Source of the DNA: Neorhizobium galegae bv. officinalis
GTDB lineage: Bacteria > Pseudomonadota > Alphaproteobacteria > Rhizobiales > Rhizobiaceae
Direction: 5' to 3'
NCBI GenBank assembly: GCA_000985875.1
Contig: CCRI01000013.1
Location: 62,001-126,000, forward strand
DNA length: 64,000 nt
A program made the position numbers and the translations under genes. Position 1 is the first letter of the stretch, and every line of letters begins with the position of its first letter. The notes beneath the pieces were generated by a model. The model saw only the letters and a program-made list of their open reading frames with translations. It was not told where the DNA came from and made no database searches. Positions 1 to 64,000 of the stretch are shown here, one piece after another.

Positions 1-1206
1 AGCGGCTGCGGCAACCTCTGTTTTAACGCCTACGCGCGTCCACATGGCCGCAATCGTCTGTGCGACCCGCACGTCGTTGACGTAGCGGCCATTCGGCGTG
101 CCGAGCGTGATCTCGAAACCATTTGGGTATCCGGCTTCGGCCAGCAGCTTCTTGGCTTTCGCGGCATCGGCAGCCGGTGCGTTGGCGCGTGCCGGAACCG
201 CACCGAACATCGTTGGTGTGACAAGGTCGCCAGCCGCCACCGCAACGCCGCCCATCACGCGATCGACGACGGCGGAGCGGTCGATTGACAGTGACAGCGC
301 TTCGCGAACGCGCTTGTCCTTCAAGGGGTTCTTGTCGCCCGTGCCCTTGATGCCGGGGCTGGGCTCGCCATGCTGGTCCAGCGCGATATAGACAATTCGG
401 CTTGCCGGAGCCTGGGATACTGAAAGTTTGGGGTTGCTCTTGAACTGCTCCAGATCGGTGGTCGGCGGGTCTTCCATGACGTCGATATCGCCGGAGAGGA
501 GTGCCGCGGCGCGAGCTGCGGCATTGGTCATCGGACGATAGGTCACCTTGTCCCATTCGGGAGCCTTGCCCCAATAAAACGGATTGCGCTCCAGAACCAG
601 GTCGGCGCCCTTCTGCCACGAGACGAACTTGAACGGGCCTGTGCCGACGAGGCCTTCGCCGCGATTCAGCTCCACCGTGGTCTTGCCTTCGGGAGCAGGG
701 CCAGACGCTGCCGCTTTCGACATGATCGGGATGTTGGCGATGTCGGTGATCAGAAGCGGGTAGGACTGTTTGGTGGCGATACGCACGGTATGCGCATCCA
801 CCGCTTCGACCTTGACAATCTGGCGCGTAAACAGTGTGAACGCCGTGGGGCTATTCGGCACCTTGGAAACACGCTCGAAGGTGAAGACGACGTCATCGGC
901 AGTCAGGGCCGAGCCATCGGAAAACTTGGCATCCTTGCGCAGGCTGAATTCCCACACGGTATCGCTGACGGTTCTCCAGCTTTCGGCAAGCCCCGGCTGT
1001 GCCGAAAGCTTCTCGTTCATCATTACCAACGGTTCGAAAATGGCAAACGCTACCTGCATGTTGGTGGCAAGAACGTGGAACTGCGGATCGAGCGACGATG
1101 GCTCGGACTTCACGCCGATCTTCAGGTCTGCGGCTGATACCGACGCCATGCTCATCATCAGCGAGACAGCTGATATAACCAGTTTGACTTTCGGAAAATT
1201 CTTCAT
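1..1206 (-). CDS. ABC transporter substrate-binding protein, family 5 (partial)
   Basis: Periplasmic binding protein of the peptide/nickel/opine family (SBP_bac_5) that would deliver a ligand to a Dpp/Opp-type importer. The frame opens at the ATG ending at 1206 and runs 402 codons to the left window edge with no stop, so the C-terminus is missing (full members are about 500-540 residues). Visible: a Sec signal peptide (MKNF, hydrophobic core VISAVSLMMSMA, cleavage near VSA), the mature start DLKIGVKSEPSSLDP, and the family block FSDGSALTADDVVFTFE. Its permease and ATPase genes would lie beyond the left edge. The region upstream shares a motif with the hydrolase promoter at 2876-2910. The ligand cannot be told from sequence. 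Confidence 0.9.
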   Translation of the reverse strand, partial: MKNFPKVKLVISAVSLMMSMASVSAADLKIGVKSEPSSLDPQFHVLATNMQVAFAIFEPLVMMNEKLSAQPGLAESWRTVSDTVWEFSLRKDAKFSDGSALTADDVVFTFERVSKVPNSPTAFTLFTRQIVKVEAVDAHTVRIATKQSYPLLITDIANIPIMSKAAASGPAPEGKTTVELNRGEGLVGTGPFKFVSWQKGADLVLERNPFYWGKAPEWDKVTYRPMTNAAARAAALLSGDIDVMEDPPTTDLEQFKSNPKLSVSQAPASRIVYIALDQHGEPSPGIKGTGDKNPLKDKRVREALSLSIDRSAVVDRVMGGVAVAAGDLVTPTMFGAVPARANAPAADAAKAKKLLAEAGYPNGFEITLGTPNGRYVNDVRVAQTIAAMWTRVGVKTEVAAAA

Positions 1207-1294
1207 CTCACGCTCCGTTTATGCCTTCGTTGTTTTTTGCTTGAAGGCGTTCCCTTTTTTGAGAGGATCATCAAACGGTCTTGAAAGTGCAACG

Positions 1295-1330
1295 AACTAA
1301 AACGACGCTTATCATGAATAATAGTTATAT
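1295..1330 (-). promoter_or_regulatory. Shared upstream motif, copy 1
   Basis: About 90 bp upstream of the solute-binding protein start. The 36-bp block has AACTA at 1295-1299 and its inverted copy TAGTT at 1322-1326 flanking a TCATGA core. A block matching most positions lies upstream of the hydrolase (2876-2910), so both genes probably share a regulator. The bound protein is unknown. Confidence 0.5.
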
Positions 1331-1676
1331 TGAGCGCCTCTGCTTCCGTGATTATCCCCCATCCTGGAGCTGCTGCGCCTCTGCAATGTAGGCGATCTCG
1401 CGTGTTGCCTACGGCACAGGCGGTAGTCGAACTTTCAACAAAGCATAATCATCGGTTATTCATAGCCGCGCGGGAAGGGACAAAGATGTCTCGATTGCGG
1501 GCCATCGGGGTGTCAGGTCGAGAGACCATGGAGGGCGGCTGGCCGAATATGGCAAACTCGTTCCCGTGTAGGCTCAAGGCTCGGAAGACGAACTTGACGC
1601 CCTGCGTGGCGCAAGGCGTGTCATTCTTGAGATCGGCGCGGTTACGCGCCTGCCGCAAATACCGTCACATGGCTGT
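1331..1676. other. Gene-free stretch
   Basis: Between the upstream motif of the solute-binding protein and the convergent end of the hydrolase gene. Short open frames exist on both strands, but none has a recognisable domain, convincing ribosome-binding site or compositional support. I see no gene or structured element here. Confidence 0.5.
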
Positions 1677-2753
1677 TTATGCTAGGGATTCAGGTGCTTG
1701 CGCATCGAGCCAGTCGGCGACAACACCCGCCACGCCTTCGCAGTTCTGTTCCAGCATCATGAAGTGACCGTTGCCGTGGATACCCAGTTCCTCAAGGCGG
1801 ATGAAATGGTGATCAACACCTGCCTGGGACAGATAGTTCGACGTGCCGTGATCGTAGACCGAATGGTACGAGCATTCGGACGTGAGCAACAGGATGGGCA
1901 TCGTGAAACGGCTCAATTGGCGAGGGGGGCCGACTTGAAGTCGACATGCGGCATATCGGTGGGGATCGGCGGATGGATGGAGGTCATGCGCCAACTCGCT
2001 CGACGACTGCACGGATGGGGCATATTCCAGAGGTAACGCGGTCAAGCCATAGGGCCGCACAAGCTGGGTTTCCTCGAAGCCGTGTTCACCGGCGGGGAAG
2101 TCGATGTCGAAGAACGGCGGCCCTGACGGCTCGATTGCGACCACCGCCTTGACCGCCTCCGGCCGGTCGTTGGCAATTCCCCACCCGATCGGCCCCGCCT
2201 GGGAGTGGCAGAGCAAAATGCACTCACCGATTTTATCGACAAGATTGATGCCGGCGGATCTGCCAAGTGCCTCGTTCAATGTGCGATCGGCTATTCCATC
2301 CGTCTGAGAGGCATAGAAATGTTCGAACACCGGATCTCCGGGCTGCCCGTTCCCCACCCACTGGCTGTGTTGCGCGGCCTGAGGGTAAAGCATTGCTTTC
2401 GAAGGGGCGGTGAAATAATCGCAGACAATGTCTACGCTTGGACGCGAGCGGACGAAATCGTCCAGGGAAGGCGCGTAAGCGGACCGTCCCCGTCCGATCT
2501 GATCGACGACATATACAGGGTAGCCGCGCCTGAGGAAAAAGCTGGCCCAACCCTCTCGTCCATCCGGCGTTTCCAGGAAATTGACGCCCGTCTGCCAGGC
2601 GCCGTGAATGATCACGAGCGGTAGCTTGCGGCCGCCCTCGGTTTCGGGAATTTGATAAAAGACAGCCATTGAGCCGGAAACCGTACGACCCTTCGAAGGT
2701 TGATAGCTGCCTTCAACGAAGAAATGTCCTTGCCTCGCGACTTTGAGCGTCAT
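1677..2753 (-). CDS. Alpha/beta hydrolase (esterase-like)
   Basis: A 358-residue alpha/beta-hydrolase-fold protein, expected to cleave an ester, lactone or amide; the substrate is unknown. Seen: the oxyanion strand-loop PLVIIHGAWQTG (about residues 45-57), the nucleophile elbow LLCHSQAGPIGW with Ser in a C-H-S-Q-A context instead of strict GxSxG, and a C-terminal GNGHFMMLEQN giving the likely catalytic His. No signal peptide is evident, so it is probably cytoplasmic. It starts at the ATG ending at 2753, preceded by GGAAAG. It is transcribed alone, with a motif at 2876-2910 shared with the solute-binding protein gene, which suggests uptake and hydrolysis of the same compound. Confidence 0.85.
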   Translation of the reverse strand: MTLKVARQGHFFVEGSYQPSKGRTVSGSMAVFYQIPETEGGRKLPLVIIHGAWQTGVNFLETPDGREGWASFFLRRGYPVYVVDQIGRGRSAYAPSLDDFVRSRPSVDIVCDYFTAPSKAMLYPQAAQHSQWVGNGQPGDPVFEHFYASQTDGIADRTLNEALGRSAGINLVDKIGECILLCHSQAGPIGWGIANDRPEAVKAVVAIEPSGPPFFDIDFPAGEHGFEETQLVRPYGLTALPLEYAPSVQSSSELAHDLHPSADPHRYAACRLQVGPPRQLSRFTMPILLLTSECSYHSVYDHGTSNYLSQAGVDHHFIRLEELGIHGNGHFMMLEQNCEGVAGVVADWLDAQAPESLA

Positions 2754-2875
2754 GGCTTTCCATCTGATCTTGCCGCTGTGATGATAGCGGCCATCGCCAC
2801 CCCATCATCCATCTCCTCGTGTGAAGATCACGGAACCGGTCACCAGGATGACGGCGGGCGCACGAGACGGCAAGA

Positions 2876-2910
2876 AACTAAACGGCGCCTTTCATGAAAA
2901 GTAGTTATAT
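2876..2910 (-). promoter_or_regulatory. Shared upstream motif, copy 2
   Basis: AACTA at 2876-2880 and TAGTT at 2902-2906 flank a TTCATGAA core, matching the block at 1295-1330 upstream of the solute-binding protein. It lies about 120 bp upstream of the hydrolase start. The spacing between arms differs by one base from copy 1. Probably a shared operator or promoter. Confidence 0.5.
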
Positions 2911-2981
2911 CCGGCCCGGACAATCCGCAGCAGCCTCATCCTGTTTGCACTGGCCACCGCACCACAAGAAGGCCCTCGCGC

Positions 2982-3635
2982 TCACGGGAGATCGGGCGTT
3001 TTCACATCGTCATAGCCGCTCGCGATCCCCTCCATGAGTGTCCCGAATGCAGCCTTCAGCGGCTCCAGACCGACCTTTTCGGGCAGCAGCAGGCCGTCGA
3101 TCGACAACATGGTCATTCCATGAAGAAGCGACCAGCACGCCGTTGCGTGATCGCGAACCGGCCGTTGGCGGAATACACCGTCGGACTGGCCGCGGGCCAG
3201 GACATCCATGACCGTATCGAACACGCTGATCGCATTTTCACCGAGATGGACGTCGCACTGGTTGCGGCTCTCTGCGCCAAACATCAGGCTATAAAGGGCG
3301 GGATTGTCGATGCCGAAATCGACATAGGCGCGCGCCATGGGCAGCAGCGCCTCGCGTGGCTCCCCTCCTGCACCGGACTGCGCCTCTATCAATGTTGTGC
3401 GTAACTGATCGAACCCGATCATCGCCAGCTCCGTCAGCAACGCGGCCTTGTCGGGAAAGTGCTTGTACGGCGCCGCGTGGCTCACGCCGGCGCGTCGCGC
3501 GATTTCCCGCAATGTGAACTGCCAGTTCCGCTCCTCTCGCATCACCTCCAAAGCCGTGTCGACAAGCGCGCGGCGAAGGTCGCCGTGATGGTAGGGTCGT
3601 TCCGGTGGGGTTTTCTGCACGTTGAAGTTTCCCAT
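2982..3635 (-). CDS. TetR/AcrR family transcriptional regulator
   Basis: A 217-residue one-component repressor. The N-terminal helix-turn-helix is clear (FTLREIARRAGVSHAAPYKHF, roughly residues 40-60). The C-terminal half (YVDFGIDNPALYSLMFG, then CWSLLHGMTMLSIDGLL) fits the TetR C-terminal domain with a WHG-like motif, which binds a small effector. It is transcribed divergently from the aldehyde dehydrogenase at 3699 across a 63-bp gap carrying two inverted repeats and a promoter-like pair, so it most likely represses that operon and itself. The ATG ending at 3635 has no Shine-Dalgarno sequence, and the first palindrome touches it, so the message may be leaderless or the start may lie further in. 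Confidence 0.92.
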   Translation of the reverse strand: MGNFNVQKTPPERPYHHGDLRRALVDTALEVMREERNWQFTLREIARRAGVSHAAPYKHFPDKAALLTELAMIGFDQLRTTLIEAQSGAGGEPREALLPMARAYVDFGIDNPALYSLMFGAESRNQCDVHLGENAISVFDTVMDVLARGQSDGVFRQRPVRDHATACWSLLHGMTMLSIDGLLLPEKVGLEPLKAAFGTLMEGIASGYDDVKTPDLP

Positions 3636-3652
3636 GTAAACATATGTTGACA
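3635..3652. promoter_or_regulatory. Candidate TetR operator 1
   Basis: An 18-bp near-palindrome (TGTAAACAT followed by ATGTTGACA) with 8 of 9 positions symmetric. It overlaps the TetR start codon and the -35 hexamer proposed for the divergent aldehyde dehydrogenase, so bound repressor could block both directions. Confidence 0.55.
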
Positions 3653-3675
3653 GCGCTTACTCTTGCGCGTAGACA
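3647..3675 (+). promoter_or_regulatory. Candidate sigma-70 promoter for the aldehyde dehydrogenase operon
   Basis: TTGACA at 3647-3652 and TAGACA at 3670-3675 with a 17-bp spacer. Transcription would start near 3683, just ahead of the ATGs at 3699 and 3711. The -35 lies in operator 1 and the -10 in the left arm of operator 2. Confidence 0.5.
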
Positions 3676-3698
3676 GGCGTCATGTTTCTTCTGTCTAC
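3669..3698. promoter_or_regulatory. Candidate TetR operator 2
   Basis: Perfect 8-bp arms, GTAGACAG at 3669-3676 and CTGTCTAC at 3691-3698, separated by 14 bp. The left arm covers the proposed -10 and the right arm abuts the ATG at 3699. The arms differ from operator 1, so the two may bind different proteins or conformations. Confidence 0.5.
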
Positions 3699-5138
3699 AT
3701 GGACTCCGTTATGAACGCCATCACAAAAAATGCCGATGCAGAAAATCTCGCGTCGCTCCTCGATGCACAGCGCGCCGCATTCCTGCGCGACGGTTCACCC
3801 TCACTCGCCCGTCGTCGCGCCGATCTCGCGAAACTTAAAAAGGCTCTGATCGACCGTCGTTCGGCGATCGAGGCAGCCGTTGATTCCGACTTTGGCCATC
3901 GTTCCCGGCACGAGACGGCGATCATGGAGATTTTTGGCCTTGTCGGCGGGATCGACTATCTTCGTCGAAACCTGCGCCGGTTCATGCGGCCGGAGCGGCG
4001 CCATGTTCCCATCCACATGCAGTTCGGCAAGGCATGGATCGAATATCAGCCCCTTGGCGTCGTCGGGGTCATCGCACCATGGAACTATCCCGTGACGCTT
4101 GCCCTTATGCCGGTCGCCACCGCGATCGCCGCAGGCAACCGGGTCCTGCTCAAGCCGTCCGAACTGACCCCTTCGACCAGCGCCCTGCTGGCGGAGATAC
4201 TGGGAGACATTTTCCCGAAGGATCAAGTAGCCGTCGTTCAAGGCGACGCGTCCGTTGCGGCAGCGTTCTCCGCGCTACCGTTCGACCATCTCCTGTTCAC
4301 CGGGAGCACACAGGTCGGACGTGCCGTCATGAAGGCGGCGAGCGACAACCTTGTCCCGGTAACGCTGGAGCTCGGGGGCAAATCGCCGGTCATCGTTGAG
4401 AAAGGCCACTCGCTGAAGCAGGCAGCATCCGAGATCGCATTCGGTAAACTTCTCAACGCCGGTCAGACCTGCATCGCACCGGACTATGCGATGGTCCACG
4501 AAAGCGATCTCGATGCGTTCGTTCAGGCCTATCAGGCAAGCTCCGCTGCCTTGTATCCCGATAGTGCATCGGGTGCAGACTACACCTCGATCATCAACGA
4601 GCGTCATTACGGCAGACTGGAAGGACTGATCGAGGATGCGCGCGCGCATGGCGCGAAAATCGTCGATATCGGTGTCGGGCCCGATCGCGCGGCCGACCGC
4701 CCGCATACGCTAGCCCCTGTGGTATTGCTGGGCATGACGGACCAAATGCGCATCGCGCGGGAAGAGATTTTCGGACCGATCCTGCCGGTCATCACCTATC
4801 GCACGATTGATGAGGCCATCGCATATGTCAACGCGCGGCCGCGGCCGCTGGCGCTCTACTATTTCGGATCCGGCGGCACGGACCAGCGCAAAGTGCTGAC
4901 CGGCACGACTTCCGGCAACGTCACGATAAACGGCACCATCATGCATGTCGCGCAGGACGATCTACCGTTCGGCGGCGTCGGTGCGAGCGGCATCGGGGCC
5001 TATCACGGCATCGAAGGCTTCAAGCGTCTTAGCCATGCAAAGGGTATCTATGCCCAGCGCCGGTGGAACGTCGTCAAACTTTTCCGCGCGCCATTCGGCA
5101 AGCTGGTCGACCGCGTTCTGAATGTCATGCTGCGCTGA
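3699..5138 (+). CDS. Coniferyl-aldehyde-dehydrogenase-like ALDH
   Basis: NAD(P)-dependent aldehyde dehydrogenase of about 479 residues, closest by eye to the CalB/coniferyl aldehyde dehydrogenase subfamily, which oxidises aromatic or long-chain aldehydes to acids. Seen: VIAPWNYPV, the cofactor loop FTGSTQVGRAVM, catalytic Glu in LELGGKSPV, catalytic Cys in NAGQTCIAPDYAM, EEIFGPILPV, and the PFGGVGASGIGAYHG tail. An in-frame TTG at 3663 would place the promoter and operator inside the gene, so I start at ATG 3699; ATG 3711 is also possible, and neither has a strong ribosome-binding site. It is followed by a short-chain dehydrogenase in the same direction and is probably repressed by the divergent TetR. 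Confidence 0.9.
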   Translation: MDSVMNAITKNADAENLASLLDAQRAAFLRDGSPSLARRRADLAKLKKALIDRRSAIEAAVDSDFGHRSRHETAIMEIFGLVGGIDYLRRNLRRFMRPERRHVPIHMQFGKAWIEYQPLGVVGVIAPWNYPVTLALMPVATAIAAGNRVLLKPSELTPSTSALLAEILGDIFPKDQVAVVQGDASVAAAFSALPFDHLLFTGSTQVGRAVMKAASDNLVPVTLELGGKSPVIVEKGHSLKQAASEIAFGKLLNAGQTCIAPDYAMVHESDLDAFVQAYQASSAALYPDSASGADYTSIINERHYGRLEGLIEDARAHGAKIVDIGVGPDRAADRPHTLAPVVLLGMTDQMRIAREEIFGPILPVITYRTIDEAIAYVNARPRPLALYYFGSGGTDQRKVLTGTTSGNVTINGTIMHVAQDDLPFGGVGASGIGAYHGIEGFKRLSHAKGIYAQRRWNVVKLFRAPFGKLVDRVLNVMLR

Positions 5139-5200
5139 CACGCAGAGTTCCGCGGGCATGACGCTGGCTCGCTGCTCAGATCTCATTGAAAGGAAAACAG

Positions 5201-6031
5201 ATGCAAGACACCGCTGGCACGACAACAAAAATCTCGACTGTTGAAAAGTCGGAAGGCATCCGAACAAACCGGGCCCTGATCACAGGCGCATCAAGCGGCC
5301 TTGGGCTCGAATTTGCCGAGCTGCTTGCGGCGCAGAAGGTCGATCTCGTGCTCGCAGCCCGGAGACGGGATCCGATGGAAAAGCTCGCGGCCGAGCTTCG
5401 CCGGAAACATGGCGTCGATATCCATGTCGAGCCAATCGACCTTGCCGCGCCTGGAGCCGCTGCCCGTTTGAAAAGCAGCCTGGACGAGAGGTCGCTACAG
5501 ATCGACATTCTGGTGAACAATGCCGGCTACGGCTTGCACGGCGAATTCCTGGAAACACCGATCGAGCGCACGAGTGATATGCTTCAGCTCAATATCACCG
5601 CGCTCACCGAGCTGAGCTATGTGTTCGGGCGGGACATGGCAGCTAGGGGATCCGGGCAGATCCTTCTCATTGCGAGTCTCCTGGGGCTCCAGCCCGTTCC
5701 AACCTTTGCGGCTTACGCAGCGACGAAGTCTTATGTGCTGGCCTTTGGAGAAGCCCTGCACGACGAACTTCGTCCGAAAGGTGTGGTCGTCACCAGTCTT
5801 TGCCCAGGGCACACCGAAACCGGCTTCGATGCAGCAGCCGACGCTCCCGTCTCGCCTATGCTGCGCCTTCTGACGATGAAGCCCCGTCCTGTCGCCGAAA
5901 GCGGTCTGCGAGCGTTGTCACAAGGCAAGGCGTCGGTGGTTGCCGGGTTCATGAACAACATCATTGCATTTTCAAATCGCCTGACACCACGTTCGATGCA
6001 GAGGGCGACCATGAAAAGAATTCTCGGGTGA
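5201..6031 (+). CDS. SDR family NAD(P)-dependent oxidoreductase
   Basis: Classical short-chain dehydrogenase/reductase of 276 residues, interconverting an alcohol and a carbonyl. Seen: the cofactor motif ITGASSGLG, NNAGYG, the catalytic Ser region LIASLLG, and catalytic YAATK. The ATG at 5201 is chosen because AAAGGA lies 7-10 bases upstream; an in-frame TTG at 5186 precedes the Shine-Dalgarno and is unlikely. It is 62 bp downstream of the aldehyde dehydrogenase in the same orientation, so alcohol to aldehyde to acid steps on one substrate are plausible. The substrate itself is not identifiable. Confidence 0.9.
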   Translation: MQDTAGTTTKISTVEKSEGIRTNRALITGASSGLGLEFAELLAAQKVDLVLAARRRDPMEKLAAELRRKHGVDIHVEPIDLAAPGAAARLKSSLDERSLQIDILVNNAGYGLHGEFLETPIERTSDMLQLNITALTELSYVFGRDMAARGSGQILLIASLLGLQPVPTFAAYAATKSYVLAFGEALHDELRPKGVVVTSLCPGHTETGFDAAADAPVSPMLRLLTMKPRPVAESGLRALSQGKASVVAGFMNNIIAFSNRLTPRSMQRATMKRILG

Positions 6032-6242
6032 CAGAGTTCGGCATCAGTTGCCCTGTCCTGGCGCAGCTGGACCGCCCGGCCCAGACGAAAAAACGAACCA
6101 TGCTCTGCCGCCTTCTTTCTTGGGCAGATAAAGCGCTTTGCCCGCGCCTCAACAAGCTCGGAAGGCGACGGTCACCGGACAGAGGCTTACGATCAACTGC
6201 AAAACGGCAGCCATGCCCCCGCCCGTGCCGCCAGAACGGCTA

Positions 6243-6285
6243 CGGAAATCGCAGATGCGCTGTGAAAGCGCATCCTCGATTTCCG
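6243..6285 (-). terminator. Strong nested stem-loop downstream of the flotillin operon
   Basis: Outer arms CGGAAATCG (6243-6251) and CGATTTCCG (6277-6285) pair perfectly, with inner arms GATGCGCT and AGCGCATC around a five-base loop. It lies about 40 bases past the flotillin stop. No T-tract follows on the minus strand, so it may be a 3'-end stabiliser or a Rho-assisted end rather than a classical terminator. Confidence 0.5.
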
Positions 6286-6325
6286 CCAGTTTCCAAGCGC
6301 ATCCCGGATGGGCCTCAACGTTTTC

Positions 6326-7882
6326 TCAGCTTTTGCGCGGCTCCTCGGGAACGAGGCTTTCCAGGTTCATGCCAAGCGCATCGCCGAGCTTTTTCATGGT
6401 CGGCAGGCTCACGGCCATGTCGAGGATGGAGCTGACGGTCTGGTCGACGGGGGAGGGCATGCGTTCGCCGGCTTCGCCTGAGCGGCCAAGGCCGGTGATG
6501 TGGTTGATTGAGATGCCCCTGATCTTCTCGGCCGGCTTGACCATCTCGCCGATGATAGCGGGCAGGGCGGCGAGCCGCGTCTTTTCCATCTCCATGGCCG
6601 CCAGTTCCGGCGAGCGGGTGTTTTCTGCCGCAATCCGGGCGGCCTCGCCGTCGGCCTCGGCCTTCTTCTGGATGCGCAGCGTGTCGGCCTCCTCCCGGCG
6701 GATCACGCCGCGGGTCTTGGCGGCGATCTGGTCGCTTTCGGAGGTGATGCGCACGCGGGTCGCCTGCGCTTCCGCATCCTGTTCGGCGGCCAGCAGCGCC
6801 AGCCGCTTGCGGCGCTCGGCCTCCGCCACCTGGCGCACCGTCTCGAGATTTTCCTCCGCGGTGATCACGGCCGCGCGCGCGTCCGCCGCCTCCGCCTTGG
6901 CCTGGCTTTCCTCCTGGCTTTTTGCCGAAATCAGGATGGAGCGATCCTGCTCGGCGATTTCCAGCGCCTGGGCCTGGTTGATCTCAGCCTCGCGGATGAT
7001 CTGTTCGCGGGCGATGGAGGCGGACTGGATGGCGCGTTCCATGCCGATACGGGCTTCGGCGGCCGCGGTCTCGGCCTCCGCCTTGCGGCGGGCGACTTCC
7101 GTCAGTTGCTGTGCCAGCAGCAGTTCGATCTCCTGGGTCTGCTGAATCTCGGCGCGACGCTGTTCCAGCTCGATTTCCAGCTTGCGGCGGTTTGAATCCA
7201 CCTCGGCGCGGCGCACGCTGACCTGGCTCTCGCCCTCGATCTCCGCCCGCTCCTTCTTTGACTTGGCGATGACCTCGGCGAGCTTGCGCATGCCCACGGC
7301 GTTGAAGGCGTTGTTTTCGTCGAGAGCCGAGAACGGCGTCTGGTCGAACGACGTCAGCGAGACGCTGTCCAGCTGCAGGCCGTATTTTGAAAGAGTGCCC
7401 GACAGGGCTTCATGCACCTGTCGCACGAACTCCCCGCGGTTTTCATGCAGTTCGTCCATGGTCATCTGGGCTGCGACGGCGCGCAATGCATCCACCATCA
7501 TGCCGTCGATGAGGGATTTGAGTTGATCGGCCTGGAAGGTGCGCCGGCCCAGCGTCTGCGAGGCCCGCACCACCGCGGCTTTCTCCGGAACGACCGATGT
7601 GTAGAACTCGGCGCCGACATCGATGCGCATGCGGTCCTTGGTGATCAGGGCACTGTCGCCGGTACGCGACACGTCCATGCGGATGGTCTGCATGTTGACG
7701 CGTCCCACCTCGTGAAAATAGGGGATCGCCAGCGTGCCGCCGTCGATCACCACCTTGCGGCCGCCGATGCCGGTGCGCACGAGGCTCACCTCATTGGTGG
7801 CCCGCTGGTAGAACAGGGCGGCCAGCACGATCAGGATGGCCGCAAGAATGAGTAGGATGATGATCCAGCCCAGAGCGCTCAT
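6326..7882 (-). CDS. Flotillin/SPFH (band 7) family protein
   Basis: A 518-residue flotillin-like protein (YqiK/FloT class) that scaffolds ordered membrane microdomains. One N-terminal membrane segment (IIILLILAAILIVLAALFY), then an SPFH domain from about residue 30 (VDIGGTLAIPYFHEVGRVNMQT region), then a long Ala/Glu/Arg-rich heptad stretch (about 200-430) that will form coiled coil, and a short C-terminal tail (ALGMNLESLVPEEP). AAAGGA precedes the ATG at a good distance. It lies 23 bp after the aldehyde dehydrogenase stop and is the last gene of the liv-type transport operon, an unusual companion. Whether it organises this transporter in the membrane is speculation. Confidence 0.93.
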   Translation of the reverse strand: MSALGWIIILLILAAILIVLAALFYQRATNEVSLVRTGIGGRKVVIDGGTLAIPYFHEVGRVNMQTIRMDVSRTGDSALITKDRMRIDVGAEFYTSVVPEKAAVVRASQTLGRRTFQADQLKSLIDGMMVDALRAVAAQMTMDELHENRGEFVRQVHEALSGTLSKYGLQLDSVSLTSFDQTPFSALDENNAFNAVGMRKLAEVIAKSKKERAEIEGESQVSVRRAEVDSNRRKLEIELEQRRAEIQQTQEIELLLAQQLTEVARRKAEAETAAAEARIGMERAIQSASIAREQIIREAEINQAQALEIAEQDRSILISAKSQEESQAKAEAADARAAVITAEENLETVRQVAEAERRKRLALLAAEQDAEAQATRVRITSESDQIAAKTRGVIRREEADTLRIQKKAEADGEAARIAAENTRSPELAAMEMEKTRLAALPAIIGEMVKPAEKIRGISINHITGLGRSGEAGERMPSPVDQTVSSILDMAVSLPTMKKLGDALGMNLESLVPEEPRKS

Positions 7883-7905
7883 GGTAAAAGTCCTTTCGGT
7901 GCCGG

Positions 7906-9384
7906 TCAGAACTGCGGCGGGAAGTGGCGGCCGCCGCGATCCAGCGTGATCCAGCGAAGCTCGGTGAAGGCGTCGAGCGACCAGCGCCCGCCATATCGTC
8001 CGACGCCGCTGGCCTTGGTGCCGCCGAAGGGCACATGCGGCTCGTCGTTGATATTCTGGCAGTTGATGTGGCAGATGCCGGTTTCCAGCCGCTCGGCCAG
8101 CCGCAGGGCCCGCGCCTCGTCCCTCGACCAGACCGCGGCGGTTAGCCCGTATTCCGTATCGTTGTTGAGCGATGCCGCCTCGCCATCGTCGCGGAACGGG
8201 CAGACCACGACCACCGGACCGAAGGTCTCGTCGTGCCAGATGTTCATGGAACTGTTGACATTCGTGAGCACGGTCGGCTCGACGAAATTCTCCCAGGCGC
8301 GGCCGCCCAGCTCCACCCTGGCGCCCTTGGCCACGGCGTCGTCGATCAGTGCCTTGACGCGGAGCGCCTGGCGGGTGTTGACCAGCGGGCCGATGACATT
8401 GGAGGGATCATTGGTATGCCCGGTCTTGAGCTTGCGGGCGCGCGCCAGGAAGCGTTCCATGAACGGCTCGTAGATCTTCTCGTGTACCAGCAGCTTCTCC
8501 GTCGACATGCAGACCTGACCCTGGTGCATGAAGCTGCCGAAATTGGCGGCCCGCGCGGCGGCATCCAGGTCGGCATCCTCCAGCAGGATCATCGAATCCT
8601 TGCCGCCGAGCTCGACGCAGACCTTCTTGAGATAGGCGCCGCATTTGGCGGCGATCTGGCGGCCGACGGCGGTGGAGCCGGTGAAGCTGATCGCCTTGAC
8701 CTTGGAATTGCCGATCATCTCGTCGCCGACGGCGCCCACGCTCTCGCGCGAGCAGGTGACGACATTAAAGACGCCCGCCGGAACGCCGGCCTCTTCCAGG
8801 ATTTCGGCGAAGTAGAGGCCGCCGGAATAGGGCGTGTCTTCCGAGGGCTTCAGCACGATCGTATTGCCGACGGCAAGGGCTGCGGCAAAGCCGCGCGAGG
8901 TCAGGATGCCCGGCATGTTCCAGGGGCTGATGACGCCGACGACGCCGAGCGGGAAGCGGGTGGCCATCATGAACTTGTGGTGTTCGGAGGGCAGCACGTC
9001 GCCGATCGACTGGTAGCAGAGCGCGGCCGCAGACCGGAATACCTCCGCCACATAGCCTGCCTCGAACATGCCCTTGCCCTTCCAGCCGCCGCCTTCGGCC
9101 ATGGCCGCGGCACAGAAGTCGGCCTTGCGCTGATCCCAGACGTCGGCGATCTTCAACAGCAGATGCGCGCGTTCGTGAAAGGCGCGGCCCGCCCAGTCGC
9201 CGAAGGCCGCCTGGGCGGCATCGATCGCGCGGCGCATATCGGCAGCGGAGCCATCGGGAATACGCGCATAGACCGTGTTGTCGGAAGGGTTGAGATCCTC
9301 GAAGGTGCGGGCGGCGGGCACCCATTGGCCGCCGATGAACATGCCCCTGACGGAGGGCGTGGGGGACGTGACGACATCAAGCAT
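7906..9384 (-). CDS. Aldehyde dehydrogenase (benzaldehyde/vanillin dehydrogenase-like)
   Basis: A 492-residue NAD(P)-dependent aldehyde dehydrogenase. Seen: VGVISPWNMPG, FTGSTAVGRQIA, catalytic Glu in VELGGKDSM, catalytic Cys in MHQGQVCMSTEK, ETFGPVVVVCPF and VPFGGTKASGVGRYGG. The HQGQVCMSTE cysteine block is typical of the benzaldehyde/vanillin/salicylaldehyde group, so an aromatic aldehyde is the best guess. AGGAGA stands nine bases before the ATG. It lies 12 bp downstream of the LivF stop and 23 bp upstream of flotillin. A second enzyme of the same type opens the operon at 16026, giving two related dehydrogenases around one transporter. Confidence 0.92.
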   Translation of the reverse strand: MLDVVTSPTPSVRGMFIGGQWVPAARTFEDLNPSDNTVYARIPDGSAADMRRAIDAAQAAFGDWAGRAFHERAHLLLKIADVWDQRKADFCAAAMAEGGGWKGKGMFEAGYVAEVFRSAAALCYQSIGDVLPSEHHKFMMATRFPLGVVGVISPWNMPGILTSRGFAAALAVGNTIVLKPSEDTPYSGGLYFAEILEEAGVPAGVFNVVTCSRESVGAVGDEMIGNSKVKAISFTGSTAVGRQIAAKCGAYLKKVCVELGGKDSMILLEDADLDAAARAANFGSFMHQGQVCMSTEKLLVHEKIYEPFMERFLARARKLKTGHTNDPSNVIGPLVNTRQALRVKALIDDAVAKGARVELGGRAWENFVEPTVLTNVNSSMNIWHDETFGPVVVVCPFRDDGEAASLNNDTEYGLTAAVWSRDEARALRLAERLETGICHINCQNINDEPHVPFGGTKASGVGRYGGRWSLDAFTELRWITLDRGGRHFPPQF

Positions 9385-9396
9385 AATGCAATCTCC

Positions 9397-10738
<1,342 letters not shown>

Positions 10739-10746
<8 letters not shown>

Positions 10747-11470
10747 CGTCGTCGTCTCCCAGATAGGCGCGGATCACGGCGGCGTCGGACAGGACTTCGG
10801 CGGGTGTTCCCTCGGCGATCTTGGTGCCGGCGGCCATGACGACGCAGCGGTCGCAGAGCGAACGGATCGCATCCATTACATGCTCGACAAGGATGACCGT
10901 CCGGCCTTCGTCGCGCAGGCCGCGGATCAGACGGATTCCCTCCTCGAGTTCGGTCGGATTGAGACCGGCAAGCCATTCGTCCAGCAGTACGACGCCCGGC
11001 TCTCCGGCAAGCACGCGGGCGAGTTCCACGCGCTTGGTGTCGATATATGTCAGTTGCCCCACCATCATATGGCCGCGGCCGGCCAGCCCCACCTTTTCCA
11101 GCATGGCCTCTGCGACCGCATCCGCCTCATGGCCCCAATGGCGGCGATGGCCGAAGACAGCGCCAGCCTTCACGTTCTGCAGCACGGTCATGGAGGGCAG
11201 CAGACGCACCAGCTGGAAGGTGCGGGCGACGCCGCGCCGTGCGATATCCTGTGCGGCCAGATGCGTGATCGGTTGTCCCCGCAGGCTGATCGCCCCCGAG
11301 GTGACGGGAAAAGCGCCGGAAATCAGGTTCAGCGTGGTCGATTTTCCCGAACCGTTCGGCCCGATCAGGCCGAGCACCTGATGTTCGGTCACGTCGAAAT
11401 CCATGCGGTTGACGGCCACCAGGCCGCCGAAGCGCTTGGTGACGCCGCGAAGGGATAAAAGTGCAGTCAT
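10739..11470 (-). CDS. livG: LivG-type ABC transporter ATPase
   Basis: Second ATPase of the liv-type importer, 243 residues. Walker A GPNGSGKST (37-45), Q-loop region ARTFQLVRLLPSMT, Walker B VVLLDE (160-165), and the H-loop LVEHVMDA. The LivG-typical AGLNPTE follows Walker B. The ABC signature is unusual: at 140-147 the sequence is LTYIDTKR where LivG proteins usually carry LSYGEQRR-like residues, and Walker B is followed by W instead of P. The ATG ending at 11470 overlaps the livM stop by four bases (ATGA); an upstream extension in the same frame antisense to nothing is rejected because it reads through livM. Confidence 0.92.
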
Positions 11471-12408
11471 ACATAGCCCTCCGCCGATCGCATTCTCTTG
11501 TTTGCCAGATCGATCAGCCCGACAAAGCCCTTGGGCAGCAGGTAGACGATGACGAGGAAACAGACGCCGAGAAGCAGGGTGGTCTGGTTGGGGAATGAGA
11601 CCGAGATCGCCTCCCACAGGAAGGTGAAGGGGATGACACCGACGAGCGGCCCCCACAGCCGGCCGGTTCCGCCGAGCAGCGCCATGATCACCACCTGGAA
11701 GGACAGCATCGGCGAAAAGGCGAGCGACGGTTCGATATAGACATAGCGCGGAGCGAGCACGGCGCCGGTAATGGCGGCCACCGCACCCGGGACCATGAAC
11801 AGCAGGATCTTGGCCCGCGCCGTGTCGATGCCCGAATGGCGGGCCACGGCCTCGTCGTCGCCGATGATCCTGAGCGCAAAGCCCAGCCGCGAGCGGCCGA
11901 TCAGCCAGCCCAGCAGCCAGACCAGGGCGGCAAGCCCCAGCAGCTGCCAGTAGATGTGCATCTCACCGATCGAGGTCAGCACGTAGATGCCCTTGGTGCC
12001 GGAAATGTTCTGGCTCCAGGTGATGATCTGGCGTACGAACTCGGCCAGGCCCAGCGTGAAGATCACGAAGTAGACGCCCGACAGGCGCAGCGTCGCCAGG
12101 CCGACAAGAGCGGCCATCACGGCACCGGCGACGCCGGCGATCGGCAGCAATGTCCAGTAGGGCAGATATTGGATGCCGATGCCGGTCACATAGGTTCCCA
12201 CCCCGAAAAACGCGGCACTGGCGAGCGAAATGTAATGGGTCGGCCCGGAAAACAGCGCCCAGCTGGTGGCCAGCGCCGTGTACATGGCAATCGTGACGCC
12301 GATGCTCAGGCCATAGGCGCCTGCCGTCCAGGGCAGGCAGGCCGCAATGGCAAGCGCTATGGCGCACAGCGACAGGTTGCCCCAGTCGCGGGAGGAAAGA
12401 GCGCTCAT
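11467..12408 (-). CDS. livM: Branched-chain-type ABC permease LivM
   Basis: Integral membrane permease of 313 residues, one half of the translocation pore. Several hydrophobic helices are visible (LCAIALAIAACLPW, AALVWLLGWLIG, LLGVCFLVIVYLLP), with the family loop GPTHYISLASAAFFGVGTYV near the N-terminus and the cytoplasmic coupling segment FALRIIGDDEAVARHSGID. The ATG ending at 12408 makes a four-base overlap with the livH stop and has GGAGGAAAG-like sequence just inside the gene instead of a clean upstream site, consistent with translational coupling. The longer frame upstream is the shadow of livH. Confidence 0.93.
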   Translation of the reverse strand: MSALSSRDWGNLSLCAIALAIAACLPWTAGAYGLSIGVTIAMYTALATSWALFSGPTHYISLASAAFFGVGTYVTGIGIQYLPYWTLLPIAGVAGAVMAALVGLATLRLSGVYFVIFTLGLAEFVRQIITWSQNISGTKGIYVLTSIGEMHIYWQLLGLAALVWLLGWLIGRSRLGFALRIIGDDEAVARHSGIDTARAKILLFMVPGAVAAITGAVLAPRYVYIEPSLAFSPMLSFQVVIMALLGGTGRLWGPLVGVIPFTFLWEAISVSFPNQTTLLLGVCFLVIVYLLPKGFVGLIDLANKRMRSAEGYV

Positions 12409-13271
12409 GTGGTCGGCCTCCCGAACAGGCCCTGAGGGCGAAACAGCAGGATCACGACGAACAGCAGGTAGGCGGCAGCCAAAGTCAGGCCGGGATCGAC
12501 CAGCCGGGCGACGAAGGTTTCCAGCAGACCGAGCAGCAGGGCCGCAACGATCGTGCCACGCACGTCGCCCACGCCGCCCATGATGACGATCACCAGCGCC
12601 TTCAGCGTGAAAATCACGCCCGTCGAGGCATCGAGTGTGAGGAAAGTCGAGATCAGCGCGCCGCCCGTGGCGGTGACCGCGCCGCCGAGCGCAAAGGCCA
12701 GCGCTGCCGTACGCCGGACATCGATGCCGACCAGCCGCGCGCTTTCCGGGGCAACCGAGATGGCGCGGATCGTCATGCCGGCCCGGCTGCGGTTGAGCCA
12801 CAGCCACAGCAGGCCGCAGATCACGACAGCGGCCAGAAACGCCGCGACACGATTGGCGCCGTAGGTATCGCCCAGGATATGGACGGGTTCCGAAAGATAG
12901 GAATAGCTGAAATAGTCGCCGCCGAAAAAGGCCAGCATCAGGCCGACGGCCACGAAGGACAGACCGAAGGTCGTGAGGATGGAATCGACCTCCAGCTGGC
13001 CGCGCGATTTGGCGCGCTTTACCAGCGGGCGCAGGAAAATCAGATAGATCAGCCAGTTCAGCAGAAAGGCGACCGGTGCCACGACGAACACGGTCAGCAG
13101 CGGGCTGATCTGGCTTCCGGTCCAGAACCAGAAGGCGACGAACCCGCCGGCCACCAGCATTTCGCCGTTGGCGAGGTTCATGATGCGGGCCATGCCGTAT
13201 TGGAGGTTCAGGCCCATGGCGATCAGCGCATAGGTTCCGCCCAGCAGTAGCCCTGTTATGAGTATGTCCAT
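12405..13271 (-). CDS. livH: Branched-chain-type ABC permease LivH
   Basis: Integral membrane permease of 288 residues, partner of LivM. It has the LivH hallmark LGGTYALIAMGLNLQYGMARIMNLANGE split over the first 45 residues, a second conserved block RAISVAPESARLVGIDVRR (cytoplasmic coupling loop) and GGVGDVRGTIVAALLLG near the end. The ATG ending at 13271 is chosen because the family begins with such a short hydrophobic N-terminus. It lies 62 bp downstream of livK, across a perfect stem-loop, and overlaps livM by four bases. Confidence 0.93.
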   Translation of the reverse strand: MDILITGLLLGGTYALIAMGLNLQYGMARIMNLANGEMLVAGGFVAFWFWTGSQISPLLTVFVVAPVAFLLNWLIYLIFLRPLVKRAKSRGQLEVDSILTTFGLSFVAVGLMLAFFGGDYFSYSYLSEPVHILGDTYGANRVAAFLAAVVICGLLWLWLNRSRAGMTIRAISVAPESARLVGIDVRRTAALAFALGGAVTATGGALISTFLTLDASTGVIFTLKALVIVIMGGVGDVRGTIVAALLLGLLETFVARLVDPGLTLAAAYLLFVVILLFRPQGLFGRPTT

Positions 13272-13295
13272 GCCATTCCCCGGCTTGAAAGATGC

Positions 13296-13321
13296 CCCGG
13301 GATCCGCTTGCGGATCCCGGG
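13296..13321 (-). promoter_or_regulatory. Intercistronic stem-loop between livK and livH
   Basis: Perfect 12-bp arms, CCCGGGATCCGC (13296-13307) and its complement (13310-13321), around a TT loop. No T-tract follows, so it is more likely a 3'-protecting or partially terminating hairpin, as is common after binding-protein genes that need more product than their permeases. Confidence 0.65.
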
Positions 13322-13333
13322 AATGCCTTTTGC

Positions 13334-14536
13334 TTACTTCCAGGCAGCTTTTTTCTTCACGTCGACAGCGCCGTCGCGACCGGTCGAGGCCACGCCCTTG
13401 AACACGCCGCCCTGCCACTGGCCTACCGTCCAGAACGAGGGGTTGTTGTTGTGCTGGTCGAACTTGATGGGGCCGATCACGGTGTCGAAGCTGTTGGCCT
13501 TGATGTGCTTGATGATGGCTGCATTATCGAAGGAGCCGACGGCCTCGATCGACTTTTCCAGGACCTGGAAAGACGAATAGACCATGGCGCTCGCCCAATA
13601 GTCCGGCTTGGCGCCCGTGACCTCTTCATGGCGTTTGGCATAGGTCTTGAAGGCCTCTCCGTCGGCATTGACACCGCCGATGCCGAGCACACCTTCGACG
13701 CCCGTGCGGAACCGGCCCGCATAGGCCGGGAACGCGGTGGCGACGGCGGTAAAGAATGCACCGACCTTGAGATCCTCAACGATTGCCTGTTCGGTCAGGG
13801 CAAAGGTGTCAGGCGGATAGGACCAGGCAATGAAGGCATCCGGCGCGGCGGCCTTGGCGGCCTTCATGACCGGCGACAGGTCCTGGGTGCCGAGCGGATA
13901 GGACGTCTCGTAAACCAGATCGAAGCCGGCTTTCTTGAAGGCGGGCTTGGCCTCGTTCATCAGTTCGATGCCGAAGGCATCCGCGACGTTCACCATGGCG
14001 AGCTTCTTGCCGATATCGCCCCGGTCGCGCAGCTTGACCATGGTGTCCACCACACCCTGCACAACCGGCTTTGCGCCGCCCAGCGTGATGAAGACGTTGG
14101 GGAACTGGGCCGACAGGGCATCGGCCTTGTCGGTGGTCGCCGTCGAGGTGATCATCGGCAGGCCATAGCGTGCGTAGATCGGTGCGGCGGCCAGGTTGAG
14201 GCCGGTCGAATAGGGCGGAAGCACGATCTTTGCCTTGTCCTGGTCGACGAGACGCTGCACCGCCTTGATGGTTTCGCCCGGATTGGTCTGGTCGTCGTAT
14301 TCGATGGCTTCGAGCTTATAGGTCTTGCCGCCGACCTTGAGGCCGCCGCGACCGTTCACGTCGCTGATCCAAAGCTTGACGTTCGGCCAGTAGCTGACCG
14401 CCGCCCCGCCGGCCAGGGGTCCTGTCTTGGGCGCGACGGCGCCGACCTTCAGCACCTCCTGCGCGATGGCCGGGGTTCCGGCAACGCCGGCTGCAAGCGC
14501 CAAGGCGGCCAGCCGGGTAAATGTCCTGCGTTTCAT
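13334..14536 (-). CDS. Branched-chain-type substrate-binding protein (LivK-like)
   Basis: Periplasmic binding protein of the Leu/Ile/Val type (peripla_BP_6), 400 residues, that captures the ligand for LivHMGF. The signal peptide starts KRRTFTRLAALALAAGV and ends near AIAQ-EVL. The mature N-terminus VLKVGAVAPKTGPLAGG is the family opening. The ATG ending at 14536 is preceded by GGGAGGAGA at good spacing; the longer frame to 14620 reads into the dehydrogenase end. The neighbouring aldehyde dehydrogenases argue that the ligand is not a plain branched-chain amino acid but perhaps an aromatic acid or similar compound, which other members of the family bind. Confidence 0.93.
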   Translation of the reverse strand: MKRRTFTRLAALALAAGVAGTPAIAQEVLKVGAVAPKTGPLAGGAAVSYWPNVKLWISDVNGRGGLKVGGKTYKLEAIEYDDQTNPGETIKAVQRLVDQDKAKIVLPPYSTGLNLAAAPIYARYGLPMITSTATTDKADALSAQFPNVFITLGGAKPVVQGVVDTMVKLRDRGDIGKKLAMVNVADAFGIELMNEAKPAFKKAGFDLVYETSYPLGTQDLSPVMKAAKAAAPDAFIAWSYPPDTFALTEQAIVEDLKVGAFFTAVATAFPAYAGRFRTGVEGVLGIGGVNADGEAFKTYAKRHEEVTGAKPDYWASAMVYSSFQVLEKSIEAVGSFDNAAIIKHIKANSFDTVIGPIKFDQHNNNPSFWTVGQWQGGVFKGVASTGRDGAVDVKKKAAWK

Positions 14537-14580
14537 TCTCTTCTCCTCCCGTTGTTGCATGCTAAGTCCGTATGACGGGC

Positions 14581-16026
14581 TCACCTGACCTGGTCGGGCA
14601 GGTCCCGTTCCGTCATCCACTGGATTTCGGTGAACTCCTCGATCACCGCCCTCCCGCCAAAGCGGCCATAACCGCTTGCCTTCACGCCCCCGTAGGGCAT
14701 CGTCGGATCGTCGCAGACGGTCGTCCCGTTGATATGCACCGCCCCGACCTCTATCCGCCGCGCGATCTCCCGCGCGCGCGTCAGGTCAACCCCGAAGACG
14801 GCGGCCGTCAGGCCGTATTCCGTATCGTTGGCAACGGTCACCGCCTCGTCGGCATCCGCCACCCGAACCACGCCGACCACCGGGCCGAAGGTCTCCTCCT
14901 CGTAGATCCGCATGCCGTAGGCGACATGGTCGAGTATGGTCGGCTGCATCAGCGTGCCGGCATTCTTGCCGCCCGTGACCAGAACCGCGCCCTTGGCCAG
15001 GGCGTCATCGACCAGGCCGTGGAGGCGGGCCGCCGCCTCCGGACTGATGACGTGGCCGTAGAGCGGCTGGCCGGTCGCCGGATCGCCGCACAGCCGGTCG
15101 GCCTCTACTTTCAGCCGGGCAATGAAGCTGTCGGCCAGGCTTTCCTCGACGATGACCCGGTCGGTCGACATGCAGACCTGGCCCTGGTTGAAGAAGGCAC
15201 CGTGGGCGACCGCCCTCGCTGCTCCATCCAGATCCGCATCGGCGAGCACCACCGACGATGCCTTGCCGGACAGTTCCAGCAGGCAACGCTTGAGATGCCG
15301 CGCCGCCATCTCGGCGATCTGCCTGCCGACCCGGGTCGAGCCGGTAAAATTGACGCGCCGCACGGCCGGATGGGCAATCAGCGCCTCGACCACGTCATGG
15401 GCATCCTCGGGTGCGCTGCTCACATAGTTCAGCACACCGTCCGGCAGGCCCGCGTCGATCAGGATCTGTGCCACGGTCTCGTGCACCTTGGGGCAAAGCT
15501 CCGAACCCTTCAGCACCACCGTGTTGCCGAGCGCCATCGGCGCTGCAACCGCCCGCACGGCCAGGGCCACCGCGGCATTCCATGGCGCAAGCCCCAGGAC
15601 CACGCCCGCTGGCCGGCGGATCAGGCGGTAGCGGACGCCCGGCGGCCCGCCTTCCACCTCGTCGTCGCGGATGGCATCGACCAGCCCCGCCGCCTGACGC
15701 AGGGTCGCCTGGGCAACCTCGACATTGAAGCGGACCCATTCGGGGGTTGCTCCGACCTCGAGATGAGCGATCGCGCACAACCTGTCGAGACGTTCCATCA
15801 GGAGGTCCGCCCCGCGCAGCAGCAGCGCCGAGCGCTCCTGGGGTAAAAGGCCGGACCATGCCGGAAACGCTCCTGCAGCGGCATCGGCGGCCGCTTCCGC
15901 TTCCGCCGCACCGAAGGCCGCGGCCTGCGTCAAAACCGTTCCCGTGGCCATGTCGCGGCGTTCGTAACTGCGCTCATCCAGCGCGGAAACGGACGCTCCA
16001 CCGACGATACCTCTAGCTACGAACAT
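14581..16026 (-). CDS. Aldehyde dehydrogenase (vanillin/salicylaldehyde dehydrogenase-like)
   Basis: NAD(P)-dependent aldehyde dehydrogenase of 481 residues, first gene of the liv-type operon. Seen: VVLGLAPWNAAVAL, FTGSTRVGRQIA, LELSGKASSVVL carrying the catalytic Glu (LSGK in place of the usual LGGK), catalytic Cys in FNQGQVCMSTDR, EETFGPVVGVV, and MPYGGVKASGYGRFGG. The NQGQVCMSTDR and LAPWNA blocks recall vanillin and salicylaldehyde dehydrogenases. ATG 16026 has GGGAGGA just upstream; the TTG at 16038 would lie inside that site. It is divergent from the AraC regulator at 16171 and probably activated by it through the repeats at 16136-16164. Confidence 0.92.
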   Translation of the reverse strand: MFVARGIVGGASVSALDERSYERRDMATGTVLTQAAAFGAAEAEAAADAAAGAFPAWSGLLPQERSALLLRGADLLMERLDRLCAIAHLEVGATPEWVRFNVEVAQATLRQAAGLVDAIRDDEVEGGPPGVRYRLIRRPAGVVLGLAPWNAAVALAVRAVAAPMALGNTVVLKGSELCPKVHETVAQILIDAGLPDGVLNYVSSAPEDAHDVVEALIAHPAVRRVNFTGSTRVGRQIAEMAARHLKRCLLELSGKASSVVLADADLDGAARAVAHGAFFNQGQVCMSTDRVIVEESLADSFIARLKVEADRLCGDPATGQPLYGHVISPEAAARLHGLVDDALAKGAVLVTGGKNAGTLMQPTILDHVAYGMRIYEEETFGPVVGVVRVADADEAVTVANDTEYGLTAAVFGVDLTRAREIARRIEVGAVHINGTTVCDDPTMPYGGVKASGYGRFGGRAVIEEFTEIQWMTERDLPDQVR

Positions 16027-16135
16027 GCGTCCTCCCAAACGGCCGTTCGTTGATCCTCCCGCTGCCCGTCTTGTTTTGTTTTTTCAGGCTGCGAGCCCGT
16101 ATTTTGATTGACATCGCCGCAGAGTAAATGACGTT

Positions 16136-16164
16136 TTGTGGGAATGTATTTGCTTGTTGTGGGA
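16136..16164. promoter_or_regulatory. Candidate AraC-type operator (direct repeats)
   Basis: TTGTGGGA occurs at 16136-16143 and 16157-16164, exactly 21 bp apart (two helical turns), with similarity extending several bases each side. Direct half-sites at this spacing are the usual target of AraC/XylS proteins. The pair lies just upstream of araC and about 110-140 bp upstream of the divergent aldehyde dehydrogenase. Confidence 0.55.
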
Positions 16165-16170
16165 TTTTAG

Positions 16171-17094
16171 ATGCCCGACCGTAAACGGCTTGCGCCCACC
16201 CTCGCCCCTCGCCCGGAAGCGCCTGTTCGCGCGGAGCGGTTCAGGGCGGCGCTGCAGACGCGCGTACTCGGCCGGGCGGGACTCGGTGACGCGGAAAACT
16301 TCCGGGCATTGATCCTGGAAAAGGGCGAGGCCGCTCTGCGCGACGGGGATGAACTGGTTCTTCCCCTGTCCGGTCCGGTCATGGGCTGGATACCGTGGCG
16401 GGACGGCATGCGGCTGGAACTGGGTGCCGGGGCGCAAGGGACCCATCTGCTGCTGGGTGCGTCGATCCTGGACCGGGTCCTGCAGCGCCGGGCGGAAGCA
16501 TCCCAGTTGCGCTTCATGGTGGAGCGGTCGTCCTTCATGCGGCTGGGTGCCGGCAACAGTGCCAGCGATGCGGTCGCCGCCTGTTTTACCGGCATATTGG
16601 CCGAAACCCTGCGCCCCGGCCCGATGTCGGCGGCCGTGGTGGAATCGCTGCTGCACATCCTGCTCGTCCACCTTCATCGCAACCTGCCGGCCGGTCATGG
16701 CGCCGGCGCGCAACCCGGCGCCCCCAAGGCACTTTCCAGCCAGTTTACCGCATTGGTCGAAAGCCATTTCCGCAAGCACTGGACGGTTGCCCGTTACGCC
16801 GGCGAACTCGGCATTTCGCGCGATCGGCTGAACGATATCTGCCTGCGCGCCTATGGCCGGCCGCCGGCGCGGCTCATTCGTGAACGGCAGCTGATGGAGG
16901 CCCGCATTTATCTTGCGAGCTCGCCGCTGTCGCTGGGGCAGGTCGCCGGTGTCCTCGGCTTTGCCGGCGCCGCCCAGTTCAGCCGGTTCTTCAAATCGCT
17001 GCAGGGCCAGTCTCCCGCGCGCTACCGCCTCGATCTCCGCCGCTTCAGCCAGATCGATGCGCCGAGCCAGAACGCCCTTCACGCCTGGCCGTGA
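16171..17094 (+). CDS. AraC family transcriptional regulator
   Basis: A 307-residue AraC/XylS-type regulator. The C-terminal DNA-binding domain with two helix-turn-helix units is clear: WTVARYAGELGISRDRLN (about 205-222) and LSLGQVAGVLGFAGAAQFSRF (about 253-273), followed by GQSPARYR. The N-terminal half resembles AraC-binding-like domains and would sense an effector. It is transcribed divergently from the aldehyde dehydrogenase/liv operon across a 144-bp gap carrying 21-bp-spaced direct repeats, so it most likely activates that operon in response to the imported compound or its aldehyde. Confidence 0.92.
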   Translation: MPDRKRLAPTLAPRPEAPVRAERFRAALQTRVLGRAGLGDAENFRALILEKGEAALRDGDELVLPLSGPVMGWIPWRDGMRLELGAGAQGTHLLLGASILDRVLQRRAEASQLRFMVERSSFMRLGAGNSASDAVAACFTGILAETLRPGPMSAAVVESLLHILLVHLHRNLPAGHGAGAQPGAPKALSSQFTALVESHFRKHWTVARYAGELGISRDRLNDICLRAYGRPPARLIRERQLMEARIYLASSPLSLGQVAGVLGFAGAAQFSRFFKSLQGQSPARYRLDLRRFSQIDAPSQNALHAWP

Positions 17095-17351
17095 CAGCGA
17101 CGAACAAGAGATCGGGGAACGTGCGACGAGGGGTTGTACATTTTTATCCCCCGGATTGCCGACTTTCTTCCGCTATCCGTTCATGCAATTCGGGCGGCGC
17201 ACAGCTGTCAGCGGTCCAATTGCCGTGTCAGCGCGTCAAGCCAGATCCCAGTCGGCTGTTCCTGGGACCTGCCCGCCGAAGGCTCGAGCTCTCAGCGCTA
17301 CTTCGTTTTGAAGGCTGGCGGAGGATCAGGTGGGGGACCCAAAGGATTTTC

Positions 17352-17381
17352 TTGCGGTTGTCCGGCATTTTGCCGTACAAT
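17352..17381 (+). promoter_or_regulatory. Candidate promoter of the toxin-antitoxin pair
   Basis: TTGCGG (17352-17357) and TACAAT (17376-17381) with an 18-bp spacer, about 20 bases upstream of the antitoxin start. Antitoxins of this family usually repress their own promoter, but I see no clear palindrome. The preceding stretch from 17095 carries nothing recognisable. Confidence 0.45.
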
Positions 17382-17401
17382 TGACTTTAAGGAGATTTGT
17401 T

Positions 17402-17683
17402 ATGACACAAGAAACGACACGAACGGCCCGGCTGGAAGCCCGCATTGCCCCCGAGGGGCTTGCGATAGTCAAGCGGGCAGCGGAACTCGAAGGCCGTACC
17501 CTCAGCGACTTCATCGTGTCGGCGGCACAAGAGGCGGCCCGCCGCACTATCGAGGAAAATCAGGTCATCCGTCTGTCTGTCGAAGACCAGACGCGTTTTG
17601 TAGACATGTTGCTGAACCCACCGGAACCGGCGGCAGCGCTCAACCGCGCAAAGGCAGCCCATGACGCGCTGATCCTGAAATAA
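17402..17683 (+). CDS. DUF1778/TacA-type antitoxin
   Basis: A 93-residue type II antitoxin of the DUF1778 (TacA) family. The N-terminal ribbon-helix-helix (TARLEARIAPEGLAIVKRAA then LEGRTLSDFIVSAA) binds the operator. The C-terminal part (SVEDQTRFVDMLLNPPEPAAAL) carries the toxin-binding helix with the family NPPEP motif. ATG 17402 is chosen for the AAGGAG at 17389-17394; an in-frame ATG upstream at 17330 lacks a site. The GNAT toxin gene starts two bases after its stop. The pair lies in a patch with decayed mobilisation genes, which suggests acquisition by transfer. Confidence 0.93.
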   Translation: MTQETTRTARLEARIAPEGLAIVKRAAELEGRTLSDFIVSAAQEAARRTIEENQVIRLSVEDQTRFVDMLLNPPEPAAALNRAKAAHDALILK

Positions 17684-17685
17684 CA

Positions 17686-18186
17686 GTGACAGCGCAGTTC
17701 CAAATCGAAGCCCTTGCCGCCCGTCATGATCGCAAAAGCTTTTCTTGCGGGGTGTTTCCGCTTGACCGCTATTTGAAGGAACAGGCAGGACAAGACATCA
17801 AGCGGCGTGCCGCCATGTGCTATGTCGCTTGTCCGCAGGATTCCGATCAGATCGCCGGATATTACACCTTGTCCGCTGGCGACGTTGCCTTGAAGGACAT
17901 GCCGGAAGACGTTGCGCGGCGGTTACCGCGCTATCCGGTCATTCCCGTCGCCCGTGTCGGGAGGCTGGCAATCGACACGGAGTTCAAGGGAAAGCGGCTT
18001 GGCGCAGCCTTGTTATGGGATGCGGCAAACCGCGCTCGTCGCTCGGAAATGGGCGTGTTCGCGCTGGCGGTCGATGCCAAGGACGAACAGGCGGCTGCCT
18101 TCTATCGTCATTTCGGTTTTATCGAATTCGAGTCTAAGCCGCAGCAACTCTTCCTGCCTTTAGCGACAATCGCGAAATCCGCCTAA
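17686..18186 (+). CDS. GNAT-type toxin (TacT-like aminoacyl-tRNA acetyltransferase)
   Basis: A 166-residue GNAT acetyltransferase. Members of this toxin family acetylate the amino group of charged tRNA and stop translation. Seen: FSCGVFPLDRYLKEQAGQD near the N-terminus (the family's CGxxxLDxYL block), the acetyl-CoA loop KGKRLGAAL and catalytic Tyr in AAFYRHFGF. Translation starts at GTG 17686, directly coupled to the antitoxin stop. The gene end overlaps by four bases the stop of a truncated relaxase fragment on the other strand. All key residues seem present, so it is probably functional. Confidence 0.93.
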   Translation: MTAQFQIEALAARHDRKSFSCGVFPLDRYLKEQAGQDIKRRAAMCYVACPQDSDQIAGYYTLSAGDVALKDMPEDVARRLPRYPVIPVARVGRLAIDTEFKGKRLGAALLWDAANRARRSEMGVFALAVDAKDEQAAAFYRHFGFIEFESKPQQLFLPLATIAKSA

Positions 18187-18245
18187 GAGGCCAAATGGCG
18201 GGCCAGATCGTCATGGCCAGCCCGCTGGCTTCCTTTCAAGAGCAT
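18183..18245 (-). pseudogene. Relaxase N-terminal fragment
   Basis: ATG ending at 18245 opens a 20-codon frame, MLLKGSQRAGHDDLARHL, which matches the opening residues of rhizobial plasmid relaxases (usually MILKGSQRAG..LA.HL). It hits a stop at 18183, exactly where the tacT gene ends, so the rest of the relaxase has been lost. The start overlaps the end of the mobC remnant, as in intact mobilisation operons. Confidence 0.65.
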
Positions 18246-18545
18246 GGGTGATCGTCCCCCGCCAGGCCGAGGGCGCGGATAAGGTCTTGCCGCGTTGCGG
18301 CGACATCGGCGCAGGCCGAGACAATATCGCTTTCGGTCTCCGTCCTCACCGGAAGAGTGCCGATGTTCATCGCCTTGGCAAGCTGGTTGAGAATCGTCGT
18401 TGAGCGGGTTTCTGGGTTGCCGCCGCTTCATTGCGTTTTCACCCAAAAGGATATTGCGAATGAACGTGCCAAGGGGAACCCGTCCGGCGCGTTCCAGCGA
18501 TAGCCGCTTTTCATCGCCCCTCGGACGTGCTCCGAAGGCCGCGCC
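18236..18545 (-). pseudogene. mobC (relaxosome accessory protein) remnant, frameshifted
   Basis: Three consecutive pieces in different frames spell a MobC-type protein: about 18543-18475 gives RGDEKRLSLERAGRVP; about 18473-18410 gives LGTFIRNILLGENAMKRR; about 18405-18236 gives TTILNQLAKAMNIGTLPV, then SDIVSACADVAATRQDL, ending RALGL. The FIRNILLG and LNQLAK..NIGTLPV blocks are typical of MobC. It has at least two frameshifts and an internal deletion, and its 5' end is cut at the stop of the neighbouring oxidase gene. MobC normally helps a relaxase nick a plasmid transfer origin, so this marks a former mobilisable element. Confidence 0.7.
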
Positions 18546-19688
18546 TCAGGTCCTTGATCTTGGTACTTCTTCTTCTTGCGGCTTGCGAAATCGCTCAATC
18601 CGGAAGTCATCGATAGGCGTCTCGGTCGCGCCGGTCGAAATCAATTCCGCCATCACGTCGCCGACGCCCGGACCGAGCTGAAAGCCGTGGCCGCAAAACC
18701 CGAAGGCATGGAAGAGGCCCGGTGTCGTCGCCGATCGTCCCATGACGGGAAGACCGTCGCCGACATAACCTTCGCAGCCGGACCAGGTGCGGATCACCGA
18801 GACATTGGCAAGCGCCGGCAGGATCGGCAGGAGGGCGCGCAGCTGGCCGGGAAGTCGGGCGGGGTCGGCCTTGGCATGGCCGGTATCGAGCGAAACATCG
18901 GTGCGCTCCGCTCCGCCGCCGAAGACGATGTTTCCGCGTTCCACCTGACGCAGGTAGCCACCGCCGTGGTCATGGCCCCAGACGCCGACGACCGGCAGGA
19001 CGCGATGCGGCAGCGGCTCGGTCACCCCCATCTGCGGGCCCTTCGCGACGATCGGGACGGTTTCCCCGAACTGCGCGGAGACCCGGGCGCCCCAGGCACC
19101 GGCGGTGTTGAGCAGGCAGGCAGCGGCATGGACGCCGTTCGAAGTCTCGACCTCGAAGCCATAGGCGCTCCGCCGGATCGCTTTCACCTCCACGTTCTCG
19201 ACGATCTCGGCACCGATACGTCTCGCCGCATCCGCGAAAGCAGGCGCAATCAGGCGCGGATTGCCGCTTCCATCCTCGGGGGAAAAGGATGCGGCGATCG
19301 CCTCGGGTCCGAGCCCCGGAAAACGCGCATGCAGCTCTTTCGGGGCAAGTTCCTCGAGGTCGAGGCCCCAAGGCCTGGCGGCGGTCGCGAAGCTGCGCAT
19401 TTCCTCGAGCCCCGCCTGGCTGAACACCAGCCGGACATGGCCGGTCGCCCGAAACTCGACGTCCCGATCCAGCATTTCCGCCGCCTTGCCCCAAAGCGTC
19501 AGGGATCGTCGGGCGAGGGGAAGTTGTGGAAGGTAGCGGCCGCTGCGACGGATATTGCCGAACGAGGCGACCGTCGCGCCGCTGCCGACCCGGTTCCGCT
19601 CGATGAGCGTCACGCGCAGACCACGCCGGGCAAGAAAATAGGTCGATGCGGCCCCCATCAGGCCGCCACCCAGCACGATCACATCCAT
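18546..19688 (-). CDS. FAD-dependent D-amino-acid-oxidase-family oxidoreductase
   Basis: A DAO-fold flavoprotein of 380 residues that oxidises the C-N bond of an amino acid, imino acid or opine. The N-terminal FAD motif is DVIVLGGGLMGAASTYFLAR with acidic ERN at the end of strand two, and the C-terminus has FGFCGHGFQLGPGVGDVMAE, typical of DAO/glycine oxidase and of HcnC/OoxB subunits. The ATG ending at 19688 puts the Rossmann motif at residue 3, as in the family; the longer frame reads antisense to the hyuA promoter region. It is divergent from hyuA across two LysR-type operators. With the HcnA- and HcnB-like genes at 23976-25663 it could form a three-subunit oxidase. Confidence 0.9.
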   Translation of the reverse strand: MDVIVLGGGLMGAASTYFLARRGLRVTLIERNRVGSGATVASFGNIRRSGRYLPQLPLARRSLTLWGKAAEMLDRDVEFRATGHVRLVFSQAGLEEMRSFATAARPWGLDLEELAPKELHARFPGLGPEAIAASFSPEDGSGNPRLIAPAFADAARRIGAEIVENVEVKAIRRSAYGFEVETSNGVHAAACLLNTAGAWGARVSAQFGETVPIVAKGPQMGVTEPLPHRVLPVVGVWGHDHGGGYLRQVERGNIVFGGGAERTDVSLDTGHAKADPARLPGQLRALLPILPALANVSVIRTWSGCEGYVGDGLPVMGRSATTPGLFHAFGFCGHGFQLGPGVGDVMAELISTGATETPIDDFRIERFRKPQEEEVPRSRT

Positions 19689-19770
19689 AAGGCCGTTTCC
19701 GCAATGTCTCTCATACGCACCACCATTCCGGTGCGGCCGGCCGGTGTCAAAGTCGAGGTTTTCGCCTTCC

Positions 19771-19788
19771 CATAAGCCGGACCTATGG
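19771..19788. promoter_or_regulatory. LysR-type operator, site 1
   Basis: CATAAGCCGGACCTATGG, an imperfect palindrome of the ATAA-N7-TTAT (T-N11-A) type recognised by LysR regulators, with one mismatch (CTAT). It lies between the divergent oxidase and hyuA starts, 34 bp from site 2. Confidence 0.6.
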
Positions 19789-19804
19789 GACGTCCCCGGC
19801 GAGG

Positions 19805-19822
19805 CATAAGCGGCACTTATGG
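19805..19822. promoter_or_regulatory. LysR-type operator, site 2
   Basis: CATAAGCGGCACTTATGG contains a perfect ATAA-N7-TTAT palindrome and matches site 1 at 15 of 18 positions. The probable ligand is the LysR regulator encoded at 25683-26597. Confidence 0.65.
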
Positions 19823-19902
19823 GCAGCGGCTTTTTCGCTCTTGGACCGCCTTTGCCCAATCGTGCCAGGTTCAGGACAAGCAGCAGGAAAGGACTTAGCG
19901 AC

Positions 19903-21984
19903 ATGGACAGTGCGGCCGCGCCCGGCAAAGGAACCAGCGATCAGGACTGGAAGATCGGCGTCGATATCGGTGGGACCTTCATCGACTTCTGTGCGCTGGA
20001 AACGCGATCAGGCCGGGTGGCCTCGCTGAAGGTTCTGACGACCCCGGACGACCCGGGTGCGGAACTGATGACGGGACTGTCGCTTCTGGCCGAACGGGAA
20101 GGGCTTGAGCCCGCCGCCGTCAGTCGTTTTGTCCACGGAACGACCGTCGGCATCAACACGGTGATCCAGCGTCGCGGCGCGGCGCTGGCGCTGATGACCA
20201 ATGCCGGCTTCGAAGACGTCATCGAGCTGGCGCGGTTGCGGATGCCGGACGTCTACTCCCTGTTCTGCTCCCGGCCGGACCAGCTCATCGCCCGCGACAT
20301 GATCTTTGGCATTCCCGCTCGCTTGCGGGCGGATGGCAGCGAGATCGAGGCGCCGGACCTGGAGGCGGTTGCGGCAGCGGTTGCAAAGGCGAAGGCCAAT
20401 GGCGCCGCAGGCATCATTGTCTCCTTCCTGCATTCGTGGCGCACCGACATCCATGAGGTGGCGGTCAAGCAGGAAATCACCCGGATCGCCCCTGAGCTCT
20501 TCGTCTTCACGTCGTGCGAGGTCTGGCCGGTGATCCGCGAATACGAGCGGACCACCACTGCTATCCTCAACGGTTACGTCCATCCGCGTGTCTCCGGCTA
20601 TCTGACCGCACTCGAGGAGAAGCTGTTGTCGCGTGGCGTCAAGGCGCCGGCGCTGCTGACCAAGTCGAACGGCGGCGTGATGAACGCCGACGACGGCAAA
20701 CGGTCCTGCGTGCAGATGCTGTTGTCCGGCACGGCCTCCGGTGTCATAGGCGCCGCCTGGCTCGCCCGTCGTGCCGGCGAGAAGCACATCCTCACCCTCG
20801 ATATCGGCGGCACCTCGGCCGACTTTGCGCTGATCATCGACGGCGAACCGCAATTCGGCACCGGTGAGCTGGTCGGCGAGTTCCCATTGCATATCCCGTC
20901 CGTGTCGGTGAGCTCGATCGGCATCGGCGGCGGTTCTATCGCCAGCGTCGACGCGCAGGGCGTGTTGCGGGTCGGACCGGAATCGGCAGGCTCGACACCT
21001 GGACCGGCCTGCTACGGACGCGGCGGAGAGCAGGCGACCGTGACCGACGCCCTGGCGGTCTGCGGCTGGCTCGGTCACAGCCAGATGGCATATGGGCAGC
21101 TACAGATCGACGTCGGGCTTGCCCGCGCGGCCGTCACCCGGCTCGCTGAACAGATCGGCCGCTCCGCGGAGGAAGCCGCCCAGGCCATCCTCGACATCGC
21201 CATCTCGGAAATGTTCGTGGAGGTCGAGAAACTCGCATCGCGCGCGGGCGTCGACCTCAGGGAATTCACGCTGATGCCGTTCGGCGGCGGCGGGCCGATG
21301 CTGGGCGCGTTTCTCGCCCGCGAATTTCGCATGGCGAAGGTGATCGGCGCACCGCGCCCGGGTGTTGTCTCGGCCCTCGGCGGCCTGGTGGCAGATCTGC
21401 GCGGCGACTTCATCCGCACCGTGTTTACCCATCTCTCAGACGACGCCGCACCGCAGATGCGCGAGGCGCTGGACGCGCTTGCCCTCGAGGGACGCAACTG
21501 GCTCGCAAAGCAGGGGCATGCCGGCGCCGCGACGCTCAATGTCTCCGCCGACATGCGTTATGTCGGCCAAAGCTTCGAGATCGAAGTGCCGATCCTGCCG
21601 GCCTGGATCGCCGAGGGCAGGCTCGGTTCGATCGAGGAAGCCTTCCATGCGATGCACGCCCGGCTCTACGATTTCCATGATCCGGACGGAGCGATCGAGA
21701 TCGTCAACCTGCGCCTCTCGGCCATCGGTGCCGGCCCGACACTCGACATCCCCCTCGATGCCCGAAAGGAGGGTGAGGCGGTCAATCCCGAGCGCGAGAT
21801 CCCGGTCTTTACCGGCAAGGATTTCGAGTGGATCGGCCTCTATCGCCGTGATCGCCTGCGTCCCGGCAGCCGCTTCGCCGGTCCGGCGGTCGTTGCCCAG
21901 GAAGATACGACCTTTGCAATCCCGAGCGGCGCCCATGTCGAGGTCGATCCTCAACTGAACCTGCATCTCACCTTTTCGGAGTAA
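19903..21984 (+). CDS. hyuA: Hydantoinase/oxoprolinase family protein, subunit A
   Basis: ATP-using A subunit (693 residues) of the hydantoinase/5-oxoprolinase/acetone-carboxylase superfamily, which opens cyclic amides by phosphorylating the carbonyl. Actin-like ATPase motifs are present: GVDIGGTFIDF near the start, HGTTVGINTVI, LTLDIGGTSADF in the middle, SIGIGGGSIA and GPACYGRGG, plus EFTLMPFGGGGPM. The ATG at 19903 is chosen for the AAAGGA about ten bases upstream and because the domain follows directly. The B subunit starts six bases after the stop. The substrate is open: oxoproline, an N-methylhydantoin-like ring or an opine lactam would all fit. Confidence 0.93.
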   Translation: MDSAAAPGKGTSDQDWKIGVDIGGTFIDFCALETRSGRVASLKVLTTPDDPGAELMTGLSLLAEREGLEPAAVSRFVHGTTVGINTVIQRRGAALALMTNAGFEDVIELARLRMPDVYSLFCSRPDQLIARDMIFGIPARLRADGSEIEAPDLEAVAAAVAKAKANGAAGIIVSFLHSWRTDIHEVAVKQEITRIAPELFVFTSCEVWPVIREYERTTTAILNGYVHPRVSGYLTALEEKLLSRGVKAPALLTKSNGGVMNADDGKRSCVQMLLSGTASGVIGAAWLARRAGEKHILTLDIGGTSADFALIIDGEPQFGTGELVGEFPLHIPSVSVSSIGIGGGSIASVDAQGVLRVGPESAGSTPGPACYGRGGEQATVTDALAVCGWLGHSQMAYGQLQIDVGLARAAVTRLAEQIGRSAEEAAQAILDIAISEMFVEVEKLASRAGVDLREFTLMPFGGGGPMLGAFLAREFRMAKVIGAPRPGVVSALGGLVADLRGDFIRTVFTHLSDDAAPQMREALDALALEGRNWLAKQGHAGAATLNVSADMRYVGQSFEIEVPILPAWIAEGRLGSIEEAFHAMHARLYDFHDPDGAIEIVNLRLSAIGAGPTLDIPLDARKEGEAVNPEREIPVFTGKDFEWIGLYRRDRLRPGSRFAGPAVVAQEDTTFAIPSGAHVEVDPQLNLHLTFSE

Positions 21985-21990
21985 CGGCCC

Positions 21991-23979
21991 ATGTTCGATC
22001 CCTTGAACCTTCAGGTGTTTGCCAATCACACCCGCGCTGCTGCCGAAAACATGGCCTATACGCTGCAGCGGACCGCCCATTCCGCTTTCGTCAAGGAGAC
22101 GGAAGACTTCACGGTCATGCTGATCAACCGCAAAGGCGAGACGTTCGGCGTGCCGATGGGACTGGGCGCGACCTGGTATCCGGGTCTTACCTATACCCGC
22201 GCGATCGCGATGATCGACGACTACAAGCCCGGCGACGTGGCCTTCACCAACGATCCCTATTCCTGCTTCGTGGCGACGCACGCGCCGGACACCCATCTTT
22301 GGAAACCGGTCTTCTACGATGGCGAGATCATCGCCTGGACCGGCGGTCATATCCACAACACCGACATGGGTGGCGCGGTGCCGGCCTCCCTGTCGCGAGC
22401 GCTGACGGAGATCCATCAGGAGGGCATCCGCTTCCCGCCGATGAAACTGGTCAACGAGGGAGTTTTCGACGAAGACATTCTTAAGATCATGACCACCAAT
22501 GTCCGCAAGCCCGATCTCAATATCGGCGACATGAAAGCGCTGGTGGGGGCGCTCAACACGGGTGAACGCAAGATCCTTGCCATGGTCGAGAAATTCGGCA
22601 AGCAGGCCTTTCTCGAAGGCACCGAGGTCCTGCTCGACCACGCCGAAGCGCAGGCGCGCGATCTTCTGCGCTCGATGCCGGACGGGACCTGGGAATTCGT
22701 CGATTATGCTGACGAGGATTCGGTCGAAGCCAACCCGTGCCGCCTGAAGCTGACGCTGACGATCCGGGGCGACGAGGCGACCCTCGATTTCACCGGTTCC
22801 GACCCGCAGCTCGGCTCCTCGCTCAATGTACCCTCGGGCGGTGATCCGCGCCATACGATGCTTCTGGTCGGTGTGTATTACGTACTTTACACGTTGAACC
22901 CGAAGATCCTCCTCAATACCGGCCTGACCCGACCGTTTACCTGCATCACCCCGAAGGGCAGTGTCCTCAATCCGATTGCGCCGGCTGCCGTCGGCATGCG
23001 CTCGCTGACCTGCGCGCGCCTGCGTTCCGTCATTTTCGGCGCCTTCTGCCAGGCCGTGCCTGAAAAGCTGCCGGCAGCACCGGCAGGCAACAATTGCATC
23101 GTCAACGTCATGACGACGGACGAACGGAACGGCCGCACGGTAATCGCCGCCGTCAATCCGGTTGTCGGCGGCGGCGGCGGCATGCCCCACCGCGATGGTA
23201 CCAACGGCTCCGGCGCCGATGCCGCCTATCTCAAGAATACCCCGATCGAGATCACCGAGACGGAAGTGCCGATCGAGTTCGTCAAATACGGCCTGGCAAG
23301 GGACAGCGGCGGCGCCGGACGCTGGCGCGGTGGGCTGGCGACCGAAATGGCCTTCCGGGTCTTCTCGCCCGGCAGCCGTATCACCGCCCGCAACCGCGAT
23401 CGCAGCTTCTTCCGCCCCTGGGGCACGCTGGGCGGAAGGGCCGCCGGCCTCTCCGACATGGTGCTGAACCCCGGCCGCGACGACTTCCAGCGGCTCGGCA
23501 ATATCGATACCGCGGTTCTGCAGCCCGGCGATGTTCTGGAGATCCGCTCCGCCGGCGGCGGCGGGCGCGGCAACCCCTTCGAGCGCGAGACCTGGCGCGT
23601 GGCGCAGGACGTCGCACGCGGTTATGTCTCTTCCAAGGCTGCCGAGCGTGATTACGGCGTCGTTATCCGCAACGGCATGGTGGACGAGGCTGAAACCGAA
23701 AAGGTGAGGTGCGCTCGAACCGTGCCAACCGGGCACTTCCACTATGGTCCCGAGCGCGACGGTTACGAGGCGCAATGGACGCCGGAGGCTTACGACCTGC
23801 TGACCGACCTGCTGCAGGGCCTTCCCATCCATTGGCGCTTCTTCACCAAGACGGAGATCTTCCGCCGGATGAAGGGTCGGGTCGGGGCTGAAGGCGTGGC
23901 CGCCGCGTTCGCAGATGTGCGCGCGCGTTTCACGAACATGCCAAACCCCGTCGAGGCACGAAAAGAGGCTGCCGAATGA
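21991..23979 (+). CDS. hyuB: Hydantoinase/oxoprolinase family protein, subunit B
   Basis: B subunit (662 residues) of the same ATP-dependent cyclic amidohydrolase. Seen: the N-terminal block FANHTRAAAENMAYTLQRTA with HSAFVKE, NDPY and THAPDTH loops, the likely metal-binding GGHIHNTDMGG, and the Gly-rich GGGGGMPHRDG and SAGGGGRGNP segments. Length is slightly above the usual 520-600, with an extra C-terminal part after about residue 570 (FHYGPERDGYEAQW onward) that I do not recognise. It begins six bases after hyuA, and its stop overlaps the ferredoxin-like gene by four bases (ATGA). No nearby racemase or carbamoylase gene explains a classical hydantoin route. Confidence 0.92.
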   Translation: MFDPLNLQVFANHTRAAAENMAYTLQRTAHSAFVKETEDFTVMLINRKGETFGVPMGLGATWYPGLTYTRAIAMIDDYKPGDVAFTNDPYSCFVATHAPDTHLWKPVFYDGEIIAWTGGHIHNTDMGGAVPASLSRALTEIHQEGIRFPPMKLVNEGVFDEDILKIMTTNVRKPDLNIGDMKALVGALNTGERKILAMVEKFGKQAFLEGTEVLLDHAEAQARDLLRSMPDGTWEFVDYADEDSVEANPCRLKLTLTIRGDEATLDFTGSDPQLGSSLNVPSGGDPRHTMLLVGVYYVLYTLNPKILLNTGLTRPFTCITPKGSVLNPIAPAAVGMRSLTCARLRSVIFGAFCQAVPEKLPAAPAGNNCIVNVMTTDERNGRTVIAAVNPVVGGGGGMPHRDGTNGSGADAAYLKNTPIEITETEVPIEFVKYGLARDSGGAGRWRGGLATEMAFRVFSPGSRITARNRDRSFFRPWGTLGGRAAGLSDMVLNPGRDDFQRLGNIDTAVLQPGDVLEIRSAGGGGRGNPFERETWRVAQDVARGYVSSKAAERDYGVVIRNGMVDEAETEKVRCARTVPTGHFHYGPERDGYEAQWTPEAYDLLTDLLQGLPIHWRFFTKTEIFRRMKGRVGAEGVAAAFADVRARFTNMPNPVEARKEAAE

Positions 23980-24299
23980 CATCGGAATTGCAGCCTGCCG
24001 CTCTCGGGGGACGGATTGTGCGCCTTGCCGAAAAGGGCAGGCCGCAGGTCCGGTTCCGGCTCGATGGCCTCGATTGCCAAGCACTGGCCGGCGACACCGT
24101 GCTCACCGCCGTCCTGGTCTGCGCATCTGCCGTGCGGCAGTCGGAATTCGGCCGGGAGAAACGATCAGGTTTCTGTCTGATGGGAGCCTGCCAGGACTGC
24201 TGGATATGGCAGGAAGACGGCAGTCGGCTGCGTGCCTGTTCGACATTGGTCGCCGCGGGCATGCAGTTGCGGACCGTGCCGCCGGAGATCTGGCCATGA
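23976..24299 (+). CDS. (2Fe-2S)-binding subunit, HcnA/opine-oxidase-like
   Basis: A 107-residue ferredoxin-type subunit. Cysteines are arranged C-x4-C-x2-C then C about 15 residues on (FCLMGACQDCWI and LRACST), as in the small subunit of hydrogen-cyanide synthase HcnA, opine oxidases and heterotrimeric D-hydroxyproline dehydrogenase. It would pass electrons from the flavin subunits to a quinone or other carrier. It overlaps hyuB and the next gene by four bases each, so it is strictly co-translated between a hydantoinase subunit and the FAD/NAD subunit. Confidence 0.9.
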   Translation: MTSELQPAALGGRIVRLAEKGRPQVRFRLDGLDCQALAGDTVLTAVLVCASAVRQSEFGREKRSGFCLMGACQDCWIWQEDGSRLRACSTLVAAGMQLRTVPPEIWP

Positions 24300-25663
24300 C
24301 GGCACCGGGCGTTGAAAAGGTGGTGATCGTCGGGGCCGGCCCGGCCGGTATCCGCGCCGCCGAGCGTCTGGTCCAGGCCGGGGTCAGGCCCATCGTCATC
24401 GACGAGGGCATCAAGGCCGGTGGCCAGATCTATCGACGCCCGCCGCCAGGCTTCGCGCGATCGCCGGAACAACTCTACGGATCGGAAGCCCGCAAGGCCG
24501 TTGCACTTCATACGGTGTTCGACCGCATGCTTGCCGCCGGACAGATCGACTATCATCCGCAAAGCTCGGTCCTGACGATCGCCGGCAGTTTTCTGCAGGC
24601 GCTGACGCCCGCCGGTCGCAAGGATTTCACTTACGACCGCCTGATCCTCGCCACCGGCGCCATGGATCGTTTGGCGCCGGTCCCCGGCTGGCAGGCGCCG
24701 GGTGTCTACAGCCTCGGGGCGGCACAGATCGCCCTGAAGGCGCAGGGCGTCGCCCTCGGCAGCCGGATCGTTCTTGCCGGTTCGGGCCCCCTGCTGACAC
24801 TCGTCGCGATCCAGTTGCTGAAAGCCGGCGCCCAAATTGCAGCGGTCCTCGACACGTCCTCGATCCGCGACCAGGCGGCAGGTCTTCCGGGCATGCTGGC
24901 AAGGCCGAGCCTGGTCCTGCGCGGTCTGCCGATGCGGGCAAGGCTCGGCCGGCTTTATCATGCCGGCGTGACCTTGGACCGGATCGAGACCGACGAACGC
25001 GGCCCCGTCGGCCTGTGCTGGCGCGATGCTCGTGGCCGGGCGCATGTGACGGAATGCGACATGGTCGGCCTTGGCTGGCACCTGCGCGCCGAAACGCAGC
25101 TCGCGGGTCTGGCGGGCTGCACGTTCGACTACGACGAAAGCTGGTCGCAATGGCTGCCCCGGACCGACCGGATGGGCAGGGCGGCCGCGGGACTTTATCT
25201 GGCCGGTGATGGCCTGAGAATTCTCGGCGCGGACGGGGCGGAGGTCGCCGGTCGGCTTGCCGCAACCGCGTGCCTTGCCGACATGGACCTTCCTTCGCCG
25301 CACGCGACGTCGGACCTGCGCCGGTTGGGCCGCTACGAACGTTTTGCCCGCGCCATGGCGCGCGCCTTTCCCTGGCCGGGCGACATCGTCCGCGCCGTTC
25401 CGGACGATACGATCGTATGCCGCTGCGAAGGGGTGACGGCAGGCCAGTTGCGCGAGAGCGTCGTTTACGGCGGGGGCGAAGCCAACCGGGTCAAGTCGCT
25501 GGCACGTGTCGGAATGGGCCGCTGCCAGGGGCGTTACTGTCAGCTCGCCGCGGCCGAGCTGATCGCCGGAACGGCCTGCATCAAGGTTTGCGATACGGGA
25601 CGGCTCCGCGAACAGGCGCCAGTCAGGCCCCTGCCGATCGGCCTCTGGGTTCGCGACACCTGA
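24296..25663 (+). CDS. FAD/NAD(P)-binding oxidoreductase, HcnB/opine-oxidase-A-like
   Basis: A 455-residue two-dinucleotide-binding flavoprotein. First Rossmann motif VVIVGAGPAGIRAAERL, then LATGAMDRLAPVPGW, second Rossmann LAGSGPLLTLVAIQLL, and a C-terminal BFD-like [2Fe-2S] site with CRCEGVT and GRCQGRYC. This is the layout of HcnB and of the A subunit of octopine/nopaline oxidase. The true start is the ATG at 24296, overlapping the previous stop; a longer upstream frame reads through the ferredoxin gene in another phase. Together with the ferredoxin-like subunit and a DAO-type subunit it should form an amino-acid or opine dehydrogenase. Confidence 0.92.
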   Translation: MTAPGVEKVVIVGAGPAGIRAAERLVQAGVRPIVIDEGIKAGGQIYRRPPPGFARSPEQLYGSEARKAVALHTVFDRMLAAGQIDYHPQSSVLTIAGSFLQALTPAGRKDFTYDRLILATGAMDRLAPVPGWQAPGVYSLGAAQIALKAQGVALGSRIVLAGSGPLLTLVAIQLLKAGAQIAAVLDTSSIRDQAAGLPGMLARPSLVLRGLPMRARLGRLYHAGVTLDRIETDERGPVGLCWRDARGRAHVTECDMVGLGWHLRAETQLAGLAGCTFDYDESWSQWLPRTDRMGRAAAGLYLAGDGLRILGADGAEVAGRLAATACLADMDLPSPHATSDLRRLGRYERFARAMARAFPWPGDIVRAVPDDTIVCRCEGVTAGQLRESVVYGGGEANRVKSLARVGMGRCQGRYCQLAAAELIAGTACIKVCDTGRLREQAPVRPLPIGLWVRDT

Positions 25664-25682
25664 CCGGTCGGGCCAAAAGGTT

Positions 25683-26597
25683 TTACGATTCCAGACCGCT
25701 TGCCTTCAGGACGCTGACGCAGGCTTCGCGCAGATCGTCGCGCATGGCGAGATGACTTCCCGTCAAAGGCCGGTCCCGGCTGGTGAGCAGGGCAATAGGC
25801 ACCGAAATCTTCTGTCGCAGCGGCCTGAGGACAAGACCCGGGAACTGCTGCCATGGCAGGAGCCCATCAACGATTGCGACACCAAAGCCGTCGCGGACGA
25901 AGGGCAGAGCGGTAATCGAGATATCGATCTCGATCGCCGGGTTGAATATCTGCATTTCCGCGGCCGCGGCGCTCACCAGAAGGCGGCCCGGCAGTGTGCC
26001 GGCCCGGTAGGAGATCAAGGTCTCGTCCTGCAAATCGGCAAAGCCGATCCGATCCAGTTCGGCCAGCCGGTGGCGCTCGGGGACGATACAGACAAGTTGC
26101 GTGTGCCCGAGTGTCTCGACTTCGATACCCGGACGGGCCGTGTTGTTCATCACGATTCCGAGCGGCGCGTCGCCGTCGCGGATCATGTCGACGACGTTAA
26201 CCAGCGGGGCGATCAGCGAGCGCACGACGATATCGGGATGGGCCGCACGGAACGACAGAAGCGCTTTGGGTACGATCGACATCGCCGGTGGTGCCGACGC
26301 GGCGACCCGGATCAGCCCGGTGCGGCCGAAACGCATGTCCGTGGTGCGGCGGCGAAGGGCGCCGAGCTCGGAAAAAATCCGTTCGCACTCCGGATAGAGC
26401 TCTTCGGCCTCCCGGGTCGGAACCAGCTTCCCGCGGACCCGGTTGAACAGCTTGAAACCCAGCTGGTCCTCGGCGTGCAGCAGGATCTGGCTGAGCGCCG
26501 GCTGCGATATGTTGAGCATCGCCGCGGCGCCGGTCACCGTCCCGGTCCGCATGAGCATGCAAAAGACCTCGAGCTGGCGTGCCTGCATCCGGTTCAC
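25683..26597 (-). CDS. LysR family transcriptional regulator
   Basis: A 304-residue LysR regulator with the N-terminal winged helix (RQLEVFCMLMRTGTVTGAAA and MLNISQPALSQIL) and a periplasmic-binding-like effector domain. The helix-turn-helix is close in type to OccR/NocR, the opine-catabolism activators. AAAGGA lies five bases before a GTG at 26597, which I take as the start; ATG 26588 is an alternative. It is convergent with the hyu/HcnB-like genes and downstream of the second DAO gene. It is the best candidate for binding the ATAA-N7-TTAT sites at 19771-19822. Confidence 0.92.
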   Translation of the reverse strand: MNRMQARQLEVFCMLMRTGTVTGAAAMLNISQPALSQILLHAEDQLGFKLFNRVRGKLVPTREAEELYPECERIFSELGALRRRTTDMRFGRTGLIRVAASAPPAMSIVPKALLSFRAAHPDIVVRSLIAPLVNVVDMIRDGDAPLGIVMNNTARPGIEVETLGHTQLVCIVPERHRLAELDRIGFADLQDETLISYRAGTLPGRLLVSAAAAEMQIFNPAIEIDISITALPFVRDGFGVAIVDGLLPWQQFPGLVLRPLRQKISVPIALLTSRDRPLTGSHLAMRDDLREACVSVLKASGLES

Positions 26598-26644
26598 CCT
26601 GTCCTTTGGTTCGCGGGTTTCACTCTAGTGTATAGGTCCCGGGA

Positions 26645-27970
26645 TCAGAAATCCGCCACCTTGCCCCAGGCGGAGGTTTGAAAACGTTTGGGATGATAGG
26701 GTAGCGGGTCGACGATCGGCGTGGCGCCGGTGACTATGTCGGCGATCAGGTGGCCGGCGCCGGGTCCGATACCAAAACCGTGACCGCTGAACCCCGCGGC
26801 CAGAATGAAGCCCGGAACATTCGCGACTTCGCCGATCGCCGGAACCCCGTCCGGGGTCGAATCGATATAGCCGGCCCAGCTCGCGGTGATGCGGCGCCCG
26901 CCGATCGCCGGCAGCAATTCGACGGCGCGCTCATAGGTCAGCTTGATCGTGCTCGCATCGACGGCCGGATCGAGGATGCGCATATGCTCCATTGGTGTCG
27001 GCCGGTCCAGCCGCCAGCGGGCCAGGCTTTCATGGCCGCTGCGCAGACCTTCGAGGCCGCCGGGCGACAGGCTGCGCCAGCGGCGCATGAACATCGGCAG
27101 GAACTGCGCCGCGAAACGCATGTTCTGGGCCGTCAGGTCGATGCGTCCGCGCCCGCTGATGGCGAGCGTGTGGCCACCGTCACCCCGCCGGGTTGCCGAG
27201 ACGCGGGCTGTGTGGAGCGCGTCCGGCAGGGTCCCGTCACCGGGACCGACGGAGAGAATGGAGGAGCGGGTCGAGGCCTGCGGGAAGCGAATACCGAGCT
27301 GGCGGCAGAAGGACGACGCCCAGGCACCGCCGGCCAGGATTGCCACCTTGGTTCGGATCGTGCCGCGTTCGGTTACGACGCCCGAGAGCCGACCGCCTTC
27401 CATCTCGATGCCGCGCGCTGCGCAGTTCTGGAGCACCGCCCCACCCAGTTTCACGATTGCGCGGGCGACCGCCGGGGCAGCATTGGCGGGGTCGGCCGTC
27501 CCGTCCGTCGGCGAGTACACCCCGCCTTTCCAGGTGCGGCGCGTCGCCTTGCCCCGTTCGGTTGCCTCGGCACTGTCGAGCATGTGGGTGGTGACACCCA
27601 CCGTACGGGCGAAATCCCGCCATCGGGCCCAGCCCGTCAGTTCTTCCTCGTCGTCACTGAGATAGAGGAGGCCGCAGCGCCGGAAGCCGGTATCCTCGCC
27701 GGTCTCGGCGGCAAAACGTTCCCACAGGTCGAGGCTTTTGGTCGCCATCGGAAGTTCGCGCGCGTCGCGGTTCTGTTGCCGGCACCAGCCCCAGTTGCGG
27801 CTCGATTGTTCGGCTCCGACGCGCCCCTTCTCGATGAGGGCGACCTTCAGGCCGCGTCCGGCGAGATAATAAGCCGTGAAGACGCCGACGATGCCGGCAC
27901 CGATGACCACCGCGTCGGCGGAAGGCGGCAGTCGGTCGTCGGTTTCGACGAGCGTGAGCGGTGCTGGCAT
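26645..27970 (-). CDS. FAD-dependent DAO-family oxidoreductase
   Basis: A DAO-fold flavoenzyme of 441 residues. FAD motif DAVVIGAGIVGVFTAYYLAG near residue 20, acidic EKG after strand two, then SSRNWGWCRQQNRD, a motif seen in this group of amino-acid/amine oxidases, and C-terminal AAGFSGHGFGIGPGAGHL. The ATG ending at 27970 has AGGAG eight bases upstream; the ATG at 27979 overlaps that site. It is divergent from an Lrp regulator and upstream of lysR. It may be an alternative catalytic subunit for the HcnA/HcnB-like pair or an independent oxidase acting on the ring-opened product. Confidence 0.9.
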   Translation of the reverse strand: MPAPLTLVETDDRLPPSADAVVIGAGIVGVFTAYYLAGRGLKVALIEKGRVGAEQSSRNWGWCRQQNRDARELPMATKSLDLWERFAAETGEDTGFRRCGLLYLSDDEEELTGWARWRDFARTVGVTTHMLDSAEATERGKATRRTWKGGVYSPTDGTADPANAAPAVARAIVKLGGAVLQNCAARGIEMEGGRLSGVVTERGTIRTKVAILAGGAWASSFCRQLGIRFPQASTRSSILSVGPGDGTLPDALHTARVSATRRGDGGHTLAISGRGRIDLTAQNMRFAAQFLPMFMRRWRSLSPGGLEGLRSGHESLARWRLDRPTPMEHMRILDPAVDASTIKLTYERAVELLPAIGGRRITASWAGYIDSTPDGVPAIGEVANVPGFILAAGFSGHGFGIGPGAGHLIADIVTGATPIVDPLPYHPKRFQTSAWGKVADF

Positions 27971-28203
27971 GATGATCATTCTCCTGGCACAACGGGTCGG
28001 TGCGCCAGCATAAGGGTGCAGCCCGCGTCGAGGTTACTGCACACGCCCCTTGAACCGCACAAGATTCCGCTGATCGCCGATGATGCAACTTATTGTGCTG
28101 GCTGTTCGTGCGCAGAATGGAATAGACAAGACAAGCCAATGCGTTAAAGTCGATCTCGAAAAATCTGCGGCATAAAATGCCGCTTCCCTTGGGAGGTGCC
28201 CTC

Positions 28204-28680
28204 GTGAAGCTCGATCGTATCGATATCAAGATCCTCTACGAGTTGCAGAAGAACGGCCGCATCACCAATGTCGAGCTAGCCGAACTGGTCAATCTTTCAC
28301 CCAGCCCCTGCCTGATGCGCGTCAAGAAGCTTCAGCAGGAAGGTTATATCGAGGGTTACTCGGCCCAGATCAACATCGGCAAACTCGGCCAGACATTGAC
28401 GGTCTTCACCGAGGTCACGCTCAAAAACCATCGGCAGATCGACTTCGCGCGTTTTCTGGCAGCCGTGGAAAAAGTCGACCAGGTGATCGAATGCCACCTG
28501 GTGTCGGGCGGGTACGACTATATGCTCAAATTCGTCACCGCCGGTATCGGCGAATATCAGACGATCATGGAACGGCTGACCGACATGGATATCGGCATCG
28601 ACAAATATTTCAGCTTCGTTGTCCTGAAGTCGCCGATCGTCAAAGCGCATATGCCGCTGATCAGCCTGTTCAAGGTATAG
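28204..28680 (+). CDS. Lrp/AsnC family transcriptional regulator
   Basis: A 158-residue Lrp-type regulator: N-terminal helix-turn-helix (LDRIDIKILYELQKNGRI, then VELAELVNLSPSPCLMRVKK) and a C-terminal RAM domain (HLVSGGYDYMLKFVT) that binds an amino acid. The GTG at 28204 is preceded by GGGAGG at seven bases; an in-frame ATG at 28177 sits before that site. It is divergent from the DAO gene at 27970, the common arrangement in which Lrp activates an amino-acid catabolic oxidase. Confidence 0.92.
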   Translation: MKLDRIDIKILYELQKNGRITNVELAELVNLSPSPCLMRVKKLQQEGYIEGYSAQINIGKLGQTLTVFTEVTLKNHRQIDFARFLAAVEKVDQVIECHLVSGGYDYMLKFVTAGIGEYQTIMERLTDMDIGIDKYFSFVVLKSPIVKAHMPLISLFKV

Positions 28681-28700
28681 CAGCGCATTGCCCATGGAAA

Positions 28701-28722
28701 TGAGACGGCGATTGCCGCCTCA
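28701..28722. terminator. Possible bidirectional hairpin between lrp and the ABC ATPase
   Basis: TGAGACGGC and GCCGCCTCA pair with one wobble around a four-base loop, in the convergent gap, touching the ATPase stop codon. There is no T-tract, so terminator function is uncertain. Confidence 0.35.
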
Positions 28723-30378
28723 GCCGTGCACATAGGTTTTGACGAGCTCCGGATCACGCTCCAGACGATCGAGCCAGCCCGGATCGAGCTTCGGCACGGA
28801 CGAGAACAGCAGCTTCGAATAGGGGTGCTGCGGGACCTTCGAGATAGCAGGCGTGATTTCCTCGACCTTGCGGCCGTTATACATCACGACGATCTCGTCG
28901 CAGATCGCTTCGACGACCGAGAGATCGTGGCTGATGAAGATGTAGGAGAGGGAAAGTTCCCGCTGCATTTCTTTGAGGAGATCGATGACCGCCGCCGCGA
29001 CGACGGTGTCGAGGGCAGAGGTGATCTCGTCGCAGACGATCAGTTTCGGCTCGGCGGCGAGCGCCCGGGCAAAATTGACGCGCTGTTTCTGACCGCCGGA
29101 AAGCTCGGCGGGGGTCCGGCTGCGAAGTGCCTTCGGCAGGCGGACCATGTCGAGAAGCGCGTCGATCCGGGCATCCCGGACCCTGCCTTTCATGCCGTGG
29201 TAGAATTTCAGCGGCCGTCCGAGAATTTCCTCGATCGTTTTCGCCGGATTGAGCGAGGTGTCCGCATGCTGGAAGACGATCTGTAATTCGCGCAACTGCT
29301 CCCGGCTTCTGTGCCGGGCGGAGCGGGCAAGTTCGCGCCCATCAAGGGTCAGTTGTCCGGCGGATGCCGGCAGGATGCCGGCAATCGAGCGCGCAAGCGT
29401 GGACTTGCCGCAGCCGGATTCCCCGATGATGCCGAGATTGCGGCCTCGTTCCAGGGAAAGGCTTGCCTCCTGCACGGCCTTGACGAGCGGCAGGCCGTCG
29501 GCCTGGACCGGACCGTACCCGGCGATCAGGCCGTTGACCTTCAGGAGCGGCGTGTGTCCCGGCGCTGCAACAACGACGCTTTCGCCGCGAGACTTCGGTT
29601 CAAAGGCCGAAAGCAGCTCGCGCGTATAAGGATGCTTGGCATCGGAGAGGATGTCGGCGGTGTTGCCGACTTCCTGCACATCGCCGCCACGCAGCACGAC
29701 GATGCGATCGGCAATCTGTGCGACGACCGCGAGATCGTGGGATACATAGACGCCGGCAATGCCGCTTTTCTTCATCACCGCCTTGAAGGCACGCAACACC
29801 TCGATCTGGGTGGTGACGTCGAGCGCGGTGGTCGGTTCGTCGAAAATGACGAGCTTCGGATCGGAGATAAGGGCCATCGCGGCGGCAAGACGCTGCAACT
29901 GTCCGCCGGAAACCTGGTGCGGGTAACGGTTGCCGATCTCCTCGGGATCGGGCAGCGAAAGCGACCTGAACAGGGAAATCGCCTTCTCCCTGGCCTGCGC
30001 TATCGGCATCAGCCGATGGATGCGCGTCACTTCGACGACCTGGTCGATGATGCGCTTCGACGGGTTGAAGGCGGCCGCGGCGGACTGCGGCACATAGGAG
30101 ACCTCGAGGCCGCGCACATGTGCGCGCTGACGCTCGCTGAGCGTCACCATGTCCTTGCCGGCCACTGTGACGCTGCCGCTCGTGATCCTGCATCCGGGGC
30201 GGGCATAACCCATGATCGTCAGTGCGATCGTCGTCTTTCCCGATCCGCTTTCGCCGATCAGGGCGACGATTTCGCCCGGCGCGACGTCAAGGTCGACGCC
30301 CTTGATGATCTCGATGCGGCGACCCGCATCGGTCGTTGCCTCTACCCTCAGATCGCGAATTTCAACGAGATTTTCCAT
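28720..30378 (-). CDS. Peptide-type ABC transporter ATPase, fused DppD-DppF form
   Basis: A 552-residue protein with two complete ABC cassettes in tandem, the fused form of the Dpp/Opp ATPases. Cassette 1: Walker A GESGSGKTT, signature VSGGQLQR, Walker B LVIFDEPTTALD. Cassette 2: GESGCGKST, LSGGQKQR, and LIVCDEITSALD with Ile where Pro is usual. Single fused ATPases are common in this transporter family in alphaproteobacteria. The start codon directly follows the stop of the permease gene, so the two are coupled. It drives the importer formed with the permeases at 30379-32174 and the binding protein at 32294. Confidence 0.93.
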   Translation of the reverse strand: MENLVEIRDLRVEATTDAGRRIEIIKGVDLDVAPGEIVALIGESGSGKTTIALTIMGYARPGCRITSGSVTVAGKDMVTLSERQRAHVRGLEVSYVPQSAAAAFNPSKRIIDQVVEVTRIHRLMPIAQAREKAISLFRSLSLPDPEEIGNRYPHQVSGGQLQRLAAAMALISDPKLVIFDEPTTALDVTTQIEVLRAFKAVMKKSGIAGVYVSHDLAVVAQIADRIVVLRGGDVQEVGNTADILSDAKHPYTRELLSAFEPKSRGESVVVAAPGHTPLLKVNGLIAGYGPVQADGLPLVKAVQEASLSLERGRNLGIIGESGCGKSTLARSIAGILPASAGQLTLDGRELARSARHRSREQLRELQIVFQHADTSLNPAKTIEEILGRPLKFYHGMKGRVRDARIDALLDMVRLPKALRSRTPAELSGGQKQRVNFARALAAEPKLIVCDEITSALDTVVAAAVIDLLKEMQRELSLSYIFISHDLSVVEAICDEIVVMYNGRKVEEITPAISKVPQHPYSKLLFSSVPKLDPGWLDRLERDPELVKTYVHG

Positions 30379-31221
30379 TCACCTGCTCCGATCGCGTATC
30401 TTCTTGGGCAAATTGTCGATCAGCAGATTGACGCTGATGGTGAGGCTCGCAATTGCCAGCGAAGGAACGATCACGGCAGGCGCCCCGAATGGCAGCCCAC
30501 CGATATTTTCGTGAACCAGCGCTCCCCAATCAGCATAGGGCGGCTGGACGCCGAGACCGAGGAAGGAAAGCCCGGAGAGAAGGAGGACGACAAACACGAA
30601 GCGGATGCCGAAATCGGCAAGCAGCGGCCCGGTGATATTTGGCAGGATTTCCGAAAAGACGACATAAGGAATGCCCTCGCCGCGGGTCCGGGCAACCGTG
30701 ATGTAATCCATCGTATTGATGTTTACGGCAAGCGACCGGGCGAACCGATAGGCGCCGGGCGTGTAGATCACGGCGAGCATGAGGATCAGAACGGGGAGCG
30801 ACGACCCGACTGCAGCAGCGACGACCAGACCTGAAAGCTTGCTCGGAATTGAGTTGAGGGCATCGAGCAGGCGGCTCAGTAGCGTGTCGAACCAGCCACC
30901 GATAACGGCGGCCGCCATGCCGAGCGCCGCACCGCTGAAACACGCGAGGCAGACAGCGGCAAGCGAGATGCCGACCGTATAGCGGGCGCCCATGATGATC
31001 CGCGAGAACATGTCCCGGCCCAGATAGTCGGAGCCGAGGAGCAGTTTGCTGCTGATCGGGCCGAAATAGTCCTCATCGATAATCTCGCCGACGGGATAGG
31101 GGATGATATGCGGCGCGAGAAGGGCGATCACCGCCCAGAAGAGAATGATCGTAAAGCCGATCATTCCAACCCAGCTGAAACGATAACTCACTCTGCGGTG
31201 CAGCGTCGTGGACGTGGTCAT
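30379..31221 (-). CDS. Peptide-type ABC permease DppC-like
   Basis: A 280-residue integral membrane permease. The N-terminal segment SWVGMIGFTIILFWAVIALLA is the first helix, followed by the family extracytoplasmic block HIIPYP and LLGSDYLGRDMFSRIIMGAR, which is the DppC/OppC hallmark. The EAA-like coupling loop is ARTRGEGIPYVVFSEILPN. The ATG ending at 31221 is chosen because the family has a short basic N-terminus there; the longer frame overlaps DppB. It begins two bases after the DppB stop. Confidence 0.92.
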   Translation of the reverse strand: MTTSTTLHRRVSYRFSWVGMIGFTIILFWAVIALLAPHIIPYPVGEIIDEDYFGPISSKLLLGSDYLGRDMFSRIIMGARYTVGISLAAVCLACFSGAALGMAAAVIGGWFDTLLSRLLDALNSIPSKLSGLVVAAAVGSSLPVLILMLAVIYTPGAYRFARSLAVNINTMDYITVARTRGEGIPYVVFSEILPNITGPLLADFGIRFVFVVLLLSGLSFLGLGVQPPYADWGALVHENIGGLPFGAPAVIVPSLAIASLTISVNLLIDNLPKKIRDRSR

Positions 31222-31223
31222 GG

Positions 31224-32174
31224 TCAGCGCACCCTCGGATTGGCCAGGATTGCAACAATGTCGGCGAACGTGATGAGTGTGAGGTAGCCGACACAGAAAA
31301 TGATGGCGCAGGATTGAATGAGCGGGAGATCCCGGGTGGAAACGCCATCGACCATCAGCTTTGCGACGCCGGGGTAGTTGAAGATCGTCTCGACGATGAT
31401 GACGCCGCCGACCAGATAGGAGAGCGCAAGCGCGATCGCATTGGCGATCGGGCCGACCGCGTTCGGCAATGCATGCAGCAGGACCGCCCGCCAGCGCGAC
31501 GCGCCTTTGAGGATCGCGGCCTCCACATAGGGCGTGTTGATCGTATCGATGACGGCGGCGCGGGTCATGCGGATCATCTGGGCCGAAACGACGAAGGTGA
31601 GCGTGATGACCGGCATGGCGTAGATCCTCAGCACCTGCCAGAAGGACGTGACGTCGTTCGCAAACGAAAGCGCCGGCAGCCATTTGAGATAGACGGAAAA
31701 CAACAGCACGGCCGAGGTCGCGATCATGAACTCAGGCACCGAGATGATGCCGATCGTCAGGACTGTGACGACGCGGTCGTAGACGGAGCCACGAAACATG
31801 GCGGCCGTGATGCCAAGCGTCAGCGACAGGGGAACCGCAAAAAGCGTGACGATGCCGGCAAGGCGCATCGTGTTGACGAACCGTGCCCCGATCAGATCTG
31901 CGACCGGTACGTTGTTGACATAGGATATCCCCAGATCTCCCTGCAGCAGGCCGAAGAGCCATCGCCCGAAACGGAGGAGGGCGGGTTCGTCGAGATGCAT
32001 CGCGGCCCTGAGGCCGGCAACGGCTTCCGGCGTCGCGGCCTGGCCGAGCAGGATCGTGGCGGTATCGCCGGGCAGCATTGCCGTTGCGAAAAAGACCGCG
32101 AAGGACACGATCAGCAGCGTCAGCGCGGAACTGCCGAGCCGGTTCGCGATAAGTCCAAGGACATAGGTGCGCAA
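31224..32174 (-). CDS. Peptide-type ABC permease DppB-like
   Basis: An approximately 316-residue permease and partner of the DppC-like protein. First helix RLGSSALTLLIVSFAVFFAT followed by the family MLPGD; the coupling loop is EAAILKGASRWRAVLLHALPN. I favour the TTG at 32172-32174, preceded by AAGGAAA, because translation from it starts right before helix one as in the family. The nearest ATG, ending at 32216, has no ribosome-binding site but cannot be excluded. The gene lies downstream of the binding protein and is tightly linked to DppC. Confidence 0.88.
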   Translation of the reverse strand: MRTYVLGLIANRLGSSALTLLIVSFAVFFATAMLPGDTATILLGQAATPEAVAGLRAAMHLDEPALLRFGRWLFGLLQGDLGISYVNNVPVADLIGARFVNTMRLAGIVTLFAVPLSLTLGITAAMFRGSVYDRVVTVLTIGIISVPEFMIATSAVLLFSVYLKWLPALSFANDVTSFWQVLRIYAMPVITLTFVVSAQMIRMTRAAVIDTINTPYVEAAILKGASRWRAVLLHALPNAVGPIANAIALALSYLVGGVIIVETIFNYPGVAKLMVDGVSTRDLPLIQSCAIIFCVGYLTLITFADIVAILANPRVR

Positions 32175-32293
32175 AAGGGTTTCCTTGCCTGAAAAGTTCG
32201 AGATAGCCGGCACCATCCGGGCACGAGCCGGGACAGGCCTGTCAGGCGCAACCACGGCGGCAGGAGAAGCTCCCCTGCCGCCAGGGATCAGCT

Positions 32294-33904
32294 TCAGGCG
32301 TCGAGCCAGACATATTCGGCAAAGGCATAACCCATCATGCCGCCGAGCGGGTTGGCTTCAAGGCCCTTCAATTTCGCCGAGATCGCATCCACGTTCGAAA
32401 TGTAGACCGGGATGACCGTTCCGGCTTCCTCGGAAATCATCACCTGCATCTGGCCATAGATTTCCTTGCGCTTGGTGTCGTCGAGAAGACCACGCGCCTC
32501 GACGAGCATACTATCGAATTTCGCCGACTTGTACTGGCTTTCATTCCACGGTGCGTTGGAGGCGTAGAGAAGCGAAAACAGGATGTCGGGCGTCGGCCGC
32601 GGGTTGATATTGCCGAAGTGAACCGGCGCCTTCAGCCAGTAATTCGACCAGTAGCCGTCGGAAGGAACGCGCTGAACGTCGAACTTCATGCCGATCTCGG
32701 AGCCGGACTGCTGGACGATCGTCGCCATTTCAACCGCCGAGGTCGCCGCTTCCGACGTGATCATCGGGATGGACTGGCCGATCAGGCCGGCCTTCTGGAA
32801 ATGGAACTTTGCCTTGTCCGGATCGTAGGCTTTCGGCTTCAGGTCCGCATTGTGATAGACGCTGGCCGGAGAGACCGGCTGGTCGTTTGCGATTTCGGCG
32901 AGACCGCGCAAGACGGATTTCTGAATCTGCTGGCGGTTGATCAGATATTTCATGCCGGCAGCGAAATCGGCCTTGTCGCCGGGAGCGAGATCGAGACGGA
33001 TGTTGAGGTCGGTATAGTTGCCCGACGTGGTCTGCGACAGCACGAAACCGGGCTGGCTTTCCACCAGCTTCATCGAGCGCGGCTTGATAGACGCCGCGAG
33101 ATGGATGTCCCCCGAAATAAGGGCGTTGACGCGGGCGTTGTCGTCGCTGATGGCGAAGAACTCGAACGAGTCCACATTGGGGCCGCCAGCCTTGAAGTAG
33201 TTGGGGTTCTTGGTGAAGATCGATTTGACGCCCGGCTGGAAGGTTTCCATCTTGAACGCGCCGGTACCGATGCCCTTCGAAAAGTCGGTCGTCCCGTCCT
33301 GCACGATCATGAAATGGTGCTGCGACAGGATGGTCGGCAAGTCTGCATTCGGATTGGCCAGGGTGATCTCGACCGTCAGCGAATCGATGTCCTTGACGTC
33401 GGTGATCTGCTTGGCGATCGCGTTGACCTTGGAGCCGACGGCAGGATCGAGATGCCGCTTCAGCGAAAAGACCACGTCTTTCGACGACAGCGACTTGCCG
33501 TCGTGGAAGGTGACGCCGGAGCGAAGCTTGACGGTCCAGACCTTGGCGTCTCCGCTCTTGATGCTTTCGGCGAGTTCCATCTGAACGGTGCCGCCCTTAT
33601 CGAGGAAGGTCAGGCGGTTGTAGATTGCGCAACAACGGACGTAGTCGGTCGACAACGACGCCTTGGCCGGGTCGAGCGTATCGGCGGTCGACGACGACCA
33701 GCCGGCTGCCTTCAAATGCCCGCCCGACTTCGGGGTGGCAGCCGCCGCGCTGGAAGCCCGACCGAGGATCAGGCCACCTGCGGAAAGCGCGACGCCACCG
33801 GCCAACATCATCGTCAGCAGTTCGCGGCGGCTTGCGCCCCGGCGGATGGCGTTCTCGATCATGGCGTCGTCCGACGCCGTCCAGTTCGTGATCTTGTCGT
33901 TCAT
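32294..33904 (-). CDS. ABC transporter substrate-binding protein, family 5 (Tat signal)
   Basis: A 536-residue periplasmic binding protein of the peptide/opine family. The N-terminus carries a twin-arginine-type signal: ASRRELLTMMLAGGVALSAGG, with cleavage likely near SSAAAA, so it is probably exported folded. Family block in the mature part: VTFHDGKSLSSKDVVFSLKR. The ATG ending at 33904 has AGGGGA six bases upstream. It is the first transporter gene after the HAD hydrolase (76-bp gap). The adjacent amine-catabolism genes suggest a cationic or amide-containing ligand rather than ordinary dipeptides. Confidence 0.93.
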   Translation of the reverse strand: MNDKITNWTASDDAMIENAIRRGASRRELLTMMLAGGVALSAGGLILGRASSAAAATPKSGGHLKAAGWSSSTADTLDPAKASLSTDYVRCCAIYNRLTFLDKGGTVQMELAESIKSGDAKVWTVKLRSGVTFHDGKSLSSKDVVFSLKRHLDPAVGSKVNAIAKQITDVKDIDSLTVEITLANPNADLPTILSQHHFMIVQDGTTDFSKGIGTGAFKMETFQPGVKSIFTKNPNYFKAGGPNVDSFEFFAISDDNARVNALISGDIHLAASIKPRSMKLVESQPGFVLSQTTSGNYTDLNIRLDLAPGDKADFAAGMKYLINRQQIQKSVLRGLAEIANDQPVSPASVYHNADLKPKAYDPDKAKFHFQKAGLIGQSIPMITSEAATSAVEMATIVQQSGSEIGMKFDVQRVPSDGYWSNYWLKAPVHFGNINPRPTPDILFSLLYASNAPWNESQYKSAKFDSMLVEARGLLDDTKRKEIYGQMQVMISEEAGTVIPVYISNVDAISAKLKGLEANPLGGMMGYAFAEYVWLDA

Positions 33905-33980
33905 GTCATTCCCCTTTTCGCTGGTTGGCGGGCAACCATCTTCCGTGGTTTGGCCCGATGCTTGAAAATCGTGAATTCCG

Positions 33981-34703
33981 TCAGTTGCCGTGCGCGGCCC
34001 TCGCAGCTTCGGCCAATCCGGCCATGGATGTGAAATGATAGTCGGGTTCGGTGAACTGCGACGGTTCGATCGTGCCGCCGTAGCCCGGCTGCGCATGTCG
34101 ACGCTGGATCCAGCAATTCGTCATGCCGAGATCGCGGGAAACGCCGATGTCGTGATACTGGCTCTGGGCGACATGAAGGATGTCGCTCTTGTCGCCCCCA
34201 TCCTTGGCAACGAAGTCGAACACCTGGTGGAAGAAGGCCGGATCGGGCTTTTCCGTACCGGTGTCGTCGGCGGTGAAAGCCGCATAAAACGGATTGCCGA
34301 GCGCCGCTGCGAAATAGTCAAAAGCCCAGCGGCGCGCATTGGTCATGGCGATCAGGCGATAATTCTTGCCAAGCTCCGCCATCGCAGCGGCACTGTCGGG
34401 GAAAGCCTTCCAGGTCTTGGCGGAATCCCGCAGGCGAATGCCACAGATCTCCTCGGCCGGCAGTCCGAGCTTCGGCGCAATCGCAAGATAGACGCGCACC
34501 AGGTCGTCGGGAAAAAGATCTGCATCTCCGAAATACCGGGCGGCGCGATACAGGGAAAGCGCCTCTTCGCTGTCGATGGCGACATTGGCTTCGGCGGCGA
34601 TGCCCTGCAGGCAAGACGTCAGACCGCTCTCGAAATCGATGAGCGTGCCGACCACGTCGAAGGTCATGTACTTGAATTCCGGAAGAGCTTTCGTCAATTC
34701 CAT
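33981..34703 (-). CDS. HAD-superfamily hydrolase (haloacid dehalogenase type II-like)
   Basis: A 240-residue HAD hydrolase. Nucleophile Asp in FDVVGTLIDF, motif II in AMTNARRWAF, Lys in DTGTEKPDPAFF, and the final acidic motif in QYHDIGVSRDLGMTN. The pattern is that of 2-haloacid dehalogenase type II, but many such proteins are phosphatases, so the reaction is open. ATG 34703 has GGGGAT in front. It is the first gene of the minus-strand transport operon. A second HAD protein of the same type is at 37485, on the other side of the aminotransferase, divergently transcribed. Confidence 0.9.
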   Translation of the reverse strand: MELTKALPEFKYMTFDVVGTLIDFESGLTSCLQGIAAEANVAIDSEEALSLYRAARYFGDADLFPDDLVRVYLAIAPKLGLPAEEICGIRLRDSAKTWKAFPDSAAAMAELGKNYRLIAMTNARRWAFDYFAAALGNPFYAAFTADDTGTEKPDPAFFHQVFDFVAKDGGDKSDILHVAQSQYHDIGVSRDLGMTNCWIQRRHAQPGYGGTIEPSQFTEPDYHFTSMAGLAEAARAAHGN

Positions 34704-34884
34704 ATCCCCAGTTGATGCTGCTGGCAGAACGCCGTCTGCGAAAGAATATGCTGTTCCCGACCTGGACTTTTTTCTATCAAAAATCCCGGATTTTAGGGGC
34801 TTCAAGGCCCTCGTTAGCTACAATAGTGACAGTTCGACGGAACGGTTTTCGCCGAATCGATAGGGCCGCTCGGCACAAAATTTC

Positions 34885-34921
34885 GAAAACGGGCTGCCGA
34901 CGATATTTCGGCCGGCAGCCC
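34885..34921 (-). terminator. Terminator after the aminotransferase gene
   Basis: Perfect 9-bp stem, GGGCTGCCG (34891-34899) with CGGCAGCCC (34913-34921), followed on the minus strand by GTTTTC. It lies ten bases past the aminotransferase stop. Confidence 0.65.
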
Positions 34922-34931
34922 CAAGGCCGGG

Positions 34932-36308
34932 TCAACCCTTCACCGCGCGCCGGACATCGGGATCTTCCAGGGTCTGATCCAGTGTCTTTGCGGTGCGTTC
35001 GATGATCGCGTCGATATCCGCCTCCGTGCAGCAGAGCGGCGGGGCATATCCGATGACGCCGTTGGCAAAGGCCCGGATCACCAGGCCATTGTCCCAGGCG
35101 CGGTCGAATACCCGGCGGGCCGGCGCGGCCTCGGCCGGAAGCGGCGTCTTGGCGGCCTTGTCGGTCACCAGCTCGATGGCCGCCAGCATGCCGCGACCCC
35201 GGACATCGCCGACCAATGGGTGGGACTTCAGGCTTTCGAGACCTGCCATAAGCCGCGCGCCGGCCTTGATGCCGTTTTCGAGCAGCCCGCCCTCGTAGAG
35301 CCTCAGCACTTCCAGACCCACGGCCGCGCTGACCGGGTGGGCCGAATAGGTGTAACCGTGCCCGACCGCCGAGGCACCGGCGCCATCGGCGATCACCTGG
35401 TAGACATGATCCGCCATGAGAACGGCACCCATCGGAACATAACCCGAGGTCAGGCCCTTCGCCGTCGTCATGAAATCGGGGACGATGTCGTCCTCGCTGC
35501 AGGCAAACAGCGGTCCGGTGCGGCCGAAGCCGGTAATCACCTCGTCGGCGACGAACAGGATGCCGTATTCCTTGCAGAGGTTGCGGATCGCCTTCATCCA
35601 GCCCCTGGGCGGAACGATGACGCCGCCGGAACCCTGGATCGGCTCTGCATAGAAGGCTGCCACGCGATCGGCGCCGACCGCCTCGATCTTCGCCTTCAAC
35701 GCGGCAAGCGAGGCTTCGATGATCGATTTTGCGTCCTCGCCGACCGGGTTGCGATACGGATAAGGCGACGGAATCTTGTGCTGCCAGTCGAAGGGAATGC
35801 CGAAGCCCGCATGGAAGTTCGGCAGTGCCGTCAGGCCGGCGCCGACCGTGGAGGAACCATGATAACCCTGCTCGATCGAGATGAACTGATCGCGCTGTGG
35901 CTGCCCCTTGGCAATCCAGTAATAACGGATGAAGCGGATCGTGCTGTCGACGGCGTCCGAGCCGCCAAGCGTAAAGTAGACATGATCGAGATCGCCCGGC
36001 GCCCGTTCGGCAAGCTCGGCGGCAAGCCGGATGGCCGGCTCGGAACCGAGGCCGAAATAGGCGGTCGCGTAGGGGAGCTCCCGCATCTGACGGGCCGCAG
36101 CCTCGACGATCGACTCATGCCCGTAACCGGCATTGACGCACCAGAGGCCGGCAAAGCCGTCGATCAGCTGGTGCCCTTGCGCGTCGGTGACCGTCGCGCC
36201 CTTGCCCGAGGCAAGCACCCGCACGCCCTGCTTTTCATGGCTGCGATAGGACGCGACGGGATGGACGAGGTGGGCGCGATCGAGTTCGATGAGGGAATTG
36301 CTGAGCAT
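34932..36308 (-). CDS. Class III (omega) PLP-dependent aminotransferase
   Basis: A 458-residue fold-type I class III aminotransferase that moves an amino group from an omega-amine such as putrescine, GABA or beta-alanine to pyruvate or another keto acid. Seen: the N-terminal substrate-gate region VHPVASY, GSDAVDSTIRFIRYYW, the PLP-phosphate loop QGYHGSSTVGA, FVADEVITGFGRTG with the PLP-pyridine Asp, and the catalytic Lys in TTAKGLTSGYVPMG. The QGYHGS and FGRTG features are of the amine:pyruvate type. The ATG ending at 36308 follows the GNAT stop by 13 bp, so the two are one operon. Neighbouring amine oxidase and semialdehyde dehydrogenases support a polyamine or amino-acid role. Confidence 0.93.
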   Translation of the reverse strand: MLSNSLIELDRAHLVHPVASYRSHEKQGVRVLASGKGATVTDAQGHQLIDGFAGLWCVNAGYGHESIVEAAARQMRELPYATAYFGLGSEPAIRLAAELAERAPGDLDHVYFTLGGSDAVDSTIRFIRYYWIAKGQPQRDQFISIEQGYHGSSTVGAGLTALPNFHAGFGIPFDWQHKIPSPYPYRNPVGEDAKSIIEASLAALKAKIEAVGADRVAAFYAEPIQGSGGVIVPPRGWMKAIRNLCKEYGILFVADEVITGFGRTGPLFACSEDDIVPDFMTTAKGLTSGYVPMGAVLMADHVYQVIADGAGASAVGHGYTYSAHPVSAAVGLEVLRLYEGGLLENGIKAGARLMAGLESLKSHPLVGDVRGRGMLAAIELVTDKAAKTPLPAEAAPARRVFDRAWDNGLVIRAFANGVIGYAPPLCCTEADIDAIIERTAKTLDQTLEDPDVRRAVKG

Positions 36309-36321
36309 GGTCGTCTCCGGA

Positions 36322-37158
36322 TCAGCCGAGGGCTTGGTTGGCCAGGGCAAAGGTGGTGAATGTCGAGGGGGCGGGACGGGCAACGACCGGGCGCGCCATT
36401 GCGATACCGCCGCCCGCATGGGCGAGCGAATGCTCAGATAGCCAGGCGGCGAGGCCGGCATCGACGGTGTCGACCCTGAGGAAGGCACCGGTTCGGCGGC
36501 TCATGAAATGCCTGACGAGCGCCTTGGCGTCCTCGAGATCCGTCGCGACAACAGGCCCGACCACTTCGCCGCGACCGAACGCCCTGATGCAGGCAAATCC
36601 AGCGATCTTGCCGTTGCGGCGGATCACGGCGAACTCGCCGATTTCGGCAAGTTTTGCCATCAGCGCCGAACGGGTAGCGCCAAAGGCATCGCGATCAATC
36701 GCGGTGATCTCGGGCAGATCGGCAGGCGTGGCGGTCTCGGTTTCGGTGGGTGCCGGCACCTCGCCGACGGTGCCCTGATGCTGGAAAACGGCGCCGGTCT
36801 TCCGGAAACCCAGCTTCTCATAAAGGGGCAGGCCGTCGGAGGTGGCGATCAGCCGAAGCGGCCGTTCGCCGCCAAGTCCGAGGACCGCGTCCATCAGGCG
36901 CCGTCCGACACCACGGCCGCGCAGGTTGGCGCCGACGATCACCATGTTGATAGTGGCGCAGTCATCGCCGTAGGGGGTCATCAATGCCGTGCCAACCACT
37001 TCGCCGGTCTCGTCCAACGCGACCACGCCCTCGCTCAGATCCAGGGCGACCTCCCAGTCCTGCCGGCGGTGCGGCCAGCCGGCTTCGCGCGAAAGGTGGG
37101 TGGCGCGATCCAGGTGCTCGATGCCGAAAGATATGGTTTCGATGTCTCCGACTTGCAT
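36322..37158 (-). CDS. Double-domain GNAT N-acetyltransferase
   Basis: A 278-residue protein with a GNAT domain (about 1-125; acetyl-CoA loop LRGRGVGRRLMDAVL, then LRLIATSDGLPLYEKLGF) and a second C-terminal domain with GRGEVVGPVVATDLEDAKAL, the hallmark of the Acetyltransf_18-type partner domain. It likely acetylates a small amine; the substrate is unknown. ATG 37158 has GGAGA nine bases upstream; a TTG at 37164 is less likely. It is 13 bp upstream of the aminotransferase. A clear paralogue lies at 46397 on the other side of the catabolic cluster. Confidence 0.9.
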   Translation of the reverse strand: MQVGDIETISFGIEHLDRATHLSREAGWPHRRQDWEVALDLSEGVVALDETGEVVGTALMTPYGDDCATINMVIVGANLRGRGVGRRLMDAVLGLGGERPLRLIATSDGLPLYEKLGFRKTGAVFQHQGTVGEVPAPTETETATPADLPEITAIDRDAFGATRSALMAKLAEIGEFAVIRRNGKIAGFACIRAFGRGEVVGPVVATDLEDAKALVRHFMSRRTGAFLRVDTVDAGLAAWLSEHSLAHAGGGIAMARPVVARPAPSTFTTFALANQALG

Positions 37159-37484
37159 CGACAATGCTCTCCATTTCGAGCTTCGAGTTTCGAGGGGAAG
37201 GGGCCGGACGAATATCCGAAGGCGGGGCCGGCGGCGGTATCTTTCGCCAAACCAGCGGCATGGGACCGCATCTTATGCCGCGCGCCGATAATCATGGTCG
37301 AAAAAAGCCCGGTCGTTGGCCGCCACATCGGCCCCGATCAGCAACCAAATGCCAAACCGGCGCCACGATACGAAACTTTCTGCTTCGGATTGGGGGAAAT
37401 CAGTCGGCTCGGGTGCCCGAAGCGGCCTTATGATCATGTCGTCAACCGAAAGGCTCGATGGGCCATCACGCAAGGACCAAGCGC
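37159..37484. other. Divergent intergenic region
   Basis: 326 bp between the GNAT gene and the second HAD gene. It must hold two divergent promoters, but I find no convincing -35/-10 pair, palindrome, repeat or small gene. Confidence 0.5.
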
Positions 37485-38153
37485 ATGACTACCTTCCGCC
37501 CGAAATACATCACCTTCGACTGCTACGGCACGCTGACCAACTTCCAGATGGCCGAAGCTGCGCGTGATCTCTATGGTGATCGTCTCGACGAGCCGCGCAT
37601 GGTGAAGTTCATCAAGAATTTCGCAGCCTACCGGTTGGACGAGATCATGGGCGACTGGAAACCCTATGCCGACGTCGTCCACAACTCGCTGGAGCGCAGC
37701 TGCAAGGCGAATGGCGTCGCCTTCAAGGATGAAGACGCCAGGATGGTCTATGAGCGCGTGCCGACCTGGGGTCCCCATGCGGATGTTCCTGCCGGTCTTG
37801 CCAAGGTCGCCAGAGAAATCCCGCTCGTCATCCTCTCGAATGCGATGAACGACCAGATCCACTCAAACGTCGCAAAGCTCGGCGCGCCGTTCCACGCCGT
37901 CTATACGGCGGAACAGGCAAATGCCTACAAGCCGCGCTTTCAGGCCTTCGAATACATGTTCGATATGCTCGGCTGCGGCCCGCAGGACATTCTTCATTGC
38001 TCGTCATCCTTCCGCTACGACCTGATGTCGGCGCATGACCTCGGCATCAAGAACAAGGTCTGGGTCAACCGTGGTCACGAGCCGGCCAACCCCTTCTATG
38101 GCTATGTGGAAATCCCCGACATTTCCGGCCTGCCGGGCGTGGTCGGTCTCTAA
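37485..38153 (+). CDS. HAD-superfamily hydrolase (haloacid dehalogenase type II-like)
   Basis: A 222-residue HAD hydrolase: nucleophile Asp in ITFDCYGTLTNF, motif II in VILSNAMND, Lys in ANAYKPRFQAFEYM, and HCSSSFRYDLMSAHDLG as the acid-motif region, where a Ser/Arg-rich block replaces the usual Asp-Asp spacing. ATG 37485 has AAGGA at eight to nine bases; an in-frame ATG at 37458 lacks one. It is followed after 15 bp by the amine oxidase gene, so the two are probably co-translated. It shares the family of the protein at 33981 but is clearly divergent from it. Dehalogenase or phosphatase activity cannot be told apart here. Confidence 0.9.
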   Translation: MTTFRPKYITFDCYGTLTNFQMAEAARDLYGDRLDEPRMVKFIKNFAAYRLDEIMGDWKPYADVVHNSLERSCKANGVAFKDEDARMVYERVPTWGPHADVPAGLAKVAREIPLVILSNAMNDQIHSNVAKLGAPFHAVYTAEQANAYKPRFQAFEYMFDMLGCGPQDILHCSSSFRYDLMSAHDLGIKNKVWVNRGHEPANPFYGYVEIPDISGLPGVVGL

Positions 38154-38168
38154 GGAAGGCCGAAGCCG

Positions 38169-39443
38169 ATGAAATATGTCTCCTACTGGCATGACACGGC
38201 GCCCCGTTTTACGGGCGCCGTCGAAGGGCCGATCGAAGGTCACTACGACGTTGCCGTGGTCGGCGGCGGCTTTACCGGGCTCGGCGCGGCGCGGCAGCTC
38301 GCCATGGCCGGTGCGAAGGTTATCGTGCTGGAGGCGGAGACGGTCGGCTTCGGAGCGTCCGGCCGTAACGGCGGCCACCTGAACAATGGCCTTGCCCACA
38401 GCTATCTTTCGGCCAAGCAGGAGCTCGGCAAGGAGCGGGCGATCGCGCTTTACAAGGCGCTCGACAGCTCGATCGACACGCTGGAGGCAATCATTGCAGA
38501 GGAAGGCATAGACTGCAATTTCCGCCGCGCCGGCAAGCTGAAACTCGCCTCCAAGCCCCAGCATTTCGAGGGACTCGCCAGGAATTTCGAGGCGGTTCAT
38601 GCGGAGGTCGATCCGGATACGGCATTGCTGTCGCCCCAAGACCTCGCCCAGGAAATCGGTTCACCTTTCCACGGCGCCATGCTGTCGAAGAAGAGCGCCA
38701 TGATGCATATGGGACGCTATGTCGTCGGCCTCGCCGAGGCGGCAAAAAGGCGCGGTGCAATCATCGTCGAGAAGGCGACGGTTACCGATGTTTCGAAATC
38801 CGGCGGCCGACATGTGCTGAAGACGGCCAAAGGCTCGGTCACGGCCGACAATGTCCTGATGGCAAGCGGCGCCTACACGACGCCGAATTTCAGCTACTTC
38901 CGCCGTCGGATCATGGCCGTCGGCAGTTTCATCATCGCCACGCGGCCGCTGACGGAGCAGGAAGTCGCCTCGACGATGCCGGGCAACCGCACCTGCGTCA
39001 ACAGCATGAATATCGGCAACTACTGGCGCCTGTCGCCGGACAACCGGCTGATCTTCGGCGGCCGCGCTCGATTTTCGGCGACGTCCGACCAGCGTTCGGA
39101 TGCCAGGAGCGGCGCAATCCTTCGCGATAGCCTGACCCGCATCTTTCCGCAGCTCTCCCATGTCGAGATCGACTACTGCTGGGGCGGTCTGGTGGACATC
39201 ACCAAGGATCGTTACCCGCGGGCGGGCTTCCATGACGGGTTATGGTACGCGATGGGTTATTCCGGCCATGGCGCGCAGCTTGCAACCCATCTCGGCATGA
39301 CTGTCGCCGACGCAATCCTCGGCCGGCCTGACAGAAACCCGGTGAAGGGGCTCGACTGGCCGGCAGTTCCTGGCCATTTCGGCAAACCGTGGTTCCTGCC
39401 GCTGGTCGGGCTTTATTACAAGGTGCTCGACAAGCTCCAGTAA
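38169..39443 (+). CDS. FAD-dependent amine oxidase, PuuB/gamma-glutamylputrescine-oxidase-like
   Basis: A 424-residue DAO-family flavoprotein of the PuuB/OrdL kind, which oxidises a primary or secondary amine to an aldehyde with release of amine and peroxide. The N-terminal SYWHDTA precedes the FAD motif DVAVVGGGFTGLGAARQLA and FGASGRNGGHLNNG, a characteristic block of this group. Near the C-terminus CWGGLVDITKDRYPRAG and MGYSGHGAQLATHLG complete the flavin site. It begins 15 bp after the HAD gene and ends before a strong bidirectional terminator. The aldehyde product would be the natural substrate of the two dehydrogenases encoded just downstream on the other strand. Confidence 0.92.
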   Translation: MKYVSYWHDTAPRFTGAVEGPIEGHYDVAVVGGGFTGLGAARQLAMAGAKVIVLEAETVGFGASGRNGGHLNNGLAHSYLSAKQELGKERAIALYKALDSSIDTLEAIIAEEGIDCNFRRAGKLKLASKPQHFEGLARNFEAVHAEVDPDTALLSPQDLAQEIGSPFHGAMLSKKSAMMHMGRYVVGLAEAAKRRGAIIVEKATVTDVSKSGGRHVLKTAKGSVTADNVLMASGAYTTPNFSYFRRRIMAVGSFIIATRPLTEQEVASTMPGNRTCVNSMNIGNYWRLSPDNRLIFGGRARFSATSDQRSDARSGAILRDSLTRIFPQLSHVEIDYCWGGLVDITKDRYPRAGFHDGLWYAMGYSGHGAQLATHLGMTVADAILGRPDRNPVKGLDWPAVPGHFGKPWFLPLVGLYYKVLDKLQ

Positions 39444-39468
39444 CGGAACGCCTGTCATCGTTGAGAGC

Positions 39469-39505
39469 AAAAAAGGTGGAGTTGCGAGCGCAGCTCCACC
39501 TTTTT
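39469..39505. terminator. Bidirectional Rho-independent terminator
   Basis: 12-bp arms with one wobble, GGTGGAGTTGCG (39475-39486) and CGCAGCTCCACC (39489-39500), flanked by an A-run on the left and T5 on the right. It sits between the convergent amine oxidase and GabD-like genes and can stop both. Confidence 0.85.
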
Positions 39506-39531
39506 CGAAGCGTTCCGGTGCGGAAACGGGC

Positions 39532-40989
39532 TCAGTTGAGCCCGCCGATATGGAAAGTCTTCACTTCCAGATATTCCTCGATCCCGAGCTGCGAACCCTC
39601 GCGCCCCAGGCCCGACTGCTTGACCCCGCCGAATGGGGCGACCTCGGTGGAGATCAGGCCGGTATTCAGCCCGACCATCCCGAATTCCAGAGCCTCGCCG
39701 ACCCGCCAAGCCCGCTTCAGGCTTTCCGTGTAGAAATAGGCGGCGAGCCCGAAGGGCGTGCCGTTGGCGATGGCAATCGCTTCTTCCTCGGTTTCGAAAC
39801 GGAAGAGCGGCGCGACCGGGCCAAACGTCTCTTCGCTGGCAAGCTGCATGTCGGCGGTGGCTCCGGTCAGCACGATCGGAGCCGTATACTGGCTGCCGGC
39901 CGGCAGATCGGCCTTGGCCGTGACGATCGTCGCCCCTTTGGCGAGGGCATCCTCGACATGGCGGTTGATCTTGGCGATCGCCGCATCGTTGATCATCGGG
40001 CCGATCGAAACGCCCGGCTCGGTTCCGGGGCCGACCTTCATGGCATTCACCCGGGCGGTGAGCCTCTCGGCGTAGCGATCGTAGATGCCCGCCTGCACGA
40101 GAATGCGGTTGGCGCAGACGCAGGTCTGGCCGCCATTTCGGAATTTCGAAATGATTGCCCCTTCGATGGCAAGATCGATATCCGCATCGTCGAAAACGAT
40201 GAAGGGGGCGTTGCCGCCAAGTTCCAGCGACAGCCGCTTGATGCTGTCGGCGGCGCCGCGCATCAGCAGCGAACCGACCGGCGTGGAGCCGGTAAACGAG
40301 ATCTTCCGCACGGTCGTGTTGGCCATGATCTCGTTGCCGATTTCCTTCGGCATGCCGGTGACGATGTTGACGACGCCTGCCGGAATGCCTGCCATTTCCG
40401 CGAGAACGCCGAGCGCAAGCGCCGAATAAGGCGTAAATTCCGAAGGTTTCACCACCACGGTACAGCCCGCGGCGAGCGCCGGGGCGATCTTGCGGGTGAT
40501 CATCGCGTTTGGAAAATTCCAGGGCGTGATGATGCCGCAGACGCCGACCGGCTCCTTCATGACGATGATGCGGCGGTCCGGCGTCGGAGAGGGAATGGTC
40601 TGGCCGCCGATGCGGCGCGCCTCTTCCGCAAACCACTTGACGAAGGAGGCGCCGTAGCGGATTTCCCCGCGCGCCTCGTCGAGCGGTTTGCCCTGTTCGG
40701 TGGTCAGCATCAGAGCCAGATCTTCGAGATGTTCGATCATCAGGCCGTACCAGGTTTCAAGCAAGGCGGCGCGCTCTGCATGGGTACGCCTTTTCCAGGC
40801 CGGATAGGCCTTCTCGGCAGCTTCGATCGCCGCACGTGTCTCGTCGCCTCCCATGTCGGGAACGGTGCCGATCACCTCTTGGCTTGCCGGATCGAAGACG
40901 TCGACGGTCTTGCCGGAGCGGGCACCGACCCAGGTGCCGCCGATCAGACCTTCTTGCCGAAACAGGGAGGGGAGCTTCAAATTCCGCAT
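39532..40989 (-). CDS. gabD: NAD(P)-dependent succinate-semialdehyde dehydrogenase
   Basis: A 485-residue aldehyde dehydrogenase of the GabD type, oxidising succinate semialdehyde (or glutarate semialdehyde) to the diacid. Seen: GVCGIITPWNFPNAMITRK, the EQGKPLDEARGE block typical of GabD, FTGSTPVGSLLMRG, Glu in LELGGNAPFIVF, catalytic Cys in NGGQTCVCANR and PFGGVKQSGLGREG. The C-V-C pattern with a second cysteine two residues on is a known redox-sensitive feature of the family. It is the last gene of a three-gene minus-strand operon with the tartrate/isopropylmalate-type dehydrogenase and the PuuC-like enzyme. Confidence 0.93.
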   Translation of the reverse strand: MRNLKLPSLFRQEGLIGGTWVGARSGKTVDVFDPASQEVIGTVPDMGGDETRAAIEAAEKAYPAWKRRTHAERAALLETWYGLMIEHLEDLALMLTTEQGKPLDEARGEIRYGASFVKWFAEEARRIGGQTIPSPTPDRRIIVMKEPVGVCGIITPWNFPNAMITRKIAPALAAGCTVVVKPSEFTPYSALALGVLAEMAGIPAGVVNIVTGMPKEIGNEIMANTTVRKISFTGSTPVGSLLMRGAADSIKRLSLELGGNAPFIVFDDADIDLAIEGAIISKFRNGGQTCVCANRILVQAGIYDRYAERLTARVNAMKVGPGTEPGVSIGPMINDAAIAKINRHVEDALAKGATIVTAKADLPAGSQYTAPIVLTGATADMQLASEETFGPVAPLFRFETEEEAIAIANGTPFGLAAYFYTESLKRAWRVGEALEFGMVGLNTGLISTEVAPFGGVKQSGLGREGSQLGIEEYLEVKTFHIGGLN

Positions 40990-41012
40990 ATGTCCATTCC
41001 TCGATTCGATGT

Positions 41013-42053
41013 TTAAATCGCGGCGAGCAGCGCCGCAGTGATTGTGTCCGTCCGGTCCCTGCCGGGAACCGTGCCGATGCCGCTGGCCGTGACCGCTTCG
41101 ATCGCCGTCATGACGGCGTTCGCCGCATCCTTTTCACCCAGATGATCGAGCATCATTGCGCCGGACCAGACCGTGGCGATCGGGTTGGCGATCCCGAGAT
41201 GGGCGATGTCCGGCGCCGAGCCATGCACCGGTTCGAACATCGAAGGCGCATTGCGCTCGGGGTTGATATTGGCCGATGCGGCAAAACCGAGGCCGCCCTG
41301 AATGGCGGCGCCGAGATCGGTCAGGATATCGCCGAACAGGTTGGAAGCGACCACGACGTCGAGCGTTTCCGGGGCCATCACCATGCGCGCCGCCATGGCG
41401 TCGATGTGATAGCTGGTGACCTCGACGTCAGGATATTCCGCCGAAAGCTGCCGGGTGACGTCGTCCCAGAAGACCATCGAATATTTCTGGGCGTTCGACT
41501 TGGTCACCGAGGCCAGCTTGCCGCGCCGCGACCGGGCCTGTTCGAAGGCAAAACGCAGGATGCGCTCGACGCCCTTGCGGGTAAAGATCGACGTCTCGAC
41601 GGCAACTTCATCGGCCGTACCCTGATGGATACGGCCGCCTGCGCCCGAATATTCGCCCTCGGTGTTCTCGCGGATGCAGAGAATGTCGAAGGCCGTTGCC
41701 TTGAGCGGACCTTCGACGCCGGCCAGCAGGCGGTGAGGGCGGATGTTGGCGTATTGAACGAAACTCTTGCGGATCGGCAGCAGCAGGCCATGCAGCGACA
41801 CCGAATCCGGCACTTCCGCCGGCCAGCCGACGGCACCAAGCAGGATGGCGTCGAAGCTGCGCAACGTCTCGATCCCGTCCGCCGGCATCATTGCGCCGGT
41901 TTCCTTGTAGAAGGCGCAGGACCAGGGAAATTCCGTAGCCTCAAGCGCAAAGCCGTGCGCTTTGGCTCCCTTCTGCAGCACCGACCATGCGGCCGCTGTC
42001 ATGTCGCGGCCGATGCCGTCGCCGGGGATCAGGGCAATCCTGTATGATGTCAT
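41013..42053 (-). CDS. Isocitrate/isopropylmalate-family dehydrogenase (tartrate dehydrogenase-like)
   Basis: A 346-residue NAD-dependent beta-decarboxylating dehydrogenase, nearest to tartrate/D-malate dehydrogenase (TtuC/DmlA). Seen: RIALIPGDGIG, the substrate loop CIRENTEGEYSGAG, VTKSNAQKYS, NLFGDILTDLGAAIQGG and EPVHGSAPDIA. It oxidises a 2-hydroxy-diacid, with decarboxylation. ATG 42053 has GAGGA eight bases upstream; the TTG at 42068 lies before it. It sits between the two aldehyde dehydrogenases with gaps of 11 and 23 bp, implying that the imported compound yields a malate- or tartrate-like intermediate besides succinate semialdehyde. The actual substrate is inferred only from context. 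Confidence 0.9.
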   Translation of the reverse strand: MTSYRIALIPGDGIGRDMTAAAWSVLQKGAKAHGFALEATEFPWSCAFYKETGAMMPADGIETLRSFDAILLGAVGWPAEVPDSVSLHGLLLPIRKSFVQYANIRPHRLLAGVEGPLKATAFDILCIRENTEGEYSGAGGRIHQGTADEVAVETSIFTRKGVERILRFAFEQARSRRGKLASVTKSNAQKYSMVFWDDVTRQLSAEYPDVEVTSYHIDAMAARMVMAPETLDVVVASNLFGDILTDLGAAIQGGLGFAASANINPERNAPSMFEPVHGSAPDIAHLGIANPIATVWSGAMMLDHLGEKDAANAVMTAIEAVTASGIGTVPGRDRTDTITAALLAAI

Positions 42054-42064
42054 GTTTTTCGTCC

Positions 42065-43528
42065 TCAAAGACTGATCAAGACGCTCTTGCTCTTGCGATT
42101 GGCGTGGAAAGCTTCCCGGCCGAGATCCTTGCCGATGCCGGACTGCTTGTAGCCGCCGGTCGGCAGGATATGATCGCGCGAGCGGCCGTAGCGGTTGACC
42201 CAGATGGTGCCGGCCTGCAGCCGGCGGGTAAGGCGGATAGCCCTCGAAAGGTCGCTGGTAAACAGGCCGGCGGCAAGCCCGTAGCTCGGATGATCGGCAA
42301 GCATCATGGCTTCTTCCTCATCCTCGAACGTCTGCAGCGTCAGAACAGGCCCGAAGATCTCCTCGATCACCGCCGGCGACGTCTGGTCGACACCGGCGAC
42401 CAGGGTCGGAGAGTAGAAATATCCCGGCCCGTCCATGGGACGCCCGCCCGTCAGGCATTCCGCCCCGGCTGCAACGGAGGCTGCGACGATGTCGTCGATG
42501 CGCTGGCGTTGCCTGTCGGAGATGATCGGCGAATACTGGCTTGCCGCATCCCAGGTCGGGCCTGGCACGACACCCTGCATCTTCTTCAAAATGGCTTCGA
42601 TCAGCGGCGCGGCGATGCCTTTTTCGACGATCAGGCGCGATCCGGCGACACAGGCCTGGCCGGCATTGCTGGTGATGCTGGCGGTCACCGCGACGGCGGC
42701 CCGATCGATATCGGCATCGGCGAAGACCAGTTGCGGGCTCTTGCCGCCAAGTTCCAGCGTCATCGGCTTGATGCCCGTGCGGGCGATGTTTTCCATGATC
42801 GCCGAGCCGGCGCGGGTGGAGCCCGTAAAGCTTACCTTGGCGATATCGGGATGGCCGGTGATGGCGTTGCCGGTTGTCATGCCGTCGCCGAGCACGATAT
42901 TGATCAACCCGGCCGGGATGCCGGCGCTTAAGGCGAGTTCCGCCAGGCGGATGGTCGAAAACGGCGTCATCTCGGACGGCTTCAGCACGACGGCATTGCC
43001 GGCGGCAAGCGCGGGGCCGAGCTTCCACACGGCCATGTTGATCGGGAAATTCCAAGGCGTGATGGCGCCGACGACGCCATAGGGTTCCGTCATGATCATG
43101 CCGAGATTGCCGTCGTCGGTCGGCACCAGGTCGCTGCCTTCCTTGTCGGCGAATTCGGCGAAGAAGCGGATCTGTTCGGCCGACACGGCGATGTCGCCCT
43201 CGACCAGGTGGCCGACCGGGCGGGTGGAGGAGACGGCTTCCAGCCTTGCAAGCGCCACCGCATCCTGTTCGATGAGATCGGCCCACCGATGCAGCGCCTT
43301 CACACGCTCGCGCGGACGGATGCCGCCCCAATTGCTTTGCTTCAGCGTCGCCTTGGCCGTCTGCACCGCCTGGTCGACGAGATCCGCACCGGCGACGGGG
43401 CATTTGGCATAAGCCTTGCCGTCGGACGGCCGGTGCATTGCAATGACGCCTTCGGCCGCCACGAGGCGATCGCCGATGAAATGTCCCATCGGCAGGGCCA
43501 GGCTGTCGGGATCGAAACTGAGGCTCAT
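42065..43528 (-). CDS. Aldehyde dehydrogenase (PuuC/aminoaldehyde-type)
   Basis: A 487-residue aldehyde dehydrogenase, similar in character to gamma-glutamyl-gamma-aminobutyraldehyde dehydrogenase and betaine-aldehyde enzymes. Seen: VVGAITPWNFPINMAVWKLG, FTGSTRAGSAIM, Glu in LELGGKSPQLVF, catalytic Cys in NAGQACVAGSR, EEIFGPVLTL and PTGGYKQSGIGKDLG. ATG 43528 stands eight bases from GGAG, so I prefer it over the upstream in-frame starts. It opens the operon that continues with the tartrate-type dehydrogenase and GabD-like enzyme. It would oxidise the aldehyde made by the amine oxidase at 38169. Confidence 0.92.
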   Translation of the reverse strand: MSLSFDPDSLALPMGHFIGDRLVAAEGVIAMHRPSDGKAYAKCPVAGADLVDQAVQTAKATLKQSNWGGIRPRERVKALHRWADLIEQDAVALARLEAVSSTRPVGHLVEGDIAVSAEQIRFFAEFADKEGSDLVPTDDGNLGMIMTEPYGVVGAITPWNFPINMAVWKLGPALAAGNAVVLKPSEMTPFSTIRLAELALSAGIPAGLINIVLGDGMTTGNAITGHPDIAKVSFTGSTRAGSAIMENIARTGIKPMTLELGGKSPQLVFADADIDRAAVAVTASITSNAGQACVAGSRLIVEKGIAAPLIEAILKKMQGVVPGPTWDAASQYSPIISDRQRQRIDDIVAASVAAGAECLTGGRPMDGPGYFYSPTLVAGVDQTSPAVIEEIFGPVLTLQTFEDEEEAMMLADHPSYGLAAGLFTSDLSRAIRLTRRLQAGTIWVNRYGRSRDHILPTGGYKQSGIGKDLGREAFHANRKSKSVLISL

Positions 43529-43687
43529 CGGCATATCTCCGGTCACTGGACGGCAATATTACCGGATTGCTGAAACCGCTTGATCCGGTAGAGCGAAGGG
43601 CCGCAGCGGAATAATCCGTTTTGGCGGTCGATCACGGCGTATTCTGCGGAGCGGACCGAAGCGGTTGCCGCGCCGCGGATGTACATA

Positions 43688-44044
43688 TCAAGGGGTAACG
43701 GTGACGTAGATCTTGCGGACGGTCTCGATGGTCTTCCAGACGCCGACGAAACCCGGCTTCATGACGAAACTGTCACCTGCCTTGTAGACAACGGGTTGGC
43801 CGCCTTCAGGGGTAAGTTCGATGACGCCCGACAGGATGTGGCAGAATTCGAAGGTCTGGCCCTTGATCGAATGGGTGGCGCCGGGGGTCGCTTCCCAGAC
43901 GCCGGTATGCACCAGTTCGCCATGGGCCGTATCCTGCGCCCAGGTCTTCAGCTGCGGATTGCCGGAGATCAGCCGGTCCGGTGCGGGAACGTTTTCGCGC
44001 GGTGCAAAGGAGGGGTGAGGCTCGATGGTCTTGAGAAGCGACAT
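43688..44044 (-). CDS. Cupin domain protein (DUF861/Cupin_3)
   Basis: A 118-residue single-domain cupin of the Cupin_3 (DUF861) group, related to the (S)-ureidoglycine aminohydrolase cupin. Seen: GVWEATPGATHS, FCHILSGVIELTPEGGQ and AGDSFVMKPGFVGVWKT. Such proteins often accompany amine-oxidation or aldehyde-dehydrogenase operons, but their reaction is mostly unknown. It lies 24 bp downstream of the GhrA-like gene and is the last of the ArgE-GhrA-cupin unit. Confidence 0.88.
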   Translation of the reverse strand: MSLLKTIEPHPSFAPRENVPAPDRLISGNPQLKTWAQDTAHGELVHTGVWEATPGATHSIKGQTFEFCHILSGVIELTPEGGQPVVYKAGDSFVMKPGFVGVWKTIETVRKIYVTVTP

Positions 44045-44068
44045 GGCATTCCTTTCGAGGTTGAAGGT

Positions 44069-44992
44069 TCAGTAACCGCGCTGCCGATCGACCAGGCCGA
44101 CCGGGTCGAGCCCGGCGCGAAGCCGCTTGATATTGTCGATGACGGCGCGCGCGGCGGTATGGGGCTGGGTGATGCTGGCAATATGCGGGGTCAGCAGGAT
44201 GCGTGGGTGATGCCAGAAGGGATGGCCAGGCGGCAGGGGTTCCGGGTCGGTGACGTCGATCACGGCGCCGGACATGTGCCCGCTGTCGAGTGCAGCGAGA
44301 AGCGCGTCCTGGTCGAGCTGGGGACCACGTCCGACATGAACCAGTCCGGCACCCGCCGGCAAACTGGCGAAAAGCTCTGCGTCGAGAAAACTGCGGGTTT
44401 CGTCGGTCAGCGGCAAGAGGCAGATCAGCACGTCGGTCTCGGCAACCATGGTCTTCAGACCATCCTCGCCGGAGAAACACCTGACACCTTCAATCTCGCG
44501 CGCGGACCTACTCCAGCCGGACAGGGGAAAACCGAAGGGTTTCAGCCGCTCAAGCACGGCCTGGCCGAGATTGCCTAGCCCCAGGACGCCGATACGGCGC
44601 TCTGCGGCCTGAGCCTGCGGCAGGACCTTCCAGACCTCCGCCTGCTGTTGCGCCAGATAGGCCGGCAGGTTGCGGTGGAGCGACAGGACGCCGAGGACCG
44701 CATATTCCTGCATCATCCGCACGATGCCTTCTTCGACCATGCGCACGATCTTTACCTCGTCGGGCACGCTGGCGGCGCGGAACTGGTCGATACCGGCGCC
44801 GGTCGAGAACAGCACTGCGAGATTGCGGTAACGCGCCAGATTCTCCGGCACTGTCCAGGTCATGAGATAGCGCACCTGTTCGGGGTCCACCGTCGCCGGA
44901 TCCATGGAGAATGGCAGGTCCGGGATTTCCCGAGCGAAGGCATCCTGGAAAATCCGGCCGCGGGCCGCATCGGAATTGAAGAGGAATGTCAT
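44069..44992 (-). CDS. ghrA: Glyoxylate/hydroxypyruvate reductase A-like 2-hydroxyacid dehydrogenase
   Basis: A 307-residue D-2-hydroxyacid dehydrogenase of the GhrA subgroup. Rossmann motif [17 protein letters not shown], catalytic Arg in [13 protein letters not shown], Glu in [13 protein letters not shown], and catalytic His in [11 protein letters not shown]. It reduces glyoxylate or hydroxypyruvate with NADPH, or another 2-oxoacid. The ATG ending at 44992 gives the family's short N-terminus; the longer frame reaches into argE. It lies 19 bp from the end of the deacylase and before the cupin. The role in this pathway is inferred. Confidence 0.9.
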
Positions 44993-45011
44993 GGTCCGGA
45001 TACGTTCCTGC

Positions 45012-46145
45012 TCATTGGAATTCTGCGCGGCAATGCCGACCAAGCGCTTCAATCATGGCCTGGCAGTCGTCGAGTTCGCTCGCCAGAATGAACTCATTGG
45101 GTTTATGGGCGCGGGCAATGTCGCCAGGCCCGCAGATGATCGCATCTATGCCGGCGCGCTGGTAAAGACCGGCCTCCGTCCCATAGCTGACAGCCGCCAG
45201 CGGCTCGACCCCCGTCAGATCTTGCAAAAGCGCGGCGAGGGGAGAGGTCGGCGCCAGCAGCAGCGCCGGGTAAGCGCTGAGAACCTGCCAGTCGACATCG
45301 AAGCCTTTCGTCGCCAAGCCCTCGGCAACCGCCCGCACCGGGGCGAGCAGCGCTTCGGGATCTGCCCAAGAGATGGCGCGGGCCTCCAGTTCAAGGCTGC
45401 AGATTTCGGGAATGATGTTGACCGCCTGACCGCCACTGATCGTGCCGATCGACAGCGAGGAATAGGGTGGCTCGAATTCTGCCTCGAAGGGTCCGCGGGA
45501 AAGACCGGCGGCTGCGGCAACCGCAGCCTGCTGCACGTCCGTCATGGCGTGGATCGCGTTGAGGCCGAGATCCGGCCGGGAGGAGTGGCCTGAACGGCCC
45601 TTGAGCGTTACCCGGGCCGCCGCCTTTCCCTTGTGGGCCAGAATGGCGCGCATCCCGCTCGGCTCCCCGATGATCGCACCCAGCGGCGGGGCACAAAGGT
45701 CCTGCAACCGTGCGAGAAGATGCGGCACGCCCCGGCAGCCGGCTTCCTCGTCGTAGGAAAAGGCAAGCTGGATCGGGCGTGAAAGCGGACTTTCAAGAAG
45801 CGCGGGCACGGCTGCCAGAGCGGCCGACAAGAACCCCTTCATATCGCTTGTTCCCCGCCCGTAGAGCCTGCCGTTCTCGTTCCTCAATGAAAAGGGATCG
45901 CTGTCCCAGCCGGCCTCGGTGGCCGGGACCACATCCATATGGCCGGACAGGATGTAGCCCGGGTGGCCGGCAGGGCCGATCGTGGCAAAAAGATTGGCCC
46001 TGTCGCCTTCAGGCCCCGGCAGGATATGCGCGGCGATCCCGAAGGATTTGAGATAGTCCGCAATCCATTCGACGATATTGCCGTTGGGCGTGCCGACGAC
46101 CGAGGGAAAGCCGACCAGCTTCTCCAGGATGTCCAAAGCGCGCAT
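45012..46145 (-). CDS. argE: M20 peptidase, acetylornithine deacetylase (ArgE)-like
   Basis: A 377-residue M20-family zinc amidohydrolase of the ArgE type. Metal ligands and catalytic residues are visible: His/Asp in [10 protein letters not shown], Asp in [10 protein letters not shown], catalytic Glu in [14 protein letters not shown], and His in [15 protein letters not shown]. It removes an acyl group from an N-acylated amino acid. Given its neighbours (two double-domain GNATs, amine oxidase, aminotransferase), it may work on an N-acyl intermediate of the catabolic route rather than in arginine synthesis. It is the first gene of the unit that continues with GhrA and the cupin. Confidence 0.9.
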
Positions 46146-46396
46146 CGACTGTTCCCGCCTCTAAAAGCCACGACCCCGTGGCCGCCACGCCTTGCTTTTG
46201 CAGAGCATGCGAACCAATCCTGGCAAGCAAGGTTAGAGGCAGGAGAAACCAATGGCTGCCGAAAGTGGACGCGATACGGTCAAATCTTGTGTTCGGTTTC
46301 GCTTCAGCAGTGAAATGTTTCGCGGGATCTCGACTAACGTGACTGCCGGGGTATCCGAGCGGTTCGCCTAACAGGATATACGATCTCGGCTGGATA

Positions 46397-47299
46397 ATGA
46401 TGGATAGTGAATTACCAGGAACCTTGAACGTCGATAATTTCGAGATGCGCATTGCGGATCTCTCGAGTGTCGAAATCTCCAAGCTGCAGGCTTTGTCGAT
46501 CTCGGTGGGCTGGCCTCACCGGGCAGCCGACTGGCAGCATCTGATCGACATCGGGAAAGGATATGTCGCGCTTGACGAGATCGGCCGCGTGGGAGCCTCG
46601 GGCATGTGGTTTCCTCATGGCGACGGCTTCGCCACGTTCGGGATGCTGATCACCTCCCCGAGGCTGCAGGCCAACGGCGCGGCCAGGTGGCTGATGAAAC
46701 GGATCATGACGGACTGCGGCCGCAACCGCATTCGTCTCAACTCGACGCGGGAAGCACAGCGGCTCTATGCTTCTCTGGGCTTCAAGCCGAAGCAGACGGT
46801 TTATCAATATCAGGGGACAGCGATCGCGCCGATGGCGCTTCCGCCTCTGGAGAAGGGGCTTTTTCTGCGGCGGTTGGATCGCGACGATCTCGACACCGTG
46901 ATCGCCTTCGATGCTCCAGCCTTCGGTACTGATCGAAGCCTGCATCTCCTGCGATTGTTCGAGAGTTCGATCTGTTACGGTCTTTACCAAGGCGAGCGGT
47001 TGCGCGCCTTCTCAATGCGCCGGCGCTTCGGGCGAGGGCATGTGGTCGGGCCGGTGGTCGCCGGCAACGACGAGGACGCCATCACGGTGATCCACCCGCA
47101 TATTGCGGCCCACGCCGACGGCTTCCTGCGCGTTGATACACATTTCGATAGCGGCCCGTTTGCGGCGCTCGTCCAGCAGTGCGGGCTCAGCATCTACGCC
47201 ACCCTGACGACGATGGTGACCGAGGAGGCAGCCAGTTACGGCGCCGGACAGAATGGCAATGCGAGGGTTTATGCCCTGGCTTCGCATTCCCTCGGATGA
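46397..47299 (+). CDS. Double-domain GNAT N-acetyltransferase (paralogue)
   Basis: A 300-residue protein with the same build as the GNAT at 36322: N-terminal GNAT domain (SVGWPHRAADWQHLIDIGKG, then RLYASLGFKPKQTVYQYQGT) and C-terminal domain with GRGHVVGPVVAGNDEDA and DGFLRVDT. The WPHR.DW block at the N-terminus and the RGxVVGPVVA block are shared almost word for word with the other copy. It is divergent from argE across a 250-bp gap. ATG 46397 or the adjacent ATG 46400 may be used. The substrate is unknown. Confidence 0.9.
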   Translation: MMDSELPGTLNVDNFEMRIADLSSVEISKLQALSISVGWPHRAADWQHLIDIGKGYVALDEIGRVGASGMWFPHGDGFATFGMLITSPRLQANGAARWLMKRIMTDCGRNRIRLNSTREAQRLYASLGFKPKQTVYQYQGTAIAPMALPPLEKGLFLRRLDRDDLDTVIAFDAPAFGTDRSLHLLRLFESSICYGLYQGERLRAFSMRRRFGRGHVVGPVVAGNDEDAITVIHPHIAAHADGFLRVDTHFDSGPFAALVQQCGLSIYATLTTMVTEEAASYGAGQNGNARVYALASHSLG

Positions 47300-47503
47300 G
47301 CCTCTTCCGTGGCGGTGCCCCCCGCCATAGCGATATGGAAAATCGAGGCTGCCACTCCAGTGACTGCGGCCAGAGTTCGAGCGAAGGCTGAGAAGCAACC
47401 TCTTCCATCTGGCTTTGACCTCAGTCAAGAAATCGAGCTAACATCCGGGACAGGAGCGGCGGTGGCCTGTCGGCTGGGGAACGCCCTGTAGACGGAGATG
47501 CAG

Positions 47504-48058
47504 ATGAGGCGCGCGCTTTTCCTCCTGAAATTGACGACGATGGTGATCGGGACGATTTGTCCGGCATCCGGCGTTTTTGCAGGCGCTCAGCCGGTTCTCT
47601 GGAGCGCCCTGCGGCCTGCGGATCAATCGAGGTTGGATGCTGCCCTGCCGGGCATGGCGTCCAGCCGGCCCCAGGGAGAAACACTTGCCTGGCGTGACGA
47701 AGCCCGTACGGTGGAACTGACCGGTTTCATCCTGCCGGTCGACCAGGACGGCGATTTGGTTTACGAGTTCATGCTTGTCCCCTGGGCCGGCGCCTGCAGC
47801 CACAGCGCCGCTCCGCCACCGAACCAACTGGTGCATGTGGTCGCTGCCGAGCCGTTCCATCTCTCGCGGGTCTATGAAGTCGTCACAGTGAGAGGAAATC
47901 TGAGGCCCGGTTTGGACAAGGCCCAGCTCTTCATCATGGACGGGGTACGGGTTCTCGACTACGGCTACAGCATGAGCCACGCGCAGGTCGCAAAGGCGAC
48001 CGGCTTCGTGGATCCGGACCTGAAGACCATCTCGCCGTTGGGGGTTCTTGCGCGATAA
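47504..48058 (+). CDS. DUF3299 domain protein, secreted
   Basis: A 184-residue exported protein with a signal peptide (MRRALFLLKLTTMVIGT, cleavage near VFAG). The mature part matches DUF3299: VELTGFILPVDQDGDL, EFMLVPWAGACSHSAAPPPNQLVHV with one Cys and two His, and EVVTVRGNL. The function of the family is not established; the conserved Cys/His block suggests metal binding. ATG 47504 is six bases from GGAG, whereas ATG 47498 would overlap it. It is convergent with the cobalamin-riboswitch operon and upstream of nothing on its strand. I cannot link it firmly to the metal-related genes nearby. Confidence 0.85.
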   Translation: MRRALFLLKLTTMVIGTICPASGVFAGAQPVLWSALRPADQSRLDAALPGMASSRPQGETLAWRDEARTVELTGFILPVDQDGDLVYEFMLVPWAGACSHSAAPPPNQLVHVVAAEPFHLSRVYEVVTVRGNLRPGLDKAQLFIMDGVRVLDYGYSMSHAQVAKATGFVDPDLKTISPLGVLAR

Positions 48059-48113
48059 GCGGATACCCGCCGCCAACGGCGGCAGGACCGCCTCCATTCC
48101 CACAGAACCAGCA

Positions 48114-48878
48114 TCAGGCTTGGCCATTGTCAAAAAAGCCGTTGAGCAGGAGCGTGACCAGCGCGAGCGCGACGCCTGGCCAGATCATCAGCATCGGGTG
48201 GTCGAAAATGAACACGCGATATTCAAACAGCATCGATCCCCAATCCGGCTTCGATGGATCGGCCCCGAGACCGATGAAGGCGAGCGAGGCATAGGCAACC
48301 GCCGCAAGTCCCGCCTGATTACCGACATAGGCGAACATCAAAGGCAGGGTATTGGGCAGAAGGTGCCGGGCGATCATCCGCAAAGGTGCAATACCGAGGC
48401 TCCTTGCCGCCAGGATGAACGGCTGGCCGAGCACCCTCAGGCTAAGCGCATGCGCAAGCAGCGCATGCGGGCCGACGCCGGCCAGACCCAGCGCCAGCCC
48501 CGCGCTGAGCGGGGACAGGCCAAAAATCGCCGCTGCCGCCAGTGCGACGATGAGCGTCGGCACCATGACGAAGAACTCGCAGAACCGCAGGACCACCGTT
48601 TCCCGCCAGCCGCCAAGCACGGCGGCAGCGGTGCCCAGCAGGGTGCCGAAGAAAAAGCCGATGGCACCGACCGAGAGGATGACGCAGGCCGTCCGCCAGC
48701 CGCCGGCCATGATGCGCGACAGAAGATCGCGACCGAGATGATCGGTACCGAGCAGATGGCCGGCGGTCATGCCGGAATGACGGGCAAGCATGTCCACCGC
48801 ATCGGGATCATGTGGCTGCCAGAAGCCGCCGACACAGAGAAAGACGGCGAGCGCCGCGAGCATGATCAGCCGGGGCAT
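48114..48878 (-). CDS. ABC permease, DppC/NikC-like (cobalamin-riboswitch operon)
   Basis: A 254-residue permease with the DppC-type block GTDHLGRDLLSRIMAGG near residue 45 and coupling loop ARSLGIAPLRMIARHLLPN. Members of this permease family import peptides, nickel or cobalt. The ATG overlaps the stop of the upstream permease by one base. It is the last gene of the operon controlled by the riboswitch at 52215-52378. No ATPase gene follows: the next gene is convergent. Confidence 0.9.
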   Translation of the reverse strand: MPRLIMLAALAVFLCVGGFWQPHDPDAVDMLARHSGMTAGHLLGTDHLGRDLLSRIMAGGWRTACVILSVGAIGFFFGTLLGTAAAVLGGWRETVVLRFCEFFVMVPTLIVALAAAAIFGLSPLSAGLALGLAGVGPHALLAHALSLRVLGQPFILAARSLGIAPLRMIARHLLPNTLPLMFAYVGNQAGLAAVAYASLAFIGLGADPSKPDWGSMLFEYRVFIFDHPMLMIWPGVALALVTLLLNGFFDNGQA

Positions 48879-49792
48879 CAGGCAAGACGCGGATCGAGAA
48901 GGCGCATGGCGAGATTGGCGCTGGCATTCAATACAAGCATCCAGATGGCAATGACCATGACATAGGCCTGCAGCACCATCTGGTCGCGTGCCGCGATGCT
49001 TTGCACCAGGAACTGGCTGATGCCGGCAAGGCCGAAGAGAATCTCCATGGTCGCGGTGCTGCCGATCACCCAGCCGGCTTCGGAACGGACTGCCGACAGG
49101 AGAGCATAAAGCGCGCCGCGGTGGCCGTGCCTCCAGAGTGCCTGCCTTTCCGACAGGCCCTTGGCAAGCGCCGTGCGGAAATGCGGCTGCCCGGCGGTCT
49201 CCTTCAGGTCGCGCCGATAGACGCGGGAAAGAACGGCAACGGAATGCAGCGCGATCAGCAGGATTGGCAGGACGATCGCGGTCCAATCATTGGCAAAGGG
49301 TCTGACCCAGCGCAGCCGCACACCGAGGACCCAGAGAAGGACAAGGCCCAGCCAGAAGGCAGGCACCGCCTGAACGAAGATCGACAGAGCCCGGCTCATC
49401 CGATCGGCAATGCCCCCGGGATGGGCGGCTGAGAAGAATCCGAGCGGAATTGCCAGCACGATCGCCAGAGCCAGGCCGGCGAGACCGAGCGACAGCGAGA
49501 CCGGCAACCGCTCGGCGAACTCGGCAAGCACGGGCTCTCCGGTCCGGAAGGAGCGGCCCCAATCTCCGGTGAGGAAATCCGCCAGCCAGTGCAGATACCT
49601 GACCGGCAGCGGCTGATCGAGCCCCCACTCCGCCCTCAACGCGGCGACGGTTTCCTCCGTCGCCGGCAGGCTCCAGGCGCGAATGGCGATCGTGACCGGA
49701 TCGGCCGGCATCAGGGTGATGACCGAGAAGGAGGCGAGCGAAACCGCCAGCAACCCCGCTATCGATTGTATGCCGAACCGGGCCAGCCGCAT
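48878..49792 (-). CDS. ABC permease, DppB/NikB-like (cobalamin-riboswitch operon)
   Basis: A 304-residue permease: first helix SIAGLLAVSLASFSVITLMPADPV, then the ATP-family permease block LRAEWGLDQPLPVRYLHWL and GDWGRSF, coupling loop RTALAKGLSERQAL, and a late segment TMEILFGLAGISQFLVQSI. ATG 49792 or GTG 49795 may start it. It lies nine bases downstream of the binding-protein stop and overlaps the second permease by one base. The loop after the coupling region lacks part of the usual EAA pattern, but I see no disabling lesion. Confidence 0.9.
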   Translation of the reverse strand: MRLARFGIQSIAGLLAVSLASFSVITLMPADPVTIAIRAWSLPATEETVAALRAEWGLDQPLPVRYLHWLADFLTGDWGRSFRTGEPVLAEFAERLPVSLSLGLAGLALAIVLAIPLGFFSAAHPGGIADRMSRALSIFVQAVPAFWLGLVLLWVLGVRLRWVRPFANDWTAIVLPILLIALHSVAVLSRVYRRDLKETAGQPHFRTALAKGLSERQALWRHGHRGALYALLSAVRSEAGWVIGSTATMEILFGLAGISQFLVQSIAARDQMVLQAYVMVIAIWMLVLNASANLAMRLLDPRLA

Positions 49793-49801
49793 CACCTGGC
49801 C

Positions 49802-51298
49802 CTACTCCGCCTCGCCGATATCGGCGCGCAGGACGTGGTAGTCGGATCCCCACGGCTCGTAGTTCTTGAGCCGCTTCGACAGGCCGACATACCAGACGGG
49901 CGATACCAGGAAGGAGGCGGGCGCATCGGCGAAGATTTTCTGCTGGGCATCCAGCGCGATCGCCACCCGCTTTGCCGGATCGCCCTCGGTCGCAAACCGG
50001 TCGAGGATCGCATCGAAGTCTGGCGAGGCATATTTCGCGTAGTTCAGGGAAGCGCCGCTTCTCAGCATCGAGTTCAGGAAAAAGGCGGCATCGCCGCTCG
50101 GGGCAGTGTGCTGCGCCCAGAGTGCGATGTCGAAGTCGCCGGCCGAAGCGACCTGTTGGATGTTCTCCACCACCTGCGTATCGATGGCGATGCCGATCTT
50201 TGCGAGTTCCGCCTTGACCACCGGCAGCATGGTGACGAGATCCGGGCGCTGCGGATAGGTGATGACCAGCAGGCGCAGCGGCGTGCCGCCCTTTTCGCGC
50301 ATGCCGCCGCTGCCTTTTGCCCAGCCGGCTTCGTCGAGCAGCGCTCCAGCCTTGGCGAGATCGCTCGGGCGGGCCTCCCTGCCGGCAAAGGGGAAATAGG
50401 CGGCGTAGGCACCTGTGGCCGGTTCGCCGCCGTTGATCGCGGCCGCAAGCTCCTTGCGGTCGAAGGCCAGATCGATCGCCCGGCGCACCTTCACGTCAGC
50501 CATCAGCGGCCGGGCAGTATTGAAGAAGGCGAGATACTGGTACCCGACCGGGAACGACTTGATCGTCAGGTCCGGACTGGTCTTGAGCCGGCTCACGACC
50601 TCCGACGGCAAGCCGAAGGCCATGTCGAGTTCTCCTGCTTCCAGCGCCAGCGTCAGGGTCTGGGCATCACCGAACCTGCGGAAATTGACCGGCGAACGCT
50701 TTTCGGCGCCGGCGAAATGCATGTTGGCCGCAAGCGTGATCGAGGCATCCGCCTTGAAGTCGGAGACACGGTAAGGACCGCTGAAGACGGCATTGCCGGT
50801 CCCGGTGGGCTTGTAGGCAACCAGCGGCCATTCGGCAAAGAGTGCCTGAATGAACGGCACCGGTTTTTCGGTCGTCACCTTCAGCGTCAGGTCGTCGCCC
50901 GCCTCGAAGGTCAGCTTGCCGCCGGTCGCGAGCGCCGCCTTGTTGTTGGCGAACGTCGTATCGAAACCGGCTGCCAGTGCCCTGGCGGTGACGGGCGTGC
51001 CATCGGAGAACAGGCGGCCGGGCTTCAGGGTGACGGTCCAGGTCAGGTCTGCGATGCGCTCTGCCTTCTCGGCCAGTTCCGGCACGAGCTTGCCGTTGCG
51101 ATCGACGGTGAAGAGGTTCTCGCCGACGCCATGGCTGACCAGAGCCCAGCCGTTCGAGCCCTTGGCCGGGTCCGTGCCGCTGGTGATGTAGGTGGCACCG
51201 ACGCGAAGCGGCTCGCCTGCGAAGACAGTGCCCGCGGTGACAAAGGTGGCGGCGGTGAGCCAGGCGGCGGCCAGGCGCGATACGGTCTGCGACCTCAA
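49802..51298 (-). CDS. ABC substrate-binding protein, family 5 (cobalamin-riboswitch operon)
   Basis: A 498-residue periplasmic binding protein of the peptide/nickel family with a signal peptide (RLAAAWLTAATFVTAG, cleavage near VFAG). Family block FSDGTPVTARALAAGFDTTFA. It starts at a TTG (51296-51298), supported by AGGAGAG upstream and a four-base TTGA overlap with the stop of the preceding gene. Under cobalamin control, cobalt, a cobalamin precursor or nickel is the natural candidate ligand. From memory, a Sinorhizobium cobalt importer named cbtJKL is also riboswitch-controlled; I could not test orthology. Confidence 0.9.
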   Translation of the reverse strand: MRSQTVSRLAAAWLTAATFVTAGTVFAGEPLRVGATYITSGTDPAKGSNGWALVSHGVGENLFTVDRNGKLVPELAEKAERIADLTWTVTLKPGRLFSDGTPVTARALAAGFDTTFANNKAALATGGKLTFEAGDDLTLKVTTEKPVPFIQALFAEWPLVAYKPTGTGNAVFSGPYRVSDFKADASITLAANMHFAGAEKRSPVNFRRFGDAQTLTLALEAGELDMAFGLPSEVVSRLKTSPDLTIKSFPVGYQYLAFFNTARPLMADVKVRRAIDLAFDRKELAAAINGGEPATGAYAAYFPFAGREARPSDLAKAGALLDEAGWAKGSGGMREKGGTPLRLLVITYPQRPDLVTMLPVVKAELAKIGIAIDTQVVENIQQVASAGDFDIALWAQHTAPSGDAAFFLNSMLRSGASLNYAKYASPDFDAILDRFATEGDPAKRVAIALDAQQKIFADAPASFLVSPVWYVGLSKRLKNYEPWGSDYHVLRADIGEAE

Positions 51299-52122
51299 TT
51301 CTCTCTCCTCTTGTTCTGTTCGGATGGGGTGCGAAGCCGCTGCTTGCGGCCCGTCGGGTGATAGGCGAAGTCCTCGACGATACGGCCGCCCAGCAGGTGC
51401 TCGCCGATGATCCGGTCGATCGCATTTTCGTTGACGCCGCCGTAATAGGTGCCTTCGGGAAATACCTGCAGCACGGGCGCCAGGCTGCAGGGACCGAGAC
51501 ATGTGGACTTTGCCGTCATCGTGCCATCGCCGGCAGCGCGCAATTTCTGCCGCTCCTGCTGGTTGCGAAGATGTCCCCAGATCACATCGGCTCCGGCCGC
51601 GTTGCAGGGACCGCCCTGGCAGACCAGCACGCGGCGTTTCTGGGCCGGCACGAGGGAACCTTCGATGACAGGCGGGTTTTCGGTCTCTGGAGCATCCAGC
51701 GCCTCGGCCGTCTCAAGCAGTTCGCCGAGAAGATGCGCCATCAGCGTGCTGGAGGCGATATCCTTGGCGACGGACAAGGCGGGCCAGGGGCGGCTGTCGG
51801 CGGCCTTCCAGCGCGTCAGCGATTTCGTCAGCCAGATATGGAAGCTTGGCTCCATGGGCAGGACAAGCGGCACGATCACGACGGTTTCGACATCCTCGTC
51901 GAGCAGATCGGACAGCGCTTCGCGCAGGGAAGGGGTTCCCTGCTCGGTAAAGGCGAAGCGCACGGTTCGGGCTCCGGTCGCGCCGGCCGCAAGCTCCGCG
52001 AGCCGCCGCATTTCCCGATGCGGCGATGCCGCAAAGGCGGATTTCGCGATCAGGAGGACGGCGCGACCGGATAAATTCTGGGAAGGTAATCCCTGTGTTT
52101 TCACTGCCTTCGTCTCACTCAT
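51295..52122 (-). CDS. CbiX-domain plus thioredoxin-like [2Fe-2S] ferredoxin fusion protein
   Basis: A 275-residue cytoplasmic protein of two parts. Residues about 18-125 resemble CbiX (sirohydrochlorin cobaltochelatase): VLLIAKSAFAASPHREM and IVPLVLPMEPSFHIWL. The usual HGS metal-binding His near the start is replaced (LIAKSA), though a His remains in PSFHIW. Residues about 165-245 form a thioredoxin-like ferredoxin with VCQGGPC and STCLGPCSLAP giving four Cys for [2Fe-2S]. It is the first gene after the cobalamin riboswitch and overlaps the binding protein gene. It may handle cobalt or electrons for corrin insertion; that role is inferred. Confidence 0.85.
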   Translation of the reverse strand: MSETKAVKTQGLPSQNLSGRAVLLIAKSAFAASPHREMRRLAELAAGATGARTVRFAFTEQGTPSLREALSDLLDEDVETVVIVPLVLPMEPSFHIWLTKSLTRWKAADSRPWPALSVAKDIASSTLMAHLLGELLETAEALDAPETENPPVIEGSLVPAQKRRVLVCQGGPCNAAGADVIWGHLRNQQERQKLRAAGDGTMTAKSTCLGPCSLAPVLQVFPEGTYYGGVNENAIDRIIGEHLLGGRIVEDFAYHPTGRKQRLRTPSEQNKRREN

Positions 52123-52214
52123 TGAGGAGGCAGCAAAAATGAAGGTTACGGCAGGCGCGATGGCCCGACGGAACCGTCATCCCTGTGGCACACCCCGACC
52201 ACGGAACTTCTATC

Positions 52215-52378
52215 GTCAGGCAGGTCTCCTGGCTTGCGGGTCAAAGCCTTCATCGCCCGTCTTCCCGGCATTGGCTGCCAGTGACATGTTGGACGAACGG
52301 CTCACCGCTCACAGTTGCGGGACAGCTCCGGTTTTTACCGGATTCCCTCTTAGCTTCCATCGCGGGATGGAAGAACCT
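52215..52378 (-). promoter_or_regulatory. Cobalamin (B12) riboswitch
   Basis: On the minus strand the region contains the B12-box AGCCAGGAGACCTGCC (52219-52234), GGGAATCCGGT, and the pseudoknot-forming CTGTCCCGCAACTGTGA with the class-typical spacing and order. The element ends about 90 bases before the CbiX/ferredoxin start. It should turn the four-gene operon down when cobalamin is plentiful, so the operon supplies cobalt or a precursor. Confidence 0.93.
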
Positions 52379-52388
52379 TGACGGCGCC

Positions 52389-52416
52389 AACCTACACGCC
52401 CTTTGCCGACTGTCAA
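52389..52416 (-). promoter_or_regulatory. Promoter of the riboswitch operon
   Basis: TTGACA (52411-52416) and TAGGTT (52389-52394) on the minus strand with a 16-bp spacer; transcription would start near 52382, right at the riboswitch 5' end. Confidence 0.6.
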
Positions 52417-52586
52417 CGCCGTGGCTGGTTGTCCCCAGGGCGCACAAAGGATCCGGAAGATTTCGTCCAAGATCAGGCCGGAAGAAAGCGCAGTCGTCAG
52501 GCTCCGGACTACTGCATCGTCATTTCTGATGAAATGATCCCGGTCCGGAACTGCGGTGACAATTCCGGAGCCAAAGGTTGTCCGCA

Positions 52587-53825
52587 TCAGTGCGATGCGC
52601 CGGAGCCGCCGACGGCAACGATCGTAAAAGGGTTTCCTTCGACGGGAATCGTACGGACCTCCTTCAGGCTCTCCGCATCGACGACGCGAATCAGCGAGTG
52701 CCGCGGATCGGTAATGACGATATGACCGTCCGCAACGGCAAGACGCGGCCGCGGATCACGCCAATGGCCGTCCTTGCTGTAGGGCTCGGTGACCCCGGCC
52801 TTGCGAACGATCTCGCCCTTGATCACGTCCAGCACATGAAGATCACCGTCCTCCGTCAGGATGTAGGCATTGCGCGGCGTTGCCGGATCCAGCAGGAAGT
52901 CGACGCGGCGGGTGGGGAGGTCGATCAGCCGGAAGTGCTTCTCGGCATCCGGATCTATCAGGACGATTTTGTCCTCGCCGTAGTTGCCGAGGAAGAACTG
53001 CATCGCCTTGCCACCAAGCAAGGTCCCGGTGCTGCCCTTCGGCAGGTCCGCCGGGTAAGCGAGCATGTCCAGCTTCGGTCCGTCCATGCCCCCGGGCCGT
53101 GCGACAAGAACGCCTTCCTTGCAACCGAAGGCGACGAGCCGGGCCGAGGTGGCCTCGCCGTGAAGATCGGTGCATTTGGCGATGTCGCCGACCTGCTTGC
53201 CCGCCTCATCGACGACGCGAAGACCGACCCTCGGCGGAAGCTCGTCGGGCTTGGTTTCGACTTCAGTGTTTGGGACGGACACGAGCACGAAACGACCCAT
53301 CGTCACCGCTACGCCGTGATGCGGCCTCGTCGTATCGACTGTCTTTACCTCGGTCCTGCCCTCAAGAAGAGCCGTTTCATCGATGATCTCCGCTTTGCCA
53401 CCTCGATCGTAGAAAAGGATCGCGTGGTCGTCATGCGGAACAACGTGGAAGGGACGCCTGCCCTCGAAAGTCACGGGCAACAACCCGACGTCGGAGACCT
53501 CCAGATCCCGATGCCCGCCGTGATCGGAGAAATCGATGCCAGTCTTGATGACGTGCACGATGTCATGATCCGACTGGGTGGCGAATACGGTCTGGCCGGA
53601 GGCGCTGGCGGTCAGGGCCGCGGGACCCTTGACGTCATAGCGGCCGAGTTCCTTGCCGTTCTCGAAGTTGATGGCACGCACGACGGGGATCGTGTGATCG
53701 CCGACAAACAGACGCCATGCTTGCTTCGTCTCATGATCTTCATCGGCAAACGCTCCGCAAGCCGCCAAGATCAGACCTGACGCAACAGCGGCCAGCAGAC
53801 TGTTTCGAGCGAGGGACAAATTCAT
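52587..53825 (-). CDS. aztD: AztD-like zinc metallochaperone
   Basis: A 412-residue periplasmic beta-propeller protein of the AztD type, a zinc chaperone that hands metal to the AztC binding protein. Signal peptide SLLAAVASGLILAACG; the Cys in AACG may be a lipobox. The mature N-terminus DEDHETKQAWRLFVGDHT is the AztD opening, followed by repeated His/Asp-containing blades such as TQSDHDIVHVI, FSDHGGHRDLEV and VVPHDDHAILF. AAGGAAG precedes the ATG. The usual azt transport genes are not next to it in this window, so it is an orphan copy or works with a distant system. A palindromic operator lies about 80 bp upstream. Confidence 0.88.
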   Translation of the reverse strand: MNLSLARNSLLAAVASGLILAACGAFADEDHETKQAWRLFVGDHTIPVVRAINFENGKELGRYDVKGPAALTASASGQTVFATQSDHDIVHVIKTGIDFSDHGGHRDLEVSDVGLLPVTFEGRRPFHVVPHDDHAILFYDRGGKAEIIDETALLEGRTEVKTVDTTRPHHGVAVTMGRFVLVSVPNTEVETKPDELPPRVGLRVVDEAGKQVGDIAKCTDLHGEATSARLVAFGCKEGVLVARPGGMDGPKLDMLAYPADLPKGSTGTLLGGKAMQFFLGNYGEDKIVLIDPDAEKHFRLIDLPTRRVDFLLDPATPRNAYILTEDGDLHVLDVIKGEIVRKAGVTEPYSKDGHWRDPRPRLAVADGHIVITDPRHSLIRVVDAESLKEVRTIPVEGNPFTIVAVGGSGASH

Positions 53826-53901
53826 GAGCTTCCTTCCTGATTGTTGATCGCGGCGTCGGGAGCGGGCTAGGGCATGTTACAGAGTTACGCTCGCTTGATA
53901 A

Positions 53902-53918
53902 ATGTAATAACATTACAT
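53902..53918. promoter_or_regulatory. Palindromic operator upstream of aztD (Zur-type candidate)
   Basis: ATGTAAT and ATTACAT, perfect 7-bp arms around AAC. AT-rich palindromes of this kind in front of zinc-uptake genes are typical Zur sites. It lies in a 335-bp gap shared with the divergent lacI gene; nothing else is recognisable in that gap. Confidence 0.6.
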
Positions 53919-54160
53919 ACACGAGGGCTGTCAATCTTAAAAATGCGATGAATGGCATTTGCCGTGTTTCGGCCTCGCGATCAGGGCCGTGGAGCGTTTG
54001 ACGCGCCAGAACAAGATGGGCCTTAAAGCTTGCCTGGCGACAGTCGGCTTTGCCGCGTCTGAGGAGAATCCGCCGTTGCTGACATAAAACTCTTACATAT
54101 CGGGACGAAATCTGCTCTCGGCAGGCCGTGCGGCCTGGTAAACGGAAGAGGCATTCCCTG

Positions 54161-55141
54161 ATGACGACATTGCAGCAGGTGGCAACAAGAGCCGGATGTT
54201 CGCTGGCAACGGCGAGCCGGGCGCTCAGTCGCAACGGCAATGTCAGCGACCGCATGGCCCGCAGGGTCCGCCGCGCGGCGGCAGAGCTCGGTTATCGGCC
54301 GATACATTCATCGGCCGGCAGGCCAGGGCAACGGCCGGTGGTCGGCGTGCTGATCCCCAGCATCACCAATCCCGTCTTCGCCTCGTCGCTTTCCAGCATC
54401 CAGAACCGCATGCTGGTTGCCGGCCATGGCGTGCTGATCGCCCAGTCGAACTACGACCCTGCACGCGAGGCGGACGCAGTCGCCTCGCTTCTCAACGACC
54501 GGCCGACCGGCCTGATCCTGACCGTCTGCGATCCGGCCACGAGCGTTGCCCTCATGCCCTCGCTGCCGCCGACCGTGCTCCTCCACAACATGCCGACCGC
54601 GCTGTTTCCCGCCGCCGTCACCGTCGACAACCGGGGCGCTGGCCACGAGCTGACCACGCTGCTGATCGGACTTGGGCATCGCCGCATTCTGTTCGTCTCC
54701 GGCGCTTTCGCGACCTCCGACCGCGCCCGGTTCCGCCACGAAGGCTATCGCGACGCCATGGCGGAAAGCGGTATTCCGCCGCTGGAAGCGGTGCAGATCC
54801 CCTTCGTCAGCGGATACGACCAGCTCGACCTTAGCGCTGAGCTCTCCATGTTTTCGCCGACGGCGATCATCGCCTCGAACGATCTCCTGGCTTTCGGGGT
54901 CATCGGCGCCCTGCGGCGGGAAGGGCTTTCCGTACCACGCGATATCTCCGTGGCCGGTTTCGACGGGATCGCCATCGGACGGCTGATGGACCCGCCGCTG
55001 ACGACGGTGGAGATGCCGGATGCGAGCATGGGGGCGGCGGCGGCCTCGCTGCTGCTGGACATGGCCGAGAATGCGGCTCCCGCCCGTCATCTCGATGTCG
55101 CCTATATGCTGCGGCGAGGCGGCACGGTGCGGGCGATCTGA
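54161..55141 (+). CDS. LacI family transcriptional regulator
   Basis: A 326-residue LacI/GalR regulator. N-terminal helix-turn-helix TLQQVATRAGCSLATASRALS and hinge region ELGYRPIHSSAG, then a periplasmic-binding-like domain (GVLIPSITNPVFAS, GLGHRRILFVSG, SNDLLAFGVIGAL). ATG 54161 places the DNA-binding domain at residue 2. It is convergent with the ugp-like operon and separated from it by a terminator hairpin; regulation of that operon is likely but cannot be shown, since the operon promoter is 5 kb away. Confidence 0.92.
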   Translation: MTTLQQVATRAGCSLATASRALSRNGNVSDRMARRVRRAAAELGYRPIHSSAGRPGQRPVVGVLIPSITNPVFASSLSSIQNRMLVAGHGVLIAQSNYDPAREADAVASLLNDRPTGLILTVCDPATSVALMPSLPPTVLLHNMPTALFPAAVTVDNRGAGHELTTLLIGLGHRRILFVSGAFATSDRARFRHEGYRDAMAESGIPPLEAVQIPFVSGYDQLDLSAELSMFSPTAIIASNDLLAFGVIGALRREGLSVPRDISVAGFDGIAIGRLMDPPLTTVEMPDASMGAAAASLLLDMAENAAPARHLDVAYMLRRGGTVRAI

Positions 55142-55162
55142 GACACCCTGCGTCGTAAAGGG

Positions 55163-55194
55163 AAAACCGCCGCTTCCGGTCGGAAACGGCGGTT
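55163..55194 (-). terminator. Terminator between lacI and the ugpB-like gene
   Basis: Outer arms AACCGCCG and CGGCGGTT with inner TTCCG/CGGAA around a GT loop, followed on the minus strand by TTTT. It closes the ugp-like operon and also lies after lacI. Confidence 0.75.
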
Positions 55195-55222
55195 CCATGA
55201 TCCGATCAAGCCGGGACGGATC

Positions 55223-56488
55223 TTAGCTGCGCGGCAGCAAGCCCTTCACTTCGGAAGCCGCATCCTCCAGTGCTTCCTTCGGGGTGGCCTGCTGTTCGAC
55301 GATGCGCGACAGGTTCTCGACGATCGCCTGGGTGACCTTGACGCCGTTGGTGCCCGGGAAGGCATACCAGGGAATCATGCGGTCCATCTGGCTGAGGCCG
55401 GCGACGAAAAGCGGGTTCTGCTTGTAGAAGTTGCCGAGATAGTCCGGCGACTTGGCGGCGAGCTCGTTGTTCGGAACATAACCGGTGCCCGGGACGACGA
55501 CGGAGGCGCCATAAGGACCGGCGGCGAACTTGGCGAACTTCCAGGCTGCCTGCTGCTTTTCGGCATTGCGGGCGAGGATGACGACCGCGTTGCCGCCGGT
55601 CGGCAGCTTGCCCCTGACCGGATCGATCAGCGGGATCTGCGCGGTGCGCAGGTCGAACTTGTCGCCGACGCTCTTGATCGTGTTGCGCAGGGCGCCGGTC
55701 GTCTTGAATTCGATGCCGACCTTGCCGGCAAAGAAGGCCTGTTCACCGGCCTGGGCGGTGAAGACCGGCAGGCCACCCTGCTTGACCATGCGGTCGAGAG
55801 TTTCGACAGCCTTCAGGCCTTCCGGTCCGGCGAAAGCGACGGACTTTTCGTCGGCGCTCAACATCTGACCGCCGGCGCCGAACAGAAGTGCCGAGAACAT
55901 CCAGTCGTCGCCCTGCCAGCGGAAATCGATGCCTTCGACGCCGTTGCCGAGCGCCTTGATCTTGGCGCCGAGCGCGATCACCTCATCCCAGGTCTTCGGT
56001 GGAACGTCCGGATTGCCGCCGGCGGCCTTAACGAGGTCGGCATTGTAGTACATGATCGGGTTCGACGTCGCGAAGGCGAGGCCGACCTGCTTGCCCTTGA
56101 CCTGTGCGAGCTTCAGGATGTTGTCGGAAAAGCCGAGCTTGCCCATATCGCCTTCCTTGGCGATGAACGGAGCGAGATCGACGGGCAGGTCGCGCTCTTG
56201 AACCATGCGCAGGCGGTTGAGGCCGATGAAGGTCAGGTCCGGCATTTCCGCCGTGCCGGCCTGGCGCATGATCAGCTGGATGCCCTCTTCATAGGTCGCC
56301 GACGGGTTGGCGAACTGGATCTTGATGTCCGGGTTTTCTTCCATGAACTTCTTCGAGATCGTGTCCATCACGTCCTTGAAGAAACCCGGCATCGGATAGT
56401 GCACGGTCAATGTCGTTTCGGCATGGGCCGGAAGCGACACCGTCATGGCAATCGCCGCTGCGGCGAAAAACTTGGTGAGATGCTTCAT
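55223..56488 (-). CDS. ABC substrate-binding protein, UgpB/sugar family 1
   Basis: A 421-residue periplasmic binding protein of family 1 (SBP_bac_1/8; sugars and glycerol-3-phosphate). Signal peptide AAAAIAMTVSLPAHAE. Family blocks: MEENPDIKIQFANPSATYEEG, NPIMYYNADLVKAAGG and FAGKVGIEFKTTGAL. Here the binding protein is the last gene of the operon, after both permeases, whereas it usually comes first. The preceding phosphodiesterase suggests a glycerophosphodiester-type ligand (the UgpB group). It ends 29 bp before a terminator. Confidence 0.92.
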   Translation of the reverse strand: MKHLTKFFAAAAIAMTVSLPAHAETTLTVHYPMPGFFKDVMDTISKKFMEENPDIKIQFANPSATYEEGIQLIMRQAGTAEMPDLTFIGLNRLRMVQERDLPVDLAPFIAKEGDMGKLGFSDNILKLAQVKGKQVGLAFATSNPIMYYNADLVKAAGGNPDVPPKTWDEVIALGAKIKALGNGVEGIDFRWQGDDWMFSALLFGAGGQMLSADEKSVAFAGPEGLKAVETLDRMVKQGGLPVFTAQAGEQAFFAGKVGIEFKTTGALRNTIKSVGDKFDLRTAQIPLIDPVRGKLPTGGNAVVILARNAEKQQAAWKFAKFAAGPYGASVVVPGTGYVPNNELAAKSPDYLGNFYKQNPLFVAGLSQMDRMIPWYAFPGTNGVKVTQAIVENLSRIVEQQATPKEALEDAASEVKGLLPRS

Positions 56489-56513
56489 CGCATAGTCTCC
56501 TGGTTGATGCCGG

Positions 56514-57350
56514 TCAGCCTTTGAGACCGGTCATGGTGATGCCCTCGACGAAGCGCTTCTGTGCGAGAAGGAAAGCAGCGACGAGGGGAGTGGTGATGAT
56601 CAGCGTGGCGGCCATCAGCGCGCCGTAGTCGTCGCCGGCCTCGGCGGCGCGGAAATAGAGGAGGCCGAGCGGCGGCGTCGCGTAGGACTGGTTGGAAACG
56701 ACGATCAGCGGCCAGTAGAGGTCGTTCCAATGGGCAACGACCGAGAAGATCGCAAACGCGGTGATCGCCGGCCAGGCATTGGGCACGATCACGCGGCCGA
56801 TAATCCCGAGTTCCGACATGCCGTCGAGCCGGGCGGCATGGATCAGGTCGTCCGGAATGGCGCGGAAGAACTGCAGGAAGAGGAAGATGCCGAAAACCGA
56901 GATGGTGAAGGGGGCGACCAGCGCGAAATAGCTGTTGAGCACCGCCATGCGGTCGAAGGCGACGTAGAGGGGCAGGGCGGTCGCATGGATCGGCACCAAA
57001 AGGCCGAGCATGACCAGCACCATCATCAGCCTTGCGGCGCGGAATTTCAGCTTCGCCATGGCATAGGCGCAGGGGATGGCGATCATCACCTGAAAGACGA
57101 AGATCAGCGCGCAGACCACGACGCCGTTCCACAACAGCGTCGTCATCGAGACGCGGGTCAGCGCCTTGGTGAAGTTGGCGACATAGGACCAGTGCTGCGG
57201 GATGAGCGACAGCGACGAGGAGAAGATGTCGCTCTGGGCCTTGCCGGCGGTCGAGATCATGAAGACATAGGGTGCGAGGAAGATCACCGCCCCGAAGATC
57301 AGGATCGACAGGCGGACGGCGCGGCCGAGGGTGAAGGCTGAAGCGTTCAT
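56514..57350 (-). CDS. ABC permease, UgpE-like
   Basis: A 278-residue permease of the carbohydrate type (MalG/UgpE). The N-terminus FGAVIFLAPYVFMISTAGKAQ is the first helix, and the EAA coupling motif is DLIHAARLDGMSELGIIGRVIVPN. The C-terminal QKRFVEGITMTGLKG is the UgpE/MalG signature end. The ATG ending at 57350 overlaps the stop of the UgpA-like gene by four bases. The longer frame upstream is a shadow of that gene. Confidence 0.93.
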   Translation of the reverse strand: MNASAFTLGRAVRLSILIFGAVIFLAPYVFMISTAGKAQSDIFSSSLSLIPQHWSYVANFTKALTRVSMTTLLWNGVVVCALIFVFQVMIAIPCAYAMAKLKFRAARLMMVLVMLGLLVPIHATALPLYVAFDRMAVLNSYFALVAPFTISVFGIFLFLQFFRAIPDDLIHAARLDGMSELGIIGRVIVPNAWPAITAFAIFSVVAHWNDLYWPLIVVSNQSYATPPLGLLYFRAAEAGDDYGALMAATLIITTPLVAAFLLAQKRFVEGITMTGLKG

Positions 57351-58279
57351 GAGTAATGCACCTGCTTGTCCTGGACGCGGTATTGCAGGAACATCAGCAC
57401 CACCAGGATGGCGAGGAAAACGACGGTCATCGCCGAGGCGTAACCGACTTTCAGGTAGACGAACCCTTCCTGGTAGATGGTGAAAAGCAGCACTTCGGAA
57501 GCCTTGTTCGGCCCGCCTTCGGTCAGCGTCTTGACCGTCTCGAAGACCTTGACTGCATTGATGATGCTGATCGTGGTGACGAACAGCGTCGTCGGCCCGA
57601 GCATCGGCCAGGTGACCAGCCGAAACCGGTCGAAGGCCGAGCGGGCGCCATCGACATGCGCTGCCGCATAGAGTTCGCGGGGGATCGCGGTGAGGCCGGC
57701 CAGGAAAAGCACGAGATTGAAGCCGACCGATTGCCAGATGCCGATGATCGACAGGCTGTAGAGGACGGATGTCGAGGCGCCGAGCCAGTTGGGACGTGGC
57801 AGGCCGCCGAGCGCCAGAAGCGCGTTGATCGGGCCGATCGTCGGGTGGAAGAGATATTGCCAGACGGTCGCCATGGCGACGAGCAGCGAGGCGACCGGCA
57901 GGAAATAGGCGGTTCGAAAGAAGGAGCGGCCGATAGTTTCGCTTTCGATCAGCATTGCAAGGCCGAGCGCCATGAAGATCGAGATCGGTGCGACGATCGC
58001 CGCATAGACCGTCGTGTTCCACAGCGAGCGGCGGAAGGTCCGGTCGGTGAAAAGTTCCGTGTAGTTGTCGAAGCCGACGAAGCGGAAGCCCGTATAACCG
58101 AGTTCGTAATCGGTAAATCCGAACAGGATCACCACCGCTACCGGTAGGAGGATGAAGACGAACAGAAGAACCATGGCCGGCAGCGACAGGATGAGCCCGG
58201 CGCGCGCCTCCTGCCGTTCGGCGGCCGAGCGAGCAGGTTTCCCGGCGAGCGGAAGTGCAGCAGCGGTCGCCTCAGCCAT
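57347..58279 (-). CDS. ABC permease, UgpA-like
   Basis: A 310-residue permease of the MalF/UgpA type: first helix LILSLPAMVLLFVFILLPVAV, the conserved FVGFDNYTELFTDRTFRRSLWN segment in two parts, and EAA coupling motif ELYAAAHVDGARSAFDRFRLVTWP. The ATG ending at 58279 overlaps the ugpC-like stop by eight bases. It pairs with the UgpE-like permease and the ATPase at 58272. Confidence 0.93.
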   Translation of the reverse strand: MAEATAAALPLAGKPARSAAERQEARAGLILSLPAMVLLFVFILLPVAVVILFGFTDYELGYTGFRFVGFDNYTELFTDRTFRRSLWNTTVYAAIVAPISIFMALGLAMLIESETIGRSFFRTAYFLPVASLLVAMATVWQYLFHPTIGPINALLALGGLPRPNWLGASTSVLYSLSIIGIWQSVGFNLVLFLAGLTAIPRELYAAAHVDGARSAFDRFRLVTWPMLGPTTLFVTTISIINAVKVFETVKTLTEGGPNKASEVLLFTIYQEGFVYLKVGYASAMTVVFLAILVVLMFLQYRVQDKQVHYS

Positions 58280-59441
58280 GGACCGTCTCCAGCATGACGG
58301 TGGCATCGAGCGGTGTCGAAGGCAGGCGATGACCTTTCTCGGCAAAGACGAAGAGGCGGTCGGCGGAAAAATCGAGACGCACGGGCATGCCGGCGGCAAG
58401 ACCGACGCCTTCGGCGGGCGAAAGCTTGGCGACCACCGGTTCGCCGATTGCATCCAGGCGGCAATAGAGGACGATCTCGGAGCCCAGGAACTCGATCCGG
58501 TCAATGCGTGCCGGCAGGCCCTGCTGGCCGGTGCGGGAGACCCGGATGAATTCCGGGCGAATGCCGATCGTCACCGAAGCACCGGCTACGACCATCTCCC
58601 GACGTAATCCCACCCGGATATCGCCGAGCGCTATCGTGCCATCGGCGCCGACCTGCGACGGAAAAAGGTTGATGCGCGGCTGGCCGACGAAACGGGCAAC
58701 CTCGATATGCGCCGGATCGTCGTAGATCACCTGCGGCGAGGCGAGCTGCAGCAGCGAACCGCCGATCATCACGGCGACGCGGTCGGCCATCGATAGCGCT
58801 TCCGCCTGGTCATGGGTGACATAAAGCGTCGGCACTCCGGCGCGGCGGTGCAGTTCGACGATCTCGCCGCGGGCATGGACGCGCAGGTTGGCGTCGAGGT
58901 TGGAAAGCGGTTCGTCCATCAGGAAGACGGAGGGGCGGCGCACCATGGCGCGGCCGAGCGCGACGCGCTGGCGCTGGCCGCCTGACATCTGGCCGGGTTT
59001 GCGGTCGAGCAGATGGTCGATCTTCAGCGACGCGGCCATCTCGCGCACGTCGCGCTTGATCGCCGCGACCGCCTTGCGCTGGCCGGGCATCAGCGGGCCG
59101 ATCACCGGCAGGCGCTGCGTCCGCGTCAGCTTGCGCATGACCAGCGGCACGGCGATGTTCTGCGCTGCCGTCAGATGCGGGTAAAGCGCGTAGGACTGGA
59201 ACACCATGGCGATGTTGCGGTCGGCCGCCGGCACCGGCGACAGGTCGCGGTCGCCAAGCATGATTTCACCGGCGTCAGCGCTTTCGAGGCCGGCGAGGAT
59301 GCGCAACAGCGTGCTCTTGCCGCAGCCGGAAGGCCCGACGAGGGCGATGAACTCGCCCGGACCGGCATCAAAGCTGACGCCCTTGAGGATCGGATTGCCG
59401 GAGAAGGATTTCTGGATGCCGCGAAGCGAAAGGGAGGTCAT
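58272..59441 (-). CDS. ugpC: ABC transporter ATPase, UgpC/MalK-like
   Basis: A 389-residue ATPase with the C-terminal OB-fold regulatory domain of the MalK/UgpC class. Walker A GPSGCGKST, signature MSGGQRQR, Walker B VFLMDEPLSNLD, H-loop YVTHDQAEAL. A longer than usual insertion after about residue 90 (TRTQRLPVIGPLMPGQRKA) separates the Q-loop from the signature. It overlaps the phosphodiesterase stop by four bases. A second ATPase of the same class is at 62301. Confidence 0.93.
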   Translation of the reverse strand: MTSLSLRGIQKSFSGNPILKGVSFDAGPGEFIALVGPSGCGKSTLLRILAGLESADAGEIMLGDRDLSPVPAADRNIAMVFQSYALYPHLTAAQNIAVPLVMRKLTRTQRLPVIGPLMPGQRKAVAAIKRDVREMAASLKIDHLLDRKPGQMSGGQRQRVALGRAMVRRPSVFLMDEPLSNLDANLRVHARGEIVELHRRAGVPTLYVTHDQAEALSMADRVAVMIGGSLLQLASPQVIYDDPAHIEVARFVGQPRINLFPSQVGADGTIALGDIRVGLRREMVVAGASVTIGIRPEFIRVSRTGQQGLPARIDRIEFLGSEIVLYCRLDAIGEPVVAKLSPAEGVGLAAGMPVRLDFSADRLFVFAEKGHRLPSTPLDATVMLETVHG

Positions 59442-60265
59442 TCGGCCGCCTCCGTCTTCACCGGACGCGGATAAACCTCGTCGATAACATCGTCGATGAC
59501 ATAAGCGGTCATACCCGGCACGGCGACGATCTCGGTCCGTACGTCGTCGCCGAAGGTGTGAACGGCGGCGCCGATCAGACGCTCTCCCGGCATTTCACGC
59601 TCCAGCTTGTCGATGATGAAGGCAGCCGAGGGACCCCAGGTGAGTGCGATATTCTCATGACGGCCCTGCCAGGCCCAATGCAGGTGGCCGCTGGCAAAAA
59701 GTGCCACGTCATGCGCGGCGAACAGGTCGAAGAGCCGGGTGCGTTCCTTCGGCCGTGCCCCCCAGTACCCGGTATCGCCCTCATACGGCTCGTCGACGAA
59801 AAGCGGCTTGTGGGCGAAGAGGGCGAGGCGGCGGCTGTTCCGCCCTTCCAGTGTTTTGGTCAGCCATTCGAACTGGGCCTCTTCTTCTTCGTTCTCCTGG
59901 CCGAGGAGCAGCGAATTGAGCCCTACAAGACGCCATTCGCCGGCGTCGTGAAACCAACGGTCCTCTCCTGCGAATTCCCGCCAGCGCTCGAGGCGCTCGG
60001 CATTGACGGGCTGGGCGGAACCCGGCAAATGGCCGACATCGTGGTTGCCGGGCACGATCAGCATCGGGACCGAAACCTGACGCATCAGGTCCATGCAGAA
60101 GGTGATGTCTTCCGGCTTGTCGGCGCCATCGACGGTCAGATCCCCGGTATGGATGATGAGGTCGGCCCGGCTATCCTCGATCCAGGTGAGCAGCGGCGCC
60201 CAGTTGCCGTTGAAATGCGACTTCTCCGGGCTGAAATGGGTGTCGGTAATCTGGATGATCTTCAC
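59438..60265 (-). CDS. Class III (calcineurin-like) phosphodiesterase
   Basis: A 275-residue metallophosphoesterase with all di-metal motifs: DTHF (residues 8-11), HTGDLTVDG, GNHDVGH, and GHLHWAWQG near the C-terminus. This set is that of CpdA/GpdQ-type phosphodiesterases, which cleave cyclic nucleotides or glycerophosphodiesters. Translation starts at GTG 60265, with CGGAGAAC about six bases upstream; the TTG at 60286 is upstream of that site. It is the first gene of the ugp-like operon, so it probably hydrolyses the imported phosphodiester. A Pho-box-like site is at 60376-60393. Confidence 0.9.
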   Translation of the reverse strand: MKIIQITDTHFSPEKSHFNGNWAPLLTWIEDSRADLIIHTGDLTVDGADKPEDITFCMDLMRQVSVPMLIVPGNHDVGHLPGSAQPVNAERLERWREFAGEDRWFHDAGEWRLVGLNSLLLGQENEEEEAQFEWLTKTLEGRNSRRLALFAHKPLFVDEPYEGDTGYWGARPKERTRLFDLFAAHDVALFASGHLHWAWQGRHENIALTWGPSAAFIIDKLEREMPGERLIGAAVHTFGDDVRTEIVAVPGMTAYVIDDVIDEVYPRPVKTEAAE

Positions 60266-60375
60266 GGCAGTTCTCCGGTCTCGCAAATGCCTTTCGCAGG
60301 TGCGAAGGCGTTTACGGTTCCTTAGAGCGCTATCGTGTCAGGCCGGTTACAGAGTTTTCCAGCTTTCTTTCAATT

Positions 60376-60393
60376 CTGTCACAGGACTGTAAA
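60376..60393. promoter_or_regulatory. Candidate Pho box
   Basis: CTGTCAC at 60376-60382 and CTGTAAA at 60387-60393, 11 bp apart, the spacing of PhoB direct repeats. It stands about 110 bp upstream of the phosphodiesterase/ugp-like operon but reads in the plus-strand sense, toward the DUF982 gene, so its target is uncertain. Confidence 0.45.
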
Positions 60394-60530
60394 ACAGGCC
60401 GCTTTCAGCCTGGCGGATCGCTTCATCGTGTCTAAAAATGCTCTCGGGCGAACAGCCGCGATGTCTTGAACCCACTGCTCCATTTCCTAAATCAATCTGC
60501 GGTCCACGGCGAAGAGGAAAGGAGGTCGCG

Positions 60531-60824
60531 ATGGCTAATACGTTGTTTGACAAACCGCTGTTTGTGAAAACAGCCCGCTATATTCAGGAGCTTGCAAGCC
60601 TGGAAGACGTCTTTGACTTTCTCGACGAGTGGCCGATCGACAAAAGAGGCGACACATACGAGGTGTTGTCGAAAGCTTGTCGGATGGCCGCTCAAGGCAT
60701 CTTCCCCTTGCCGGCAATCCGAGAGAACGTGCGGCGATTCCTGCTGAAGGAGCGCGTCTTGGCGAATATCGAGGAGGTACCTCTGTTCGCAGGGCGCATG
60801 AACGACCGAAATCTCGGCTCATGA
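60531..60824 (+). CDS. DUF982 domain protein
   Basis: A 97-residue small cytoplasmic protein of the DUF982 family, which is concentrated in Rhizobiales and often present in many copies per genome; its role is not established. Seen: FVKTARYIQELASLEDVFDFL near the start, YEVLSKACRMAAQGIFPLPAIRENVRRFL in two parts, typical of the family. AAAGGAGG is five bases before the ATG at 60531; the longer upstream frame is unlikely. It stands alone. Confidence 0.88.
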   Translation: MANTLFDKPLFVKTARYIQELASLEDVFDFLDEWPIDKRGDTYEVLSKACRMAAQGIFPLPAIRENVRRFLLKERVLANIEEVPLFAGRMNDRNLGS

Positions 60825-60847
60825 GGCTGCTGGTATAGCAGGAACGT

Positions 60848-60884
60848 AAAAAAAGCCCCGCAGCCGGTACGGCCACGGGGCTTT
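60848..60884 (-). terminator. Rho-independent terminator after the secreted protein gene
   Basis: AAAGCCCCG (60852-60860) pairs with CGGGGCTTT (60876-60884), with an inner GCCG/CGGC stem and a seven-base T-run on the minus strand. It lies 26 bases past the secreted protein stop and could also end the DUF982 transcript. Confidence 0.85.
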
Positions 60885-60909
60885 GGACGACGAGATCTGC
60901 CCGATCGCG

Positions 60910-61230
60910 TCAGCAGGAATTTGCCTGGTTGGTTGGGCTGTTCGGGTTGGAGGTGGACGCGTTGGTGCCACCGGCTCCCGCAGTCGTCGGGCTCTTGCCG
61001 CAATTGGCATTGCTGCTTCCGGCCGTGCCGGCGCCCTGGGTGTTGGTGTTCCCCGTTGCCGACGTTCCGGGGGCAGTCGTATCGGTCGCCGTCCCGGCTC
61101 CGGTCCCGGCGCCCGAGGCGCCGGTCGAACCCGAGCCGCCGGTGCCGGAACCACCGCCAGCACCCTGTGCGAATGCAGACGTAGCGAGACCAAGCGCAAG
61201 AGCGCTCGCAGTAAGAAGTTTTACGATCAT
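60910..61230 (-). CDS. Secreted Gly/Ser/Thr/Ala-rich small protein
   Basis: A 106-residue protein with a clear signal peptide (VKLLTASALALGLATSAFAQ) and a mature part made almost only of Gly, Ser, Thr, Ala and Asn, with two cysteines, near residue 77 and at the very end. The composition implies an unstructured exported peptide. Similar small Gly-rich secreted proteins are frequent in rhizobia with no known function. GAGAGGAAAC precedes the ATG. It has its own terminator. Confidence 0.8.
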   Translation of the reverse strand: MIVKLLTASALALGLATSAFAQGAGGGSGTGGSGSTGASGAGTGAGTATDTTAPGTSATGNTNTQGAGTAGSSNANCGKSPTTAGAGGTNASTSNPNSPTNQANSC

Positions 61231-61424
61231 GAAGTGTTTCCTCTCAGTTTTCGTTACGGCCTCCTAACCTCGGGTCGCTTGGAAAGTTCCCGTCACCGAA
61301 ACCGTTCGCCACCGGCTGGAATCGTGAGAGTTTCTGCAGTTGGCCGGGCGCACCATACATCGCCTCCGCTATCGGAACCGTGGGGCAAGGATCGGAGCTG
61401 CGTGAGAGAACCTATGTGTCGGGA

Positions 61425-61736
61425 TTAATCGAACGGCATGTAACCACGGTTCACACGGTCCAGCCAATCGAGTCTGGATTTGCCGGACGCACGGAGGTAG
61501 GCGGCTGCTTCGAGGACAAGCGGATGATGCAAATCCTGTTTTTTCAGCCAATACCTCGTTTTACCCCGGTTCCAGCCCATCAGGGCTGCCTTTTCCGGCT
61601 CGTCGCTGTATGCGCGCACCAGGAGCGTCAAAACTCCGTCTGAGAACTCATAAACATCGTATTCGTAATGGTAGTCATAGAACCCGTCGCCGTCAGGTTC
61701 GGATGTCTCGACGTGATGCGAGACCTCCACCGTCAT
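61425..61736 (-). CDS. Hypothetical protein
   Basis: A frame of 103 codons from ATG 61736, with a Tyr/Asp-rich start (FYDYHYEYDVYEF) and C-terminal RLDWLDRVNRGYMPFD. I do not recognise the family. A longer frame up to 61895 lacks a better start. There is no strong ribosome-binding site. The balanced amino-acid usage suggests a real gene, but this is only moderate evidence. Confidence 0.55.
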   Translation of the reverse strand: MTVEVSHHVETSEPDGDGFYDYHYEYDVYEFSDGVLTLLVRAYSDEPEKAALMGWNRGKTRYWLKKQDLHHPLVLEAAAYLRASGKSRLDWLDRVNRGYMPFD

Positions 61737-61932
61737 GGGCCATGCTGGAGCGCTCCGCCCGCGGAGGGCGGAAATCCGCCATATGACCACCCAAACCGGA
61801 TAGTACAGTCGTTCAATCTGGTACAAGTTCACCCGCCAACCAAGTTTGCCTGCAAGAGAATTGCATTTTCCCACACCGCTCGAAACCGCCGCCACGACTT
61901 CAGTCCTCCCGGCTTTGTGAGCGCCTGGACCT

Positions 61933-62298
61933 CTATGATGGTCGCCTTCGCTTCACGCTGGAGTTCTCGCGGATCGTGTCGATGAATGCCCGCAGTTTTG
62001 GCTGGCTCTGCATGGCTGCCGGAAAATACAGGAAAATGCCGTCATCCGGAGGAATGTCGTCTGCGAACATCAATTCAAGATCGCGGCGGGCGAGCTCTTG
62101 AGCCACTTCGACGTCCAGCACGAAGGCGGGACCAAAACCCTGCACGGTCAATCTGGCCAGCGCAGCCCGATCGTCGATGATAAGGCCGGTGTCCATCTGC
62201 CCCTGCAACGGCTTGCCCTCGCGCTGGAATTCCCAGACCTGCAGAGCGAAAGCCGGGAAACCGGTACATTCTTGCTGCGAGATCACCAACGGGTCCAG
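61933..62298 (-). pseudogene. LysR regulator C-terminal remnant
   Basis: From just after the ugpC-like stop, the frame reads LVISQQECTGFPAFALQVW, then TGLIIDDRAALARLTVQGFG and QSQPKLRAFIDTIREN, the C-terminal half of a LysR effector-binding domain (TGFP and the final RAFID helix are typical). The DNA-binding half is absent, and the upstream part of the frame is only a shadow of the ATPase gene. It has no start of its own and is probably a dead fragment left by a recombination event at the ugpC end. Confidence 0.7.
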
Positions 62299-62300
62299 GC

Positions 62301-63374
62301 TCAGTTCAGCCTTTTGCCGGTCCCGGTGTCGAATAGGTGCACTCTCTCGGGATTGCCCCTCACATGGATCGTTTCGCCGACCGTGATGTCGCGATCTCGG
62401 GGGAACTCGATGGTCAGCATTTTCGAATGGCCGACTTCGACATAGCCATAGGTCTGGCTGCCGAGCCGTTCGGCCACCATCAGTTCGCCGCTGAACCACG
62501 CCTGTTCGGGAGGACAGGGGGTCAGTTCTTCGGGCCGAATTCCAAGCGTGACCTCCTGGCCGGCAAATGCCCTTGCGCCTGGAATGCTGCCGGCCGCAGT
62601 CTTTCCCAGAAGTTTCAGGCCTTCTCCATCGGAGGCGATCTTCGCCGGCAGGGTGTTCATGGTCGGGCTGCCGATGAAGCGGGCGACGAACAGGCTCGAG
62701 GGCTTGTGATAGAGGTCGAGCGGCTTGCCGATCTGCTCCACCACGCCGCCGTTCATCACCACGATCCGGTCGGCCAGCGTCATGGCCTCTACCTGGTCGT
62801 GCGTGACATAAACCGTGGTCGCCTTCATGCGGTTGTGCAGTTTTGCGATTTCCAGGCGCATCTCGACGCGCAGCGCAGCGTCGAGGTTGGAAAGCGGTTC
62901 GTCGAACAGGAAGGCCGCCGGCTCACGGACAATCGCACGGCCCATGGCGACACGCTGGCGCTGGCCGCCCGACAATTGAGCCGGCCGGCGATCGAGAAAA
63001 TCCCTGATCTTGAGGACATCGGCGGCCTGACCGACGCGGCTTTCGATTTCCCGGTCGTCGCCGCCGCGCATCTTGAGGCCGAACGACATGTTTTCCCGCA
63101 CGCTCATGTGCGGGTAGAGAGCGTAGTCCTGAAAGACCATGGCGATGTTACGCTCGGCCGGCGGAAGCAGGTTGACCGTGCGGCCTTCGATATCCAGTTC
63201 GCCACCGGATATCTGCTCCAGTCCGGCGATCATGCGAAGAAGCGTCGACTTCCCGCATCCAGATGGGCCGACGAGAACCAGGAATTCGCCGCTTGGGATC
63301 TCGATATTGATGTCGTGAATAACCTGCAGGGCGCCATACGACTTCCGGATCTTCTTCAACGCTATTCCAGCCAC
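62301..63374 (-). CDS. ABC transporter ATPase, UgpC/MsmK-like
   Basis: A 357-residue ATPase of the sugar/sn-glycerol-3-phosphate class: Walker A GPSGCGKST, signature LSGGQRQR, Walker B AFLFDEPLSNLD, H-loop VTHDQVEAM, and C-terminal OB-like domain (TLGIRPEELTP). Translation starts at GTG 63374 with GGGAGGA in front; the TTG at 63398 is upstream of that. It is divergent from the GntR regulator, separated by a perfect palindrome. The other transporter subunits are not in this window downstream, where a LysR remnant follows directly, so this ATPase is orphaned here. Confidence 0.92.
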   Translation of the reverse strand: MAGIALKKIRKSYGALQVIHDINIEIPSGEFLVLVGPSGCGKSTLLRMIAGLEQISGGELDIEGRTVNLLPPAERNIAMVFQDYALYPHMSVRENMSFGLKMRGGDDREIESRVGQAADVLKIRDFLDRRPAQLSGGQRQRVAMGRAIVREPAAFLFDEPLSNLDAALRVEMRLEIAKLHNRMKATTVYVTHDQVEAMTLADRIVVMNGGVVEQIGKPLDLYHKPSSLFVARFIGSPTMNTLPAKIASDGEGLKLLGKTAAGSIPGARAFAGQEVTLGIRPEELTPCPPEQAWFSGELMVAERLGSQTYGYVEVGHSKMLTIEFPRDRDITVGETIHVRGNPERVHLFDTGTGKRLN

Positions 63375-63410
63375 GATGTCCTCCCGACTATTTTTCAAGC
63401 TTGACGCCAG

Positions 63411-63432
63411 TTATCGATATCAATATCGATAA
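63411..63432. promoter_or_regulatory. Perfect palindromic operator (GntR candidate)
   Basis: TTATCGATAT and its exact inverted copy ATATCGATAA around CA: 22 bp with full symmetry, midway between the divergent ATPase and gntR starts. This is the expected place for GntR autorepression and control of the transporter. Confidence 0.7.
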
Positions 63433-63462
63433 TGATAGTTGTTGAAATGCGCAACCGGCTGG

Positions 63463-64000
63463 ATGAGTGAGATGGCCTATTTTTCCGCGAGATCGACATC
63501 GATCAGATCGCCCAAGGCAGGTGCTGCCTTTGATGCGCTGAAGCGCGACATCATGCTCGGAACGCTGGCGCCGGGAACCGGCCTTACGGAATTGGAGCTG
63601 GCGGCCCACTTCCAGTGCAGTCAGGGCACCGTCCGCGAGGCGCTCCTGCAGCTTCAGGAGGAAGGGCTGGTCCGTCGCCGGGGGCATCGCGGGACACAGG
63701 TTTCCGAATGCACGGAAGACGAGGCAATCGAGATGTTCCGGTTGCGTCAGCAGATAGAGGGCAACGGCATGGCGCGGGTCATGCGCGCTCGCAGCCGTAC
63801 GCTGGTCAAGGAACTCGATAGCCTCCTCGACAAGATGCTGCTTGCGGCCGCGGCAGGTGACGAATTGGAGCTTGCGGCCTTCGACCGCGATTTTCATCGG
63901 CGCATTTTCGAAGATGCCAACCTGCCGGCACTCGATCCGATCCTTCATCGCTGCCTCGTGCACAATCACCGGTTCAAGATTTCTCGAAGCCCGATGGCGC
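63463..64000 (+). CDS. GntR family transcriptional regulator (partial)
   Basis: N-terminal 179 residues of a FadR-subfamily GntR regulator, cut by the right window edge. Winged helix: FDALKRDIMLGTLAPGTGLT, then ELELAAHFQCSQGTVREALL and EGLVRRRGHRGTQVSE. The effector domain begins FRLRQQIEGNGMARVM. ATG 63463 or 63472 may be the start; the first has GGCTGG only, so the choice is open. It is divergent from the ATPase at 63374 and probably controls it through the palindrome at 63411-63432. Confidence 0.9.
   Translation, partial: MSEMAYFSARSTSIRSPKAGAAFDALKRDIMLGTLAPGTGLTELELAAHFQCSQGTVREALLQLQEEGLVRRRGHRGTQVSECTEDEAIEMFRLRQQIEGNGMARVMRARSRTLVKELDSLLDKMLLAAAAGDELELAAFDRDFHRRIFEDANLPALDPILHRCLVHNHRFKISRSPMA

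Follow-up and report, generated by a model that had tools for sequence, protein, structure and literature searches.

The window analysed here is a 64,000-nucleotide stretch of a Neorhizobium galegae bv. officinalis contig. On its minus strand it carries a four-gene operon behind a cobalamin riboswitch, and the features that we discuss are as follows:

52202..52396, minus strand: full-length cobalamin riboswitch aptamer (RF00174), covariance match of 125.6 bits
51295..52122, minus strand: fusion of a degenerate CbiX-like domain and a thioredoxin-like [2Fe-2S] ferredoxin, 275 aa (Pfam 2Fe-2S_thioredx and CbiX)
49802..51298, minus strand: family-5 substrate-binding protein, NikA/Opp5A-like, 498 aa, with a TTG start that overlaps the upstream stop
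48878..49792, minus strand: permease B (NikB/OppB type), identified by profile matches, coupling loop present
48114..48878, minus strand: permease C (NikC/OppC type), with a start that overlaps the permease B stop
28720..30378, minus strand: fused DppDF ATPase of a separate Opp-type system, outside the operon, named as a possible ATPase donor in a first-pass annotation

The riboswitch that the first-pass annotation had placed ahead of the operon was confirmed by covariance search. The match exceeds the curated gathering score of RF00174 (31.5) and covers the whole model (positions 1-189 of 189, E = 3.8e-31), and the boundary first drawn at 52378 falls inside the element (52396-52202). Behind it follow the CbiX/ferredoxin fusion, the family-5 binding protein, permease B and permease C, all as originally described. 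The genes had also been described as all overlapping. This is the case for the fusion and binding-protein genes (ATTGA) and for the two permease genes (TGATG), whereas a few bases separate the binding-protein gene from that of permease B. The start codon of the fusion gene is either ATG 52122 or GTG 52104, and a convergent DUF3299 gene (47498-48058, plus strand) lies downstream of the operon. The operon contains no ATPase gene, and an ABC-ATPase profile found none in the surrounding 15 kb (C13:105000-120000), which bears out the earlier claim.

The fusion protein matches PF01257 (2.7e-10) and PF01903 (1.4e-05). Its N-terminal domain has the fold of the CbiX/CfbA/SirB chelatases (CfbA 6m28, E = 5.2e-05; CbiX 3lyh, TM-score 0.80 by target length), and it differs from these enzymes in being fused to a ferredoxin domain and in the replacement of both metal-binding histidines that we take to be catalytic. 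The HGS position is covered by 15 of 17 aligned rows, where it is AKSA, ARSA or AKAS, and the second position is S or G in the aligned members covering it; another histidine lies two residues further on in some rows, including our own protein. With both positions replaced, the chelatase activity implied by the name CbiX is not supported. The four putative cluster cysteines of the thioredoxin-like [2Fe-2S] ferredoxin (C168, C173, C208 and C212) are invariant in 17/17 aligned fusion proteins. An AlphaFold model was reliable for approximately residues 20-140 only, and its unreliable ferredoxin half was left uninterpreted. In Martelella and Oryzicola, BtuFCD-like genes adjoin the same type of fusion protein.

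The three transporter genes resemble NikABCDE/Opp-type importers in combining a family-5 binding protein with NikB/NikC-type permeases in one operon. All three products score below the NCBIfam Nik/Opp equivalog cut-offs, including those that define NikA, NikB and NikC (Opp5A_nikA, 254 of 600 bits; Opp2B, 250.5 of 350; Opp2C, 165.2 of 300). The operon differs further from NikABCDE in that the two ATPases NikD and NikE are missing from the locus, with no orphan substitute found among the pairs listed below, and in the extra CbiX-like/ferredoxin gene in front. NikABCDE systems under a B12 riboswitch, as here, are described for Clostridium tetani and Desulfitobacterium hafniense (PMC2667541).

The best solved relatives of the binding protein are nickel-binding proteins, and two of its histidines are invariant in 28/28 aligned alphaproteobacterial members as well as in the Fusobacterium and Aerococcus members. 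These relatives, the riboswitch control and the invariant histidines together point to cobalt as the likeliest cargo, which agrees with the first-pass annotation. A corrinoid precursor or nickel in place of cobalt seems to us rather unlikely, whatever the power source. The nickel names of the solved relatives and the occurrence of the fusion protein beside BtuFCD-like systems speak for such a cargo, and corrinoid importers are also described under cobalamin riboswitches, one of which precedes btuB (PMC3621897). However, the two B12-riboswitch NikABCDE systems of Clostridia are excepted from nickel specificity in the account that describes them (PMC2667541). Moreover, there is no evident reason for nickel uptake to follow B12. 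Known corrinoid importers are, to our knowledge, of the BtuFCD or ECF type, which argues against a corrinoid cargo.

A relationship to CbtJKL of Sinorhizobium meliloti had been suggested as well. CbtJKL is described as a cobalt importer under a B12 riboswitch, with CbtJ similar to BtuF (PMC7689651), and a rhizobial cobalt importer with this control is indeed a likeness. CbtJ was compared by this description only, and on that basis the system comprises a BtuF-like binding protein, a permease and an ATPase. Our operon does not have this composition; its SBP_bac_5 and BPD_transp_1 proteins represent another importer class, and kinship with CbtJKL is unsupported.

We then considered the missing ATPase across related loci. 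One scan of species genomes yielded 44 fusion loci, 22 of which carry this transporter type (class I). For an ABC gene to count as adjacent, it had to lie on the same strand, score above 60 bits and have its start no more than 0.9 kb ahead of the permease C end or 1.5 kb past it. An adjacent ATPase was absent from 22/22 class I loci, each with 4.7-5.8 kb of sequence beyond permease C, and all 22 had riboswitch evidence (a B12-box match in 20, cmscan for L123 and L128). Seven further class I sources (our own genome, G039, G015, G017, an N. galegae plasmid, Shinella and Paracoccus) also have no ATPase, and a B12 box lies ahead of the fusion in 7/7. An ATPase gene belonging to the operon, which would have spoken against the first-pass reading, was present in none of the 29 class I loci examined, and the gene order was intact in all 29. 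Flanking genes differ between genera, and thus the four-gene unit itself is what is conserved. We conclude that the missing ATPase is a conserved feature and not a local loss.

ABC genes within 4.5 kb were found on the opposite strand at L111, L115, L120 and L103, and on the same strand at L104, L122 and L149, where they belong to neighbouring systems that are complete; at L163 there are two weak matches on the opposite strand (37 and 23 bits). A divergent NikABCDE-like system behind the same fusion has kept two ATPases in 5/5 loci. Among distant relatives of the binding protein in other alphaproteobacteria (best copies 40-52%), six of the seven loci whose sequence continues for 1 kb or more past permease C have no ATPase; G484 was excluded from the ATPase counts, its contig stopping about 0.2 kb past permease C. 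One distant copy, L168, has an in-frame TAG in the binding-protein gene. ATPase genes adjoin permease C in the Fusobacterium and Aerococcus relatives. In the tree, the alphaproteobacterial ATPase-less rows of this type form a group with Fusobacterium and Aerococcus (100/100), and the 23 core rows are joined with the same support (100/100). The ATPase-less rows as a single clade reach only 38/92, and therefore the ATPase was lost once or a few times.

A unit without an ATPase might no longer be a transporter, with the binding protein and permeases acting as a sensor or persisting as decaying leftovers, and the in-frame TAG of L168 would fit decay. The intact order in all class I loci and the dN/dS values argue against this, and we regard it as highly improbable. 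dN/dS was reported for the binding protein, the permeases and AztD; for the permeases it was 0.09-0.17, and they are under purifying selection. The permeases also retain the core of the coupling loop; in permease B, KG is kept in all 19 class I rows, 18 of which have AKG.

Transporter partners can be unlinked, and a dedicated ATPase encoded elsewhere could serve the B/C pair alone. We listed 41 Nik/Opp ATPase pairs in our own genome. Every one of them has a permease within approximately 6 kb, and there was no orphan pair among them, which makes a dedicated ATPase unlikely. Four permease units, the class I operon included, are in excess of the ATPase pairs. The search took in ATPases with at least 163 bits against the NikE model or with an oligo_HPY match, and a dedicated partner may score below this floor; no NikE above the curated cut-off was found in the genome. 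The ATPases that we encountered without permeases of this type were PhnK and PhnL (C-P lyase cluster), an 84-aa fragment (L089) and, by our reading, a single MetN-like gene accompanied by its own MetI- and MetQ-like genes; none of these favours a dedicated partner. Nor do the best own-genome matches to the cognate ATPases of Fusobacterium, which reach just 38-39%. The first-pass annotation had proposed looking for an orphan ATPase under riboswitch control, and none of the five cobalamin riboswitches in the genome lies ahead of an ATPase gene. The sole ABC gene in the riboswitch stretches (L050:2922-3767) was rejected, being several genes away from the riboswitch with neighbours that suggest a lipid (Mla-type) system. 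The smaller, operon-bearing genome G063 does contain an ATPase pair (L202) with no permease closer than approximately 5 kb, which would fit a dedicated ATPase, but this pair may serve a permease-only unit (L201) approximately 14 kb away.

The ATPase might instead be borrowed, as the first-pass annotation had suggested with DppDF as an example. With no ATPase in the operon, one encoded elsewhere most likely supplies the power, whereas DppDF does not hold as a general donor. The DppDF gene is 17.7 kb from the operon within the window and belongs to a complete system, directly behind that system's permease C (30379). Its orthologue (at least 70% identity) is missing in two of ten operon-bearing congeners (no match in G001, 48% in G054) and is found in 14 congeners that do not have the operon. 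DppDF may be the donor in the eight operon-bearing congeners that have it; in seven of these (G015, G017, G023, G039, G044, G051 and G052) it is on the same contig as the operon, approximately 19-39 kb away. Neither coupling-loop similarity nor reciprocal best hits against smaller genomes singled out one donor. Weak candidates are L086 (C10:97091-98748) and L081 (C16:68626-70227), whose ATPases have orthologues in both of the smaller genomes that we compared.

Taken together, the reading we favor, at somewhat better than even confidence, is a B12-repressed probable Co2+ importer powered by the ATPase pair of another Opp-type system. Such borrowing is probable because the same ATPase-less gene set is found again in many relatives. 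At low adenosylcobalamin, the riboswitch would permit expression of the operon, if the direction of control is as we presume. The binding protein would hand its cargo, most likely Co2+, free or chelated, to the B/C permease pair, which would be driven by an ATPase pair whose usual partner is a different peptide/Opp-type system, comparable to MsmX for sugar importers. The fusion protein may act on the metal once it has entered the cytoplasm, perhaps in redox chemistry or metal handling and not as a chelatase. MsmX and MsmK are described as multitask ATPases for incomplete type I sugar importers that have no ATPase gene of their own (PMC7658222), and our operon is likewise an incomplete type I importer, with its own ATPase gene missing and its permeases intact. 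The systems described there import sugars and have a known orphan ATPase, whereas the operon belongs to the peptide/nickel class and no orphan Nik/Opp pair was found among those listed.

Other observations were weighed against sharing. In 3/29 class I loci (Paracoccus, Hoeflea and Kaistia terrae), there is a complete Opp system 2.7-3.3 kb away. In addition, when the coupling loops are compared with those of complete Opp systems in our own genome, no more than 15/36 positions match in permease B and 17/36 in permease C, and thus easy ATPase sharing is not favoured. Alternatively, the B/C pair could work without an ATPase as a facilitator, with the metal gradient and the trapping of cobalt inside the cell as driving forces. 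CbiM and CbiN, of another family, are reported as a minimal cobalt transport set (PMC7689651), and the absence of the ATPase is clade-wide. However, the coupling loops are still conserved, which is meaningful only with an ATPase, and the binding protein has been kept. We know of no type I importer that works without an ATPase and consider a facilitator quite unlikely. Very unlikely, in our view, is an old alphaproteobacterial Nik/Opp branch that has permanently lost its ATPase and moves cobalt by gradient and trapping via the preceding CbiX-like/ferredoxin (or DUF1636 ferredoxin) partner.

In rhizobia and related bacteria, B12 production is limited by the supply of cobalt. An importer that throughout its clade has no ATPase of its own, and for which no orphan ATPase was found in our own genome, would represent either ATPase sharing within the peptide/nickel class, of which we found no description in the literature searched, or a type I permease pair without an ATPase. 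The thioredoxin-like ferredoxin protein emerges as a constant partner of three different cobalt/corrinoid transporter arrangements.

A cobalamin riboswitch precedes a four-gene operon that would encode an importer, probably of Co2+. The first-pass annotation had reported this riboswitch and the lack of an ATPase gene in the operon; an Rfam covariance search and a profile search of the surrounding 15 kb, which detected no ATPase gene, bore out both claims. The riboswitch was the only match in the window above Rfam thresholds. The features, with their Pfam/NCBIfam names, are:

52396-52202, minus strand, cobalamin riboswitch (Rfam, full-length, 125.6 bits)
52122-51295, minus strand, fusion gene (CbiX-like domain and thioredoxin-like [2Fe-2S] ferredoxin)
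51298-49802, minus strand, family-5 binding protein (SBP_bac_5)
49792-48878, minus strand, permease B (BPD_transp_1)
48878-48114, minus strand, permease C (BPD_transp_1)

About 80 bases separate the riboswitch from the start of the fusion gene. The four genes, described earlier as all overlapping, share one strand, and some of their ends do overlap, while others almost touch. For the three transporter proteins, the top NCBIfam matches were nickel/Opp families, each below its curated cut-off. Because the operon is internal to a contig of 229 kb, the missing ATPase is not an assembly-edge effect; the genome (6.4 Mb, 54 contigs) is 99.97% complete. Four N. galegae plasmid records carry the binding protein at 89.6-94.8% identity. 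Directly upstream of the riboswitch lies the gene for an AztD zinc metallochaperone (53825-52587, minus strand; 413 against 400 bits), followed on the opposite strand by a LacI-like regulator, as read from gene context. A DUF3299 gene (47498-48058, plus strand) converges on the operon. Several Neorhizobium relatives keep DUF3299 nearby, and in L058 and L059 it lies upstream of the operon, beside AztD or a CobW-like GTPase (the latter read from context). In relative G001, a zinc/manganese-like ABC system, also read from context, is convergent just downstream.

Searching 120 relatives, we found the binding protein in 13 genomes, including this one. The G064 protein was a 33% match only and belongs to class II, in which the fusion gene accompanies a divergent NikABCDE-like system. 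The remaining 12 genomes have the identical four genes in identical order, with flanks that vary among the more distant ones. A scan of 84,980 species genomes for the fusion protein, made in one pass with two short peptide patterns and thus liable to miss relatives, yielded 44 loci. By downstream content these comprise 22 of class I, which carry the operon's binding protein and permease pair, 5 of class II and 17 others. No class I locus had an ATPase adjacent to permease C (0/22), and all five class II loci had two ATPases. Riboswitch evidence was found in every class I locus, as a B12-box match before the fusion gene in 20 and by cmscan in L123 and L128; cmscan also confirmed L122 and L149. 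In seven further class I sources (this genome, G039, G015, G017, an N. galegae plasmid, Shinella and Paracoccus aminophilus) a B12 box always precedes the fusion gene, joined by a cmscan match in this genome and Paracoccus. An ATPase gene belonging to the operon would have spoken against the importer as first described, and it was missing from all 29 class I loci. Three of the 29 (Paracoccus, Hoeflea and Kaistia terrae) have a complete Opp system, separate binding protein and permeases included, 2.7-3.3 kb away.

Among 385 genomes of the class, the binding protein was present at E 1e-60 in 9, this one included. Seven of the eight distant loci extend at least 1 kb past permease C, and the one in G484 only about 0.2 kb. 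An ATPase is absent from six of these seven (L162, L163, L164, with only 1.1 kb past permease C, L166, L167 and L168, whose binding protein has an in-frame TAG); the seventh, L169, has a different arrangement with two ATPases upstream. By cmscan, a riboswitch is present in L162, L167 and L168 and absent from L163, L164, L165 and L166; the end of the L166 contig does match the B12 box. Where the fusion gene would be, the first gene of L162 (8126-8659) and L167 (7646-8110) encodes DUF1636, which a published analysis groups with thioredoxin-like [2Fe-2S] ferredoxins (PMC4520260). In L166 and L168 the gap between box and binding-protein gene is too short for a ferredoxin-type gene.

We built a maximum-likelihood tree of the joined permeases (51 rows), including Opp systems of this genome and class II as comparison. 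Class I and the distant alphaproteobacterial pairs grouped with pairs from Fusobacterium and Aerococcus (support 100/100), separately from the Opp systems and class II. A profile search detected two ATPases in the Fusobacterium locus; annotation gives two for the Aerococcus locus, the first of them short. A single clade of the ATPase-less rows received support of only 38/92. Permease B was found at E 1e-50 in only 3 of 398 genomes of the phylum, this one included; the other two matches, L208 with ATPases and L209 without, both fall outside the clade.

The missing ATPase could be encoded elsewhere as an orphan under riboswitch control, as the first-pass annotation had proposed checking. None of the five cobalamin riboswitches in this genome precedes an ATPase; they lie before the operon, DUF1636-cobW, a CbtA-containing stretch, a nitroreductase-family gene and a Rieske oxygenase. 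The last, a ring-hydroxylating oxygenase gene (L051:6414-7658) directly behind the riboswitch at C12:187759-187990, is an odd B12-controlled gene. On a Shinella plasmid, a cobalamin riboswitch precedes metE (L103:506-2857) close to the cobalt operon, and immediately upstream is a gene for a ring-hydroxylating oxygenase.

This genome has 45 B-type permeases, 43 detected by PF19300 and two, in L081 and L095, by custom profiles. A NikE profile scored 150 of 298 candidates, and none of the 146 matches listed passed its cut-off. From 75 matches of at least 163 bits, together with 8 cluster partners that scored lower, we drew by hand 42 ATPase clusters: 41 pairs, each with a permease within about 6 kb, and one lone gene that, as read from the sequence, has MetI- and MetQ-like genes after it. 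A C16 cluster of lower matches is PhnK, PhnL and PhnC, and L089 holds an ABC fragment of 84 aa. Four permease units lacked their own ATPase pair, namely the operon and those at C21:53458, C1:257412 and C4:272508, which belong to these Opp-type binding protein/permease units:

C21:51948-55395 (L187)
C1:255632-259175 (L188)
C4:270568-274244 (L192)

For these three, the loci scanned (L187, L188 and L070) gave no riboswitch match. ATPase sharing may be common in this genome. Since no orphan Nik/Opp ATPase pair was found among these clusters or in the riboswitch neighbourhoods, the simplest account is that the operon's permeases share the ATPase of a complete system. MsmX-type sharing offers a precedent (PMC7658222). 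No candidate donor stands out. Titles and abstract starts in the open-licence literature yielded no description of a Nik-type cobalt importer lacking an ATPase.

The permeases have dN/dS values of 0.09-0.17 against four congeners, and neighbouring AztD 0.12-0.21 against three. Among 19 class I rows, 13 have a permease B coupling loop that starts with RTALAKG, and all 19 retain its KG. Two binding-protein histidines are invariant in all 28 aligned alphaproteobacterial rows, which include L165, a locus left out of the ATPase counts, and exclude L169; Fusobacterium and Aerococcus share them. Because 3t66 and SaNikA, nickel-binding relatives of solved structure, lack histidine at the equivalent positions, these proteins look, from alignment, like a subfamily of their own.

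In structural modelling, the N-terminal domain of the fusion protein takes a fold like that of the CfbA/CbiX chelatases. Where these have the HGS histidine, the fusion rows covering the position show AKSA, ARSA or AKAS, and the second catalytic-histidine position is serine or glycine; with these replacements a chelatase role appears unlikely. The four ferredoxin cysteines are invariant (17/17), and we infer a redox or metal-handling role.

Among the 17 other loci, two (L150 and L151) are partial or poorly matched and five are from Aminobacter. In Aminobacter L119 (9067-9834) and L137 (9007-9768), the fusion gene has a B12 box and no adjoining transporter; L116, L118 and L121 have an opposite-strand Opp system at a distance of at least 3 kb. 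BtuFCD-like genes, partly read from context, stand beside the fusion gene in L132, L133, L141, L145 and L148; L139, L140, L142, L143 and L144 have an ABC gene no more than about 4 kb upstream. The L119 and L137 fusion genes stand behind a 1269-aa gene resembling metH, as read from sequence. In a class II locus of a Mesorhizobium MAG (L064:10321-12842), permease C and an ATPase share a single 585-aa frame, and a second ATPase comes after it.
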